Source: Simmondsia chinensis
Taxonomy: Eukaryota > Streptophyta > Magnoliopsida > Caryophyllales > Simmondsiaceae
Direction of reading: 5' to 3'
DNA: 64,000 nucleotides
Assembly (NCBI GenBank): GCA_018398585.1
Contig: JAGTTD010000010.1
Span: 25,057,739 to 25,121,738, forward strand
Both the position numbers and the translations under genes were made by a program. Shown piece by piece: positions 1-64,000 of this stretch (its first letter is position 1; each line of letters begins with the position of its first letter). A model generated the notes under the pieces. That model was not told the origin of the DNA. It saw nothing but the letters and a program-made list of their open reading frames with translations, and made no database searches.

Positions 1-48
1 AGGACACGGTTGCGACCTATGCCTTAAAGGTAGTGTTTCCATTATGTC

Positions 49-774
49 TTGACATTTTACGGCTGTTATTGGACTTACCTGTTTATGATGTGGTCACAGG
101 TTAGCTCGTGGACTACCGCTATGGTTACTGGGTGGTTTCAGGAGAGGGAGACGGTAATGAAAGAGCTTGCTAGGCTGGAGGGTGAGAACAAAGACCTTGC
201 CGCGACGGTACAGGGGATGAAAGCGGCAAGAGAAGAAGAGGCCCTAACGCTCTCTTTATTACAGAGAGAGAAGGATGCGGCATTGGAGGAGGTTAAGCGG
301 AGCCGTGCAAAGAAAGAGAGAGTAGCACAGGAGGCCCATAGGGTTAGCGAAGAGAAAGAGAGGGAGGCGCAAGAGGCTCAAAGGCTTCGGGAAATGCATG
401 CAACAGCTTCTTTGGAGGTGCAAGGCCTAAGGGGAGAGTTGGCAACAGCTTCTTTGGAGGCGCAAGGGCTGAGGGGAGAGTTTTCATCCTGTCAAGCGCG
501 CTTAGAGAAACTACAAGACAAGATGCAACGCCATCAGGTGGAGAGCTCGAGAGCCCTGGAGGATGCTGTTACTCAGTTTAAGACTAGTGTGGAATTTCGT
601 GGCTCGATGAGTTCCTCTTACTGGCGAGGCTTTACTTCGGGCCTCTCTAACTTTGCTCGCTGTTTTCTTCGGAGTCGTCCTGGTTTGGGCCAAGAGTTGC
701 TTCAGCAGGTAGCGGATCAGCTTCATCAAGATATCTCGCGCTTAAGAGAACGGTCCAATAGCCGACGGCCGTAG
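49..774 (+). CDS. Antisense coiled-coil ORF (aORF) of the Tat element, C-terminal part
   Basis: A 241-codon open frame runs antisense to gag-pol and ends tail to tail with integrase. Residues about 30-180 are a highly charged helix rich in E, K, R, Q and A with heptad spacing, a clear coiled coil. The last 60 residues, around YWRGFTSGLSNFARCFL, are not coiled. Antisense ORFs between integrase and 3' LTR are known in Tat elements. The related copy at 32830-35050 in this window has a PMD followed by a coiled coil, so this is probably only the C-terminal half, and the true start may be upstream or joined by splicing. There is no transmembrane segment. Function is unknown. The frame is open although gag-pol is riddled with stops. 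Confidence 0.7.
   Translation: MTFYGCYWTYLFMMWSQVSSWTTAMVTGWFQERETVMKELARLEGENKDLAATVQGMKAAREEEALTLSLLQREKDAALEEVKRSRAKKERVAQEAHRVSEEKEREAQEAQRLREMHATASLEVQGLRGELATASLEAQGLRGEFSSCQARLEKLQDKMQRHQVESSRALEDAVTQFKTSVEFRGSMSSSYWRGFTSGLSNFARCFLRSRPGLGQELLQQVADQLHQDISRLRERSNSRRP
401..484 (+). repeat. Two tandem 42-bp units inside the coiled-coil ORF
   Basis: Units at 401-442 and 443-484 each encode 14 residues (ATASLEVQGLRGEL and ATASLEAQGLRGEF). The duplication is in frame and adds exactly two heptads to the coiled coil. Confidence 0.9.
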
Positions 775-1106
775 TTGCCCTCTTTCTTTTCTCTTCTTTT
801 TCTTTTTTTTATTAGCCTTCTAGATGAGGGTTGCCTTTAGTGCCGGAAGGATCCTCCTTTTTTAGACCTATGCTTATGCTTCTTTTGTAATAGTAATCTA
901 TAGGCGTATTTTTTAAAGTCGTGCTCCAGGGATGGCATGTCTGTTGTAACTTTTGGGGGTGTAACGCACACTTTTGTAGATGGAATATTATATCATATAT
1001 ATATTATTATACTATATACTGGTGTACATTTTATAGTCGCGGTCTCTAAAAATATCCATGTCTACCATCTGAGTGGTCTAAAGGTTTGCTTGCTGTATTA
1101 TGACTT
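775..1106. other. Spacer between aORF and integrase 3' ends
   Basis: About 330 AT-rich bases between two convergent coding ends. I see a TTTTCTTTT run and a TATATATATTATTATAC stretch near 1000, but no gene. The equivalent spacer in the second Tat copy (about 35050-35269) has a similar length. Confidence 0.6.
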
Positions 1107-2246
1107 CTATGTGTGGTATTTCTTAAGATTCTTCATATTCCAGGATCGCAGTACTTCAGTACCATTGAGACGCTGCAGCTTATAGCTCCCATTTTCAAGC
1201 TTCGTACTTATACGGTAGGGGCCTTCCTAATTGGCGGCCATTTTTCCTGATCCGATGCCATGAGTAATGCTTGCTTGATTCAGCACCAGGTCCCCTACCT
1301 CCACACTTCTAGGCCTTACATGCGTATCATAGTATTGAGATATCCGCTGCTTCAGAGCCGTTATGCGAAGGAGGGCATTTTCCCTAGTTTCGTCGATTAG
1401 ATCAAGGGAATGTCTTCGCATTTCTTCATTTTCCAGCTGACGGTACCCTTGGGTCCGATGGCTGGGCTCTCCTATTTCCACTGGGATTACGGCCTCGGCT
1501 CCATAGACCGACATGAAAGGAGTTTCCCCCGTGGCTACTCGATAAATGGTACGGTGGGCCCAAAGAACACTAGGTAACTCTTCCAACCACTTTCCTTTTG
1601 CATCGTCCAACCTTCGTCGTAATCTCACAAGTATCTGCTTGTTCTCGGCTTCTACTTGACCATTGCTTTGTGGGTAAGCCACTGATGCGAAGTGGAAGGA
1701 GATCTTCAGGTGTTGGCAATAGTTACAGAATCATGGTGAGCTAAGTTGCGTTCCGTTATCAGTTATGATGGCTCGTGGGATTCCGAAGTGAGTTATGATG
1801 TTTTTCCATAAATAGTAGCAGGTGGCGTGGTCAGTGATACTAGCTACTGCTTCTGCTTCTACCCATTTGCTGAATTAATCTACAGCCACTATCAGAAATT
1901 TTCTTTGTCCACTAACCAACGGGAATGGGCCCAAGATATCCATCCCCCATTGGTCAAAAGGTATGGGGCCAACGATGGGGTGTAGTGGTACCACCGGGGA
2001 GTGGATTAATGGTGCAAATTTCTGACACTTATCACATTTCCGTACGAATGCGGTGGCATCTTTTTCCGTGGTAGGCCAAAAGTATCCGGATCTTAGCATC
2101 ATTCTCACTAATGTTTGCCTTCTGACGTGTACTCCGCAGATCCCTTCATGGATTTCTCTTAGGAAGTAATTCCCCTCTTCCTGAGTTAGGCATTTTAGCA
2201 GGGGGTACATGAATGACCTTTTATAGAGCTGTTGGTCGATTATCAC
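1107..2246 (-). pseudogene. Tat integrase, three in-frame stops
   Basis: Integrase inserts retroelement cDNA into DNA. Reading leftward from 2246, a zinc-binding region shows EIHEGICGVH followed by CDKCQ, then the core with the first acidic residue in WGMDILGPF, then AYPQSNGQVEAENK carrying the catalytic Glu, then a C-terminal domain with RPRSVEVGDLVL and GPYRISTKLENGSYKL. The frame ends at 1107 with TAG after KKYHT. In-frame stops lie at 1875-1877, 1731-1733 and 1227-1229, so no active protein can be made. It is the distal part of pol, followed by the antisense ORF. Confidence 0.9.
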
Positions 2247-2520
2247 AAAATGGGCCGCTTGTCGCTGTAGCTTTCATGCTTCCTTTTTGTCTGCGGGTAT
2301 TTTGTTTTGCAAAATGAAATCCATAATAGGACGCATCCATCCCTCTTCATGCTGTATCTGCATTGTATCCCAGGGAAGGGGTCGGTTTGGGTACTTCACG
2401 TCGACCTCTTGTATCTGCACCTCTCCTTCTTCTGTTCCTATCGCCTGAGGCCAGCCAACCGACTTAGCTTATCGGCCCGCTTATTGTCTTCACGGGAGAT
2501 TCCTCGTATACTGAAGCTCT

Positions 2521-3402
2521 CTAATCCAAAGATTCGCTTCTGAACCAGGCTAGGTGGAGCTCCTTTACTCCGTATTCCCCAGTTACCTGATTTACTACGA
2601 GTTCTGAGTCATTGAAGACCTCAAAATGCTTGGCGCCAGCCGCTCTAGTGTAGTCAATGCCTAGGAGCAAGGCCTCATACTCAGTTTCATTATTTGTAGC
2701 GTTAAAATTAAGTTTCACCGCATATTTCGTGTATTCCCCTTCTAGATTTATCAGCACGATGCCTGCGCCATTGCTTCCTTGGTTGACGGTTCTGTCAATG
2801 AATAGTCTCCAAAGGTGATCCTCTTTGGGGGAGCTGCCAGCTCGGGTATTTCAAAGTTGCATTCCACCGGAAAGTCGGCCAGGGCCTGTGCCTTGATGGC
2901 CAGGTGGGGCGAATACTGAATATCATGTTCCGAGAGTTCTACTGCCCATTTTAACATCCTTTCTAAGCAATCTAGCTTTCCTAGCAACTTTGAAAAGGAA
3001 GATGAGTGAGCACAATGATGGTATGGGCTTTAAAATAGGGCCTCAGCTTACGCGCAGCAATGACCAAGGCCAACGTGGTCTTTTCTATGGCAGGGTATCT
3101 TTTTTCTGCGTTCTTAAGGGATTGGCTCACAAAATATACCGGGAGCTGCCTACCTTCACGATCGGCAATTAATACGGCACTGGTGGTGTTTTCTGAAATG
3201 GCTAACTAAATGCTCAGCTTCTCGTTTTGCTCGGGAGAGGTAATGACTGGGAGTTGAGCTAGATATTGCTTTAGCTGTTGAAAGGCGTGCTTGCATTCTT
3301 CATTCCAGCAGAAGGGTTGCTTTTTCCGTAATGTTTTAAAGAATGGCAGGGCCTTGTCGGTAGAACGGCTGATGAATCTATTGAGAGAGGCCATGCAGCC
3401 GG
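2521..3402 (-). pseudogene. Tat RT connection and RNase H domains, frameshifted
   Basis: From right to left: the RT tail (FFKTLRKKQPFCWNEECKHA), a tether-type RNase H stretch (LADREGRQLPVYFVSQSL-like), a linker (HDIQYSPHLAIKAQALADF) and the RNase H at 2521-2757 with NNETEYEALLLGIDYTR and FNDSELVVNQV. The last is the extra RNase H that Tat elements carry; its D-E-D acidic set is partly visible. The pieces lie in different frames with stops between them, so it is inactive. RNase H would remove genomic RNA during reverse transcription. Confidence 0.82.
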
Positions 3403-4256
3403 CTAGCTTTTGGACATCTTTAGAGGAACGGGGTGATCCCATTTCGAGAATGGCGCGTATCTTTCGGGGGTTAGCCTCAATTCCTCTGGTGCTAACAATA
3501 AATCCCAGGAATTTCCCTCAGGTACCGCAAACGAGCACTTTTCAGGATTGAGCTTCATCTTGTACCTCCTGAGTGCTTCCAGAGCCTCTCTTAGGTCTTC
3601 AATGTGATCTAGGTTCCTCCTGGATTTGACTATCATATCTTCCCATAAACTTCCATGTTGCGGCCGATTTGAGAGTCGAAAATTTTATTGACTAGTCGCT
3701 GATATGTGGCGCCAGCATTTTTGAGGCCAAATGGCATGACTTTGTAGCAGTATGTATCCTCAGCTGTTATGAAGGAAGTTTTCTCTTCATCCTTTGGATG
3801 CATGGGGATATGGTGGTAGCCTGAGAAAGCATCCACAAAACTGAATAGTTCGCAACCTGCCGTTGAGTCTACTAATTTGCCTATTTTGGGAAGAGGGTAG
3901 GAGTCCTTTGGGCAAGCGTTATTGAGGTCTGTGAAATTGACACACATTCTCCAATTTTTGTTTGCCTTTTTCATCAGAACTACGTTAGCTAGCCATTCCG
4001 GTTAAGCTAGCTCCCTAATCGATCCGGCTTGGATCAGTTTTAGTACTTCCAGTTTAACGGCCTCGTTGCACTCGGCGCAAATGTTACGCTTTCGCTGTTT
4101 CACCGATTTTTTGTCAGTCTGAACATTGAGCTGGTGGGTGATTGCTTCTGGCGGTATCCCGGGTATCTCGTTAGCAGAAAACGCAAAGATGTCCCGGTAT
4201 TGTTTTGAGAGTTCACCAACTTTCTCCTTCAGATGGCGAGGGACTGAGGCGCCCAT
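3403..4256 (-). pseudogene. Tat reverse transcriptase, broken at the catalytic box
   Basis: The RT fingers and palm are easily read: VNFTDLNNACPKDSYPLP, then FVDAFSGYHHIPM with the first catalytic Asp, then VMPFGLKNAGATYQRLV. An in-frame TAA lies at 4002-4004, just before the PEWLANVV segment. Around 3640 the frame changes exactly at the position of the YxDD box, so the metal-binding pair is lost from the reading frame. The downstream stretch (MIVKSRRNLDHIEDL) continues in another frame to about 3403. Confidence 0.9.
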
Positions 4257-4335
4257 ATAGGTGTATCACCCTAGCTCTAGCTCATACTTCTCCAGAGACG
4301 ATGGGGCCGGCTCCAGATTTGAGGATGACTTGGGC

Positions 4336-5215
4336 TCAGCCGGCTCGGTCAGTTATCAAGGCTGAATCAGGAAGGTTGTGATAATATTCGGAGAGGGAGC
4401 CTTGACTGCCACGAATAGTCATGATGCCGCCAGTGTTACTTTTGAACTTCATAGCTAGGTGATAGGTGGAGACCACGGCCCTTAGACGATTCAAGGAGGG
4501 TCTCCCAAGGATCACATTATAGGTTGAGGGAGCGTCTATGACCAAGAATTCAATTTTGATGGTGCATTGTCCTCCCTCACCCTGAAAGGGGGCGGATATA
4601 AGTATCTTCCCTTGTGGTAAAATGGGGTTTCCGGCGAACCCTACGACAGGGCTTGATGTGGGGATAAGTGAGGAAGTGGACATCCCCATCTGGGCGTAAC
4701 AACTCAAGAAGAGCACATCCACAGGACTGCCTTGGTTGACCAAGATTCTGTGGATGATATACCCGTGAATATTAGCGGTTATAACCAGAGGGTCCTCCTG
4801 GTATGCGTCAATTCCTTGCGCATCCTCCTCTGTGAAGCTTATGCACTTGGGTTTATTAAGTGCCCAGTGAGGCCCCTTCCTTTTTTTCCTAACCCCCAAT
4901 TTTCCACTTTCTAGCGGTTCTCTTTTAGTGATGGCGACGACGACCGGCGGCGCCGTTTTGCTCGGTCCTGGGTCATGAGTATCTTCATTGCGAGCTTTTC
5001 CTGCCTTTATCCTCTGTAAGTTTGTGTATTCTATCCATTTCCCTGTGCGCTCAGCCTCTTCCAGGCGGGATTTTAACCCACGGCAGTCTGCGGTGTTGTG
5101 GGTGGTTATTTGGTGATAGGCGCACCAATCACTCTTTTTGTTTCTTGAATCCTTTGGCTGTTCTCCTGCTTTTATCGCCAGCAGCGGTCGTGCGGCTTCC
5201 AGCGGGACCTGTGTT
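4336..5215 (-). pseudogene. Tat gag C-terminus and aspartic protease
   Basis: This frame is open from about 5215 to 4336. It starts with a zinc-knuckle-like motif (CAYH, then HNTADC), continues through a basic linker, and reaches a retroviral-type protease. The active-site region reads ILVNQGSPVDVLF. Family members usually have Asp where this copy has Asn (NQG), so the catalytic residue is probably lost. The flap and later region (ILGRPSLNRLRAVVSTYH) is present. The frame differs from the gag frame upstream, so a frame change separates them at about 5172-5220. Confidence 0.82.
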
Positions 5216-6158
5216 TTGAAAAGGGCTTGCTCCTTTTTGGTTGCCGGGCATTTCTTAGTGGTGGCCTGAAATCCCCTTTTGGTCTAGGGGAGGTCCCCAC
5301 CTGAACTACTTCAGGCCTTGGCATCACATCTTCAGTGGAAATATATTTGTTGGCCTTGCGCCATAGGTCGTCAACCGTTAGAGGCGGCCCCTTGGCTAGC
5401 GCAAATTTAAAGGGAGAATTATGTAATCCGTTAACAAAGGCAGTAATGGCCATTTCATCAGAGAGGTCGGCGACGTCGATTGTAGCACTGGTGAACCGTC
5501 GTACATAACTTCTTAGGGGTTCAAACTCATTCTGCTGTAATTTGAGAAGACGTGCAGCCGTTCTCCTTCCCCTTTTGTTGCTCACAAAGTGACGCACGAA
5601 CCGTTCAGAGAGCTCTGTGAACCCGTCAATGGATGAGTATGGAAGGGAGGAGAGCCAACTTTGCGCGGCCCCCTTGAGGGTGGCGGGAGAGCATTTGCAC
5701 CATATATCTTCCCCTACGTCTTGTAGGTACATCCGCACTGCAAAACCGGCCAGATGGTCCTCTGGGTCCTGGGTCCCGTCAAATGCATCCATACTAGGAA
5801 TTTTCACCTTTCCCACAGGTGCCCGGAGGAGTTGGGACATAAAAGGTGAGTGGGTTCCCGGTACTAAAGGCATCACCCCTACCCCGGGGTCTCGATGGTG
5901 GTTACTGCTAGTGTAGTTATGATGAGCGCTGGTACGGGATTCGGTGATTGGATTTTGGCTTTCATTTGGATCGCGCCGGGAGGCTCTGGGGGTGGTGATA
6001 GATTGGCTGGGGTTTGGGACCTTTTCGGCGCCGTTATCCACCATTTGGTTAAAGAACCGGGTGAGTTGGCGTTGCAATTGACTGAATTGTTCTTGGGTTA
6101 CATAATTCGGGCGGTGGCCCTAGTGGTGGAGGGGGGTGGAATGACTGGTGTTTGACAT
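5172..6158 (-). pseudogene. Tat gag polyprotein, premature stop at codon 13
   Basis: Gag forms the virus-like particle that packages element RNA. The first ATG after the PBS is at 6156-6158, and an in-frame TAG follows at 6120-6122 (codon 13). The frame then stays open to 5172. The core retrotransposon gag domain is clear: VKIPSMDAFDGTQDPEDHL, then AAQSWLSSLPYSSIDGF, then NEFEPLRSYVRRF and ALAKGPPLTVDDL. The C-terminal zinc-knuckle part continues in a different frame, annotated with the protease. Confidence 0.88.
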
Positions 6159-6177
6159 GAAGGAAGCGTTAGTACCC

Positions 6178-6195
6178 TTCCCACAGACGGCGCCA
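6178..6195 (-). other. Primer binding site, tRNA-Asp type
   Basis: The minus strand reads TGGCGCCGTCTGTGGGAA, two bases after the LTR end. TGGCGCCG primer sites are common in plant Ty3/gypsy elements and match the 3' end of tRNA-Asp. Confidence 0.85.
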
Positions 6196-6274
6196 ATTGT
6201 TTCGGGGTTTTTTGGTAGGGACCTTTGAAGGGAGAACCGAGCTCAAGTTCCCCTCTCTGTGGTGCTTATCACTG

Positions 6275-6282
6275 TATTTATA
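6275..6282 (-). promoter_or_regulatory. LTR TATA box
   Basis: The minus strand reads TATAAATA about 78 bases from the inner LTR edge, the right place for the element's polymerase II promoter. Confidence 0.6.
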
Positions 6283-6340
6283 GTAGTTAGAAGGGGACCC
6301 CCTGGCGTATGGTGGGAGAGGATATAGCTTGGGTATGGGG

Positions 6341-6580
6341 GTACCGCCAGGGAAGGGGTACCGTTAAGATGTAGTAGTACCGCTTGGGTGTTGGAATACC
6401 GCTAAGGGTTGGAGTACAGCTAGGGATGCAGGGGTACCGTTAGGGTGTAGAGGTACCGCTAAGGTGTAGGAGTACCGCTAGGGATGCAGGGGTACCATTA
6501 GGGTGTAGAGGTACCGCTAGGGTGTAGAGGTACCGCTAGGGATGCAGGGGTACCGTTAGGGTGCAGAGGTACCGCTAGAT
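6341..6580. repeat. GGTACC minisatellite in the LTR U3, about 13 units
   Basis: GTACC-like cores recur at 6341, 6358, 6377, 6396, 6413, 6433, 6453, 6472, 6492, 6511, 6530, 6550 and 6569. Spacing is 17-20 bp and the consensus resembles GGTACCGCTAGGGTGTAGA. The array sits upstream of the TATA box in the sense of transcription. Confidence 0.92.
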
Positions 6581-7673
6581 CTGTGGTAGTTGTCCTCGAT
6601 GGCCGTTAATTGGGGCAGGCTCCTAACGCTCTCTTCCTGGGAGGCGGCTGTCTTAGCAAAAGGGTGTTTTTCCTTAACACTTAGCTTTTGACTTGTACTT
6701 CTAATAGTAATTTAAAATATGGAAATACAAGTATGCCGATGAAATTTACCATGCACATTATTCCTTTAATTTATATGTTCTATTTGATGAATGCAACAAG
6801 TGTTGCAGATTTCCCTCAAATGTAATACGAATTCAAAAGCTAGAAGTGGCACTGTGTAGCCCCTAATTTTGTCATCTTTCATCCAATGTAAGTGTTATAC
6901 ATTTCTTTGGCTGTCATATTCTGACTTGAGTTATCTGCTTATTGCATTGTAGATGTGATTTCTAATTATATGGTAAGTAGGAAATTGGACGAAAGTTAGA
7001 TAACTTTATTTATAAATGTAAGACTAATAAGGGAAAGCTTGTAAGAGTTTTTTGTGTAATTATAACTCTACAAAGAAATTTCTTCAATTGGCCACTATCA
7101 TGCTCAAGGTCCTTATAGATAATAATTTGAACGCGTTTTGTTTTGAAGACTTTTTTTCTCGTTTCTCTGGACATTAAAGGACCTTAAGACCCTCCGATTT
7201 CTACTTTGTTAAGCTATCAACTTATGAGCTTGGAGGTTTTTTCTAAATTCAGGATAATAGCGTGTAAGGGCAACTAAAACTAATTATGTACTACACTTGA
7301 CGTGGTGTATGCTTTCAATGAAAGAGGGTAACAAAGTTGTTGGTTTGGAAATAATAGTAAGGAATATGGGGAAAAATGATTGTGCTTTCGTGGTGTAAGG
7401 TATTTTAAGTAAGGGCAATCTCATGGAAGACAAATATGTTTAGAAGTGATGGGTTGGACAGAGCTTCGGATGAGAAAGTTTGTTTGCTTGGGTGATTATT
7501 TCAATTAGATTTCTATTAATCTCCTCTCACTTTTTAGTATGTAGTTGAGTATGATATGCATAAAAAAGAAACAATACATAGTGGTTATTTGTTCGTTGAT
7601 TGTTAGTGGCCTAATATTTTATGATACGTATGATATCATATTTAGTTTGGAATGTGTGCTTTTGATTTTGTAG

Positions 7674-7785
7674 GAAACTAATGTCTCTGTCAATGAATTT
7701 TATGAAGACAAGCAAGATGGAAAGCAAGAAGATAGTGTGAAATGCGGAGAAGATGATCTACAAGAATGGTTGTTTGTTCGTTGAT
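7674..7785 (+). pseudogene. Possible last exon of a CACTA gene
   Basis: A pyrimidine tract and TTTTGTAG splice-acceptor-like sequence precede about 35 open codons beginning ETNVSVNEFYEDKQDG, ending in a stop at about 7785. The peptide is acidic and I do not recognise it. Position inside the CACTA fragment is the only hint of origin. Confidence 0.25.
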
Positions 7786-8139
7786 AGTTAGTAGAAATTA
7801 AGTTTAGTTGCTTTTTAGTTGCTCAGGCAGAAGCCTTTGGGACACTAGGTTTGTTGTTGTTGTTGTTAGGTTGAATTATTTTGGATGTTCTCTTTGACAA
7901 CTTTTTTTTATCTTCTGAGATAAATTTACAATTGTAGTGATTGGATATTGTTGTATGGAATATTGATTGGAATTATAGATTGAAAAAAGATTTTTGGTTT
8001 TTACATTTTTGGCAGATATTTGAGTATAATTGGTAGGTCACGAAATATGTATAATAGGTATTTGATAGTCGTAACCAATAATATAATTGTATTGGGTGGA
8101 ACAAAATAGGTTGGTTTGTGTGTAGAGATTTTGTTGTTG

Positions 8140-8410
8140 GTAATGACAATAGCAACAAAATTACAATTGTTGTCGCTAAAGGTAGTAGCAGCAGAACATA
8201 ATTTTGTTGCTAAAGTCAATAGCAACAGATCTAGCAATGGGCGAGTCTTAGTTGCCATTGGGGGGCAATTGCAACAGCTCACAATTTTTGTCACTATAGC
8301 CTTTCGCAACAGCGACAATAGCAACAACATAGCAACAGACGAATTTCTGTGGCTAAAAGCTATAGCAACAAAAACAAGGTCAATAGCAACAGAAATAGCC
8401 ATGTTGCTAT
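8140..8410. repeat. CACTA subterminal AGCAACA repeats
   Basis: At least nine GCAACA-type motifs on the plus strand are interleaved with inverted copies (TTGTTGCTAAAG, TGTTGCTATTGG). Such motifs bind the small TnpA-type protein in characterised CACTA elements; binding here is inference. Confidence 0.7.
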
Positions 8411-8437
8411 TGGTCTTTTTTTTTTTTTTCTGTAGTG

Positions 8438-9497
8438 GTGGCTTGATGTGGGAAGGAAATGCTGCAAAAATAGAGGACAACCGTTATTTAGTTTTTCTAT
8501 AAATAATAGACTTCGTTGTAGTACACACACACACTCTCTCTTTTTTGTTTTTTTGTAAATCAGTGATAAATACCATATATGAATACACACACACACACAC
8601 ACACACACTATAAGTCAAAATCAAGCTATTGGGACACCAAAGTAGCAACACCTTCAAAAAGTGTCAAAAACTCAAAGGAAATTTAGGAAGAATGAGCTAT
8701 TAGGTCACTTTTAAGCATATTTATAGCCTTTGTTACACAGCCAACTACTTTACCATTGAAATTTTTTAGGATTAATAAGAGTTAAAATCTAGTGTCACAA
8801 TAGACTTACTCACAAAACTTTTTCAAGTTTTATTACAGCACAGTTGTGCTTTCCTCCTAGGAGTAACGTAACTTACTTAGTCCAGCTTAGCGTAGATCTT
8901 GCTGTGCTTGCTTCATTTGTAATACAGTGCTTCGGGCTTCAAGTATGAACTCTTTGTTTTAATGTTTTCCTAAAAATCAACAATTTAAGATTCGAGGCTT
9001 TAGTTTAAGGCATTGATGGCCAAGGCCTGACCTTGATTGCGTTGGTCTTAACACTACTGTCACTGCCTAATAAGTCAGGTGAACTTAGGTTTGTGCTATT
9101 ATTCAGAGCTTTGACAACCAAGGCATGACCTTGATTGTGTTGGACCTAATCCAGGGAACCAAATACGATTCGCTCCATCTAAATCATATCAGACCTGAAC
9201 TCATTCTAGTTATTATAAGTCAACGGTGATGCACCTAAAAATTTATAGATTCGGGCGTGTAAGTGGACTACTGAGCTCTTAGGTTTGTCTCCACCCTAGT
9301 TCGTAACTTTTAAGTGTACGAGGAAAGGTGTATGTGGGCCTGCTCCGTCACTATAACTGCTACTTTGAGTTAGGCCTATATCCTTTTAATTTTCTATCAA
9401 AAATGTAATAAAAATCCTTGAAAAAATATTAAAAAAAGTATTCTTAATTGAAGTACAAGCAGAACTCGTGAAATAGCCGAAGTTAGATACACCAAAA
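8438..9497 (+). repeat. Repeat family A, copy A1 (LTR-like)
   Basis: This stretch is homologous to 14556-15767 (A3), 31990-32632 (A4) and, reversed, 47171-47981 (A5). Shared landmarks are CCGTTATTT followed by TATAAATA (8498-8505), the TTTTTCAAGTTTTATTACAG region, and the right edge GTTAGATACACCAAA. It has an extra 250 bp or so (8530-8800), including the AC microsatellite. The CACTA element cuts its left side. Confidence 0.7.
8585..8608. repeat. (AC)12 microsatellite
   Basis: An uninterrupted AC run; a shorter ACACACACACTCTCTCT stretch lies nearby at 8522-8540. Confidence 0.95.
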
Positions 9498-10117
9498 TAT
9501 TACCTCCTTTTCTTTGGAAATAGTGAGTGATTAAGGTCAAAGATGTGCAGTCCGAATTTAAGCGCACTCCCTAGTCGCAGTGAGTCACGTTTGCACATTT
9601 GTTTACATTTGTATTTACGGCAACCACATCACACTTAATAACAAAGAAATGTAGCAAGGCATTAAAGCTATTTTCCCACCAGATGAAGGCTTTATTGGCT
9701 TACAATTACTTAATAAATATTAACGAAGAGGACTCTAAATGCATGATGACCATGCATGAACTTGAGGGCCAATGTTGATAAGAGAAACTACACACGCATC
9801 ATTCAATGTACAAAATATAATTGGTTATCTCAACTTTAATCTCAACTTCAATAAAATATAATAACGAAAAGGTAAATCAGCTTTTGTCGACTGAATTTCG
9901 CTTTTGGTACGATTGGAAGGGCCATGGATATTGCTTTAGGGTATAATTTCTTGGTACTTTTCTATATTTTAACGTGTGCATGTGAGCTCTTGGCTTTTTA
10001 GGACACACTGTATGAAACAACTATTCGATGTTCAAAAATTTTTGTAAAGAATAGGTTTTATAAAAAAATTTATGATCAAAGCTTTTCACATACATCTACA
10101 TTGGACCGGGTCACTCA
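9498..10117 (+). other. Leader-like sequence beyond A1, degenerate
   Basis: 9498-9700 matches the sequence that follows the other family A copies (GTCAAAGATGTGCAG, then TTTACGGCAACCACATCAC). TTTTCCCACCAG at about 9671-9682 looks like a splice acceptor before ATGAAGGC, as in copy A4. I see no supportable gene in 9700-10117. Confidence 0.45.
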
Positions 10118-10863
10118 TGTTGGAATTTGAGAGTCGTGTGCTTTAATTTTGATGTCTTGTAAAAATACCTCAATCCGCCACTTTTTTTTTTGTAGTTGGA
10201 TTCTAAGTCCACAATGTTTTCCTTAACCTACAAGAATTCTTCTCTATAAATACATTATCTTGGTAAGTCTTTCAAGATACGAAATAAATAAAAAGATATA
10301 AACTTGAAACTCAAACATGTAAGCAAAAGATTTAAATCTTTTTAATTCAAATTTGAATTTGAGTCCAACTCAAATGAATTAAATTTTTTTAATTTAAATT
10401 GAATTTCAGTCCAACTCAAATCAAATACCCCTACTTATGCGTACATGTCGGTTATAAAACCTGAAGCTCTAGTCGTCTCTCCGAGATCCCCGCCACGCTT
10501 GGCGTTTCGCTTCCCGTTTCTATTGCACCACTTTGCGCTTTCTTTCTCTCTCAAAATAATTCTCTCCTCCAATACTTAGCAAGTTGGGGCGTACTTCAAC
10601 CTATCTCCCCAGAGTATGCTGTTGAGGTGGGTGCCATGTTAACCTTGAAGGTCGAAGTGCCATTCATCTTATTATACCTCTGTGGGGACATAAACAACTT
10701 AGGGCAGTAGATTTTCTATAGCGCGGCAATTTATTTGGTCAATTCTTTCCCTTCTATTACTTTTGTTAAAGTCATTTCTTTCATCATTCTTGCAATCTCG
10801 AAATCACATTAATTGAAATAAAAGAGTTATATTTTGTTCACTCATTCACCTATTACACCAACA
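10118..10863 (+). repeat. Probable copia LTR
   Basis: It starts TGTTGGAATT and ends TTACACCAACA, a perfect TGTTGG/CCAACA inverted end pair, 746 bp apart. TTATAAAA lies near 10452-10460. A copia-type gag begins about 20 bp downstream. No tRNA-Met primer site is visible after the edge and no partner copy is in the window, so this rests on ends and position. Confidence 0.5.
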
Positions 10864-10885
10864 ATCTAAGTCATTTATGATAATG

Positions 10886-11770
10886 AGTAATCATAATATG
10901 ACTCACGGGGGCTTTATTATACCAGATATGTATAAAACTGAGCCCTTGGATGGGAAGAACCACAAGATGGAGTGCTTCCTAGGCTAAATAGAGGTTCATT
11001 ATACTCTATTTAATGATAAAGCCCCACCAAGGACGAATAAAGATCTTGAGAACGACAATTGTACTTGTGGAGGGATGCTTCTCCATTATATGATAGCGCC
11101 TCTTTACCAAATCTAATAGCAATATGAAAACCGGTAAAGAGATATAGAAAGTATTGTCAAACAAGTACGGCTCTAATGATAGCACGGCTTAAAAATGTGT
11201 ATGTAGTAGGTGGTTAGCTTTTACCATGATTAATGAAAAACCTATTCTTGATCAAATCCATGAATACAAAATTTTATGCACTAATATTCTGAATGAGGGA
11301 ATGACGTTTTGTGAAATGTTTCAAGTTAATTGCTTAATTAAAATGTTATCTACCTCTTGGGAAAATTATAAAGCATCTTCAAAACACAAGAAGAAGGACC
11401 TAACTTTACAGAAAATGATCTCCCATATTAATTTTGAAGATCAGAACTGTAAACAAGCAAAGGGGAAGTCGTCTGAGCACTCCTCCTTGGTGGCTAACAT
11501 TGTGGAATAGAGAAATGCAGAAACAAAAAGCAAGTTCAAGAAGCCTTGAAATAAAGGAAATCCTAATGCTCGAGAGCAAGGCCAATCTCGGGGAAGGAGG
11601 CCACTGAAAATGCTGATGATGACCAAAAGAGGAACAAGAGAATGTGCTGGACATGTGGGAGGACTAGCCAAACCTCAAGGAACTGCAGGAAGGGATTCGG
11701 ACCTAGGAAGCACATAAAACACAGGCCCCAGGCTAATCTCTCCAAGGAAGGAGACGTGTTTGTTTCCATT
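10886..11770 (+). pseudogene. Ty1/copia gag fragment
   Basis: An N-terminal piece (GGFIIPDMYKTEPLDGKNHK) resembles copia gag openings. 11226-11510 is an open stretch with the UBN2-type helix region (QIHEYKILCTNILNEG, then LIKMLSTSWENYK and KDLTLQKMISHINFED). Another frame then carries CWTCGRTSQTSRNC, a zinc knuckle in which the expected His is absent. Stops and frame changes separate the pieces. A copia LTR composite cuts it at 11771, so pol is missing. Confidence 0.75.
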
Positions 11771-13886
11771 TGTTAGGAATGGCGTCCTAGAAATCCAAAC
11801 TTTACCCTCTAAATGTTATTCTATTAAAGATTAAAATTAAAGTTCCGGCCGTTTTCTCGTTAAATTTGTGTAAGCGAGCATCTATACTTCATGTAGCATC
11901 CATGAGATGGGTGTAGTCCGCAAACTATAATTTACATATTTGTTATAAGTTGTTTATGAGATTAACTCACAAATAGACTTATTACAAATGGTATGGATTG
12001 TTGTTTGAAAAACTTGAAGTCAAAGACAAGTTTAAACCGCCTATATGCTAAGGCTATAACATGACATTTTAAATAACTTGTATTGGTCATGTGGATGGTG
12101 ATCCAAAAGTGTTATGATGGTGTGTTTAATAAGATTGACATGTTGAGTTGGACCATGTGAGTTGCTTATGTCTAGACTACTATCGGAGATGAGTGATTCA
12201 TGTTGTATTGTTTGAATGACGACTCTAAATTCTGAGAGTTTTCTGGATGTGTGCCTGGAACGTTAGTTGCTTTGGTATACTATAAGTAAGGTCTAGAGAA
12301 ATGACTGAATTCCCATGTATACAGGGTAGTAGAGGGATGTGTGACAAGGGTCAGGTATTTAATACGAAATCTACAATCACTTATGAGGTACAGTTATCCC
12401 TTTAGTTGATTCACAAGTGTTTGAATGATTTGGAATCTTTGGCCAAAGTGTTCCAGGTATTTGACATTTGGAATTTATACTATGAATATGTTCAAGTATA
12501 AATGAATTATTCCGTAAAGGGTGAGTCAGTAACTAATGGAGAAGCTGTGAGAAGGATAATGGTAGTAGTTATAATTATTCTTTGTCATGGACATCTAATG
12601 GATGGGTTATTGTCATCAATACAATCTATTTGAGGAATATCGAATAAATAATTTAAGTCTAGAGTGCAGTAGGGTTTATTTAATGAAATTAAGTCCGATT
12701 AAAGGGTAATTAAATTTTATCATGAGATGGTAATTAATTTATCCCATTTGGAGCTAGATTTAAATTATCCCTGAGGTCCCTACGTAAGCCTCTATTTTTA
12801 TTGCCATTAGAAAAATATTAAGGAATTCGTGAGATGAATTATTATTCATGACATGAATAAATTTAATTTTGTTTAACATTATTCATGGGATGAATAAAAA
12901 TTATAAAATAAAATACATATTTTTGGAAGTTAAAATTCATGAAATGAATTTTTTACATGTGAAAAAACAAACCAAAAAAAAAAAAGCAAAAATCGTAGGC
13001 GTAATCTGCATGGGTACGGTTGGACCAATGGTGAAGCGACACGTGGCATATTGACATTGGTTGGCTCTAGGGTGCTTGGATTGGAATCTGTGTGCGTCCA
13101 CGCGGCCCAATCCAATTGCCACACATGACATGCATTTTGAAATTAAAAAGGACGATTAAATGTGACATTTTGATTGCTTCTTTACACAAAACGCTGCATT
13201 TTGCTTTGTATTTCTACATCCCACATCAATTTGTTTGCTTATTTTTTATCTGCTGTCCTAATATAAATATGTGCATTGTTTTCATGGTTTGGAATTCAAT
13301 TAGAAATAAAAGGTTTCTAGAAGTATTGACTTTTGGAGACCTAATTGGAGAGAAAATTTTCCTTTAGAACTTTTCTTTCCTTAGTTTAATATTTTTCAGA
13401 ACTCACTCTCCGGGCATTTTAAGGTCATTGCATAGAAGACTGGTTATTGTCTTAAAAAATTAATAGTTTTTGATAGAAATCAAGAAACAAATAATTCGGG
13501 TGGTCCAACTCAATGTTCCAATCATATGGACAACACTAATATAGTACTTTTGGATCCTATCTACTCGACCAAAATGAGTTATCTAGTATATCATATTATA
13601 GTCTTATCAGACAAGTTGTCTAGGCTTATCACCAATTACAAACATATATTTTGACCACAAATCACTAATTTGATTTAAGTCTATCAATGGCTCAATCTCA
13701 TTGACCGCTTCAACCAAACCTGACATGTCATCTTGGACTATGTTCATCTCATAGAACATTTTAGAAAATAATCAGACATACATTAGACTCATATAGCATG
13801 ATCAGAAAATAAATAAATAGAATAATTTTATTTAATTAATATTTAAAAACTAACTAATTGGGTTTTTCAAGACACCGATTCCAACA
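11771..13886. repeat. Composite inverted LTR of copia family C (copy C1)
   Basis: 11771 to about 13440 is homologous to C3 (37935-39953) in the same orientation. From about 13441 to 13886 the sequence jumps to the terminal 446 bp of the opposite orientation, matching the right end of C2 (to 37932) and C4 (to 54749). The two ends of C1 are therefore inverted repeats of each other (GGTCCAACTCAA near 13504 against TTGAGTTGGACC near 12143). The outer ends are TGTTAGG and TTCCAACA. G-box at 13040-13045, TATAAATA at 13262-13269. Confidence 0.8.
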
Positions 13887-14013
13887 TTGGGTCCATATCC
13901 CTTTAATTTTTGGTCAAAATACATATAAAAAAATCCAAAAAAAAATATTGAAAGTCTATAAAATTGATGCATAAGTAGAACTCACCTATTAATTGAAGTT
14001 AGATACACCAAAA
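13887..14013 (+). repeat. Repeat family A, copy A2, right end only
   Basis: It begins inside the family A sequence at GGTCCATATCC and ends with GAAGTTAGATACACCAAAA, like A1 and A3. The left part was lost where C1 joins. Confidence 0.7.
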
Positions 14014-14555
14014 TATCACATCCTTTTCTCCAAAAACAATGAGTGGTTGAAGTCAAAGATATGTGATCCGAATATTTGTATTTGTATTTACGGCAACCAT
14101 ATCACACTAATTAAAAAAATATATAACAAACCATAGGTCTTTCTCAACGGGAGATGAATGTCCTCTCGATTCTTTTATTTCTAAAGAAGCTAAAATCTTT
14201 GCCTCTTCATTCCCTGTGACCAACTTGCCCACCGGTTATAAAACTTTTGTTAAGTTCTTTGTCACCGAGAGCCAAATATATGGACATGAGTCCAAGGAAG
14301 AAGAGGCTTCTTTCAACTTGTTTTGGTTAAACAAGTTCTTCTTTGCTAATTCCTCTAACACCGTGCTTAAATCTCCTAGGACGGTGGTAATAAACCTGGC
14401 CTTTAGTACTTGTTTATTGGCTCCAGGATTCATTATTCTTAGCCCAAGTATATAGATGCCTTAGGGACATCAAAGTTAAGAACTATGCTATCCGGCTAGG
14501 AGGACCATTATGGCTGGTCCAACTATAGGGCTAAGCCTATTTGCCCGAGCTTTGC
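14014..14555 (+). pseudogene. Plant mobile domain (PMD) ORF fragment of a Tat element
   Basis: After a leader shared with the other family A copies, the plus strand encodes KTFVKFFV, then EASFNLFWLNKFFFANSS, then VVINLAFSTCLLAPGFI. After a frame change it reads IRLGGPLWLVQL and AYLPEL. The FWLNKFFF and GPLWLVQL blocks are hallmarks of the plant mobile domain (PMD/aminotransferase-like) found in plant host genes and transposons. Here it belongs to the antisense ORF of a Tat element. Stops occur after LVQL and at about 14459. Copy A3 cuts it at 14556. Confidence 0.65.
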
Positions 14556-15767
14556 TGTTTACACTCTAATTTCAATAAGGCTAGAACGACGTTGTTTTTG
14601 AGCAAAGTGCCACATGGTCATCACGTGAGGTTATCCTTGAGAGGGGCTAGGCCTTTTAGTACTACGTTAATTGGCGTCTCGAGCCCAGTTCCTAGAAAAC
14701 ATTATTACCCTTGACAGGGTAATCGGCCACTCGAGGCCCGAGATGACTAAAGGGTGAAATGAGCTCGAGCTTAAGGGCCTACAAGAAAAGCTACAAGAAT
14801 GGTAGTTTCCAAGCCAGAAGAAGTTATTTGGAGTGAAATTTTAGTTGCTAGGGCCTTAAGCTCAATTCAAGGGAAGGTGGGAGTAATAGAGGGAACTTCT
14901 ACTAAAATTACAGATGTGGGAATCAAGGATTTCCCTCCAAGAGACATTGGTAAAAGATAAATGCACACAGAAGAAGAGCTTAGTGGTGAGTTGCTGTGAA
15001 GATGGGTGCAACCGTTATTTTGTTTTTTCTATAAATAAAGACCCTGAATCAATCCAAAGTAGTCCGCATAGACTCGAGACAAAACTTCTTCAAGTTTTAT
15101 ACTGCACACTTGTGCTCTTTTTCTTAGGAGTATCATAACGTAGCTAGGTGCAGCGTAACATAGATCTTTCCTATACTTACCTCCATCGTAATACGGTTCT
15201 CAGGCTTCAGGTATGACTTTCTAGTTTTAATCTATTCCCACAAATCAACTAGTTGAGATTTGAAGCTTTAGTTCAAGGCTTTGATGGCCAAGGTTTTGTC
15301 CCTTGATTGCTTTGGTCATAACACTATTGTCACAGATTGATATGTCAAGTGAACTTAGATTTGCGCCATTGATTAGGGCTTTGATGGCCAAAGCTTGTCC
15401 CTTGATCGCGTCGGTCCCAATCCAATCACCTAAATACGGTTTTCTTCACCTTAATCTTATCAGACCTAAACTCATTTGAGTTATTATAAGTCAAGGATGC
15501 CAGGCTTGAAAACCTGATTGACTTAAGATTGTAAGTGGACTACTGAGCTCTTAGGTTTTTCTCTACCCCAGTTTCTGACTTTTAAGGGTATGAGGAAAGG
15601 GTTCTATGGGCCCTGCTCCGTCACAATGACTGCTATTTGAGTTAGGTCCATATCCTTTAATTGCCTATCAAAAAAATACATAAAAATCCACAAAACAACT
15701 TAATAAAGTCTTCTTAATTGAAGCATGAGCAGAACTCACGGTAAGACCGAAGTTAGATACACCAACA
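14556..15767 (+). repeat. Repeat family A, copy A3, fullest copy (LTR-like, 1.2 kb)
   Basis: It starts TGTTTACACTC and ends TTAGATACACCAACA. Homology with A5 starts at the left edge, and with A1, A2, A4 and A5 it ends at the right edge, which supports the boundaries. TATAAATA at 15030-15037 and a donor-like CAGGTATGA at 15210/15211 point rightward. Purine-rich tracts on the minus strand beyond the right edge of A1 and A2 would suit a PPT for a minus-strand element. The sense direction is therefore unresolved. No target duplication is visible. Confidence 0.6.
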
Positions 15768-15818
15768 TCTCACAACCATTTCTTAGAAACAGTCAGTAGT
15801 TGCGGTCAAAGACGTGCA

Positions 15819-17841
15819 TGATGCAAACTTTACGTATGCGTTAGCATGTGCACGAGTCGTATCAAGTAATTTAGAAATAAGTAGAGTATCGTTCCCACAA
15901 GGATTGTATTAAGTGAGTACCGAAATTAATAGCTTTAATACTATTTGAAGGACCGAAAAATTTAAGATTTTGATATGAAGTAAGGTAAAATAAAATAAAA
16001 AGAAATAAAAGTATAAAATAAAAAGAAATAAAAGTTAAAATGCGATTTTTTTTGTGGGTTTTGATCAGTTTATAAGGTCTTAGGCATCCGATTTCACCTT
16101 AGTTGCATCAATACGCCTTTTCTATTCTCGATATTCAAGCTGTTACTCTGTGTTGATGGTTGAAAATCCTAATTTACTAAATATTCTCTCTCGAGCAACA
16201 TTTAGCATACTCTTTAACATATTAACCCATTACTCTCATGCATGAATTTAAATAAGAAAACAGTTTTTAAAGCTCTATGATTTTCTTTTTTGAAAACCAC
16301 ACAAATCGCGTCAATCTCTCTCAAGCATTTGCCCAATTTGTGGTGCTTATCACCCCAGCAATCATATTAAATCTCCTCTCAAACTCATTATGACTCATTA
16401 TAGGCTTTAAATGGTGATCAAGAATTTAAAACTCATGAAGAACAATGATAAACACTTGAATGACACAATAACATAAACATTGAATACTTTGAATTAGAAA
16501 TAAGCGTGTAATACAACTTAGGCTACATCGTAGCCTTAGAATAACAAAATTAGCTCATGATAAACTTAATATAAGACATTATAAACACAAAATTTATGAA
16601 CTTAGGTAAGAAAAAAGGTAGAAATAATTAAAAATACAAAATTACAAACCAAACTTTCTTCTCTTTCTCACTGTTTTTCTCTCTTTTTTCACTCAAATCT
16701 TGCGATTTTTGTTTTGAAATATGATGCTTAAACACCCCCACACCATCCCCTATTTATACAGTTGATATATGATAAAAAAAATTGTAAAAAATCTTCAAAC
16801 TTCATCCTCATGAGCTGAAACTTGCAGCAGCTGCAGCTGGTGCTGAAGCCCTATTCTCCCTCTTTCTTCAATTTGTTTTGACATTCCACCGCCCAAATTC
16901 TACTCAAAATCATCATATGCATGTACTATAAGGTGTATACAATGAATTGGGGCTAAAATATTGCATAATATAGCCGCCCAAAGTGGAAAAAGTAAGCAAG
17001 TTGTGCAAAATCTGTCAATTTCTTGCAGCTGCAGCAGTGTTGCTTGTTCATCCAATTTTTTTTCTTTTTTTTCATTTTTTCTAAATTCCACCTCCCAAAA
17101 CTTGCAAAAGATGAGTTGAGACATGTTAAAGTATGTTTGTAAAATGAATTTGGGTAAAAAGCATGGAGATTTTGCTCCCAAAATGCAAGTTGAATTTGAT
17201 TGCACCACCACCTGCACCCTTGCTGCCCAGATTCTACAATGGCTATTCAACTCGATTTTTTTCATTTTTTTATTGCTTTGTACCACCCAAAATCCACTTT
17301 AACATCAGCTTGAAAATTTTAATGAAGTGTTCAAGAAGTTCTTTCATGTTATTTGTCCATTTTGCCACCCAAAATTGCAAGCTGAAATGGATTGGCCGAG
17401 CTTGGTGCATTTTCTCTGTTCTTACTGTTCTTTGCTGATTTTCTTCAAATTTTTGAGCTTAGATCCACCTTAATTCAGAGTTTACATAAAATTTGACATG
17501 TTAATGCATTGTTTAATCAATCCTTGCACTTGATTTGTGCATTTTGTTACCCAGTTTTGCAAGTTGAATTGTATTATGCATGAACTTGTTGTGTTCTTGC
17601 TTTAGCCATGTTAATTATTATGTTTTGCCCATTTTTTGCTTTGGTTTGGTGTATCTTGCTTTTACTTGTTGATATTAATGATAAAACCTAGCAAGTTTTG
17701 GCATAAAAGGAGTGTTTTTGCAAGAAAGTGACAATATGAGTGAAAAAGAGCAAAATCAAGCAAAAGCGAAAAATTTGATGTAAAATGTATAAAAATATAT
17801 TAAAATAATATAAAAAATTATATACTAATTTGGACTTATCA
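15819..17841 (-). repeat. 3' LTR of Athila element D
   Basis: 2023 bp. The minus strand starts TGATAAGTCC next to the PPT and ends GTTTGCATCA. It matches the right LTR at 25382-26992 over the shared part. 16860-17640 contains diverged tandem units of roughly 165 bp. Confidence 0.88.
16860..17640. repeat. Degenerate tandem units inside the Athila LTR
   Basis: Four or so diverged units of roughly 165 bp share CATGTTAA, GTGCATTTTG, CCACCCAAAATTGCAAG and TTGAAxTGGATTGC blocks, with T-rich breaks between them. The same structure appears in the right LTR (26440-26990). Confidence 0.6.
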
Positions 17842-17880
17842 AAATACCCCAAACTTAAATCTTGCTCGTCCTTGAGCAAG
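17842..17880 (-). other. PPT and adjacent hairpin of Athila element D
   Basis: The minus strand has the purine-rich tract AAGTTTGGGGTATTT immediately before the LTR start. Next to it, 17861-17880 reads CTTGCTCGTCCTTGAGCAAG, a 7-bp stem (CTTGCTC/GAGCAAG) with a short loop. The equivalent site in element E (49094-49113) forms the same stem with a compensating change. Confidence 0.7.
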
Positions 17881-19637
17881 TATTAACATTACAGCACCAG
17901 ATCTCATGCTTTCTAAAGAATTTTAGTACAGTTCAAAGCAAGTGCACTCTAATTCAGAAAAGAATAACCGAAAATCAATGCTCAGGGCTCTAAAAGCAAA
18001 ATCTTCTTTTCTAGGGAAAAACCTATCAGTTACCTAGGTAACTGAGATTCAAAGTTAGGAAAGCAAATTAAGTTTATCCTTTCTCTCAAATCTCAAGGCA
18101 TTCAAACCGAATAAAGGACAAAAGGTCATACCACTTATAACAAAGCCTATCAAGTATGCCCAAGACTAAAAATTTTCTTATATTCCCCCCCACCCCCCAC
18201 CTTTTTTTTTGTTTATTATTTTTCTGAGGAATTTATTTGCTCAAGTCATTCTCGGCTCGTGAGACATCTTCAGTGAGAATCAAGCTCCGACTCCTGGGCA
18301 ATGACCCATAAGTAAGAGAAGCCACCACTGAGATTCCTTCTTTATGACTTTCCCAAGTATATCTATAGTGAGAATCAAGCTCTGACTCCTAAGCGATGAC
18401 CCATAAGTAAGAGAAGCCACCACTAAGATGCCTGTATTATGACCTCCCGAGCATATCTTCAGTGAGAATCAAGCTCCAACTCTTGGGCGACGACCCATAA
18501 ATAAGAGAAGCCACCACTGAGACGTCCTCTTAACGGGTAGCACATATCTTATTTATGTGGGATAGCGGTGCTAAAGATGTTTTCCTCTTTTTTTTTTTTT
18601 TTTTTTTTTTGGGTGCTTGGTTCTTTGTTAGCTTACTAAGTACCCCTTATAGTGAGCTTTCAATGCGATAACTCTCGTTCCCGTTGGCCCAGGGTACCAG
18701 ATGTTGAAACACCCCTATGGATCCACTTGCTCGAGGTACCAAGGCATGAAACCATCACACCGTAGCACATATCCAAATGATCGGCATTTTTGACAGGATA
18801 GCGGTGCTTAGTTATTCTTTCCCTCTATTTTTATTATATTTTTCTTTAGATTCAGGCATAACTCTTCAAAGTTCATTATAAAGATGATAATCTTTAATAA
18901 AACCTATTCAAATTTGAGCATCTTTTAATGAGAACGAAAAGTAAAACAGTTATGCTAACAATTAAACTCAAATACCCTATTTTTATCAAGATAATGCCTT
19001 AGATTAGATCTTGTTTCACAATTAGAAAACAACAACAATTGATTCTTAGGTTATTCAAATAAAATTAAAGTAACGAGATAAGAAAAGGCAGAAAAATTCC
19101 CCAAAAAGCATGATGATAAGTTTTTAAAATATGCGGGATTTTTTTATTTATTATTATTTTTTTAAACTAATGATTAAAACTGTAGAAATAGACATTCTTT
19201 TTGTTGGCCGACACTATTTACATCCCCATATAAAGGCTCCAAACTCTGGGAGGCATTGAAGCCGACTCTAAAACATAAAACATGAAAACTTTTAGATTTT
19301 TTTTATTTTTTTATTCAAAAATTTTAATTATTATTTTATTATACTTATTATTAACATTACTTTTCCCACCCCCAAACTTTATTTTAAAAAAAAAAGAACT
19401 AAAAAGATAAATTGGATGAGAGATACTTCCTCGGTTTGAGGATTGCTCTTTTGATAGTGCATGTGGACATCGTGTCACCCCCAAACTTATTTCCAAATAC
19501 ATGTTACACAAAAGATACACAAACATGAGATAATAGAAATAATGAAAGGAAAAAAAGGATAAATAAGGATAGAAAAACTTGGGTTGCCTCCCAAGAAGCG
19601 CTTAGTTTATAGTCGTTCGCTTGATTTTCTTAGTGGA
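17881..19637 (-). other. Non-coding 3' region of Athila element D
   Basis: This lies between integrase and PPT, where some Athila elements carry an env-like ORF. I see no supportable ORF. It holds a threefold 95-bp repeat (18266-18535), a T run of over 20 at about 18588-18611, and an AGTGAGCTTTCAATG ... GGTACCAGATGTTGAAACACCCC block that recurs diverged in element E near 49690-49790. Confidence 0.7.
18266..18535. repeat. Three tandem ~95-bp units
   Basis: Units begin at 18266, 18361 and 18455 with ATCTTCAGTGAGAATCAAGC or a close variant. They share GACCCATAAGTAAGAGAAGC and CACCACTGAGA. Divergence between units is modest. Confidence 0.92.
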
Positions 19638-20184
19638 TTATTCGACGTTGCTGTGATGAATGGAAGTTTTCTGTTGCTCGACCTCTCCATCAATGTAAGG
19701 TTTCAATTTTTTCCCATTGACTTTAAAAGTATCCTTTTTCTGATCTTGAATCTCAACCGTGCCATATGGAAAAAAGCAGGTTACAATAAAGGGTCCTGAC
19801 CATCGAGAGTACAGCTTTCCTGGAAAAAGTCGCAAGCGGGAGTTAAACAATATAACTTTTTGTCCCACTATGAATTCTTTGTTTAGAATGTGTTTGTCGT
19901 GCCATCTTTTGGTTCAGTCTTTGTAAATTTGAGCATTTTCATAAGCCTCATTTCTGAGCTCATCCATCTCATTGATTTGTAGTAACCTCTTTTTGCCTAA
20001 AGCTACTAAATTGAAGTTTAAGGTTTTTATGGCCCAGTAAGCTTTGTGTTCCAATTCAACTAGTAAATGACATGCCTTGCCATAAACCAGTCGATATGGC
20101 GACATTCCAATAAGTGTTTTGAATGCTGTTCTATATGCCCAAAGTGCGTCATCTAACTTTTTCCACCAATCCTTTCTAGAGGCA
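19638..20184 (-). pseudogene. Athila integrase C-terminal domain
   Basis: Reads [40 protein letters not shown], then [19 protein letters not shown] and SRWSGPFIV. This is the DNA-binding C-terminal part of integrase. It lies in a different frame from the core, and a stop after YENAQIYKD (about 19914) interrupts it. The last residues reach 19638. Confidence 0.85.
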
Positions 20185-20883
20185 CTAATTATTTTTTTTA
20201 AGAATAACTTTCAATTCTCGGTTTGAAATTTCCACTTGTCCACTTGTTTGAGGATGGTATGGAGTACCCACATAGTGTGTGACTCCATACTTACTCAATA
20301 AAGCTTTAAGTTGGCGGTCATAAAAATGTTTTCCGCCATCACTTATAATTGCTCTAAGAGTTCCAAACCAAGAAAAGATGGTTTTTCTAACGAAGTTTAC
20401 AACAACTCTAGCATCATTGGTTGGAAAAGCAACTGCTTCGACCCATTTTGACACATAATCTACAGCAACCAAAATAAATATGTTACAAAATGATGAGGGG
20501 AAAGAACCCATGAAATCAATTCCCCAAACGTCAAATAATTCAACAACCAGAATGTTGTTTAGGGGCATTTCATGTTTTTTGGAAATGTTACCTGTCCTTT
20601 AACATCTAACACATTTACTAACAAATTTAAAAGCATCTTTAAAGAGTGTAGGCCAATAAAACCCAGATTGTAAAACCTTAGCTGCAGTTTTTGTCCCACC
20701 ATGATGGCCACCAATTTCAAGAGAGTGACAGTGACGCATAATATTTTCCATTTCTTCCTCAGGTACACATCTTCTGATAATCTGGCTTGCACAATGCTTA
20801 CACAAGAATGGTTCTTCCCAAACATAATTCTTGAAGTCGGCGAAGAACTTCTTCTTATGTTGATAAGTCATGTCTTCGGGCAA
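20185..20883 (-). pseudogene. Athila integrase zinc finger and catalytic core
   Basis: The HHCC finger is visible (RHCHSLEIGGHHGG, then SKCVRC). A single in-frame TAA follows at about 20599. The core then runs open: [10 protein letters not shown] with the first Asp, [10 protein letters not shown] with the second, and [12 protein letters not shown] with the Glu. The DDE triad is thus present in sequence although the ORF is split. After LKKNN the frame shifts into the C-terminal domain. Confidence 0.9.
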
Positions 20884-21321
20884 TTCCTATGCAACCAGAT
20901 AGTTAACAATGTCAGTGTACCATGGACAATCGGGATTCTCACTTACCATCATAAGACTTTCATCTGGGAATTTTTCGTTAATAGAGGGTCCTTTGTCCTC
21001 CTGTTCGTGGCGTGACAGATGATTTGCCACGACATTTTCCGTACCCTTTTTATCCCGTATTTCGAAATCAAATTCTTGAAGTAAGAGAGCCCATCAAATC
21101 AGTCTCGGTTTTGCATCCAGTTTGGCAAAAAGGTACTTTAGAGCAGAATGATCAATACAAATAATTACCCTTGAATTAAGCAAGTAGGAACGAAATTTGT
21201 CAAATGCAAACACTATAGCTAGTAATTCCTTCTTAGTAGTAGCATAGTTAACATGTGCGTCTGTCAAAGTTTTGCTTGCATAGTAAATCACATGAAAATT
21301 TTTGCTCCTTTGCCCCAGCAC
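20884..21321 (-). pseudogene. Athila RNase H domain
   Basis: Reads VIYYASKTLTDAHVNYATTK, KELLAIVFAFDKFRSYLLNS, then IDHSALKYLFAKLDAKPRLI. It continues after a stop with [20 protein letters not shown] and NHLSR. These are the standard RNase H and linker motifs of Athila pol. A stop at about 21094 and another before the integrase finger break it. Confidence 0.88.
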
Positions 21322-22513
21322 AGCCCCTACAGCTTAGTCACTAGCGTCACACATAAGTTTAAAGTGTAAGGTCCAGGCAGGTGCTACGATTATAGGTGCT
21401 GAGGCTAATTTTTTCTTCAGAGTCTCAAAAGCATTCATGCAATCACTATCAAAGTTAAAAGGGACATCTATCATCAGCAAATTACAGAGAGGCTCAGCGA
21501 TCTTAGAGAAGTCCTTAATAAACCTTTTTTAGAAACCAGCATGTCCTAAAAAACTTCCAATACCCTTAACATTGGTAAGGGGTGGTAATCGTTCTATCAC
21601 TTCTGTTTTTGCTCTATCAACCTCAATTCCTCTTTTTGAAATCATATGTCCTAACACTATTCCTTCTTGTACCATAAAATGAATTTCTCCCAATTCAAAA
21701 CAAGATTAGTGTCAGTGCATCTTTGCAAAACCATAGAGAGGTTAGCCAAACAATCATCAAATGAGGTCCCAAAGACTGAAAAATCATCCATAAATACTTT
21801 AATGAAAATTTTCACCATATCACTAAAAATTGCCATCGTACATCTTTCAAAAGTCGCAAGAGCATTGCATAACCCAAAAGGCATTTTCCTATAGGCAAAG
21901 GACAAGTGAAAGTGGTATTTTCCTAATCTTCCGGGGCCATGGCAATTTGATTGTATCCTGAATATCCATCAAGAAAACAGTAATGTGAATGTCCCGCCAG
22001 TTTTTCTAAAATTTGATCAATGAATGGTAAGGGGAAGTGGTCCTTTCGGGTGGCATTATTAAGTTTTCAATAATCTATGCAAACCCTCCACCCGGTGACA
22101 ATTCTAGTAGGGATGAGTTCATTGTTCTCATTTTCTCCCCCCCTCTTTTTTTGGGACTACTTGTACTAGGCTCACCCATGGGCTATCAGATCTGGGATAA
22201 ATTATCTCGGCATCTAATAATTTGACAACTTTCCTTATCACTTCTTTCATGGCAAGGTTCAACCGCCGCTGAGGTTGTACAGAAAGTTTGAAGCTATCTT
22301 CCATGAGAATTTTGTGCATGCATATGGAAGGGCTAATCCCCTTCCGATTGCTAATTTATGCTTTCTTAGAACTCTAAGCAACCTTTCCTGTTCAATGTTA
22401 CTCAATGAGGCATTAATAATAACAGGATAAGAGTTAGAATTACCTAGATAGGCATATTTGAGATGTGGTGGCAATGGCTTAAGCTCAAGAATTGGAGGTT
22501 CGTCTTTTTCCAT
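21322..22513 (-). pseudogene. Athila reverse transcriptase
   Basis: Order on the minus strand: ELKPLPPHLKYAYLGNSNSY (linker from protease), CMHKILMEDSFKLSVQPQRR-like, IIYPRSDSPWVSLVQVVPKK, GWRVCIDY followed by a stop, FPLPFIDQILEKLAGHSHYC, SGYNQI, then MPFGLCNALATFERC and FMDDFSVFG with the catalytic Asp pair. At least two frame shifts (between 22513 and 22319, and near 21950) and one stop disable it. The catalytic box itself is undamaged. Confidence 0.9.
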
Positions 22514-22569
22514 TTTTTGCTGAATTTCATTTGCTTAAATGTCTTCCACTTCGTATTTCGCTGTGCGAA

Positions 22570-23535
22570 TCAAAAGGGTTCGCAGCTTTTCAGGTGTTGA
22601 GCACATTCCCTTATAAACTCGTCTTCTATGTCTATGGTCCTAGATTTTGTTAGACACACTTCAAGGGGCAACTTCAGGAATGTGTCCCTGAATGTCTCAG
22701 TGACCAACTCATCTACAATATCAACCTCAAAACAAGAATCCATGTTAGACAGAAATTGAATGGCATTAAAGACGTTGAAGGTTACCTGTTCATCTTGTAC
22801 TCTTAGGATTAGCTTTCCTTGTTGTTCGTCTATCAGGGTCCTTCCTGTAGCAAGGACAGGTCTGCCTAAATTAAGAGGTATCTCACGATCCTCTTCCATG
22901 TCAAGTACTATGAAGTCAGCCGAGAAGATGAATTTATCGACCTTCACAAGGACGTCTTCAATTACACCTCTAGGATACTTGATTGATCTGTCTGCAAGTT
23001 GGAGAGATACAGTGGTAGGATTCAGTTCTCCTAACCCAAGCTTCCTGAAAATAGAGAGAGGCATTAAATTTATACTTGCACCTAAATCACATAAAACTTT
23101 ATCAAAACTAATAGAGCCGATGGTGCAAGGTATCATGAAACTCCCTGGATCTTTTAACTTAGGAAGCAACTTCTTTTGCAGTATGGCACTGCATTCTTCA
23201 GTAAGTGCTACCGTTTCGAACTCTCCTAACTTCCTTTTGTTAGATAGAATTTATTTCATTAATTTTGCGTATTTGGGTATCTGTTCTAACACGTCAGCAA
23301 AAGGGACATTAATGTGTAACTTTTTGAAAATTTCCAGAAATTTAGCAAATTGCTCGTCCGCTTTTGTCTTTCTCAGGCGTTGAGGGAATGGAACCTTTGG
23401 TTTTTAGGGTTGAGGTCCAACCCTTTTTGGCTCATTTTGGTCTTAGATTTTTGTCCCTTCCTCATTTTCCGTCTCCTGATTTACATCAGTAGACAGGTCA
23501 ATTATGGGTTGTTCATTTGGCATGGTTTTCTCTAC
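22570..23535 (-). pseudogene. Athila aspartic protease and gag-pro linker
   Basis: The linker (FAKFLEIFKKLHINVPFADV) has stops at several points. 22570-23169 is one long open frame: LKDPGSFMIPCTIGS, then VLCDLGASINLMPLSIFRKL with the active-site Asp in the DLGA form usual for Athila, then GVIEDVLVKVDKFIF and LNLGRPVLATGRTLID. The enzyme would cleave the gag-pol polyprotein. It shares the gag frame but is separated from it by stops, including one just after KEPT at 23536. Confidence 0.88.
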
Positions 23536-24777
23536 TTAAGTTGGTTCTTTCAAAATTTTTTCACTTCGTAATTCTATTGCTTTTACTTGCTCTAGTGGGT
23601 TAATGACAGTGTTACTGGATAAGGAACCTTGAGATCTATCAGAAAGGTGATTTGAAATTTGTCGAATTTGGGTTTCAAGGTTCCTAATGGTCGCTTCTTG
23701 ATTGCAAATCAAAGTTTTTTGATTTCGAAGAGTTGCTTCAGTGTTTTGCATAAACTTACTAAACAATTCCTTGAGATCAGTTTTTCTTTCAGGGGGCTGA
23801 AAAGGTTGTTATTGTATCCCTTGATTGTTCCATAAAAAATTTGGATGGTTTCTCCACCCGGGATTATATGTGTTGGAATGGGGTTTATTTTTTTGAAAAT
23901 TTGAAACAAAATTGTCTTGTTCATGGGTTGATGGGGAAAAAGGATTTCCTATTTGGCATTCTACGCTAGGATGATTCGCTACACAAAATTCACATGTCAG
24001 TACAAGAGAATTTATGGCATTCACGTTCATGTTCATCTGTTTTTCAAGTGTTGCAACCTTAGCAGTTAACCTTGTTATTGCATCCAGCTCGTATATACCT
24101 GCAGGTTTCTTTTGCTGTGTTGCCCTTGCATAGTTATTGCTAGCCATTATTTCTAGCAGATCATATGCATCTTCTGGAGTTTTGAGGTTTAGCGATCCTC
24201 CAAACGCCGCGTCTACCATCGTTTGAGTGTTAGGTGCCACCCCGCTATAAAAAGTTTGGACTTGCATCCAGACAGGTAAACCATGATGGGGGCACCTTCT
24301 CAAAAGTTCTTTGCAAAGTTCCCATGCCTCATATAAAGATTCCGTATCATATTGTACAAACAAGGCAATGCCATTCCTCGTCTTAGCTGATTTGGCTGGT
24401 GCACAATATTTTGCTGGAAATATTTTAGCCAAATCATCCCAGGTGGTAATGGTTCCTGAGGGTAATGACATTAACCACACTTTGGCTTTATCTCTTAGTG
24501 AAAATGGAAACAACCTTAAGTGGACGGCATCATCGCTGACACCATTATGCTTAAAGGTATCGCATATCTCAAAATTGTTTGCTTGAATTGGTGGACGTCG
24601 AATGCTAGAAGTGCACCCTCCAACAGTAGGTACAGTATAATCTTTTAAGGTCCTTTCATCATCATTTCCAGTATTATTAGCCATGGTTTCATTCCTTTTT
24701 ATTTTCCTGATTAGTTGAAGTGTTTTTTTCAATTTTAGGGTCAAAGGAGTTATTTCTTCTTCAATTAAATTTTTCAT
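23536..24777 (-). pseudogene. Athila gag, one internal stop and an in-frame deletion
   Basis: The probable true start is the Met of MANNTGNDDERTLKDYTVP near 24684. The core domain reads LRLFPFSLRDKAKVWLMSLP, LYEAWELCKELLRRCPHHGL and LLEIMASNNYARATQQKKPA, then a Cys/His segment (CEFCVANHPSVEC) and NTYNPGWRNHPNF. An in-frame TAA occurs at about 23809, after which the same frame continues with a coiled segment (IRNLETQIRQISNHLSDRSQ). QANNFE runs directly into ICDTFK; family members normally have about 30 residues between these blocks. Confidence 0.9.
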
Positions 24778-25358
24778 ACAACATAAAAATAAACAACTAT
24801 AAAGTTAAAGAAAAGGACAACAACAAAGAGAAAAGTATAACACAAAATTCAACAAAGCTAAATTCTAAGGGGAAAATAGGTATTACTAGAGGATTTGAAA
24901 ATTTTGGGATAGCAACCCTAACTTTGAAAATCTATTTAGATGGTAAAATAAAATTAAAATAAGGTTAAACTTAACTAGAAAACATAAAAATACAATAATT
25001 TAAAATAAAAGAAAACACAAATTTTGGTAAAAGAGAGAGTTAGCAGCCCTAATGTTTTTGAAAACTTAAAAATATCAAAATTTACTTTTGAAATACTAAC
25101 AAAGTGAACTTAATTCAAAAATAAAGCTGAAAATAAAGACAAAATATAAGAAAAATAACAGAATAACACAAAAGTAAAAAAAAAAAATTTTAATATACGA
25201 ATTTTATTTAATTAATATTTTTAAGAATTACCTTTATAAATAAAATAAAATGAATGAAAATAGTTTTATATTTCAAATTTAACAAAATTTACAAATTATT
25301 AACCGTTTCAAATTAGCCCAAAACTAGTTGGTACTGATATCACTCAAATAGAGACAAT
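24778..25358 (-). other. 5' untranslated leader of Athila element D
   Basis: AT-rich sequence between gag and PBS with A-rich runs on the plus strand; no ORF of note. Confidence 0.6.
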
Positions 25359-25374
25359 CCCTGGCAATGGCGCA
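25359..25374 (-). other. Primer binding site of Athila element D
   Basis: The minus strand reads TGCGCCATTGCCAGGG, a decayed form of the TGGCGCCGTTGCCGGGG type (tRNA-Asp) common in Athila. It lies within 8 bases of the LTR edge. Confidence 0.75.
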
Positions 25375-25381
25375 AAAAGCT

Positions 25382-26992
25382 TACTGCAAACTTTGCATAT
25401 GTGTTAGCAAGTGCACTAGTCGTATCAAGTAATATAGAAATGAGTAGATTATTGTTTCCACGAGGATTGTATTGAGTGAGTACCGAAATTAATAGCTTTA
25501 ATACTATTTGAAACACAGAAAAATTTAAGATTTTGATATGAAGTAAAGTAAACTATAAAAAAAAAGAAATAAAAGTTAAAATGCAATTTTTTTGTTGGTT
25601 TTGATCAGTTTATAAGGTCTAAGGCATCCGATTTCACCTTAGTTGCATCAATACGCCTTTTGTATTCTTGATATTCAAGATGGTACTGTGTGTTGATGGT
25701 TGAAAATCCTAATTTACTAAATATTTTCTCTCGAGCAACATTTAGCATAGTCTTTAATATATTAACCCATCACTCTTGTGCATGAATTTAAATAAAAAAC
25801 ATTTTTTAAAGCTCTGTGATTTTCTTTTTTGAAAACCACACAAATCACGTTAATCTCTCTCGAGCATTCGCCCAATTTGTGATGCTTATCACCTCAGCAA
25901 TAATCATAAATCTACTCTTGGACTCATTATGAATTATTATAGGCTTTAAATGGTGATCAAGCATCTAAAACTCATGAAGAACAATGATAAACACTTCAAC
26001 AACATAATAACATAAACAATAAATACTTTGAATTAGAAATAAGCGTATATTACAGCATGTAGCCTTAGAATAACAAAATTAGCTCATGATAAACTTAATA
26101 TACGACATTGTAAACATAAAATTCATGAACTTAGGAAATAAAAAAGGTAGAAAGAACTAAATTACAAAATTACAAAACCAACCTTTCTTCCCTTCTTTCT
26201 TCCTTCTCTTTCTCATGGTTTTTCTCTCTTTTCTCACTCAAATCTTGTGATTTTCATTTTGAAATCTGATGCCTAAACACCCCCACACCATCCCCCATTT
26301 ATAGTAGTTGAGCTAGGATTAAAAAATTTGTAAAAAATCTTCAAACTTCATCATCATTAGCTTAAACTTGCGGCAGCTGTAGCTAGTGCTGAAGCCCTGT
26401 TCTCCCTCGTTTTTCTTCAATTTTGTTTTACACTCCACCGTCCAAATTCTGCTCAAAATCATCATGTGCATGTACTACAAGGTGTATACAATGAATTTGA
26501 GCCAAAATATTGCATAATATAGCCGCCCAAAGTGGAGAAAGTAAGCAAGTTGTGCAAAATCTGTCAATTTTCAGCAGCTGCAGCAGTGCTGCTTGTCCAT
26601 CCTTTTTTCAATTTTTGCTGAATTCCACCGCCCAAAAATTGTAAAATATGAGTTAATACATGTTAAAGTATGTTTGCAAAATGAATTTGGGTAAAAAGCA
26701 TTGAGTTTTTTCTCCCAAAATGCAAGTTGAAACTGATTGCACCACCACCTGCACCCTTGCCGCCCAAATTCTGCAATGGCTGTTCAAATTGTTTTTTTTC
26801 ATTTTTATTATGCCTTTGCACCACCCAAAATCAGCTTTAACATCAACTTGAACATGTTAATGAATTTTTCAAGAAGTTCTTTAATGTTATTTGTCCATTT
26901 TGCCACCCAAATTGCAAGTTGAAATGGATTGGTTGAGCTTGGTGCATTTTCTCTGTTCTTGCTATTCTTTGCTGATTTTCTTCAAATTTTTG
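25382..26992 (-). repeat. 5' LTR of Athila element D, truncated
   Basis: Homologous to 15819 to about 17445 of the left LTR, starting at TGCAAACTTTG. It stops abruptly at 26992 after TTCTTCAAATTTTTG, losing about 390 bp that the left copy still has. Tat gag sequence follows directly. Confidence 0.85.
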
Positions 26993-29900
26993 GGTGTGAA
27001 AACTCTGCCACCATGAGAGCCGTGATTGATCACGTTTAAACCTCTATGAATGAAAGGCTACTGAAAGAAATTGATAGAGTCTTGGTAGAAATGAACTTGA
27101 CCTTATCCTCTATTACTACTCCTATAGCTAAGGATGTGGCTTAGCAGACAATGATTGAAGTCAAGCCTATTTTGGTTAGACAATCTGAGACTTATAGTGA
27201 CATTGTTTAAGCCGTTAGGGAGGATATCAACAACTACGACCTGCATCCCCTCTATCAGTATCAGCTGGTTATCCTCATGAGACTCCCTCGAGCTCACGAT
27301 TATCAAATACTCAGGTTAATTATACAGTCCTTGAGCGAACGGAAAACCCGCCTACGGCTAACCCATGCGTCATACACGTGGACTCCAGCCTTTTAGACAA
27401 AAGTGTGCCTCATGGAGCTGCAGGCCCTTCCAATCAGAGTTTTTCTTTGACAACAAGGGACCTCAATCCTACTATGCACTATTACCTGTCCTTGAGGTAG
27501 GGAGGTACAACCTTTCTCACCCTCCTCAAGCAACGGAGGTTACCTTGAGGCCAACTTAAGGCCTTGAGATAGGTGTGCAAGGTCAGGCCCCTATGATAGG
27601 GAACTGAACTTCTCATCCTGAACTGCTTCACTCTTGCCGTACTAGGGGGCAAATTAATAACCCCCGTTCTCAAGACCACGACTTGAGGGTTGATAAAACA
27701 TGGATGAGCCAATAACTTGTTGGTACTAGTGCTCCTCTAGGTGCACCATGTAACCTAGGTCCCGCTGGAGCACACCTCATGGCTAACCAAGCACATGGCC
27801 ATTATGATCAAGGGGTTTATCCAGGGTTTGGGGTGCAACAACGGTTCCCACACACAATTGTGGCGGGTGCTCAAGGGTAACTTGCAGATCACACTCGAGA
27901 TCCTACCTGCTTGGAAGGTAGTGGTAGGCACACAATCATGTGCCTAACTTTTCCCTCCAGGATCAATTACGCACCCTCATTGAGCAAATGTATGTGTCGG
28001 GTCACACAAGGGTCAATAGGTCCTTGTATAGTAAACCTTACCCTTTTCCTCGAGGATATAAAATCCCCAAGTTTACCCTCTTCTCCGGGGACGGGATTAT
28101 TTTTGCTCTCAAGCACCTGACTAGATTCAATTGCCAACGTAAGGAAGCAGCAAATAACCAATATCTCAAATTTTGGTTGTTCCCCAGTTTGTTGACTAGG
28201 ACTGCTTTCTAATGGTATATCAGCCTCCCACCTAATTTTATTTATTGTTAGACGACATTGCCATGCAATTTCAAGCCTAATTTCCTAGAATGGAGTTAGG
28301 AACTTCTATGTTAGACTTTGCTCGAATGAGATAAAAGTCTGGCAAATCAGTGGAGGAGTATACTAACCTGTACAAGCGAATTTGGTTAAAATGCACAGTA
28401 GCCCTTCCTGAGCTCGAATATGCCAACCTGGCTCTTAATGTCTTGGACATTCAATTCAAGAAGAAATTAGAACGTTCTGACTTTATGATGCTTCTTCGGC
28501 TGCAAGAATGTGCCATTAGATACGAGGCAGTATTAAAAGAAGACAACCTTAGGAAAAACAGCATGTATGAGACATAAGTGCATGATTAAAATGAAGAGGA
28601 AGATGATCCTTCTTATGAAATTGATGTAGCTAAGTATGTCAAGGGACCTCCCATGGTTTATAATCCTTTGGTCAAGAAGGATATTAAAGCCATGAAATCT
28701 TACCAGTCCCAAGACTAGAGAAAATTTTCATTTGACCTTTCTAGAGCCGATGTAATATTCGATTGGCTTGAGGCAAATAATAAGCTTAAGATCAAGGGCA
28801 AACACAGAAAATTGGATCCTAACTCAAATAAGAGAAAAGTTCTATTGCAAGTGGCACGATTCATTAACCCATTTAATGAAGAACTACGCGATCTTTAGAA
28901 ACATAGTTGAAGATGCCGTTGAGGCAATCTTCCTGGGAGAAGGACAGATGGGTGTCGATAAAGACCCTTTCCCTACTCCTCTTCACGTCAACATTTTTGA
29001 AACTGCTGATAAAATTAAGCCCTGTTGTGTATAGGCTAATCATTTTTTTTGTACAAGAAGAAAATGGTCCTCGGTGACGATCAGAAAGCTTGGGTGGCTA
29101 GCCATCTTTTGTGCCCAAGATTGGTGTGTACTTTGGATGATGGGATATGCCGTTGGCACATCACTGAACTTCATCCTACTAGTAGGTGCACTGTTTTCAA
29201 GAATTTGCTAGTCAAGCTCGGCAACAACTCTGCGATTATGCTGACAGTGGTAAAGGAATTGGCTATGAAGATCAGTACTGGTCCGGTGTCATTCCAAAGC
29301 CTAACTAATCGAGAGAAAATATCTTATTGAGCATGTGTTAGGACTAAAAATGCCATTTAAGAAATCTCAAAGAGATAGTTCGGTCGAGGGTTCTCCCTCG
29401 AAGACTCAAATGGTCATGAGGCAGGACATGCTAAGAGGAATCCAAAGTACACCTTACTGGACGTGGATACCAGCCAAGCACCATGGCAATTAGGTTATAA
29501 GCCATCAGGTGTCAAGTTCGATAATGTGTGGAGAAGGAATCACCACAATCAAATGGTAGCTAGTCCCTCCAACTTAACTTGGACTCAGAAAAGAAGGCAC
29601 CTGCGTAAGAGTGCAGAATCATGCTTAGTTCCTACCTAACTAGACTTTCACAAGAAAAAGCCAGGGTCCGCAAGGGCAAAAACACCGAGCATGCGGATCT
29701 CGAAGATCTAGTGATTGGGTCCAAGCCTCTTACAACTAGTAAGGGGCCAACTCATAAGAAACTTCAAAGGTGGGCTAGTCTCTCAGATTCGGAAGGGTGA
29801 GAATCTAGGTGGGATCACCTTACCAAAGACCCCCTAGTTCGCGAACCAGCCGAGGACAAGGAAAAGTACTCCCCTCTATGCATTAACTTATTTGAACCAT

Positions 29901-30390
29901 TGGATCACGTCAACTCGACTTGGTCTGACATTGACAATAACTTCCACGAGGAAGACTTCCACTAGCCTATGGAGGAGTCTTAAACTTTGGAGGTTGATCA
30001 CACGGCCAACCTCAAGAATCAGATATGTCAACTAATTTTGTTCGGCTACAACAAAGAAAGGATACACCCATGGTCGATTGCTTTGATAAGGAGAGAGAAC
30101 AGGGGGTCCACCTTCAATTTAGGACATTGCCTGAAAAGGTTGACGTCAGAACTGCCCTATTCCTTCTCCTGGAATTCATGGAAATCAATACCCAAGAAGG
30201 TCTCAAGGGGGATGTATAGCATCAGATGAGGAGCCTCAAGTCGAGCTCATGGCTGAAGTAGCAGCCGCTAAATGTACACTTGACCCTTTATCTTTTTCAA
30301 CCAGTGCTTTGGCATCCAAATTGCTTGTTGATCCACCTGACATAATGAAGATGATGTTTGATGGACACAACACCACGAATAAACATATCA
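26993..30390 (+). pseudogene. Tat-type gag and gag-pro linker (element B)
   Basis: The plus strand carries MNERLLKEIDRVLVEMN, then RGYKIPKFTLFSGDG and LTRFNCQRKEAANNQYLKFW near 28050-28190. Next comes VEEYTNLYKRIWLKC with LPELEYANLALNVLDIQFKK at 28350-28577, then YCKWHDSLTH at about 28850, the knuckle-like motif of this gag group. Further linker sequence follows to 30390 (HTANLKNQICQLILFGYNKE near 30000). Many stops break it. No LTR or PBS is attached; the left side joins the truncated Athila LTR. Confidence 0.8.
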
Positions 30391-30395
30391 AGCCC
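30391..30395. repeat. Target duplication AGCCC, left copy
   Basis: AGCCC precedes the solo LTR and recurs at 31838-31842 directly after it. Confidence 0.8.
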
Positions 30396-31837
30396 TGATG
30401 CGCCTCAGATTTACAAATCTTTTAATTGTTATTTTAATTATTTTGCACCTATTTAATTATAATTCTACACTCATTTTGGCAATTTTTATGTTTAGCAGGT
30501 TTGAAATTAAAGTTTTAAAAATTGTCAAATCTGGTGCAAATAAGACAAATTCGATGCGTATACAATTAAATCAAGTCAATCAAGATTCAGGACATGAATG
30601 TATAAGCTCGGAACTTGAGCACGACCCGTATCGGGCCCAACACGTAGCATCGCCTCAAACCCCAGCCCATCAACCTCAAGCTCACGCACAGGTTCATCAT
30701 CACACACCAGCCACGATCAGCCCAGATCCACCTCCGACCCAACTCCTTCCCGATTCGACCTCAAGTCCCGACACCAAACTCAAGCCCATCAACCATCTGA
30801 CCAATCATCTCCACCCGCAGCATCATCTTCAACCACCGACCTCAGACCGTCATAGCCCAAACGCTGCATCTCAGGTCCAGGCCCACACCAGTACACACGG
30901 GGTTCAACGAAAGGGAAACTTGGTTTGGAGAAGGGATATAAGTTCTCTTCTGAGTTCTGGAACCAGGGGCCGCTGTTTGCTCTCTCTCCTCTCAGCTTCT
31001 CAATTTCTTTTTCTATTTTTTTGTTAAATTGGAACGAGAGTGAAATTAGCGTGAAGACCGACATGAGTTCGTTCATCTCCTCCTTCACTGGATCATCCTT
31101 GATGGAGAGCTCACTTGCTCTCTAGGGTTAGATGAAATCTTAGCCTTTACTTTTGTTTACTTTTAATCCAGGTTAATTTGATTGTTTACATGAATTGCTT
31201 AGTTGAGATAAATACTTTGAAGTATTATATTCTTATTGTTTATTCAATTGATATGATTATTGAGTTTGCAACCTTTAATTTTTGATGCTGATATTTATAA
31301 ATTAATTCTTTGTGCTCATGACCTTAGGATTAATTAATCAAGCAATAGTATTAACTGAATTGTTAATTAAAGCCTATCGTCCCTATACTTTAGTTAGATA
31401 GGGTCAATACGTAATAATTAACAATATGTTAGGTATAGCCTATTTTCCTTATACTTTAGTTAGGTAGGGTCAATACGCCATACTAACAACATTATCTTAG
31501 TAGGTTGAAGCTTGTAGCCTAAACCACTACCCGTGTGACAATCAATAATCCCAATTTAAGAGTTAACGCAAAAATAATTGGCTAATAATGGATTCGAAAC
31601 CCTAGGCTCCAATTTAATACATGTTCCCGATTAGTAGTAGATTACTTTAGTTTAATTGTCGTTTTCTAGATTAATTAACACAAAGATATCACTTTTCCTT
31701 AAATCAATTTAGGTCAGATTAAATTCATGCACTCTTAGTCCCTATGGTTCGACACTCTCTCGCCCTACACTTCAATTTAGGTGTGTTTAATAGATAGGGT
31801 TTTATATTAAATTTTGATAGACGTAGAAAGCACATCA
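30396..31837 (+). repeat. Solo LTR inserted in the protease region of element B
   Basis: 1442 bp, starting TGATGCGC and ending GCACATCA (near-perfect inverted ends), flanked by AGCCC. The interrupted protein reads across: KHIKP before it and HIKPLYFKAKFDG after it. Inside are GGGATATAAG near 30940 as a promoter candidate and, near the end, AGTCCCTATGGTTCGACACT, a block often seen in U5 of plant LTRs. There is no internal coding region, hence solo LTR formed by LTR-LTR recombination. Lineage not determined. Confidence 0.82.
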
Positions 31838-31989
31838 AGCCCCTATATTTCAAGGCCAAATTCGATGGCATTCTGAAAAATATGGTCATGCTGGACAATA
31901 GTGCTGCCATTAATGTCTTACCTTCATACATGTTGGGGGTCATTGGTAAGTCTCGAGAAGACATAATCACCTCATATAAGGTGATTTAT
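31838..31989 (+). pseudogene. Tat protease fragment (element B)
   Basis: Reads IKPLYFKAKFDGILKN, then VMLDNSAAINVLPSYMLGVI and GKSREDIITSYKV. This is the protease active-site region; the usual D[T/N]GA appears as DNSA, so the glycine is replaced. It continues gag-pro after the solo LTR and is cut at about 31990 by family A copy A4. Confidence 0.8.
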
Positions 31990-32632
31990 AGCACACACAC
32001 TCAAGATTAAACTTCTTCGAGTTTTTTACAGCACACTTGTGCTCCTTTAGTTATGAGTAGCATAACTTAGCTACGAGTAGCGCAAAGTAGATCTTTGCAG
32101 TACTTACCTCCATAGTAATACAGTTCTCAGGCTTTAGGTATGACTTTGCAGCTTTAATTTGTTCCCATAAATCGACAAGTTGAGATATTAGGCTTTAATT
32201 GCCAAGGCTTTGTCCCTTGATTGCATTTGTCTTAATAATATTGTCACTACTTGATAAGTTAGGTGAACTTAGGTTTGCGTCATTGATTAGGGCTGTCACA
32301 GCCAAGGCTTTTCCCTTGATTGTGTTGGTCCTAATCCAGTGACTTTAATACGGTTTGCTCCACCTTAACTTGTCAGACCTAAACTCATTCGCGTTATTAA
32401 GTGGACTGATGAGCTCTTGAGTTTGTCTCCACCTCAGTTCTTGACTTTTAAGTGTTCGAGGAAGGTGTCTGTGGGCCTGGTCCCTCACTGTAACTTCCAC
32501 TTGTATTAGGTCCATATCCTTTAATTTTCTGTCATAAAAATACGTGAAAAATTCACAAAAATACTTAAGAAAGTTTTCTTAATTGTAGCATAAGCAGAAC
32601 TCACTATATTATCAAAGTTAGATAAACTAACA
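31990..32632 (+). repeat. Repeat family A, copy A4, left-truncated
   Basis: Starts within the family sequence at AAACTTCTTCGAG, lacking the first 500 bp or so and the TATA box. It keeps the donor-like TTTAGGTATGA (32137/32138) and ends GTTAGATAAACTAACA. It joins the plus-strand protease on its left and leads into the PMD ORF on its right. Confidence 0.72.
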
Positions 32633-32833
32633 TATCAAAAGCTTTTCTTCAAAAACGGTGAGTGGTTGAGGTCAAAGATGTGCAGCTTGTAATTAAGCTC
32701 ACTCCCTCGTCACGATGAGTTCCTTTTGAATTTTTTTTGTTTTTTTTTGTTTTCTGATTTACCGCGACCACATACACATCATTCAAAACAAAATAGAACA
32801 AACATTTGCCACAGAGGAAACTTTGTCTCCACA
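32633..32833 (+). other. Leader between A4 and the PMD ORF
   Basis: Shared with the sequences after A1, A2 and A5 (GGTCAAAGATGTGCAG, ACTCCCTCGTCAC, ACCGCGACCACATACACATC). It ends in TTTGTCTCCACAG, a good splice-acceptor shape, directly before the ORF. Confidence 0.55.
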
Positions 32834-35050
32834 GATGACGCAATCACCTGTTATAAAGAGCAATTTGTTCATAGAGAGGTTCTCTTACCCTTAGAATGGT
32901 CTTTTAAGTACTGCCTTGATAAGCTTATGTCTCCTCGGGGTAGGTCAGGGGTCTAATGGACTCCCTTCAACGAGAAGAGTCTTGATCCCATTTGGTTTAG
33001 GAAACTAGACCTCCACTATGCTATCTTTGTGGACATTAATGCTAAGGTTTGGTAGGCAATCTTGTGCCCCTAAGATCTCTTCTTCTACCACCAAACTCGA
33101 CCTAGTGTAGAGACTTACAGGCCTGGGTTGTTTGCCAGGAAGTTTTGAATGGTCAAGGACATTCCTTTAACAAACCGAAGGACCAAGAACTTATGGTGGG
33201 CTAAGAGGAACTTTTTCCAACTCTCTCAGTATAAGGAGCCCTACGAGTCTAACTTAGAGATCAGGTCAGCCTACAGGCACCGTGTTCCTTGCAGGCATGC
33301 CCTATGCACTACACCTCATTTCTCAGCTTAGTTCGGAGCCTATTGTACTCTTTGGAGGCCAGAGGTGCCAAGAAGTATTTTACGCCTTCTGTTGTACGTC
33401 CCAGCACAGAAGGAGCCTAGCCAGTCAGAGTTAGACAAACCCCAAAGAAAGCATTACCAGGTAAACAGCCAACATTAAAGCCCTTGGGATTTTCTATAGA
33501 TGGCTTGAACAAAGGATAACCCCTATTCTTTTGTTTACATCCTCAGCTGCTCAGGGACTCGGAGTTTTACCAGAATGCCTTTGGAAGAATCTCTTCCCGA
33601 AGCTTCTACGCTAGCCCTTAAAGTCGGCGGCTTGAGGAAAAGAATAAGGGGAAGGTTTCCTCCTACACTTCCATACAAGGCCATTCGGGAATAAGAAGAA
33701 TAAGAAGAAGAAGATGAAGAGGATGGTCCAATCTCATAATTGGTGATGAAAAGAAGAGCCATACTTTCTCAACTAGAGGTATTGGCCTTTGTTGATTGGG
33801 ATTTCCTTAGTTATCCTTTCCTAAAGCTATCTTGATTTAGCCTCATGATCATAGGCAACAACAGCTCCAATCATAGTGGAACACCCAGATTCTCCACCAT
33901 AACAGCACATGCTAGAGTCTCCTCAAGAAACATAGTCTCTAGGCTTGAGTACCAATGAAGGGGGAGATATGGTCTCTCTAATCCTAGAATCCCTCATAAG
34001 TGAATTACCCAAGGAAGCTTCTACTCCCGCCCCTTTGAGGCAGGACCTCGTTCAAGCTCCATTACTTGTTCCAAGAAAGCCCTTAATTACCATTGAAGAG
34101 ATTTCTGAAGGTATCATCTTTTCTTTGGCTCATGGATCCTTGATGTCCAAACCATCATATATATAGTTCTGACATGCAACTATCATCTTTTTCCAAAAGT
34201 TTCCCCAGAGGAAGGCAATCCAATGGTTGAGGCACCAACAACAGTCCTCTTAAATCTTCTAGTCAAAGTTTCAGAGGTAAGCATTGATCCTTTCTTACTC
34301 TGGTTTGGCTCCGAAGTTAAAACTTAACCTTGACTTTTATAATGTTGTCTCCATCAGGTCACGCCACCATGGATCACTCATACTCCAACCTAAGAGATGA
34401 TTGCATCTCCTCCAGAGAAGTTAAGGGCTAGTGGAAGATTGTCCTTTCAACAACTAGACCAAGTCTCTGCAATGTTGCAGAGACTAAGGGAATTGGCTTA
34501 CGGCCCTGTCCTTTCTTTGCCTTAGAATGCCACAAGTCAAGAAGCTGTTTCTCTGGTGAAAGCTTTGAAAGAAGACCCCAAGGTGGCCCTTACTTTGCCA
34601 AAGAACTTTGAACGCTGGAGAGGGTACTTACCAAAATTACCCAAGAGGTCCAAACTCTTCTTCAGCAAAAATGACAATGTCATGCTACTACTGGGGAGGC
34701 ATTTGGCTATAACTTCTCTTTGAACAACTTTAAGTAACCCAGGAAGTCTAGAGTCAACAACCTTAAGTTGTCAAGGATTAGAGGATGAGATCCATCACTT
34801 GAAGGAGAAGTTAAGCCACCTCAAGGGGCAACTTACATCCCTCAGGCAATAGCTCTTGTGGCTCAAGAGTTGGAGAGCTTGAGCAAGCAATCACAAATGC
34901 CCAGAGAACTCAGCAAGCCCTTCAAGAAAAAGCCATCTCCATGGACCACTGGTTGAATGAGGCTACGAACTAGTTATCATTTATAAAGGAGTTCCTAGTT
35001 ACGATTAGGACTCAAGTTTTCCGATGTTGTTAAGACGTTTTAGGCAATAG
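32834..35050 (+). pseudogene. Antisense PMD plus coiled-coil ORF (aORF) of a Tat element
   Basis: In one frame from 32834: DDAITCYKEQFVHREVLLPL, LDKLMSPRGRSG, stop, TPFNEKSLDPIWFRKLDLHY and AIFVDINAKVW, stop, then MVKDIPLTNRRTKNLWWAKR and YKEPYESNLEIRSAYRHR to about 33330. This is PMD-like sequence (HREVLLPL near its N-terminus). Later parts are disordered and proline-rich. 34440-34860 holds helical segments, including GLEDEIHHLKEKLSHLKGQL, a coiled coil. It converges on the integrase remnant at 35269, as the 49-774 ORF does in the first Tat element. Many stops; dead. Confidence 0.65.
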
Positions 35051-35268
35051 AGGTGGCTTACTTGTATTATTCTATATTTGCTGTATACTTTTTTGAAATT
35101 GTTAATGAAATATGCATTTTTGTTAAACATGTCTCTCAGTTTCATAATTCCTCTTACTTCTTTAATTACTTAAGGATCATTGAGTTGATCCTCAAGACAC
35201 TAATATTGAAATTGGGCCCACAACTTAGGAAATCTAAACCTGAGAACTTCCTCCCTAGAATCCCAAAT

Positions 35269-36034
35269 TTAAGGCATATATTTCTTAAGCAACCTTTCAT
35301 TAGTGGCCCTTGGGTGAGTCTTTCCATCTAGATCTTGGAGTAAGTAGGCATTTCCTCTGAATACCTCTATGATTCCTAATGGACCCTCCCAATTTGGGGA
35401 CCATTTCTCAAAGACACGATCTTTCTGGCTAATGGGTAATACCACTTTACGGACTAAGTCCCCCAAGTCAAAAGACCTTGGTTTGAACTTTTTTGTTGTA
35501 GGCTTTAGCCATTCTCTTCTTTTGCGTTTCCAATTTTTGAAGAGCATCAAGACTAACTTGGTCTAAATTAGTCAATTCGCCCACAATAGCTCGTTCATTT
35601 TTAAGTTAAGAAAAAAAATTATCTTGATGAGCCAACCTAATAGACTAAACTGCGACTTCCATTGGAAGTACAATATCATGACCATACGTTAAATGGAAGG
35701 GGACTGTCCTAGTTACCTAACGCTTGGACATTGTATAGGCCTAAAGGGCATCAAGTAACAACTCATGCCACTTCCTTGGATTATCCTTAATTATTTTCTC
35801 AATTTGGCCTTTAGAATCTTGTTGGTTGACTAAACTTGGCCATTTGCCTTAGCATAGTAAGGGATTGAGTTCAAGGTGTCAATGTTGAAAATCTTAGTAA
35901 ACTCCTTAATCTCAGCCCCATTAAAAACTTTACCTTGGTCCGTAGTTAGAGTTTGTGGGACTCAAAACCCACATAGGATGTAGTAGTTTAATAAAATCAA
36001 TTACATCTTGCTAATTGATATTCCTATATGGTTT
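35269..36034 (-). pseudogene. Tat integrase remnant
   Basis: The minus-strand C-terminal domain reads KPRSFDLGDLVRKVVLP, then KWSPNWEGPLGIIEVFRGNA and YLLQDLDGK. Upstream the core survives in pieces: TTDQGKVFNGAEIKEFTKIF with the second Asp, and YYAKANGQV followed by a stop where the catalytic Glu is expected. A copia LTR (C2) cuts it at 36035. It lies convergent to the PMD/coiled-coil ORF, confirming the antisense arrangement. Confidence 0.8.
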
Positions 36035-36670
36035 TGTTGGTAAATGTATTTCAAATTTTTTTCCACGACTTGACTAGAGCAGGCACAATGGAAAAGCTAA
36101 TTTTTAATTTTTAATTTTAAATCTAAAGTCCTGACCTAGTTAAACAATTTAATTAGATCTAGATCTTATTATAATAGATTTATAATATGACAAACAAAAT
36201 AAGTATAAACATAGTACTTAGAATTAGAGTAATAAAGAAAAATAAATTAAATATCAAATACTTAATTTACACATACCTGAAGCACGAATCCGAACACCTA
36301 CCTGAAGATCTGAAATTAAAAAAAATATATATATTTCAAGACACCTCAAGATCTTATTCGCCATGACTTCTTTTTGCACCGGAGCGTGAGCTCCCGGAAT
36401 ATTGAACTTATAAAAAATTTTAAAACAAAATTTTCGTTCAATCTTTTCAAAAAACAATTTTTAAAAACGATTATGCTAAATATAATTTAAAAACCTTCTA
36501 AAATAATATTGGAATTTTCGTTGTGGGAAAAAATCGGGTTCCACAACCCTTTGAACATGTCTCCAGATAAATCGTTTTTCATTAAAAACAAAAAAAAAAA
36601 AAAAAATCCCAGGACGCAACTAAGCTTTCCGTATATCCGCGTAGAATCTGTGCCACTGCATTTCTCTTCC

Positions 36671-36701
<31 letters not shown>

Positions 36702-37932
36702 CCCCTTTAATACATATGGGCCCCGCACGTGGGGCCACTTTAATTTCTCCTGTGCAAGGTATTTTACGTACACAATTTTATTTTTTTTTAATTTCCAACA
36801 CGATTATTTTATCGTATTATATATTGATTTCATGAATATTTGTTTAGTTTAAAAATTTATTTATCTCATAAATAAATAATTTATCTCATGGCATAATTTT
36901 GGATATTTTCAAACGGTACTTAAATTGAGGCTGGCGAAGGGACCTCAGGGGCAATCTTACTCTAGCTCAAAATGGCTAAAATCCGACTATCATCTTATGA
37001 TAACGATTGCTTACTATTTAGTAAAACTTAATTCCACTAAATAAGTTTTACAGCACTCTAAAATTAAATATATTCACTTAATAATTTCCTAATTAACTTT
37101 TATTACGACACTTAACTTCTCATGTAGATATCCATAAGCAAAAATAACTTTGACTACTATCATTACTTTTCTTACATATCTCGCCGTAGTTCCCAACCCG
37201 CCCTTCTTTAACAATTCAATAATACATAAATAATTTTCGTATTAATTTCAAATGTCAAACATATGGAATACTTCGGACAAAGATTCTACTATATGTTCCT
37301 ATATTTGTGAATCAACTATGGAGACATCTTGTTAGAGATTATAAATTCCATGTAAAACAATTGTTTCCGCCACACTTCATGCCGGCTACCTAACGTACAC
37401 AAGATTCAAGTCAACGTACTTTGACTATACTTTTGGCACATCAAAGCAACGAATAATCCTTGCACGAGTTCAAACTATTTCCTGGATTTAAAGTTATTGT
37501 CTTATAGAACTAAGTATTTCTGATAGTTGTTATAGAAACAACTATTTTGGATGGTCTTGCTCAGCGTTCCAATCTTATTGACTACACCAATATGATACTC
37601 TTTGATTCCAATTCATATAACCAAGATAAGTCATCAAAAGTAGCATAAGCCTTTTTAGACAAGCTATCAAAACTTATCACCGATTATGTACATACCTTGA
37701 CAACATATTATTAGTTTAATCTAAGTCTATCTATGGATCAATCTCATTGACCACTTACACCAAACCTGACATGTCATCTTGGACTATGTCCATCTCGTGG
37801 TACGTTTTAGAAAACAATCAAATGCATGTTTGACTCGTAAAACATAACCAGACACTAAATAAATAAAGCAATTTCATTTACATAATATTTAAAATTCACT
37901 AATTGGATTTTCCAAGGCACCAATTCGATCAA
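36035..37932 (-). repeat. Copia family C LTR, copy C2
   Basis: Starts TGTTGGTAAATGTATTTC on the plus strand and ends GGCACCAATTCGATCAA, a decayed CCAACA end. Homologous in the same orientation to C4 (52551-54749). It has an A run near 36586-36605, a T run of about 30 at 36670-36700, and a CACGTG box at 36726-36731 inside a GGCCCC/GGGGCC palindrome. It interrupts the Tat integrase on its left and touches the oppositely oriented C3 on its right. Confidence 0.82.
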
Positions 37933-37934
37933 TC

Positions 37935-39953
37935 TGTTAGAAATGGTGTCCTGGAAATCCAAGCTTTACCCTCTAAATGTTATTTTGTTATAGAATAAAA
38001 TTAAAGTCCCAGTTGTTTCCTTAATAAATTTGTGTAAGTAAGCATATATACTGCACGTGATTTTCTTTTGGGTAAGATCTATGAGATGAGTGTAGTCCTC
38101 ATACTACAATTTACACGTTTATTCTAAGTGGTTTATGAGATTAACCCACAGGTAAACTTGGAACAAATGGTATAGATTAACACACAGATAGAGTTGGAAC
38201 AAATGGTATGGATTGTTGTTTTAAGAACTAGTAGTCATAGACAAGTTTGGACCACCTATATGATAAGACTATTACGCGAGACTTTAGATGACTTGTCTTG
38301 GTTATGTGGATGATGATCCAAAAGTGTTATGTTGGTGTGTTTAATAAGATTGACATGCTAAGTTGGACCATATGGATTGCTTGCTTCTAGATTCCTATCT
38401 GAGATGAGTGATTCATATTGTACTGTTTGACCGATAACTGTAAATCCCTAGAGTATTATGGACTTGTGCATGGAATGTCAGTTACTTTGGTGTACCATAA
38501 GTAAGGTCTAAACAAATGACTGAATTCCCAAGTGCACTGGGTAGCGGTGTGAAGTGTGACAATGATCAGGTAATCAATATAGAAACAACAGTCTCTTATG
38601 AGATACAGCTGAGTTGATTCGCAAATATTTGAATAGTTCAGAATCTTTGGCCAAAGTATTCCAGGTGTTTGATATTTGAAATTTATACCATAAATATGTT
38701 CAAGTATAAATAAATTATTCAGTGAAGGGCGAGTCGGTAACTAATGGAGAAGATTTGTGAAGGATAATGGTAGTAATTATATTTATTCTTTGTCATGGAC
38801 ATCTAGTAGAGGAGTTATTGTCATCAATACAGTCTATTTGAGAAATATCGAATAAATAGTATAAGTCTAGAGTGCAGTAGGATTTATTTAGTGGAATTTT
38901 GTCCCATTAAAATTGTAATTAAATTTTATCATGAGATGGTAATTAATTTAACCCATTTGGAGCTAGATTTAAATTGTCTCTCAGGTCCCCACACATGCCT
39001 CTATATTTATTACCATCGAAAAAATATTAAAGAATTCATAAAATAAGTAAATTTAATTTGCCAAACATTATTCATGAGATGAATAAAAGTTAAAAAATAT
39101 AAAATAAAATAATTTAAAAAATTTAGATTTATAAGATGAAATTTTTACACGTGGGAAACCAAGCAAAAAAAAAAAAAAAAAAAGCAAAATCGTGCACAAG
39201 TCTTGCGATCCATGTGTGAGGAGATGGACCAACCAGTCGGCAGCAGCAATGCGTATGCACGCGCGCGGGCCAATTGTGTGCCTTGCCACGTGGCGCACGG
39301 ATGACTATAATATAATGCACTTTTTCTCCCTAGTACAAAACACGCCGTTTTAGCTCTTTTTTAATGATTCGTTGCGTTTTTCTTTGAGTTCGCGAATCCC
39401 TCATCAAAATTTTAGTAGTTTTTTGCTGTGATATACTACTATAATTAGAGTACCTATTTCAAAGGTTTGGCATCAGTTCATAATTAAGGGTTTTAGAAAG
39501 CGTTGACTTTCGGAGACCTAATTTGAGAGAAAAATTTCCATTGAAAATTTTCTTTCCTTAGTTTAATAATTTTCGGAGCCCACTCTCCGTGTAGTTTCGA
39601 GGTCATTGCACAGAAGGCAGCTGGGCCTCGATTTTTTGGCTTTCTGAGGAGTTATTATTATTCTTCCAGTATTCTTTACTATTGGAGCAAATCCAAGTAT
39701 TCTTCTTTCCTTCTTTTTTAAGTTTTTACTTTTCTATTTATTTATAGTTTTTTTATTATGCATGTTATAAGTTTATATTATTGTCATGAATGTATTAGAG
39801 TAGAGGCCTGCAGATTTAAATTAGAAATTTAAATCTATAGATTTAAAATTGTGAATTTTAAAAACAATCCTGGGTTTAAAAGTAAGAATTTTAAACCCTT
39901 CCGTTGCATTAACTAAATTAAACAAGGAAAAATTTTTAAAATTCGTCCCAACA
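37935..39953 (+). repeat. Copia family C LTR, copy C3, inverted
   Basis: Starts TGTTAGAAATGG and ends ATTCGTCCCAACA, the reverse of C2 and C4. CACGTG at 39287-39292 is followed by TATAATATA. It lies between C2 and the PPT of the minus-strand copia interior, where a normal 3' LTR should be in the C2/C4 orientation. C2 and C3 form a near-contiguous inverted repeat with arms of about 1.9-2.0 kb. Confidence 0.82.
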
Positions 39954-39954
39954 C

Positions 39955-39970
39955 AATCTCCCACTTTTCC
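39955..39970 (-). other. Polypurine tract of copia family C
   Basis: The minus strand reads GGAAAAGTGGGAGATT next to the LTR edge. The identical tract at 54750-54765 abuts C4. Confidence 0.85.
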
Positions 39971-41689
39971 AAAACCCAATTGCCTTTGCATTGCATAACT
40001 ATCCCCTAGGGATCGATCAACTTTGTGGCTATAATCTTTAACCAATACTAATATGTCACTGTCTCATTCTTTTGCTCACATGCTTTCATCTTCTAGGAAT
40101 CTACTGAGTCAACTAGTCTATATAACAACTTCATAGCTATCAAGCACCTGACTTCCGTAGTGAAATGAGCAATATAAGATTACTTTACTCTCCTGCATTT
40201 AATGACTCCCACAGCCAGGGAAAATAGGAATTTTGAAGTCTAACGTCTAAATTCCCTTCTAAAACAAATGACCCATGATAAATCTAACATCCTTTCTTTT
40301 GAATCTTGCCAAAGCTTGACCCTAATGACATAGTTGGTTCATGTAAGGTATTTTGCATTTAACTGTCTATGCAATTAAACCTTGACAGCTCATAACAACT
40401 CTACACTATTCTTAATGAGTAGAATGTCATATATATACCATACTTAGAAAGTCTCTACCTTCTTGTCATATCACACATACACTGATGGTTCACTAACAAT
40501 TAATTCAAATCCCTAGGACTTGATTAATCATCATCGAATCTACTATTCAATGAGCAAGATGCCTATTTAAGTCTACAGATAGACTTCCTCAGTTTGCATA
40601 TTGTATGCTCCTGACTCTTGGTAGCAAATATGACTACATAACTTCTTCAAGATGGCCACTCAGAAAATGCCGTCTTGATTTCCATCTTCCATATCTCATC
40701 ATTTAAAATACAATGTATGAGAGTATCTTTGTGAACTTAAGCATATCATCTGGATAGAGGGTCTCATGAAACATGATTCCTTCCTTTAGTGTGTAACCCA
40801 CTGCCATCAATCTGGCCTAGAAGGTCGCTACCTTCTCATCCACTCGACTTTTTATACTTGTAGATCCATTCAAATCTAATCTAATGGACTTAATGCCTTT
40901 CGATGGTTCTACAAGTTTCCAGCCCTAGTTAAAATACAATTACTTTAACTTAAGTTTTATTGCCTTGACCAATCGGTTTGCATCTTTATACTTAAGAGTT
41001 TCAATGTAGTCTAAAAGAGCAGATTCACCATAATGCTCAACCCTTAAGACTGAAGACATGAATCTGCCAGGTGGCTCTGATAATCCTCCCACTACACCAA
41101 AACTCTCATATACTTAGTGTGACAATAACCTGGTTGAAAATATATCTAATATATCATATACACTATAAGTTGTATCATACTGTTGAGACATAGTACTTCG
41201 TACTGTCAATCTGGCCAACACAAGCTATCTGTTTTACATTTAGAACACTTTCTAAAACCTCTTACATAAAAACTTTTTGATATGTAGATGCGACTCGTCA
41301 TATGAATCTTACCATTTTCAAAGTGACTTGATGTAATTACCAAACCAATTCCGACTTAAGTCTTTAATTATTTGAACCTTTCAAAGAATTCAAGACTTCA
41401 GCCTTTGTGTATATATCCATACATCAACTAATTGAGTAGTCATTCCTAAATTTTTTTTGAAAATACTCATCGCTTCTGCTCACTTGAACTTGTAGTAGTC
41501 CATAAATATTTTATGAACAAGTCCTAGTAGCTTAGTGGTTCTATGGCCTTTACCGTTAAAGGCACTTTCAATCACCATTAATTTGAACATGATTCACATA
41601 CCAGTTATCATCATAGTACTTAATGATCGCATAAGACATAACAAACCGATTTTTGTATCATACTAGATTAAGATGACCTAAGAACAAGT
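39971..41689 (-). pseudogene. Copia pol remnant: pre-integrase motif and reverse transcriptase
   Basis: From the right: YLFLGHLNLV at about 41660, a decayed pre-integrase motif; then KLVEPSKGIKSIRLDLN near 40880; then VATF.ARLMAVGYTLKEGI near 40800 and HTICKLRKSICRLK near 40570. The last three are the RVT_2 fingers and palm landmarks. Stops in every frame. The region below 40480 is non-coding in my reading. Confidence 0.72.
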
Positions 41690-41700
41690 ACCACTTAAGA
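41690..41700. repeat. Target duplication ACCACTTAAGA, left copy
   Basis: The same 11 bases recur at 43562-43572 on the other side of the LINE-like insertion. Confidence 0.85.
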
Positions 41701-43561
41701 TTTTTTTTTGGATAAGGTCAATGTTATATATCAAAAAAATCGCACCAATGTTCGTCCATACATGAGTACGAGGGGCATACTCCAAGCTGGCCGAAGCCTA
41801 CAAGCAATCCCAAAGAAAGCAACAAGCGAAAGCAATAAAGAGTTAAAACAAAGAAACATCAAAGGAAATTCCTAAGTACAAACTCTACGCAAAGGAAAAA
41901 CAAAGTGAATGAACGCCAACTGGAATCAGGATTTCATCTGGACTTCTTGTTCTTCGCTGCAGGCTGCGTATGCTTCCTAAGCTTCAAACAACTAGTCTGA
42001 GGCGAAACCGCTGAATTCACATCGTGCAAAACAGAAGTCCCAATGTCCATAGAAACAGTCACCCGAACTAAAGGGGATATGGATGGTACTTGTAGTCCAT
42101 CATTATAGACCGAGCTTCCCTCAACATATCCAACACCCACCCAAACCATCAAAACTTCTCCAGACAAGCCGAATCTGCGAGGCCCAAGTGAGGAACGATC
42201 CCCCTAGCGCAAGAACGACCAGGGGGAAAGTAGGGAGACCCGTGAGGCTTGATGGATTCAGGCCCAACACGGGCCCAGCGCAAAACCAGGAGGCCGGTAT
42301 TAGATCGGCCCCAAAGGAAAGAGACCGGGCTTGTGGGCCCGGCCCAATAATACTTTTTTTTTATAATAATTTGAAACCCCCATTTACTTGAGAGTTAAGA
42401 GGGTAAAGGCCTGTGACGATCCATTTCAAGGCCCAGCGAACTCAGCCCAGTTGTAGTCCATCAATACCCATAACCCAAACATCAAGGTGGGCCATAAGTG
42501 ACAAGCCCATGGAAAGTAGAGTACTTGCAACCGAACCTGGGCCCGAAAGTCCACTCCCATCAGGCCTGGACGCCCCACAATGTGGTCCCATCAACAAGCC
42601 CAATACAACACAAACCCTAGCACTCTAACAAACCCTAGCCGCCACTAATCGTCACCCTAACGAGCCCCCGCCCGGCCTGGCTTCCGGTAGCAACCAGCCA
42701 CCAAGGAAGAGGGAGGAGAGAGGACACGACAGCAAGCCATCAATGAGCAAGAAAACTAGGAGACACCGACCATCCTCATCAACGAACAACATCATGCCTA
42801 GAGAAGTCGACTGGAGAAACTCAAAATCAGCCCACAACCGTAGGGAGGTGGAACCAAACCAAACCAAATAAGGAGAGACACATAAATTAAGGGTAAAAAC
42901 CAAAAAATATGCACTTTCCAAATCTGGTATCATTTGAGGGAGAAATTAGGGTTTTGGCTGCACACAACCACCGCGTGCCGCCACCACCTTCACCGGCCCA
43001 AACAAAAGACCAAAGGGGAACCTAATTTACTGGAAAACACCACAGCACGGAGAACGATAGAACTTACACGCGAAAGCTCCGAAATCTGGGTGGAGAGAGA
43101 AGTCGGGCAAGCGAAGGCCCAGGAGAGAGAAAATGGCCACTGCATCGCCAAGGCACCATCGGTGGAGGTCGGACAGCTACCAAAAGGTTGAGCAAGGAGA
43201 GGCGAGCCACCTAGGACCAGTCGCCGGTAGTGGGCTTTGCCGGAGCGTCGCCCAGATTGTCCTACGCCTTAACCATCGAGACCCTAACCTTAGCACCCTC
43301 TCCTACTTTTTCCACCCTCTACAGCCAGCACAACCACCCACGGCCACCACCAACAGGAAGTGGAGGAGCCGGAAAACACGAGGAGCCAAACCCCACCCCC
43401 ATACGCCACCGCACGTGCTCACACGTGCCTGCCCTAGTCCCAGGAAAAAAGTCATCCACGAGCCACCCGTGTCCCCTCCGAATCGCCAGAGCCCTTGGCG
43501 GCTTGCTGCAAATGAACTTAAAAGGGTGCACTAAAAAAGAAGAGAAAGGGAGAAAGGGGTC
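41701..43561 (-). mobile_element. LINE-like (non-LTR) retrotransposon insertion, 1.86 kb
   Basis: A T run at 41701-41709 is a poly(A) tail on the minus strand, preceded there by TTGACCTTATCC. The insertion is bounded by an 11-bp target duplication. These are the marks of target-primed insertion. The far end (about 43100-43500) is GC-rich, unlike the surroundings. I cannot read endonuclease or RT domains; a 77-codon minus-strand frame ending at 41934 (GLQVPSISPLVRVTVSMDIG) is unassigned. It may be a deleted LINE or a processed transcript mobilised by one. Confidence 0.65.
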
Positions 43562-43572
43562 ACCACTTAAGA

Positions 43573-44450
43573 ACTATATAGTTTAAAGGAAATTCTTCTT
43601 CCATATCGTCATGTAGAAAAATAACTGAAAGACTATTTCAAAAATAGTGAATATAAATCAAATTTCTAAAGTACATCAAGATAGTTACTCAAATACAAAA
43701 GTACATTCCTTGACTTAAACTACTATCTCATGGTGCCCATAGTGAAAGCCCATTCACTAGAATATTAGTAAACTATCTATTAGTCACAACTAGAGGCGAC
43801 AGGATATCAAATATCCTGCCATATTGGTTTTTCGACTTGGCAACAATAGTATCTAAATACCTTAGCAATTCCTTTTAAAGTCCAATGCTTTTATAAAAGA
43901 GACAAAACTATTTTAACTAATATTTTATTTCACCCTCTTGAGATTTCTAATTCCTAAGATAGATGTTTAACTAAGTGGACTCTTCCCTTAATTCTTATAA
44001 CACCTTTTCTCTCAAACTGGACATTAATTAGTTTAGATAGCGAGCATTCTCCATTAATCATTATATCCAGCCTAAACTGATTGAAAGATCTTGATAGGCA
44101 AGCCAAGATCGTATCCGAGTAAGATTGGCCATCAATATTTGCATGAAGAATTCTAGTTCAATTAAATGAGCCATCATCACATGATGCGCTCATGAACTGA
44201 ACTTTCCTAACAAAATCTTGCGTCTATCATCCTTTCCATTAGTGGTTCTCATGCTACTAGTTCTCTAATTAGACACTTCTTTCAAATATCTGATAATCTC
44301 TACTATAGTTCAATTTTCAAGTAACTAATGCCATAAAACGTTTAACATCTAATGTCCGAATCTTGCAACTAACTAACTCTATAGTCTAGTCTAATGCTCT
44401 AAACGTTCATTTCAACTTAGTAGATCTACCAATAGCAACCTCGAGAACTC
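43573..44450 (-). pseudogene. Copia gag remnant
   Basis: The minus strand near 44110-43990 gives LACLSRSFNQFRLDIMING and CSLSKLINVQFERKG, the decayed helical region of copia gag (UBN2 type). Adjacent sequence matches 56500-57137 and 62331-62800 in the second copy. Stops throughout. Confidence 0.55.
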
Positions 44451-46440
44451 TAAGCATCTCCCAATGCTCTACATGTAATAAAACATATCATGTCATAGTG
44501 AGCATAACAAAACAACAAATAAAACATACCAGTATTGATCACAATGCAAAATATAACAACTAGTTTGAAATGAAAAAACTATAGACAAGTCATATAACAT
44601 ACATGATTACTTTTCTTAGTTTTAACAAGCAATAAAAGTTTGAAGTTCACAATGTCGTGGTGGCCCAACCGAACTACCCAAAACTCCCCGTCGGGGAGGT
44701 CGAATTAAGATATCGGAAGGGTAAGAATATTTATCAATAAATTTGTTTTATTGTAAACTCTTTACTAAGCATATTTAACACATCATTTTTCCCTTAGCCC
44801 CTAAGGTCCTATAATAGAGCTCCTAGGGAGGCTAATATAGACCCTACCATAAAAGGTCTCAATATATTCCACATCGGTGTGACCGTACTCAATTACCTGT
44901 ATTTTAGTTCCTCCTAACAGAATCTAACTCTGTATTTCATTGATTAACATCCTCCTCGGGGAATAATTTAATCCACTATACTTTTAGACCAGTAATGGAG
45001 GCCATGAGCATTCACTTAGAAGCTCGGTCCCACTTGATATTTTGAGTTTTATGAAGTCCTACAATAACTTCAGCAAACAAACAAAGTATGGAATCCACCT
45101 AATCATTCTTCGTATGTGTGCAATGATGAGCTAACCAATCTACCCACTGCTCCATGGGAGAGGGGCATAACAAATAATTAATCAAATGAGAACCATTCTC
45201 AAATAATATGTCTCTTATTCCTTGGTCTTTAAGACGATATCAAAATGCTCCCTAGGAGACTACCATACTATCATAGTCAAGTGTATACCTTTATCTAGAC
45301 ACTAGTGCAAGTAAACAAGATACTTCATTTCAGCGGGGCCGCACTAGTTTTTCCCGTACCTCTATCTGTCATTAGGAAGTCCAACCCTATATTCTGCGAA
45401 CAAATTTCCTCCTTGGGAAATAGCACCTATCCATTATACTATTAGACTGATAATTGGCTCCGCGAAGAATCAACTCCTGATCCTCACACCCACTTGAAAT
45501 TTACAATGGCAGATCTTTCTTTTAAATTTGATTATCTCATAATTAATATTAGAATAACATTTTAAACGTTATTCAACCATTAAGTAAAACCATAATCCAA
45601 TTAGGTTATTTTAATTATCTAACATACGTAATCTAATCTCACTAAATGCATTATGAGAATTTTCTTTTCAAATAATTCAACTTTTGAATTATATAATCTC
45701 ACTAGTTGTAATTGAAATAGTTCTCCCACTTGACAAAATCAAACACTTCACCAAGTTGCATATTTACATGGCTTTCTAACTTTATTCACGTTATGCATAA
45801 AGTTTAACTCATTTAAATAATATCAAACATGTGAACAAAATTTAAAAAAAGGTTGGAACAATTAAAGATTTATCTAAACACCTTTAAAAAAGATTATCAT
45901 GTAATCTTCATTAGGATTTCATCCTAATTAATTAATTATTTATTCAAATTATAATAAATTTTAAAAAAAAAAAATTTTTTATAGGATTGGGGCGTGCCCG
46001 ACCCCAACATTGGGCAAATCCCAATTTTTCATTTTTTTTATCTTTTTATTTTATTATTTATATAAATAAAATAAGTAATTACATCTGATCTTTATCTCAT
46101 TAGATCATAAATCGAACATCTAGTCCAATTATGTATTCATTGTTTTGGATTATCACAAAATATTCAACAATTGAATATGTTCCACCTTGGTTCAAAATCA
46201 TATCTCATTAGATCATATTTAGAATTACACTTCTTTATTGATTCATGACTCACATTAAATTTTAAACAATTTAAAACTTTAATGAACCTTTAATCTTCTT
46301 ATTAAACTCTTTTAACTGCAACCTTCAGGATTATCTTTTTCCTTTAATGAAATTCCAAAGTTCATACTTTCTTAATTCTACATACTTCATTTTTATCAAA
46401 CCAGATGTTTTTAATGTCAATTATGGACATACTCAGAGTT
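44451..46440 (-). other. Long leader of copia family C with twofold repeat
   Basis: No ORF. Two related modules of roughly 440 bp: one with CTCCTAGGGAGGCTAATATAG (44820) and CTTTTAGACCAGTAATGGAGG (44981), the other with CTCCCTAGGAGACTACC (45249) and ACTATTAGACTGATAATTGG (45438). The same doubled module appears at 63038-63760. AT-rich sequence without evident features fills 45540-46440. Confidence 0.7.
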
Positions 46441-46453
46441 GGCTCTTATACCA
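46441..46453 (-). other. Primer binding site, tRNA-Met type
   Basis: The minus strand reads TGGTATAAGAGCC, one base off the usual TGGTATCAGAGC copia site, two bases from the LTR edge at 46456. Confidence 0.8.
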
Positions 46454-46455
46454 AT

Positions 46456-46560
46456 TGTTAGAAACATATTTCAAAAATGTTTTCTGAATTGACTAGAGTG
46501 GACAGAGTGGAAAACCAATTTAAAATTCTTATTTTTAAATCAAAAGCCCTCAAAGTTGTT
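46456..46560 (-). repeat. 5' LTR stump of copia family C
   Basis: Starts TGTTAGAAACATATTTCAAA, matching the starts of C2 and C4. Homology ends after about 105 bp (TTTTAAATCAAAAGCC), where a different element begins. Confidence 0.75.
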
Positions 46561-47075
46561 TATTACATCTCTCTTCGCGGTAGAGCTTTCATGCTAGGCC
46601 GGCATATTGCGCTCTTGCTCAGCACGTTGTCTCTCGAGAGTCTCTCTCAATGATTGTCAAATTCTTTGGTCAACAATTTCTAAACGATATTTAAGCATGG
46701 CCATGAAACTCTTTGCGAGAAAAGCCATCAATATCTATTCGTTCATCATCCAGAATGTCATCATCGCCACTGCTCTTACCGCTGTGCCTATGACTATGTT
46801 TACCCCTTCGTGTTGTCGGGCTTTGTTCAAGAGCATGTTCAAGAGGGGATCCAATCAAGGTTAAGCCCTTTGGTTCGTCATGCTCAAGAGCATTAGACCT
46901 CCTAGTTCTGACCATTGGGAATGGTCTGAAACTACGTTATGGTAATCCATGATGGGGTAGAGACGATGAAATCTCGTTTCAAGCCTCCCACTATGGTGGC
47001 CAAAAGGCATGTTTTGTTTATTTTGTTTGTAGTTAAGTGTGATGTGGTCATCGAAAAATGATAAACAAAACAAAT
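46561..47075 (-). pseudogene. Coding remnant next to copy A5, gag- or aORF-like
   Basis: Minus-strand frames read MVRTRRSNALEHDEPKGLTL, RRGKHSHRHSGKSSGDDD, then a helical RLEIVDQRI stop SLRETLERQRAEQERN. The charged disordered start followed by a coiled segment resembles plant gypsy gag openings, but the position relative to family A is where other copies have the PMD ORF. I cannot choose between the two. Several stops and at least one frame change. Confidence 0.45.
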
Positions 47076-47170
47076 GTGCAAAATGGACTTACCGTAACTA
47101 GGGAGTGAGCCTAATTATGAACCGCATGTGTTTAACCTCAACCACCATTTCCGAACAAAAGGTTGTGATA

Positions 47171-47981
47171 TGTTGGTGTATCTGACTTGGATTATACCGC
47201 GAGTTCTAGTTAAGACCAACGCAATTAAGGTCAAGCCATGACTGTCAAAACCTTAAACTAGATCCTTAATTCTCAACTCATTGAAATTTGGGAACTGAAT
47301 AAACTAGAAAGTCACACCTGAAACCTGAGAAACTATATTATCAATGACGCAGGTACAGTAAGTTTTACATTAATCTACGTTAAGCAAAGTCACACTACTC
47401 TTAAGGAAGAAGCACAAATGTGCCGTAAAGAAAGCTTGAAGAAGTTTTGTACTGAGCGTTTGCCCTACTTTGGACTGACGCAGAGTCCTTTATTTATGAA
47501 AAATGAAAAATAACGGCTGCTCCTATTTCTGCGGCAACTTCACCCACGTCTGGCCACTATGCTCCTTTTTTGCACAAGCAAATCTTCATTAAACATGTCC
47601 AGAATTCAGTGTTGGAGGGAAATTCTTGGTGCTCACGTCCGTAAGTGGAAATCCTTATAGAAATCCCACGTCCTCTTGGATTATGGTTAGTGCCTAAGTA
47701 TCTGAGATTGCACTAAAAGTAACCACCATCTTGAGGCCAGAAACCACATGACTTACATCCTTCTTAATAGTCCCTTGAATTCGAGCTCCTATTACCCTTT
47801 AACCATCTTGAGGCCTCGAGTAGTTGATACCCTAGTCAACGTAGTCATCTCTGTGCTTGGGATGCCACTAGTTCAGCATTTAAAGGCTTAATTCTCCTTA
47901 AGGAAGGCCTCACATGTAAAGCACGTGGCACTGTACTTAAAACGGCGTCATCCTAGCCCATTCAAAATTAAGGTGTGAGCA
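47171..47981 (-). repeat. Repeat family A, copy A5, reverse orientation
   Basis: Reverse complement of the A3 type: edge TGTTGGTGTATCTGAC at 47171, donor-like CAGGTGTGAC (minus, boundary 47317/47318), CATAAATA (minus, 47491-47498) in place of TATAAATA, and end GGTGTGAGCA at 47981. It lacks about 400 bp in the middle compared with A3. Confidence 0.72.
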
Positions 47982-49075
47982 ATAGCTTTACTCAAATTCC
48001 ACCATTATGCTTTATTGTGACAGTGACCAAGAAGACTTAGGTTACAAGTACTAAGCCTAGGTTAGCACTTAAATTAGTCTGAGTGTAATGACCTAGTCCA
48101 AGGGCATAACCAATTTTATCACTGTAGATATAGCATAGGTTATCTCAATAGCACTACTTAATTCCTTTCTCACTCCTAATTCAATGTTAACTTATATAAA
48201 AAATTGCGTCTAAGATTAGGTACAACCTTAGCCCTAACCACACATAAAAACTTGTTATGTTAAAGACTAGGCTAGATGGAACACAAATAAATCGGGAATC
48301 TAAACATCGCTTCAAACTCATCCATAAAAAACCAATCAGAATAAATAATTTCCCATAGGGGAGCGAAAATAATATAATATAAATCATTATCAACAATAAA
48401 ATATAAATCCTGGCTTTGGACGGCTACTCGTCCTTTACCCCTAAACTAAGAGTGCACTCCTCCATGGGAGTTTTAAACATCACAAAATCTAAGAAAGAAA
48501 GTGAAGAAAAACTCATGAACGATGACTCCCTTGATTGACGTTGATGTTGACCCTTACTTTGATCCCTCGGCACTCCGACCACCTGCATTTATGCGTTTGA
48601 GAACCCTTGGATCTTGTAGTGACTTCGGGAAGGAGAGGAGGAGAGAAGATGGTAAAAGAGAGGAAATATAAGTCTTCCCCTTGTATGGGCCAATCGATGG
48701 GTTGGCTTTTTTTAGCCTGCCAATTGATTGAACTTGTTTCCCGATCGATCGGTACCCCACTGTAAGCTCCATCTACTATGGGCTACTGACTGGTTGGTAC
48801 TTTCTACTGGTTGATCGCTTAGTACCTGAAACTCTAAGAGATCTATTTAAGTTACCGAATTACAACTCGACCTGCTATTCTTTTGCACACGTGGTCGGAT
48901 TTCTTAGAGTAATCTTCAAATATTCCTCGATTACGCTTGATTTCGTCACTTTTTAATCTTTGTTTGCTCCGTTGCACTCCAAGCCTAAATGTACCTAGAT
49001 TATAACAAAACACACATGTAAAAGCGAATATGTTGCAGGAATGCCAAAAAAAATATGTAAATATAAGGCACATCA
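47982..49075 (-). repeat. Probable 3' LTR of element E
   Basis: On the minus strand it starts TGATGTGCCTTATATTTAC at 49075, the same kind of start as element D (TGATAAG), beside the CCCCAAAC tract and hairpin. The other edge is not identifiable; copy A5 may have inserted into it. No partner LTR in the window. Confidence 0.55.
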
Positions 49076-49093
49076 ACATCCCCAAACCCGCTC

Positions 49094-49113
49094 CTTGCTT
49101 GTCCTCAAGCAAG
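49094..49113 (-). other. Hairpin next to the LTR of element E
   Basis: CTTGCTTGTCCTCAAGCAAG forms a perfect 8-bp stem (CTTGCTTG/CAAGCAAG) with loop TCCT, at the same place as 17861-17880 in element D. Confidence 0.75.
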
Positions 49114-50738
49114 ATTTAGCTCAAACTAGCTAAATATGGAAAAATTTAATCAAGCAAGAATTACTTATGAAAAATATTTCCAAGCATATTTTGAAGGTGT
49201 ACTTGAAAATGAAGAATCTTTATGTATTGCTATTATTACAATGGTTCCGACTCGAGTTTTCGTGATTCAAGTCTTTTTACTTGTGAGCAAGCTCAGAACT
49301 TCTCTTCCCCTTTTCTTATTCCAAACCTTCTAAATTTTTAAGAAGAATAGAGAAGATAAATAAAGGAATTAATTATCCTAACAAATGACCCCTAATTAAT
49401 AAAGAAATCTCAAGGTTTCCCTTTTCTTTCTTGTTTTCTTTTTCTTTTCCTTTTTTCTAAGCAACTCATCGTCAGGCGTGTCTCCTTAGGACTCATGTAG
49501 TGAGTTTTTTGGCGGTGACTCTGAATCCAACTGGGTCAAGGCACCGCGTAAAGAGCACTTCTCGGACCTAATGGCTCTAGTCAAAGGAATTCGCAACCTA
49601 AGCCATTTCAAGCACATATCTTAAAAAATATTTCATTCACGTTAGGCATTCGTGCTAATTAAAGTGACTTAAAGGAGTTGATTCTTTGTAAGCTTTCCCT
49701 ATAGCCTGCGTAACGAGCTTTTGATTGGCAGCTGCTAACCAAGTTAGCTCAAGGTACTAGGTGTTAAGACACCCCTATGGGCTTACTTGCTAGAGACATA
49801 GAAGCTATAAGAACCAACAAGTTATAGGTACTTGCCTAATGGATTAGGCATTGGTTCCTCCTTTTTTTGGAATAGAAATGCTCAAGATAAAGAGATAAAC
49901 TACTGATTTCAACATTGTCAGGAGTAAAGAGCTCGATTCAAATTCCTAAAATTATTTCCACTATAACAACTTAAAATGTAGAATTCGTCATAAGTTTAAG
50001 GGTGAAAACTAATAATCTCTCGAACTAGTTAAAACACAAAAATACAAATTCAAAAGTTAGATCCAGTAATAATCTCATTACAAAAATATTCTAACCATCA
50101 TAGCACATCTCGTATTTGAACTTCAATATAAGTCACCAAAATTCTATGTTAATCCGTGCCAAAACTCGGCTAATTTAAGTAAAAAATGCTAAAAGGACAA
50201 TCAAAAGTTTACACCATATATGCCATCCTCGAACCCAAATCTTGCATATCCTCAAAGCAAATCAACGAAAGTAAATACAAGCAAGGAAGAGATGACTTAA
50301 GGTATGACATATCCAGCTATGCATGGTGAGCAAATCCAAAAAGGGAAGGCAAAAATAGCTAGCTACAAAAGAAGACAAAGAAGATAGAATACTAAAAACA
50401 TTGTTAGTAATTTTAGAAATATGGACCATACGAGAGTTTAGTAAAAGAGAAACAAACTAAGCATGAAAGGGATGAACAAAGGATCTAAAAAGGAAATAGA
50501 GTTCAATATGAAAAACAAATTAAAACACACAACAAACTTAAAAGTAGGTCGGGTTGCCTTGAAAGTGCACTAAGTTTAACATCTTCAGCTAGATGTAGTT
50601 CAAAGCGCAATGTCAACCAAAATATGAGGCAATGTCTGCTATAGAAATAAGGTTGAGTTTGTAGGGACGATCCCGAAACCCAAAAGCATTTCTAGACCTG
50701 CGCCTATCAAGGAGAGGAGCATGGCCAGCAATGGGGTC
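49114..50738 (-). other. Non-coding 3' region of element E
   Basis: No convincing ORF. The block near 49690-49790 (GCTTTTGATTGGCAGC ... GTTAAGACACCCCTATGGGC) matches 18640-18730 in element D. The rest is AT-rich. Confidence 0.6.
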
Positions 50739-51320
50739 TTAAATCTCTATCCTTCCAAGCTTAGGTGATGACTTAGCACTCAATGCACTGTTATCAACAC
50801 AGACATGGACATTATTCCAATAAGCACTTATAGTAGAATCCGGTGCACCTAATTCTACCAAGGGGTCAATATCATCAACCCCATAACATTCTAGCTCACC
50901 CTCAGTCCCAGGGTCCTTAACAATGTTCGAGACCTTCAACTTTTCCTTACGGTTTCCAAAAGAAGCCTCTAACACTCCCATCCTACAGTGAATCACAGTG
51001 TCGGCTGTTGCTAGGAATGGTCGACCTAGAATAATGGGAGTATTCTTCTTCCGCCTAAGAGTCAGGTCTACACCTAACACAATAAAATTGACCGGGAATA
51101 AAAACTTGTCAACCTTGATAAGTACATCCTCCACCACCCCATATGTACACGCTCTATCCTATCGGCCAACTAAAGTGTGACGCTAGTTGGCTTAAGGTCT
51201 CCGATACCCAATTCCTGAAAAACTGAGAAAGGGATGAGGTTTACACTCACTTCTAAATTCAAAAGGGCTCTACTAATGTAATGCTCTCCTAAGACACATG
51301 GAACCATAAAAATCCCGAGG
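50739..51320 (-). pseudogene. Athila-type protease of element E, active site lost
   Basis: Reads MVPCVLG, then LLNLEVSVNLIPFSVFQELG where element D has CDLGASINLMPLSIFRKLG; the catalytic Asp and the following Gly are replaced. It continues VVEDVLIKVDKFLF, TPIILGRPFLATADTVIHCR and about 60 residues more, ending in a stop at 50739 (SPKLGRIEI). Stops occur near 51160. There is no RT sequence after it. Confidence 0.78.
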
Positions 51321-51891
51321 TCTTAAAACTTAGGTAGCGCTCCTGAAGCCAAAATTCTACTCACCTTCTCAGTGACTCGGACCCTCTTCTGGGTATGAGC
51401 CTGTACGTGATTCTTCTTCACATATGGGTTGTAGGGGAGCTTAACATACGTTGGAATATGCTTAATGGTGTCAATCAACAGCAGGTTAATTTTCACGTCT
51501 TTAAACAATGCAAGAGTTGAACCCTCTTTCAATCGTCCTTCTAGGCCGAAGGGAAAGGGACAATGGGTTCAAAAACCCTTTCTCATCATCTCTCTCTATC
51601 TGCAATGGGAGAGGGAGCCACATCCTTCTCGGTCCCAACCTCAACTTCCCTACAGTTCTCCACTCGCAAAACTGACACAACCTTAACTTACTCATGAATG
51701 AGCAAGCTAGGGTTAGAACGAGTTGATCCCATGAGGTTTATGAGTGGTTGGGAGGGTAATCTCCCTTCCTCTCTCCTATTTAGTGCCTAGGCCAAAAGTC
51801 CTATCTGGTTCTCGAATTTGGTGATAGATTGCGGGTGAGACCGAACCGGTTGTGTATTGTCCTCCATAAAGTGAAGGAGATGCTCCTTGAA
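51321..51891 (-). pseudogene. Gag-pro linker of element E
   Basis: 51323-51532 gives LFKDVKINLLLIDTIKHIPT and YVKLPYNPYVKK then RVTEKVSRILASGALPKF, the KDLHINIPLLDAI-type linker before protease. The part up to 51891 is degenerate, with no readable motif. Confidence 0.65.
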
Positions 51892-52550
51892 CTACGAAGT
51901 ATATCCTGGAGGTGAGTGAGGAGGGTTATTATGAGCAACAATGGAGTGAGGTCGAGCATCATATCTGTGCCCTCCTTGAAAAATAGGAGGGTGCACATTA
52001 CCTGCAAATCCAGGCGCTGGTTGCATCATGCGTTGGTTCTGATTGGTGTTCTGCTTCCATGAGAAGTTCGGATGATTGTGCCACCCTCGATTGAAGGTGC
52101 TGGAGAAGGGGTCGTTATTTCGCGAATATCCTTGAGTTGCATAAACTTGGTCCTGCACATATTCAAGAAATTGAGATGCATATAAACAATAAAAAACAGA
52201 ACGATCCTCAGCCGAACAAATGCCCCATGGAGTAGCACCATGCCCAATAGTAGGGTTCGTATACAAGTTCATAATCTGATCCATCTTCTTACTAAGAGTG
52301 CCCAGTCTAAGGTTAATGTCATCAATAGGTGCAACTTTATAGATACCATATATGCTTCCTCTAACCACCCTCACATATGAGGCTTGGTTGAGGGAATATT
52401 CGCTAAGGCGCTCAAATAATGTCCATGCCCAGTTCTTATCTTGTTGGTTAAATGCTCTCTTGCATGAAGCTTTAACCATCTACTTACATGAAACTGCCAG
52501 ACCATCATAGAAGTTTCACACAAGCACCCACTTGGGTGACCTGTGGTGTG
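51892..52550 (-). pseudogene. Gag C-terminal half of element E
   Basis: An open stretch reads MVKASCKRAFNQQDKNWAW, LGTLSKKMDQIMNLYTNPT, CSAEDRSVFYC where a Cys/His segment is expected, then FNRGWHNHPNFSWKQNTNQN, the conserved NPGWRNHPNFSW block of Athila gag. The N-terminal half is missing because LTR C4 cuts in at 52551. Confidence 0.82.
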
Positions 52551-53003
52551 TGTTGGGACGTATTTCAAAAATAATCCCTAAATTAATCTAATTAATACAG
52601 GGGAATGATTTAAAATTTCCAATTTTAAACCTATAGGTGATTTAAAATTTCTAATTTTAGATCTATAAGCCTCTACTCTAATGCATTCATAATTAAAAAA
52701 ATGAAAAATAACTAGCATAATAAATATTATAAATAAATAGAGAAACAAAAAAAACAAAGAGAGAAAAAAAAAAAGAAAAATAACTAGGTGTAGATCACAA
52801 TGTCACTCTAAGAAATTCTCGAGACCGCGAGACCTTCTGCACAATCTCCTCAAAACACCCAGAGTGTGGGCTCCAAAAAATATTGAACTAGAGGAAAATT
52901 TTCAACGGTAATTTCTCCTCTTTTAATTATATAAAAGTCAATTCTCTAAGAAAATTATAAAATTAATTAATTTTTCAATGCCAAACCTTAATTCCAGGAC
53001 CTT

Positions 53004-53011
53004 TATTTATA
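53004..53011 (-). promoter_or_regulatory. TATA box of copia LTR C4
   Basis: TATAAATA on the minus strand, the transcription direction set by the PPT. The equivalent in C1 is at 13262-13269. The SINE target site starts 3 bp upstream of it. Confidence 0.6.
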
Positions 53012-53013
53012 AT

Positions 53014-53029
53014 AGGCTACTTAACCAAA
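53014..53029. repeat. SINE target duplication, left copy
   Basis: AGGCTACTTAACCAAA here and AGGCTACTAGACCAAA at 53258-53273 match at 14 of 16 positions. Confidence 0.85.
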
Positions 53030-53257
53030 GAAGGTGCCAACACGCTGTCACCGGATTTCATTAGAACTCCGAAGTTAAGCATGCTTGGGTGAAAGCAGTA
53101 CCAGGATGGGTGACCTCCTAGGAAGTCCTCACCCTCAGGTTAAGGGCACCCGGAAACAACCTCTCTTCAAGGGTATTACCTTGAAGGGAGAAGGCTGCGT
53201 ACATCCGCCTCCCAGATCCTACTTAGGTAGGAGCCCTAGGGGCACTGGGTATGATGC
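53030..53257 (+). mobile_element. Chimeric SINE with 5S rRNA-derived head and Au-like body
   Basis: About 228 bp between 16-bp target duplications. The head (53033-53139) aligns with plant 5S rRNA after a short 5' deletion: CACCGGATTTCATTAGAACT, GAAGTTAAGCATGCTTGGGT (box A, 53071-53090), GGATGGGTGACCTCCT (intermediate element and box C, 53104-53119) and GGAAGTCCT. The body (53151-53250) has GGAAACAACCTCTCTTC, AAGGCTGCGTACATCC and GGCACTGGGTATG, which I recognise as the conserved body of plant Au-type SINEs. It also has a perfect 8-bp hairpin (CTTCAAGG 53165-53172 with CCTTGAAG 53179-53186). SINEs are transcribed by polymerase III and moved by LINE enzymes. Confidence 0.8.
53033..53139 (+). 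ncRNA. 5S rRNA-like sequence (SINE head, not a functional gene)
   Basis: Covers most of the 120-nt 5S rRNA with the internal control region nearly intact, but lacks about 8 bases near the 5' end. The 3' end departs after AGTCCTC, so the terminal stem cannot pair as in real 5S. It is a single copy, not a tandem array. Confidence 0.85.
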
Positions 53258-53484
53258 AGGCTACTAGACCAAACATTTCATGAAAAATTGATGGGGGATA
53301 CTTGCAAAACGACTCCATTTTGCTCATTTGAAAACCGCCACCCAGAATGTTCCATATGGCACGTTTTGGTTCGTCTCTACCTCACGACGCAGATCGATGC
53401 CTTGGGGCATCCCAAAGCATGCCACGCTCTGATTGTTCCACGGCCGAAGGCGCGGATCGATGGTTGGGGACCACCAGTGCACAA

Positions 53485-53490
53485 CACGTG
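53485..53490. promoter_or_regulatory. CACGTG (G-box) in copia LTR C4
   Basis: Found also in C1 (13040-13045), C2 (36726-36731) and C3 (39287-39292). Distance from the outer LTR end is 691 in C2, 661 in C3 and 690 here after removing the SINE and its duplicate. Confidence 0.6.
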
Positions 53491-54765
53491 TCATGCACTA
53501 GTTGGCCCCTTGCTTTGTACACGAATTTCCTTTTTTTCTTTTTTTTTTTGTTTTCCACATGTAAAAATTATCTTATGAATTTTTATATTAACAAAATTAT
53601 TTTATTTAAAAATTTTAGTTTTATTCACCTAATGAGTACTGTTTAGCGATTGTAAATTTACTCATCACATGAATAAATAATTCATTTCATGAATTCTTTC
53701 AACATTTTTCTGATGGAGTATAATTATGGGCTTGTGTAGGGACCTCAGGGAAAATTTAGATCTCTCCCCAAATAGGTTGAATTAATTATCATCTCATGAT
53801 AAAATTACATTATCATTTAGCCAGACTTAATCCTAATAAATAAATCCTACTGCACTCTAGAATTAAATTATTTATTTGGTAATTTTCAATTAGAGTATTT
53901 TGACAACAACAACCCCTCTATTACAAATCCATGAGAAAAAATAATTATAACGACTGCCATTATTTTTGTCACAACTTTTCCATTAGTTCTCAACTTACCC
54001 CTTTCTAAATAATTTATTTATACATGAACAATTTCATTGTATAAACTCAAAATTTCAAACACTTGGAATACCTTGGCAAAGTTTCTGAATTAATTCAAAC
54101 ACTTGTGAATCAACTGAGGGGACATCTGCATCTCATGAGAGACTGTAGAATCCCTATTGAATACCTGATCCCTGTCACTGTTCATGCTATATCCAGTGTA
54201 TGTAAGACTTCGGTTGCATTTAGAGACCTAACTTTTAAGTACACTAAGATAACCAACACTCCATGCATAGGTCCATAATACTATCAGGATTTAAAGTCAC
54301 CGTTCAAATAGTACATCATGAATCACTCATTTCTGATAGTAGTCTAGATATAAGTAACTCACTTGGTCCAGCTCAATGCTCTAATCTTATTGATGAACAC
54401 TAACATGACACTTCTGGATCCCTATCCCCATGACCTGGACAAGCCATCTAAGGTATCATGTTGTAATCTTATCAAACAAATTGTCCAAAACTTATCATCG
54501 ACTATGAACTTACTTTAACAACACATCGCAATGTTTTATTTAAGTCCACCAATGAGTCACTCTCATTGACCACTTAAACCAAATTATGACATGCTGTATT
54601 GGACTACGTCCATCTCATGGAACGATTTAGATATAATCACATGCATATTTGACCCATTAACCATAATCAGACATAAAATAATTAAAACAATATTATTTAT
54701 TGATATTTAAATACAAATAATTAGGTTTGTCTAAACACTGGTTCCAACAATCTCCCACTTTTCCT

Positions 54766-56480
54766 AAACCTAATTAGTCCTGCCTTGCACAACTATCCCC
54801 TAGGGACCTGTCAACTCATTGACTAAAACATTTTAAATACTAATGCCTCATTATCTCATCCTTTTGCTAACAAGTTGTGGAACAATATGAAACCTTCGAA
54901 GTCAAAAATCTTACTTGATGGGTTCTTAAGTTATTAATTACCTAGCTTCCATAGTGGACTAAACAAGACTAAATCGCTTTACACTTCGCCATCTAATGAC
55001 TCCCACTTCTGGGGTAAACATAAATTCAAACGTCAAACGTTAAGAATGCTTAAAGACATGCAACCTATGACAAACCAACATCCTTCCTCACAAACTCGCA
55101 CGTGCTCAATCTAGGAATGTAGTTGATTTGTCCTAGGTTTTTTATTTTGAGTTAATTAGATAGTCAAATCTTAACAACTTATTGCAATTCTACACCATTC
55201 TTAGTGAGTATAATGCAATCCAAATACATCACTTAGAAAGTCGCTACTTTCTTATTATGTCACTTGTGCACCTATGGCTCATTGACCATTTATTCAAACC
55301 CATAGGATTTGATTATCGTCATTAAATCTGCTATTCCATGATCTAGACACTAATTTAAGTCCATAATTGGACTTCCTTAGTTTGCATACTATATGCTCTT
55401 GATATTTGGCATTAGACTTGTCTGATTGTATCATATACATTTGTCCCTCAAGGTGACCGGTCATAAAGCATCGTTTTGAATTCCATTTGTCATATCTCAT
55501 CATAATGAGATACAGTGGACAAGAGTATCCTTATGGACTTAAGTATAGAAATCAGCCCGAAGGTCTTATCATAGATGATTCCTTCATTTAAGGTATAACC
55601 CATTGCCATTGATCTTTGCCTTGAAGGTCTGTACCTTCTCCCACTCTTCTCAATGTCTTGAAGATCTAATCTAATGGATTTAATGCCTTTTGGTGCCTCT
55701 ACAAGTTCCCAGATTTGTTAGAATACATTTACTCCAATTTATCTCTCATTGATGTGACACATTGGTCTACATCTCTATCCTTAAGAGCACTATTGCAGTA
55801 TTGAGGATCAGATTCATTATCATGCTCAACCATTAAGGATGATCAAATGAATCTATCAGGTGCCGTGATCATCCTCTCACTAAACTATGGCTCCCATGTT
55901 TTTCAGTGGAATTTAAGATTAACTTTAGTAAACATCAAATGCATCAACCAAAACAAAGTTGTATCATGCCATTTGAGATATAGTATCTCATACTGTCAAA
56001 TTCTCTAAAACAAGCTGACCATTACCCATTTATTAAACTTCTTGCATAACAAAGCTTTTGGTATGTAAGATTGAATCATCATATGAATCTTACCATATTC
56101 AATAAAACATTATTGAATCTTTCCTCAACACTTTTCAGTAAGGAAAACTAAGAGCTCTCCTGAATCCACCACTCTGATCTAATCGAAGTGACTTGAGTCA
56201 TCAAGTAAAAAAAAAATTTCCTTGATGAAATCCTTATAACTTTCACTTGCTCGAACAATCATTAGTTCACAAACATTTTGTGAACAAGTTCAAGCAACTT
56301 AGTGGTTTTATTGCCTTGTCTCTTAAAGACTCCTTAAGCCACCACTTGTTCAAACATGATTGGAAAATAGGTTATCATTTTGAATCTAGCTATCCTAATG
56401 ACCACCTCAAACTAGTCTTTGAATCATATTAGACTAATATGACCTAATCTCAAGTGTCATTAAGACCTTTATTTACTTCA
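54766..56480 (-). pseudogene. Copia reverse transcriptase and pre-integrase remnant
   Basis: 55294-55503 is open for 69 codons: MRYDKWNSKRCFMTGHLEGQ, YMIQSDKSNAKYQEHIVCKL, RKSNYGLKLVSRSWN. This is the RVT_2 palm, where intact relatives have the KTAFLNGHLEE block. Upstream pieces include SSLMVEHDNESDPQYCN. Near 56440 HLRLGHISL marks the pre-integrase domain. The YxDD box is not readable and stops are frequent. Confidence 0.78.
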
Positions 56481-57137
56481 GGAAAATCTTTTTTTTTTCA
56501 TGGTAATGCAGCCTAGCTTGTATTAGACACAGGATTGCCACAGGCAAAGTTTTCACTTAGGAAGCTATCTACTAATATACCTTTTAAATAAACATTTTAT
56601 TTGTAGACAATTGAGTTTATTTTCAAAAATAACTGAAAGCGATTTTATAAACAAAATCAAAAATGGAAATTGAATTTCTACAAGATTGGTTTATGAAGAT
56701 AGTTTATCGAAAACAAAACTATGTTCAAAAAACTTAAATCATTAATTATTAGTGCAAACTGAAACTATTGTACCACCTTCAGACGAAGGATACAACTTAC
56801 CATCGATAAGCTTCCTAGCTTACTTAAAACTCCACAACTCCTTGCAGATTCGATTGGTTTGGTCTGCAGTCCACCAGTAGATTAGTGGACTACCAATTAA
56901 TCTCGAAGGATTTTAAGATATCGAATACCTTAATCTAATGGCTTCCAAACCCTAGCAACAAGAATAGATGAGTTTCTAGGCAACTCTTTCTAAATTTTAA
57001 TGATCAGTCCATTTTTTGTTTTTAATTTCCGTATAGGGGTTCTTAGTTCCCTGAGATGAATGCTCCTACTAAGTAGACTCTTTTCTTAGTATCTATGACA
57101 CCTTTTTTCTCACTCTTTATACCTTCATCAGTTAGTA
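56481..57137 (-). pseudogene. Copia gag remnant, distal part
   Basis: Homologous to about 43573-44030 (AATAACTGAAAG, AGTGGACTCTTxxCTTA and GACACCTTTTxTCTCA blocks on the plus strand). No usable frame. Element F interrupts it at 57138 and it resumes at 62331. Confidence 0.55.
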
Positions 57138-57546
57138 TGTTATGATTCCTATAGATGGGGCTTGTGAAAGATTGTAATTAGAATAAGTCATAATGTAATT
57201 AGTAGCATAAGCCTTTGATAAGTCTTGTAATAAGGGAGGTCTAGTGGTCAAGGCCGGTCAAGAGAGGTCAACGGAGGTTAGTTGTTGGTCAAATTTGGCG
57301 GCTGCAGCTGGGAGGCGGTTAGGAGGTTTAGTCCATGTGCAATGTATCTTGTCTTAGTGAGTCGTAGTATAAGTAAGCTAGATTCTCTTGTAAGTCTCAT
57401 AACTTTGATAATTAAAATATCTTTTTGAGATCAATTCTCTCTCTCATCTAACTCTCTCCAAATTTCTCACCTAATTTCACTTCTTTTCTCATCTTAACTC
57501 TCTTCCATCCTAGGTTAGGGTTTGAGATTCAATCTTGATCTTAACA
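57138..57546 (+). repeat. 5' LTR of element F
   Basis: 409 bp, TGTTATGATTCC to GATCTTAACA. The 3' LTR lacks about 22 bp (GGCGGTTAGGAGGTTTAGTCC region) present here and has a few extra bases at its start. Confidence 0.9.
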
Positions 57547-57548
57547 TT

Positions 57549-57560
57549 TGGTATCAGAGC
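57549..57560 (+). other. Primer binding site of element F
   Basis: TGGTATCAGAGC, the exact tRNA-Met type site, two bases after the LTR. Confidence 0.92.
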
Positions 57561-59100
57561 CTCGTTTTAGCCTATCAATTAAGTTGAATTGCTTCAATTT
57601 AGTTGTATACGCTTAGGATCAAGGTGATTTGATATCAAATATCCTTCATCTCATTGCAAGTTGATTAAGAGTTCAATTTTGAGTTCTTGATTGATAAAGC
57701 TTGTGGTTGTTAATTGAAAACAAAAAAAAGGTTGAAATTTATTCAAAATTGAGTTCTGAATTCAAAAGTTAATTGTTGACAGTAAGCATTGATCAAAGCT
57801 GACAAGATCAATTGATTCATTAAGGATCGGTGTGATCTTGAAAAATTGCATTGAGTTACATTGATATTGTGATCTGTTGAAGTAAGATCAAGCTAGTTGA
57901 AGTGTTAACAGTGAGCAAGTTGAGCTAAAGATTGAGTGTTAGCTCAAGAATTCAATCATGATCTACAACACAAGCTTGGCTATGCGAACTGGAAGTGTTG
58001 TTGCTAGTTCGGTTTAGAAAGAACACGAGGCTAGAATCCTGTAATACCAGCAGCAACTCACACAAGGCTACAAGCTGACATTGCCACAATCACAGCAACA
58101 AATTGTGTAACAACAGTTACAAGTTCAGCAACAAATTTATGCGAATGCGGATTTTCAGCCTAGTGCAGTACAAGAACTAAGATGACCAAGTCTGAATTCC
58201 TTTGTTAGTTCTGCCAAAGCTGAAATTGATTTTTGCTGGGATGTAGCAGCTTTGAATCAGATTGATGAAAAGCTGGATCTTCTACTGGTTCGTGAGGGAT
58301 TGATTGGCCAAGTAGAAGCTGGACCTATTGTGTTCGAGAGTGAAGCAAAGCAATTGAGCTTGAATTGATCTATTGAAGATCGAGCTACTGTTGGAAGGTC
58401 AAGCAATTTGAGATCAACTTCAATTGAAGGTATAATTTGGGAATGTCTACCTCGAATTAGTGTTGTACGGCCTGAGGTTAAGGTGTTTCAATCTGGAGAA
58501 TCTGAAATAGATGTATTACATCCTGAAGAGCAAGATGCAGAATTGAATTCTGGTAGTGAGATCAAATCACAAGTGCAAATTACAATCTTGAGCATAAGGA
58601 AGTTGAGATGTAAGTTCATATCTCAGCTTGACAAGAAAATTAAGTTAATCGTTCACTTAAATAAAAAACAATGTTACTCAGGCAAGATGATTAGAGCAAT
58701 GGAGATACCAACTTTATTATATGAAGGAAATGCTCCAGAGTTTTTATGACTTAGAGCAAATGAAGAAATCCTTGAAAGGTTACATGAGTGCAAAAGGTTG
58801 GGATTGAAGCAACTTAGGGTGTTGTTGGTATCCATTGATAGGCTTGGTGCAAGTTCTTGGATCCATAGAAGCATCAAGAAGGCCAAGAAGAAATACAAGT
58901 CCTTCAACCAATGCACAAGTCAGGATGTTGGTGCTGCACAGCTTCCAAATATAGACCAATCAACTATTAAATCAGGAGCGAGAGCTGGAAATTCAGCTAC
59001 ATGTGTTGATCCTAAAGTCTCTTATGCCGCGACAGTCAGTGCTAGTGGAGCAAGGGAAGTTCAGTTTATTACGAGTGATCAGTTGAAATCAGAGATGAAT

Positions 59101-59206
59101 GAAATGTTCGACCGATTCAAGCAAATGTAGCAGGAGAGGATCAATAGTGGGATGAAATGTTCGATCGGTTTAAACAAATACAGTAGGAGAATGATCAAAA
59201 GAGGGA
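59101..59206 (+). repeat. Two tandem 53-bp units in element F
   Basis: 59101-59153 and 59154-59206 both start GAAATGTTCGA and share ATTCAAGCAAAT/GTTTAAACAAAT and GGAGAxxATCAA. Confidence 0.85.
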
Positions 59207-59279
59207 TGAATGAATGCTTTAGATGATGAGGCTGATTCAGCTAGAGAGCAATCAGAGGTTTGAAGGTCGAATGTCTCAG

Positions 59280-59311
59280 CAATTGCAACAATTGGCAATT
59301 GCAACAATTGG
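59280..59311 (+). repeat. Two tandem 16-bp units in element F
   Basis: CAATTGCAACAATTGG occurs twice in direct succession, with no mismatch. Confidence 0.95.
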
Positions 59312-61924
59312 AGGAAAGGTTTATTGATTTGCAAAATCATATCAATAGATAAGGAGAAGTCAGTCCTCCAGTGGAATCGAGTTCGCAACTGGAAGTGCTA
59401 TGTAAGGGCATTGATCAAGTATCAAGGGAAGCTCCTTACCTTTCACATTCAGCACTGAATCTAAGTATAAATGCAGCAGCACATCATTTGAATTAGGCAT
59501 CCGTGTATTCATTTGATAATGTGAAATTGGTTCACCAGCAAGATGAGGGTGTTGTTGCAGCAAAACAACTTCTATTTGACCCTTCACTGCTACAAGAACC
59601 TGATGTAACAGAGATTGATCTACACTAAGGCAAGGTGCTAAAGGTTGAAGGGAATTCTGTTACAAGTTCTGGTGCGAGTGTAAAGGAGAAGAATACAAGT
59701 GCTCATGAGGATGTGATACCTTAACCAAGTCAGTAGCAAGTTCACTTGCAGTAGGGGAGAATTCTAGTAGGAAAGGTTGCTCCTATGCAGCCTACTCAAG
59801 TGCTGTCACGTGGTTTACATAGAAACGATCAAGCCAAGTGCACTCAAGTGGTTAATAGAGTTGCAAATTAGACTTGTTGGAGGCCTTTTGATCCAGGAAA
59901 GATGTGTAGAGAGGCATTTGGAAGTACACAAGGGCAAATGAGATGTAGCTGTGCTAAGAATAATGAATCTTGTGGAAATTGTGATCAACTGAATTGGACG
60001 TTTGCCAATCTTGAGCAAACAGTTGCTGGAACATTAAGTAATTCAGAAGTGTCTTCAAGGGCGAATGTGAATGGAACCTCTTGTTCAAGGCTTAGTGCAT
60101 TACAAACTGAATCTTTGGTGCAAGATGATCGTATTGCAATTCAGTGGTGTGACGTTGGCAGTAAAGTGAGTTATGAGATGACAATCTAGAAGTCTAATGC
60201 AAGTTTTTGTTCAAGACTAATAAGAGGAATAAGGTGAAGAGGAGGTGCGAGAAGTGGGTTGATCCGGTGTTCTCCTTGCAGTACAACCCAATGTGAGACC
60301 TCCGGAATACTTGTTGTTTTCTTCTTCATTGCATAGAGGTGACAGGAAGCAAGTTGTTGAGGTAACCCGAGCTGAATTCAGCAGTACTGATGTTGAAGTA
60401 ACAAGGAGTTTGGAACAAGAGTTAGACGCTTTGATTGGTTAAGCAAAGAGTAAAGAACATCTTCCTCATGTTCAAGCCAATGTAAGGTCCCCTGAAACTT
60501 TGAAACTTAAATATTTGAGATATGTTTCACAAAAGTAAGAGGGTGTTGATGAGTATTGTCCGTTGAGTTCATTCTCTGGTGGCATACAAGTGGAGACAGT
60601 AGGTCAGTGTGTTAGCCATCATCAAAATGCCTTAAGTGAAGAGTTCAGCAAAAGATTAAGATTAGTTCAAGCTAGAATAAGTACACAGTACAACAGAGAA
60701 ATTGAGGACATACCAGTCCTTGTTTATGAGATATTCACAGCTGTTATGATGCTTCATTGACTTCAGGGGCTGGTGTATTTTGCAAGCATACTTGTGCTCG
60801 ATGTTAAGAGATTTGAGTATATTTGTTTGAGAAGATAGTGGATTCATAACTAGCCTTGATTAGAAGGAACCTTGAACCAAGATAGCTGCAGAGTACCTCT
60901 TAAACGCAAGGAACAAAATGAGATCTAAACAGGAGCCGAAGTCTTGGAGAACAATCTGGAATTGGTATGCTGCAAATTGTGGGCTGTGAGTTTTGCGATC
61001 TTGATAGTTCAAGTGATGACATTGTTCCTTTGGACTTTCACTATGACTATTAAAGACTTAGCTTGGTGGAGCAAAATTCCAAATCTGCAAGCCAAGGTCA
61101 CAATCGTTCAAGAAATCATGCGGGGAAGTTGCATTGGAAAGGAATGTGTTAGATGTTCTTTGTGCACTCGCTTTAAGCTTTGGTAAGTTAAGGGAGTGGG
61201 AGTCTATTATGGGGATAGCAAGGACCAAGACAGATTTATGGTGGGTTATGCAATGTTGGAAAAGAAGCTAAGACTTTCACATCTTACACATTCAGAATTA
61301 TCACACAATTAACAGGTTACATAGAAGCTGTTGTGGATTCATGGAGTAATTCATTTTTCTCACTAACAACAACATTTCATAGTATTAAGGGGACAACTAA
61401 ATGTGCAAGTTTGGCTGTGAGAAGTCTTATGAATCTATCAACAACTGAAAGCTTCCTTCACCAAGCCACGAACTGGGTTCTGTTTGAGCAGGAGCCATAA
61501 TATGCTTCCGGTCTGCACTACAGAACCATTAAAGTCTATAGTTAAGTATGTAAATTTGGAAGACTGTAAAACAAGAGTTGAGCCTACTAAGATTAACAGC
61601 AAAAGAGAGCTCAGCAAGATGGTGATGCTGGGCTGCATTATTTGCAACAAGAGGTTCTGTGGATTGGATGTTGGTAATTTGCTAGTTTGGTTTGATCTGT
61701 GTAGACCACCGGAGGGGTGCAATACATCCAAAAACAAAAAATGTACAGAAACCAAAATAATACTCGTTTGCTCAGCCGCATTTCAGATCCTGTTACATAC
61801 ATGTTCTGTTCAGGTCCAAGTATGTGCAAGGCAAGTTCCGCACACTCAAGCTTCCTACTTTACATCAATAGTGTTCTTCAAGGTCTCAACTCTCTTCTTA
61901 GATTCTTGAGGACAAGAATCTATT

Positions 61925-61931
61925 AAGGGGG
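61925..61931 (+). other. Polypurine tract of element F
   Basis: AAGGGGG directly before the TGTATTTATATG start of the 3' LTR. Confidence 0.8.
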
Positions 61932-62325
61932 TGTATTTATATGATTCATGTAGATGGGGCTTATGAAAGATTTTGATTAGAATAAGTCATGATGCAATTA
62001 GTAGCATAAGCCTCTGATAAGTCTTATAATAAGGGAGGTCTAGTGGTCAAGGCTGGTCAAGAGAGGTCAATGGCGGTTAGTTGTTGGTCAAATTTGGCTG
62101 TTGCAGCTGGGAGGTGCAATGTATCTTGTCTTAGTGAGACAATAGTATAAGTAAGCTAGATTGACTTGTAAGTCTCATAACTTTGATAATGAAAATATCT
62201 CTTTAAGATCAATTCTCTCTCTCATCTAACTCTCTCTGCATTTCTCACCTAATTTCACTTTTTTTTCTCATCTTAACTCTCTTCTATCCTAGGTTAGGGT
62301 TTGAGATTCAATCTCAATTTTAGCA
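61932..62325 (+). repeat. 3' LTR of element F
   Basis: 394 bp, TGTATTTATATG to CAATTTTAGCA, homologous to 57138-57546 along its length. Confidence 0.9.
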
Positions 62326-62330
62326 GAGTA

Positions 62331-62880
62331 ATCGCCATTAATTGATGCATACTAAACTAATTGAAGCACCTTGACTAGAAAATTAGGATCATAGCCTGTT
62401 GAGATTGACTATCAATATCTGCATCAAGAATTCCAGTTCAATTGTAGGAGCTATCATCTCTATGACACGCTCTTGAATTGAAAATCCTTAACGCACTCTA
62501 GTGTCAATAATCTTTCATATAAGGTATTCTCATACTACCTAATAGCCCATCAAACATTTTTCTCAAAAATTGGGCATCTCTACTATAGTCGATTTTTCAA
62601 GTATCTCATACTAGAATACATTTGATACTAATGTTCGAATCTAGCACTCAACTACCTCATTAGCCTAGGCCACTGTTCAAAAATATTCTTTTAACTAAGT
62701 AGATTTTTTAGCAATAAACTAGAGAACAACGAGCATCTTTAGTTCTTCTTATGTATAGAAGGACATTAGTATCAACAGCAATGCATTATAAAATTTAAAA
62801 AACAAGCAGTCTAAAAAATAAAACTGTAAACAAGTCATACAACATACTTAGACATATTTCTTTATTTTAGCAAACAATCA
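62331..62880 (-). pseudogene. Copia gag remnant, proximal part
   Basis: Resumes the gag interrupted by element F; matches 44040-44640 of the first copy (ATCAATATxTGCATxAAGAATT, TAGTTCAATT blocks). No intact frame. Confidence 0.5.
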
Positions 62881-64000
62881 AAGTATGGAGTTCACAATCC
62901 TATACAAGGATTTGTGCCGTGGTGTCCCAACCTAACTACCCAATACTCCCCGGCAGCGGGCCCGAAGGTAAGAACTTTTCTCTATTAATTTGGTTTTCTT
63001 GTAAACTCTTACTAAACAAAATTAACTCACCACTTTCCCTTAGCCTCGAAGGACATGCAACAACGCTCCTCAGGGAGGCTAACATAGTATCCTAGTCAAG
63101 TGTATACCACTATCTAGATATCCATACAAGTACTCCACGGAAGTGTTGTCGCACATGTTTTCTACACTTTAGTCTATCTCTAAGAGATCTAACCTTGTAC
63201 AACGCAAATGAATGCCCTCCTCAGGGAGCAGCGTCCATCTACTATACCGTTAGACCGGTAACGAAGGCCATGAAAATCATAGATATTCGCGCCCACTTGA
63301 TGTTTTGAGTAAGTGAAGTTTCCAATTGCTTTAGTGGACAAAATAGAGCATGAAAGCCACCTAACCATTCCCAGATGTATGCAATGATGACCTAACTAAT
63401 CTACCTGCTCCTCTCCGACTGCGGAGCTATATCAAGTTATCAGATAGGTGAGAACTATTCTCAATTAATATGTTTCCTACACATAATTAACTCACCATTC
63501 TTCTTTGGCCTCTGAGATAATATCACAGTGCTCCCTAGGGGTATAATATACTATCCTAGTCAAGTGTATACCATTGCCTAGACATTGGTACAAGTCCACA
63601 GGGTACTCCAGGGCAACGTGGCTGCACCTGTTTTCCCATACTTCAATTGACCTTGAAGAAGTCTAACCTTGTACACAGCAGATAAGATGCCCTTCTTAGG
63701 CAGTAATGCTTATCGAGTATACTATTAGACTGGCAATGAAGGCCGTGAGGACTCAACTTCTGAACCTTGCTCCTATTGATGTTTTTAATGGTGGATCTTT
63801 CTTTTAGTCTTAATTATCCCATAATCATTATTAGAATCATATTCTTAATTTTATTTAACTATTAAATAATTCCAAATTGCATTAGGTTGCCTTAATTATT
63901 CTACCTATTTAACTCTAATCTTATTAGGCATCATATAAAATATTTTTCTTTCCAAATAATTCAACAACTAAATGTTTAATTCTATTATATCTATTTGGAA
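62881..64000 (-). other. Leader of the second family C copia copy
   Basis: Two modules of about 460 bp: CTCCTCAGGGAGGCTAACATAG (63066) and CTCCCTAGGGGTATAATATAC (63531), each followed by ATCCTAGTCAAGTGTATACC and later by AGACCGGTAACGAAGGCC (63252) or AGACTGGCAATGAAGGCC (63728). They match the doubled module in 44800-45510. The window ends before the PBS. Confidence 0.7.

Follow-up and report, generated by a model that had tools for sequence, protein, structure and literature searches.

A mobile SINE family with a 5S rRNA-derived head in the genome of Simmondsia chinensis

An element at positions 53024-53257 (+) of the window, by which we mean the whole 64,000-nt stretch of DNA analysed, consists of a 5S-like head followed by a body, with a short repeat on both sides. 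It belongs to a mobile plant SINE family in which head and body have moved as a unit. We are highly confident that this family represents a SINE3-like, non-autonomous retrotransposon, mobilised by a LINE and born by a template jump, which combines a type 1 RNA polymerase III (Pol III) head with a body of approximately 123 nt from a TTG-tailed LINE, probably of the RTE clade. Within this reading, we infer the Pol III transcription, the mobilisation by the LINE and the template-jump birth.

Copies, target duplications and empty sites

Similarity searches were performed in the source plant's own genome (831,394,711 bases, 35 contigs). With 53030-53257 as the query, 40 places were scored out of 6,782 first-look candidates. 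The 39 places other than the window were 86–89% identical to the window copy and, as all 40 covered at least query positions 8–223, the 5S/body junction was spanned in each. A family consensus was built from the window copy and the 39 fetched copies, and extended by ACCAAA to 235 nt; when used as the query, it yielded 40 scored places of 5,485 candidates, with 94–98% identity. The junction of this family (type I) was present at no fewer than 6,975 places (3,473 and 3,502 on the two strands), as counted with a 37-nt pattern and up to three mismatches, while the reversed-pattern control gave none. The exact junction pattern was found at no place in viral or in bacterial and archaeal contig collections, which is uninformative on other plants.

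Target duplications were evaluated against pairings of swapped flanks. They exceeded the 99th percentile of the control in 32 of 40 copies (the 39 copies and the window; 200 pairings) and, in a second, overlapping set of unique full copies, in 55 of 67 (268 pairings), leaving 12 copies of that set without a significant duplication; partial copies and copies close to the end of a locus had been removed from it. The 55 significant duplications were 10–28 bp long, 38 of them 15–20 bp, and their inner edge fell at consensus position 0 or +1 in 31 cases and within -1 to +2 in 40. These edges place the 5' end of the family at ACCAAA (53024), which corrects the start at 53030 given in the original prediction. 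Clustering of the 67 copies assigned 63 to one group and the window copy alone to another, with three older copies apart. With a length of approximately 234 nt, no coding capacity, dispersal on both strands and target duplications, these copies have the properties of a SINE. The expectation that a search with 53030-53257 would return many copies with the same junction was thus borne out, as was the proposal of a plant SINE family with a 5S head and one body moved together, which the junction counts, the duplications and the empty sites described below confirm.

Near the tail, TTTT occurred in 41 of the 67 copies compared to 28 of 67 in a 5' flank of equal length, an excess that weakly supports a putative terminator.

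The window copy is 89.4% identical to the family consensus (Table 1). Its 16-bp duplication, already recognised in the original prediction, scored 10, as against a 99th percentile of 9.0 and a maximum of 10 among 200 swapped flanks; as it lies at the top of the control, it is only moderate evidence when taken alone. The duplication could range from 8–10 to 16 bp, and the 16-base reading arises because ACCAAA is both the start of the element itself and part of the target in two of four empty sites (see below). Since box A, the intermediate element and box C are all altered in this copy, and the first T-run downstream of it lies only at 53318, it is probably dead as judged from its sequence. In its body hairpin, a G-C pair of the family consensus is replaced by A-T, a paired change.

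Table 1. Positions of the parts of the window copy and of its target duplications.
Feature	Coordinates in the window	Strand	Basis or remarks
5' target-site duplication	53014..53023 minimum, to 53029 with ACCAAA	+	Pairs with 53258-53267 (8/10) or 53258-53273 (14/16)
5S rRNA-derived head, 111 nt, 5' end equivalent to 5S +1	53024..53134	+	Rfam RF00001; consensus compared with host 5S
Box A, putative internal type 1 Pol III promoter	53073..53087	+	Consensus equals host 5S at all 15 positions; one difference in window copy
Intermediate element, TGAAAG in window copy	53090..53095	+	CGAGAG in host and family consensus; two differences in window copy
Box C, putative internal promoter	53103..53120	+	Consensus AGGATGGGTGACCTCCTG, host AAGATGGGTGACCTCTTG, window copy AGGATGGGTGACCTCCTA
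LINE-derived 3' body, from TCAGG on	53135..53257	+	Consensus aligned to LINE-type 3' ends
Body hairpin CTTCAAGG-GTATTA-CCTTGAAG	53165..53186	+	Sequence
3' target-site duplication	53258..53267 minimum, to 53273	+	Pairing with 5' copy; empty sites

At 52800-53500 of the window, the SINE lies inside another dispersed repeat, one relative of which starts at position 25122790 of contig 5, approximately 1 kb beyond the window end. Besides the window's own matches, 39 scored relatives of this repeat were 73–85% identical. The joined flanks of the window copy, used as a query in the same genome, gave 41 matches (40 scored of 2,417 candidates), two of which were the window's own halves. Twelve of the 41 spanned the query from positions 1–32 to at least 330 at approximately query length, into which an insert of 234 bp would not fit. 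Four of these twelve were fetched and aligned; all ran uninterrupted across the insertion point and thus represent the empty target. Opposite 53014..53023 they read AGGTTACTGG, AGGCTACTGG (twice) and AGGCTATTGC; across the insertion point, one of them (L161) reads TTTATAATAGGTTACTGGACCAAACATTTCA, and ACCAAA is present as target sequence in this site and in L162. As relatives of the repeat lack the element at this site, head and body arrived together, and in the window copy they are a single insertion.

The 5S-derived head and the LINE-derived body

The Rfam 5S_rRNA model (RF00001) matched 53024-53141 (+) of the window with 58.1 bits, against a cut-off of 38 bits, and ARAGORN found no tRNA in the whole window. 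The head thus has 5S homology together with box A, an intermediate element and box C, in agreement with the 5S-like segment of the original prediction, in which these three boxes were said to be readable; their positions follow the layout of the 5S promoter.

The best-scoring host 5S genes lie in tandem arrays on contig 8, where 46 of 47 scored matches (of 51,838 candidates) were located. Two such arrays were seen on this contig, at approximately 4.69 Mb and 6.41 Mb, on opposite strands and with a usual spacing of approximately 435 and 421 bp, and two main host 5S variants are present. In ungapped comparison with host 5S, the type I consensus was identical at 10 of 25 positions over 1–25 and at 75 of 79 over 26–104 (23/23 in 26–48, 45/49 in 49–97 and 7/7 in 98–104), which indicates that the promoter region has been kept and the first 25 nt have not. 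The head would accordingly be a type 1 internal Pol III promoter, from which we infer transcription by Pol III. In the common host 5S variants, 25 nt separate the first base from CACCGG, and the 5' end of the elements, including the sister types II and III described below, lies 24–25 nt before CACCGG, matching the 5S gene. Differences between head and host include AGGATGGG and CTCCTGGG, which are presumably the usual plant 5S state, so that the host 5S may have changed after the head was formed.

Folding of the heads of types I, II and III gave a terminal helix (GAGGGT:ACCCTC in type I, GGGTT:AACCC in type III). The energy of the head was reached by 6, 3 and 5 of 500 shuffles of the first 25 nt for types I, II and III, respectively, by 3, 8 and 33 of 1000 shuffles of the first 11–12 nt, and by 18, 53 and 83 of 1000 sets of random letters over the first 11–12 nt. 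At least as many helix pairs were formed in 5, 99 and 201 of 500 shuffles, so that their number is not unusual for types II and III, and the terminal helix is missing from the lowest-energy fold of the whole type II and III elements. Further, the strict-majority head of type II lost the 5S-like fold, though its energy still beat 991 of 1000 shuffles. Given their close relationship, types I and II do not count as separate tests of folding. On balance, the folds do no more than suggest that the terminal helix of the heads has been rebuilt.

The body motifs named in the original prediction are present in the sequence. A related-body pattern with GGTAAGGCTGCG occurred at 154 + 150 places, and the control gave none. 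Twenty places with this type of body were fetched; four (L124–L127) were 5S-headed SINEs and 16 had no 5S head. Nine further matches to the body alone were located in the sequence flanking fetched loci. By eye, 14 of the 16 headless copies have TTG-type repeats at their end; several have upstream sequence in common, or begin at different points and carry duplications of their own. LINE-type 3' ends at 16 distinct places, to all of which the body aligns, were 75–85% identical to the consensus; the set comprised 18 entries, as two of the places were represented twice. Their homology starts at consensus 109–112 in 13 of the 16 and at 114, 126 and 134 in the other three, the usual onset being about 53132–53135 in the window copy. 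The 12-bp spacer that had been placed between head and body is thus mostly LINE-derived.

A reverse transcriptase was found upstream of the body in two (L128 and L131) of four places fetched at length. In L131 the reverse transcriptase frame is 447 aa long (RVT_1, E 2.9e-35), and L128 has two RVT_1 pieces (E 8.9e-24 and 7.2e-5, the latter under the Pfam cut-off), preceded on the N-terminal side by a 243-aa frame without a match in Pfam. Over a stretch of 2.2 kb that leads up to the body and includes it, L128 and L131 match at 79.8%. The other two, L129 and L130, have only approximately 400–520 bp in common at the 3' end, and no reverse transcriptase frame was seen in them by eye. These alignments identify the body as the 3' terminus of a TTG-tailed, reverse transcriptase-bearing LINE from the same genome. 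Two observations had been named beforehand as adverse to a mobile fusion. A junction found only here is contradicted by the 6,975 places; tail copies without the head do occur, but look like LINE copies, because most have (TTG)n tails, their upstream ends vary and two carry reverse transcriptase.

Among the best 120 of 3,575 homologues listed for the LINE protein, identities were 46–62%, with 53–60% for named plant relatives and 46–50% for relatives from two catfish species. Its sequence matches in PDB included R2 and L1 proteins alike. According to the part of Ohshima 2013 (PMC3747384) that deals with LINE tails, all seven of seven plant RTE families have a (TTG)n or (TTGATG)n tail, and 224 of 233 L1 families have a poly(A) tail; the same source describes approximately 100 nt shared by the tobacco TS SINE and a potato RTE-clade LINE. 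Because its (TTG)n tail is that of the plant RTE families, the partner LINE is probably of the RTE clade, an assignment by tail rather than by tree.

Sister types and the origin of the fusion

More diverged 5S-headed elements with other junctions were found in the flanks of young copies. In type II, the junction GTCCTCGTGTTGCACCCC|TCAGGTTGGGG has the 3' end of 5S in full and passes directly into LINE sequence. It was counted at 3,864 places (1,905 and 1,959; up to three mismatches), with none for the reversed control. In 20 fetched copies, selected by the exact junction, the head is 119 nt, which is the length of host 5S. Compared to host variant B, the strict majority of these copies plus ACC was identical at 12 of 25 positions over 1–25 and 91 of 94 over 26–119, or 73 of 76 when the search pattern is excluded. 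Duplications were above the control in 13 of the 20 (100 pairings), with the edge at -3 to +1 in eight, inside the head in three and 16–21 nt upstream in two; seven copies had no significant duplication.

Type III, whose junction reads GTGTTGCCAACCCTATAAGGTTGGGGGTCC, ends in (TTG)n and was counted at 5,885 places (3,051 and 2,834; reversed control, 0). Four of eight fetched copies had duplications above the control (56 pairings) and four did not; in three of the former the edge was at +1, with the 5' end 24–25 nt before CACCGG. Its head agrees with host 5S at 13 of 25 positions over 1–25 and at 85 of 88 over 26–113. Types I and II are closely related, at 86.6% for the heads and 92.1% for the tails, and their tails are TTGC(T)n or a similar sequence instead of (TTG)n; type III is more distant. 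As each junction pattern is at least 11 bases from the consensus of the other types, the three counts should not overlap. They total 16,724 junctions, about 20 per Mb, and at approximately 235 nt each would make up roughly 0.5% of the genome by arithmetic.

Recruitment of TFIIIA, TFIIIC and Pol III, and initiation at the first base, are established for 5S genes. The head would act likewise, with transcription starting at the first base of the element, and the transcript would end in the LINE 3' sequence recognised by the LINE reverse transcriptase. The LINE proteins would then copy the SINE RNA at a target nick (target-primed reverse transcription), which would produce the long target duplications. 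As for its birth, the LINE enzyme may have begun on LINE RNA and jumped to the 3' end of 5S rRNA; template jumping is favoured because the head of type II begins and ends just as the RNA does, from +1 to the last base, with neither spacer nor T-run. The 111-nt head of type I may have derived by a net loss of eight bases at the junction (119 to 111), and sequence comparison, rather than a tree, suggests the order from a type II-like whole head to the shortened type I head.

A fusion on DNA, by insertion of a LINE where a 5S gene ends and without any template jump, is a possible though less probable route. A LINE landing in the T-run behind a 5S gene would also yield 5S followed by LINE sequence; against this, type II shows no T-run between the last 5S base and the LINE, in a sample of 20 copies whose selection by exact junction makes copies with a T-run invisible, and the 5' end of the element is the +1 of the RNA.

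The original prediction was that a 5S head had taken the place of the tRNA head on an Au-type body. The likeness of this body to the Au and TS bodies would suit such a swap, made by recombination in a SINE of the Au/TS type. So would the T-run tails, which Au also has (PMC3747384). However, LINE-type elements with the same 3' end are present in the same genome and type II is a whole 5S joined straight to LINE sequence; a tRNA B box combined with the body pattern was found at no place, which counts weakly since a single exact pattern with no mismatch was used. The exchange of heads is therefore improbable, and the findings are better explained by a direct joining of 5S and LINE sequence, probably through template jumping.

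Solo LTRs of a Cassandra-type TRIM carrying 5S sequence would also be plant dispersed repeats of LTR-like length with 5S sequence in them. Cassandra target duplications measure 5 bp. Those of the related TRIMs Helenus and Ajax are 4–5 bp in the section of PMC10886601 concerned, in contrast with the long duplications of our family, which are not of the short LTR type. Together with the LINE-derived 3' end and the start of the copies at 5S +1, this led us to reject solo LTRs as very improbable. Least credible of all are independent insertions, in which a 5S pseudogene came to lie beside an older fragment of a SINE or LINE; the body does occur without the head in LINE-type copies, but the identical junction recurs thousands of times and the empty sites lack both parts, so that this explanation was rejected, as the original prediction had argued from the duplication.

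Relation to known elements

SINE3 elements of fish, mammals and Lepidoptera likewise have a 5S head with a type 1 promoter, a LINE-derived 3' end and target duplications; here the host is a plant and the body is the end of a plant TTG-type LINE. The body motifs and the T-run tail presumably resemble those of Au SINEs and the Angio-domain SINE superfamily, from which our family differs in that its head is 5S, not tRNA-derived as in Au and TS, and in that its body can be traced to a LINE. The TS SINE of tobacco also has an approximately 100-nt 3' end in common with a (TTG)n LINE, as stated in part of PMC3747384, whereas TS has a tRNA head and types I and II end in a T-run after TTGC or TTCC. Cassandra TRIMs are, in the portion of PMC10853983 concerned, another plant retroelement with a captured 5S promoter; they are LTR elements, in contrast with the long duplications and the LINE-derived end found here. 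The 5S-related SINEs of Aspergillus fumigatus (PMC5063351) are also non-animal, the host being a fungus.

The hosts of 5S-headed SINEs named in the relevant passages of PMC3747384 and PMC10886601 are animals and one fungus, and a large plant family is unexpected, since such elements are known mainly from animals and some fungi. Among the matches listed in open-licence full texts, no plant 5S-headed SINE was found; an earlier report in the subscription literature is possible. An Asteraceae paper, in the passage concerned, counts 5S-like sequences among SINE3 'including plants', citing the Cassandra paper, and a passage of Maiwald 2024 gives SINEs in animals as the example of a captured 5S-type promoter. 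The plant SINE tool AnnoSINE drops candidates nearly identical to Rfam RNAs, according to part of its description, which might be one reason why 5S-headed families were overlooked.

In the part of Kojima 2024 (PMC10886601) on Cassandra, the idea is repeated that this element perhaps arose from a SINE3 landing in an LTR; this needs a plant SINE3, and such a family is found here. Ohshima 2013 (PMC3747384), in the section on T-tailed Au-like SINEs, left their partner LINE unidentified; the T-tailed and TTG-tailed SINEs described here have one LINE 3' end in common. Type II, with its exact boundaries, further offers an unblurred view of how SINEs may originate. More speculatively, and with considerable doubt, the three types with more than 16,700 junctions could be a plant radiation of 5S-headed SINEs that began with an RTE-type reverse transcriptase jumping to mature 5S rRNA as its template. 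This radiation might be the proposed plant SINE3 source of the Cassandra 5S promoter, the RTE-type LINE might be the partner of the T-tailed Au-like SINEs, and the rebuilt terminal helix might reflect a 5S-like fold kept, for example, for binding 5S-partner proteins or the ribosome.

Elsewhere in the window, integrase- and gag-like frames of LTR retrotransposons were seen by eye at 1227-6119 and 20185-24804 (-). An Rfam match to the plant snoRNA snoR71 (RF00097) at 24278-24383 (+), with 54.3 bits against a cut-off of 40, lies opposite a gag-like open frame at 23809-24804 on the other strand. In the genome, plastid matK gave 27 matches in contigs 4, 8, 13, 14, 35 and others, 24 of them with internal stops, which are presumably plastid DNA inserted in the nucleus.
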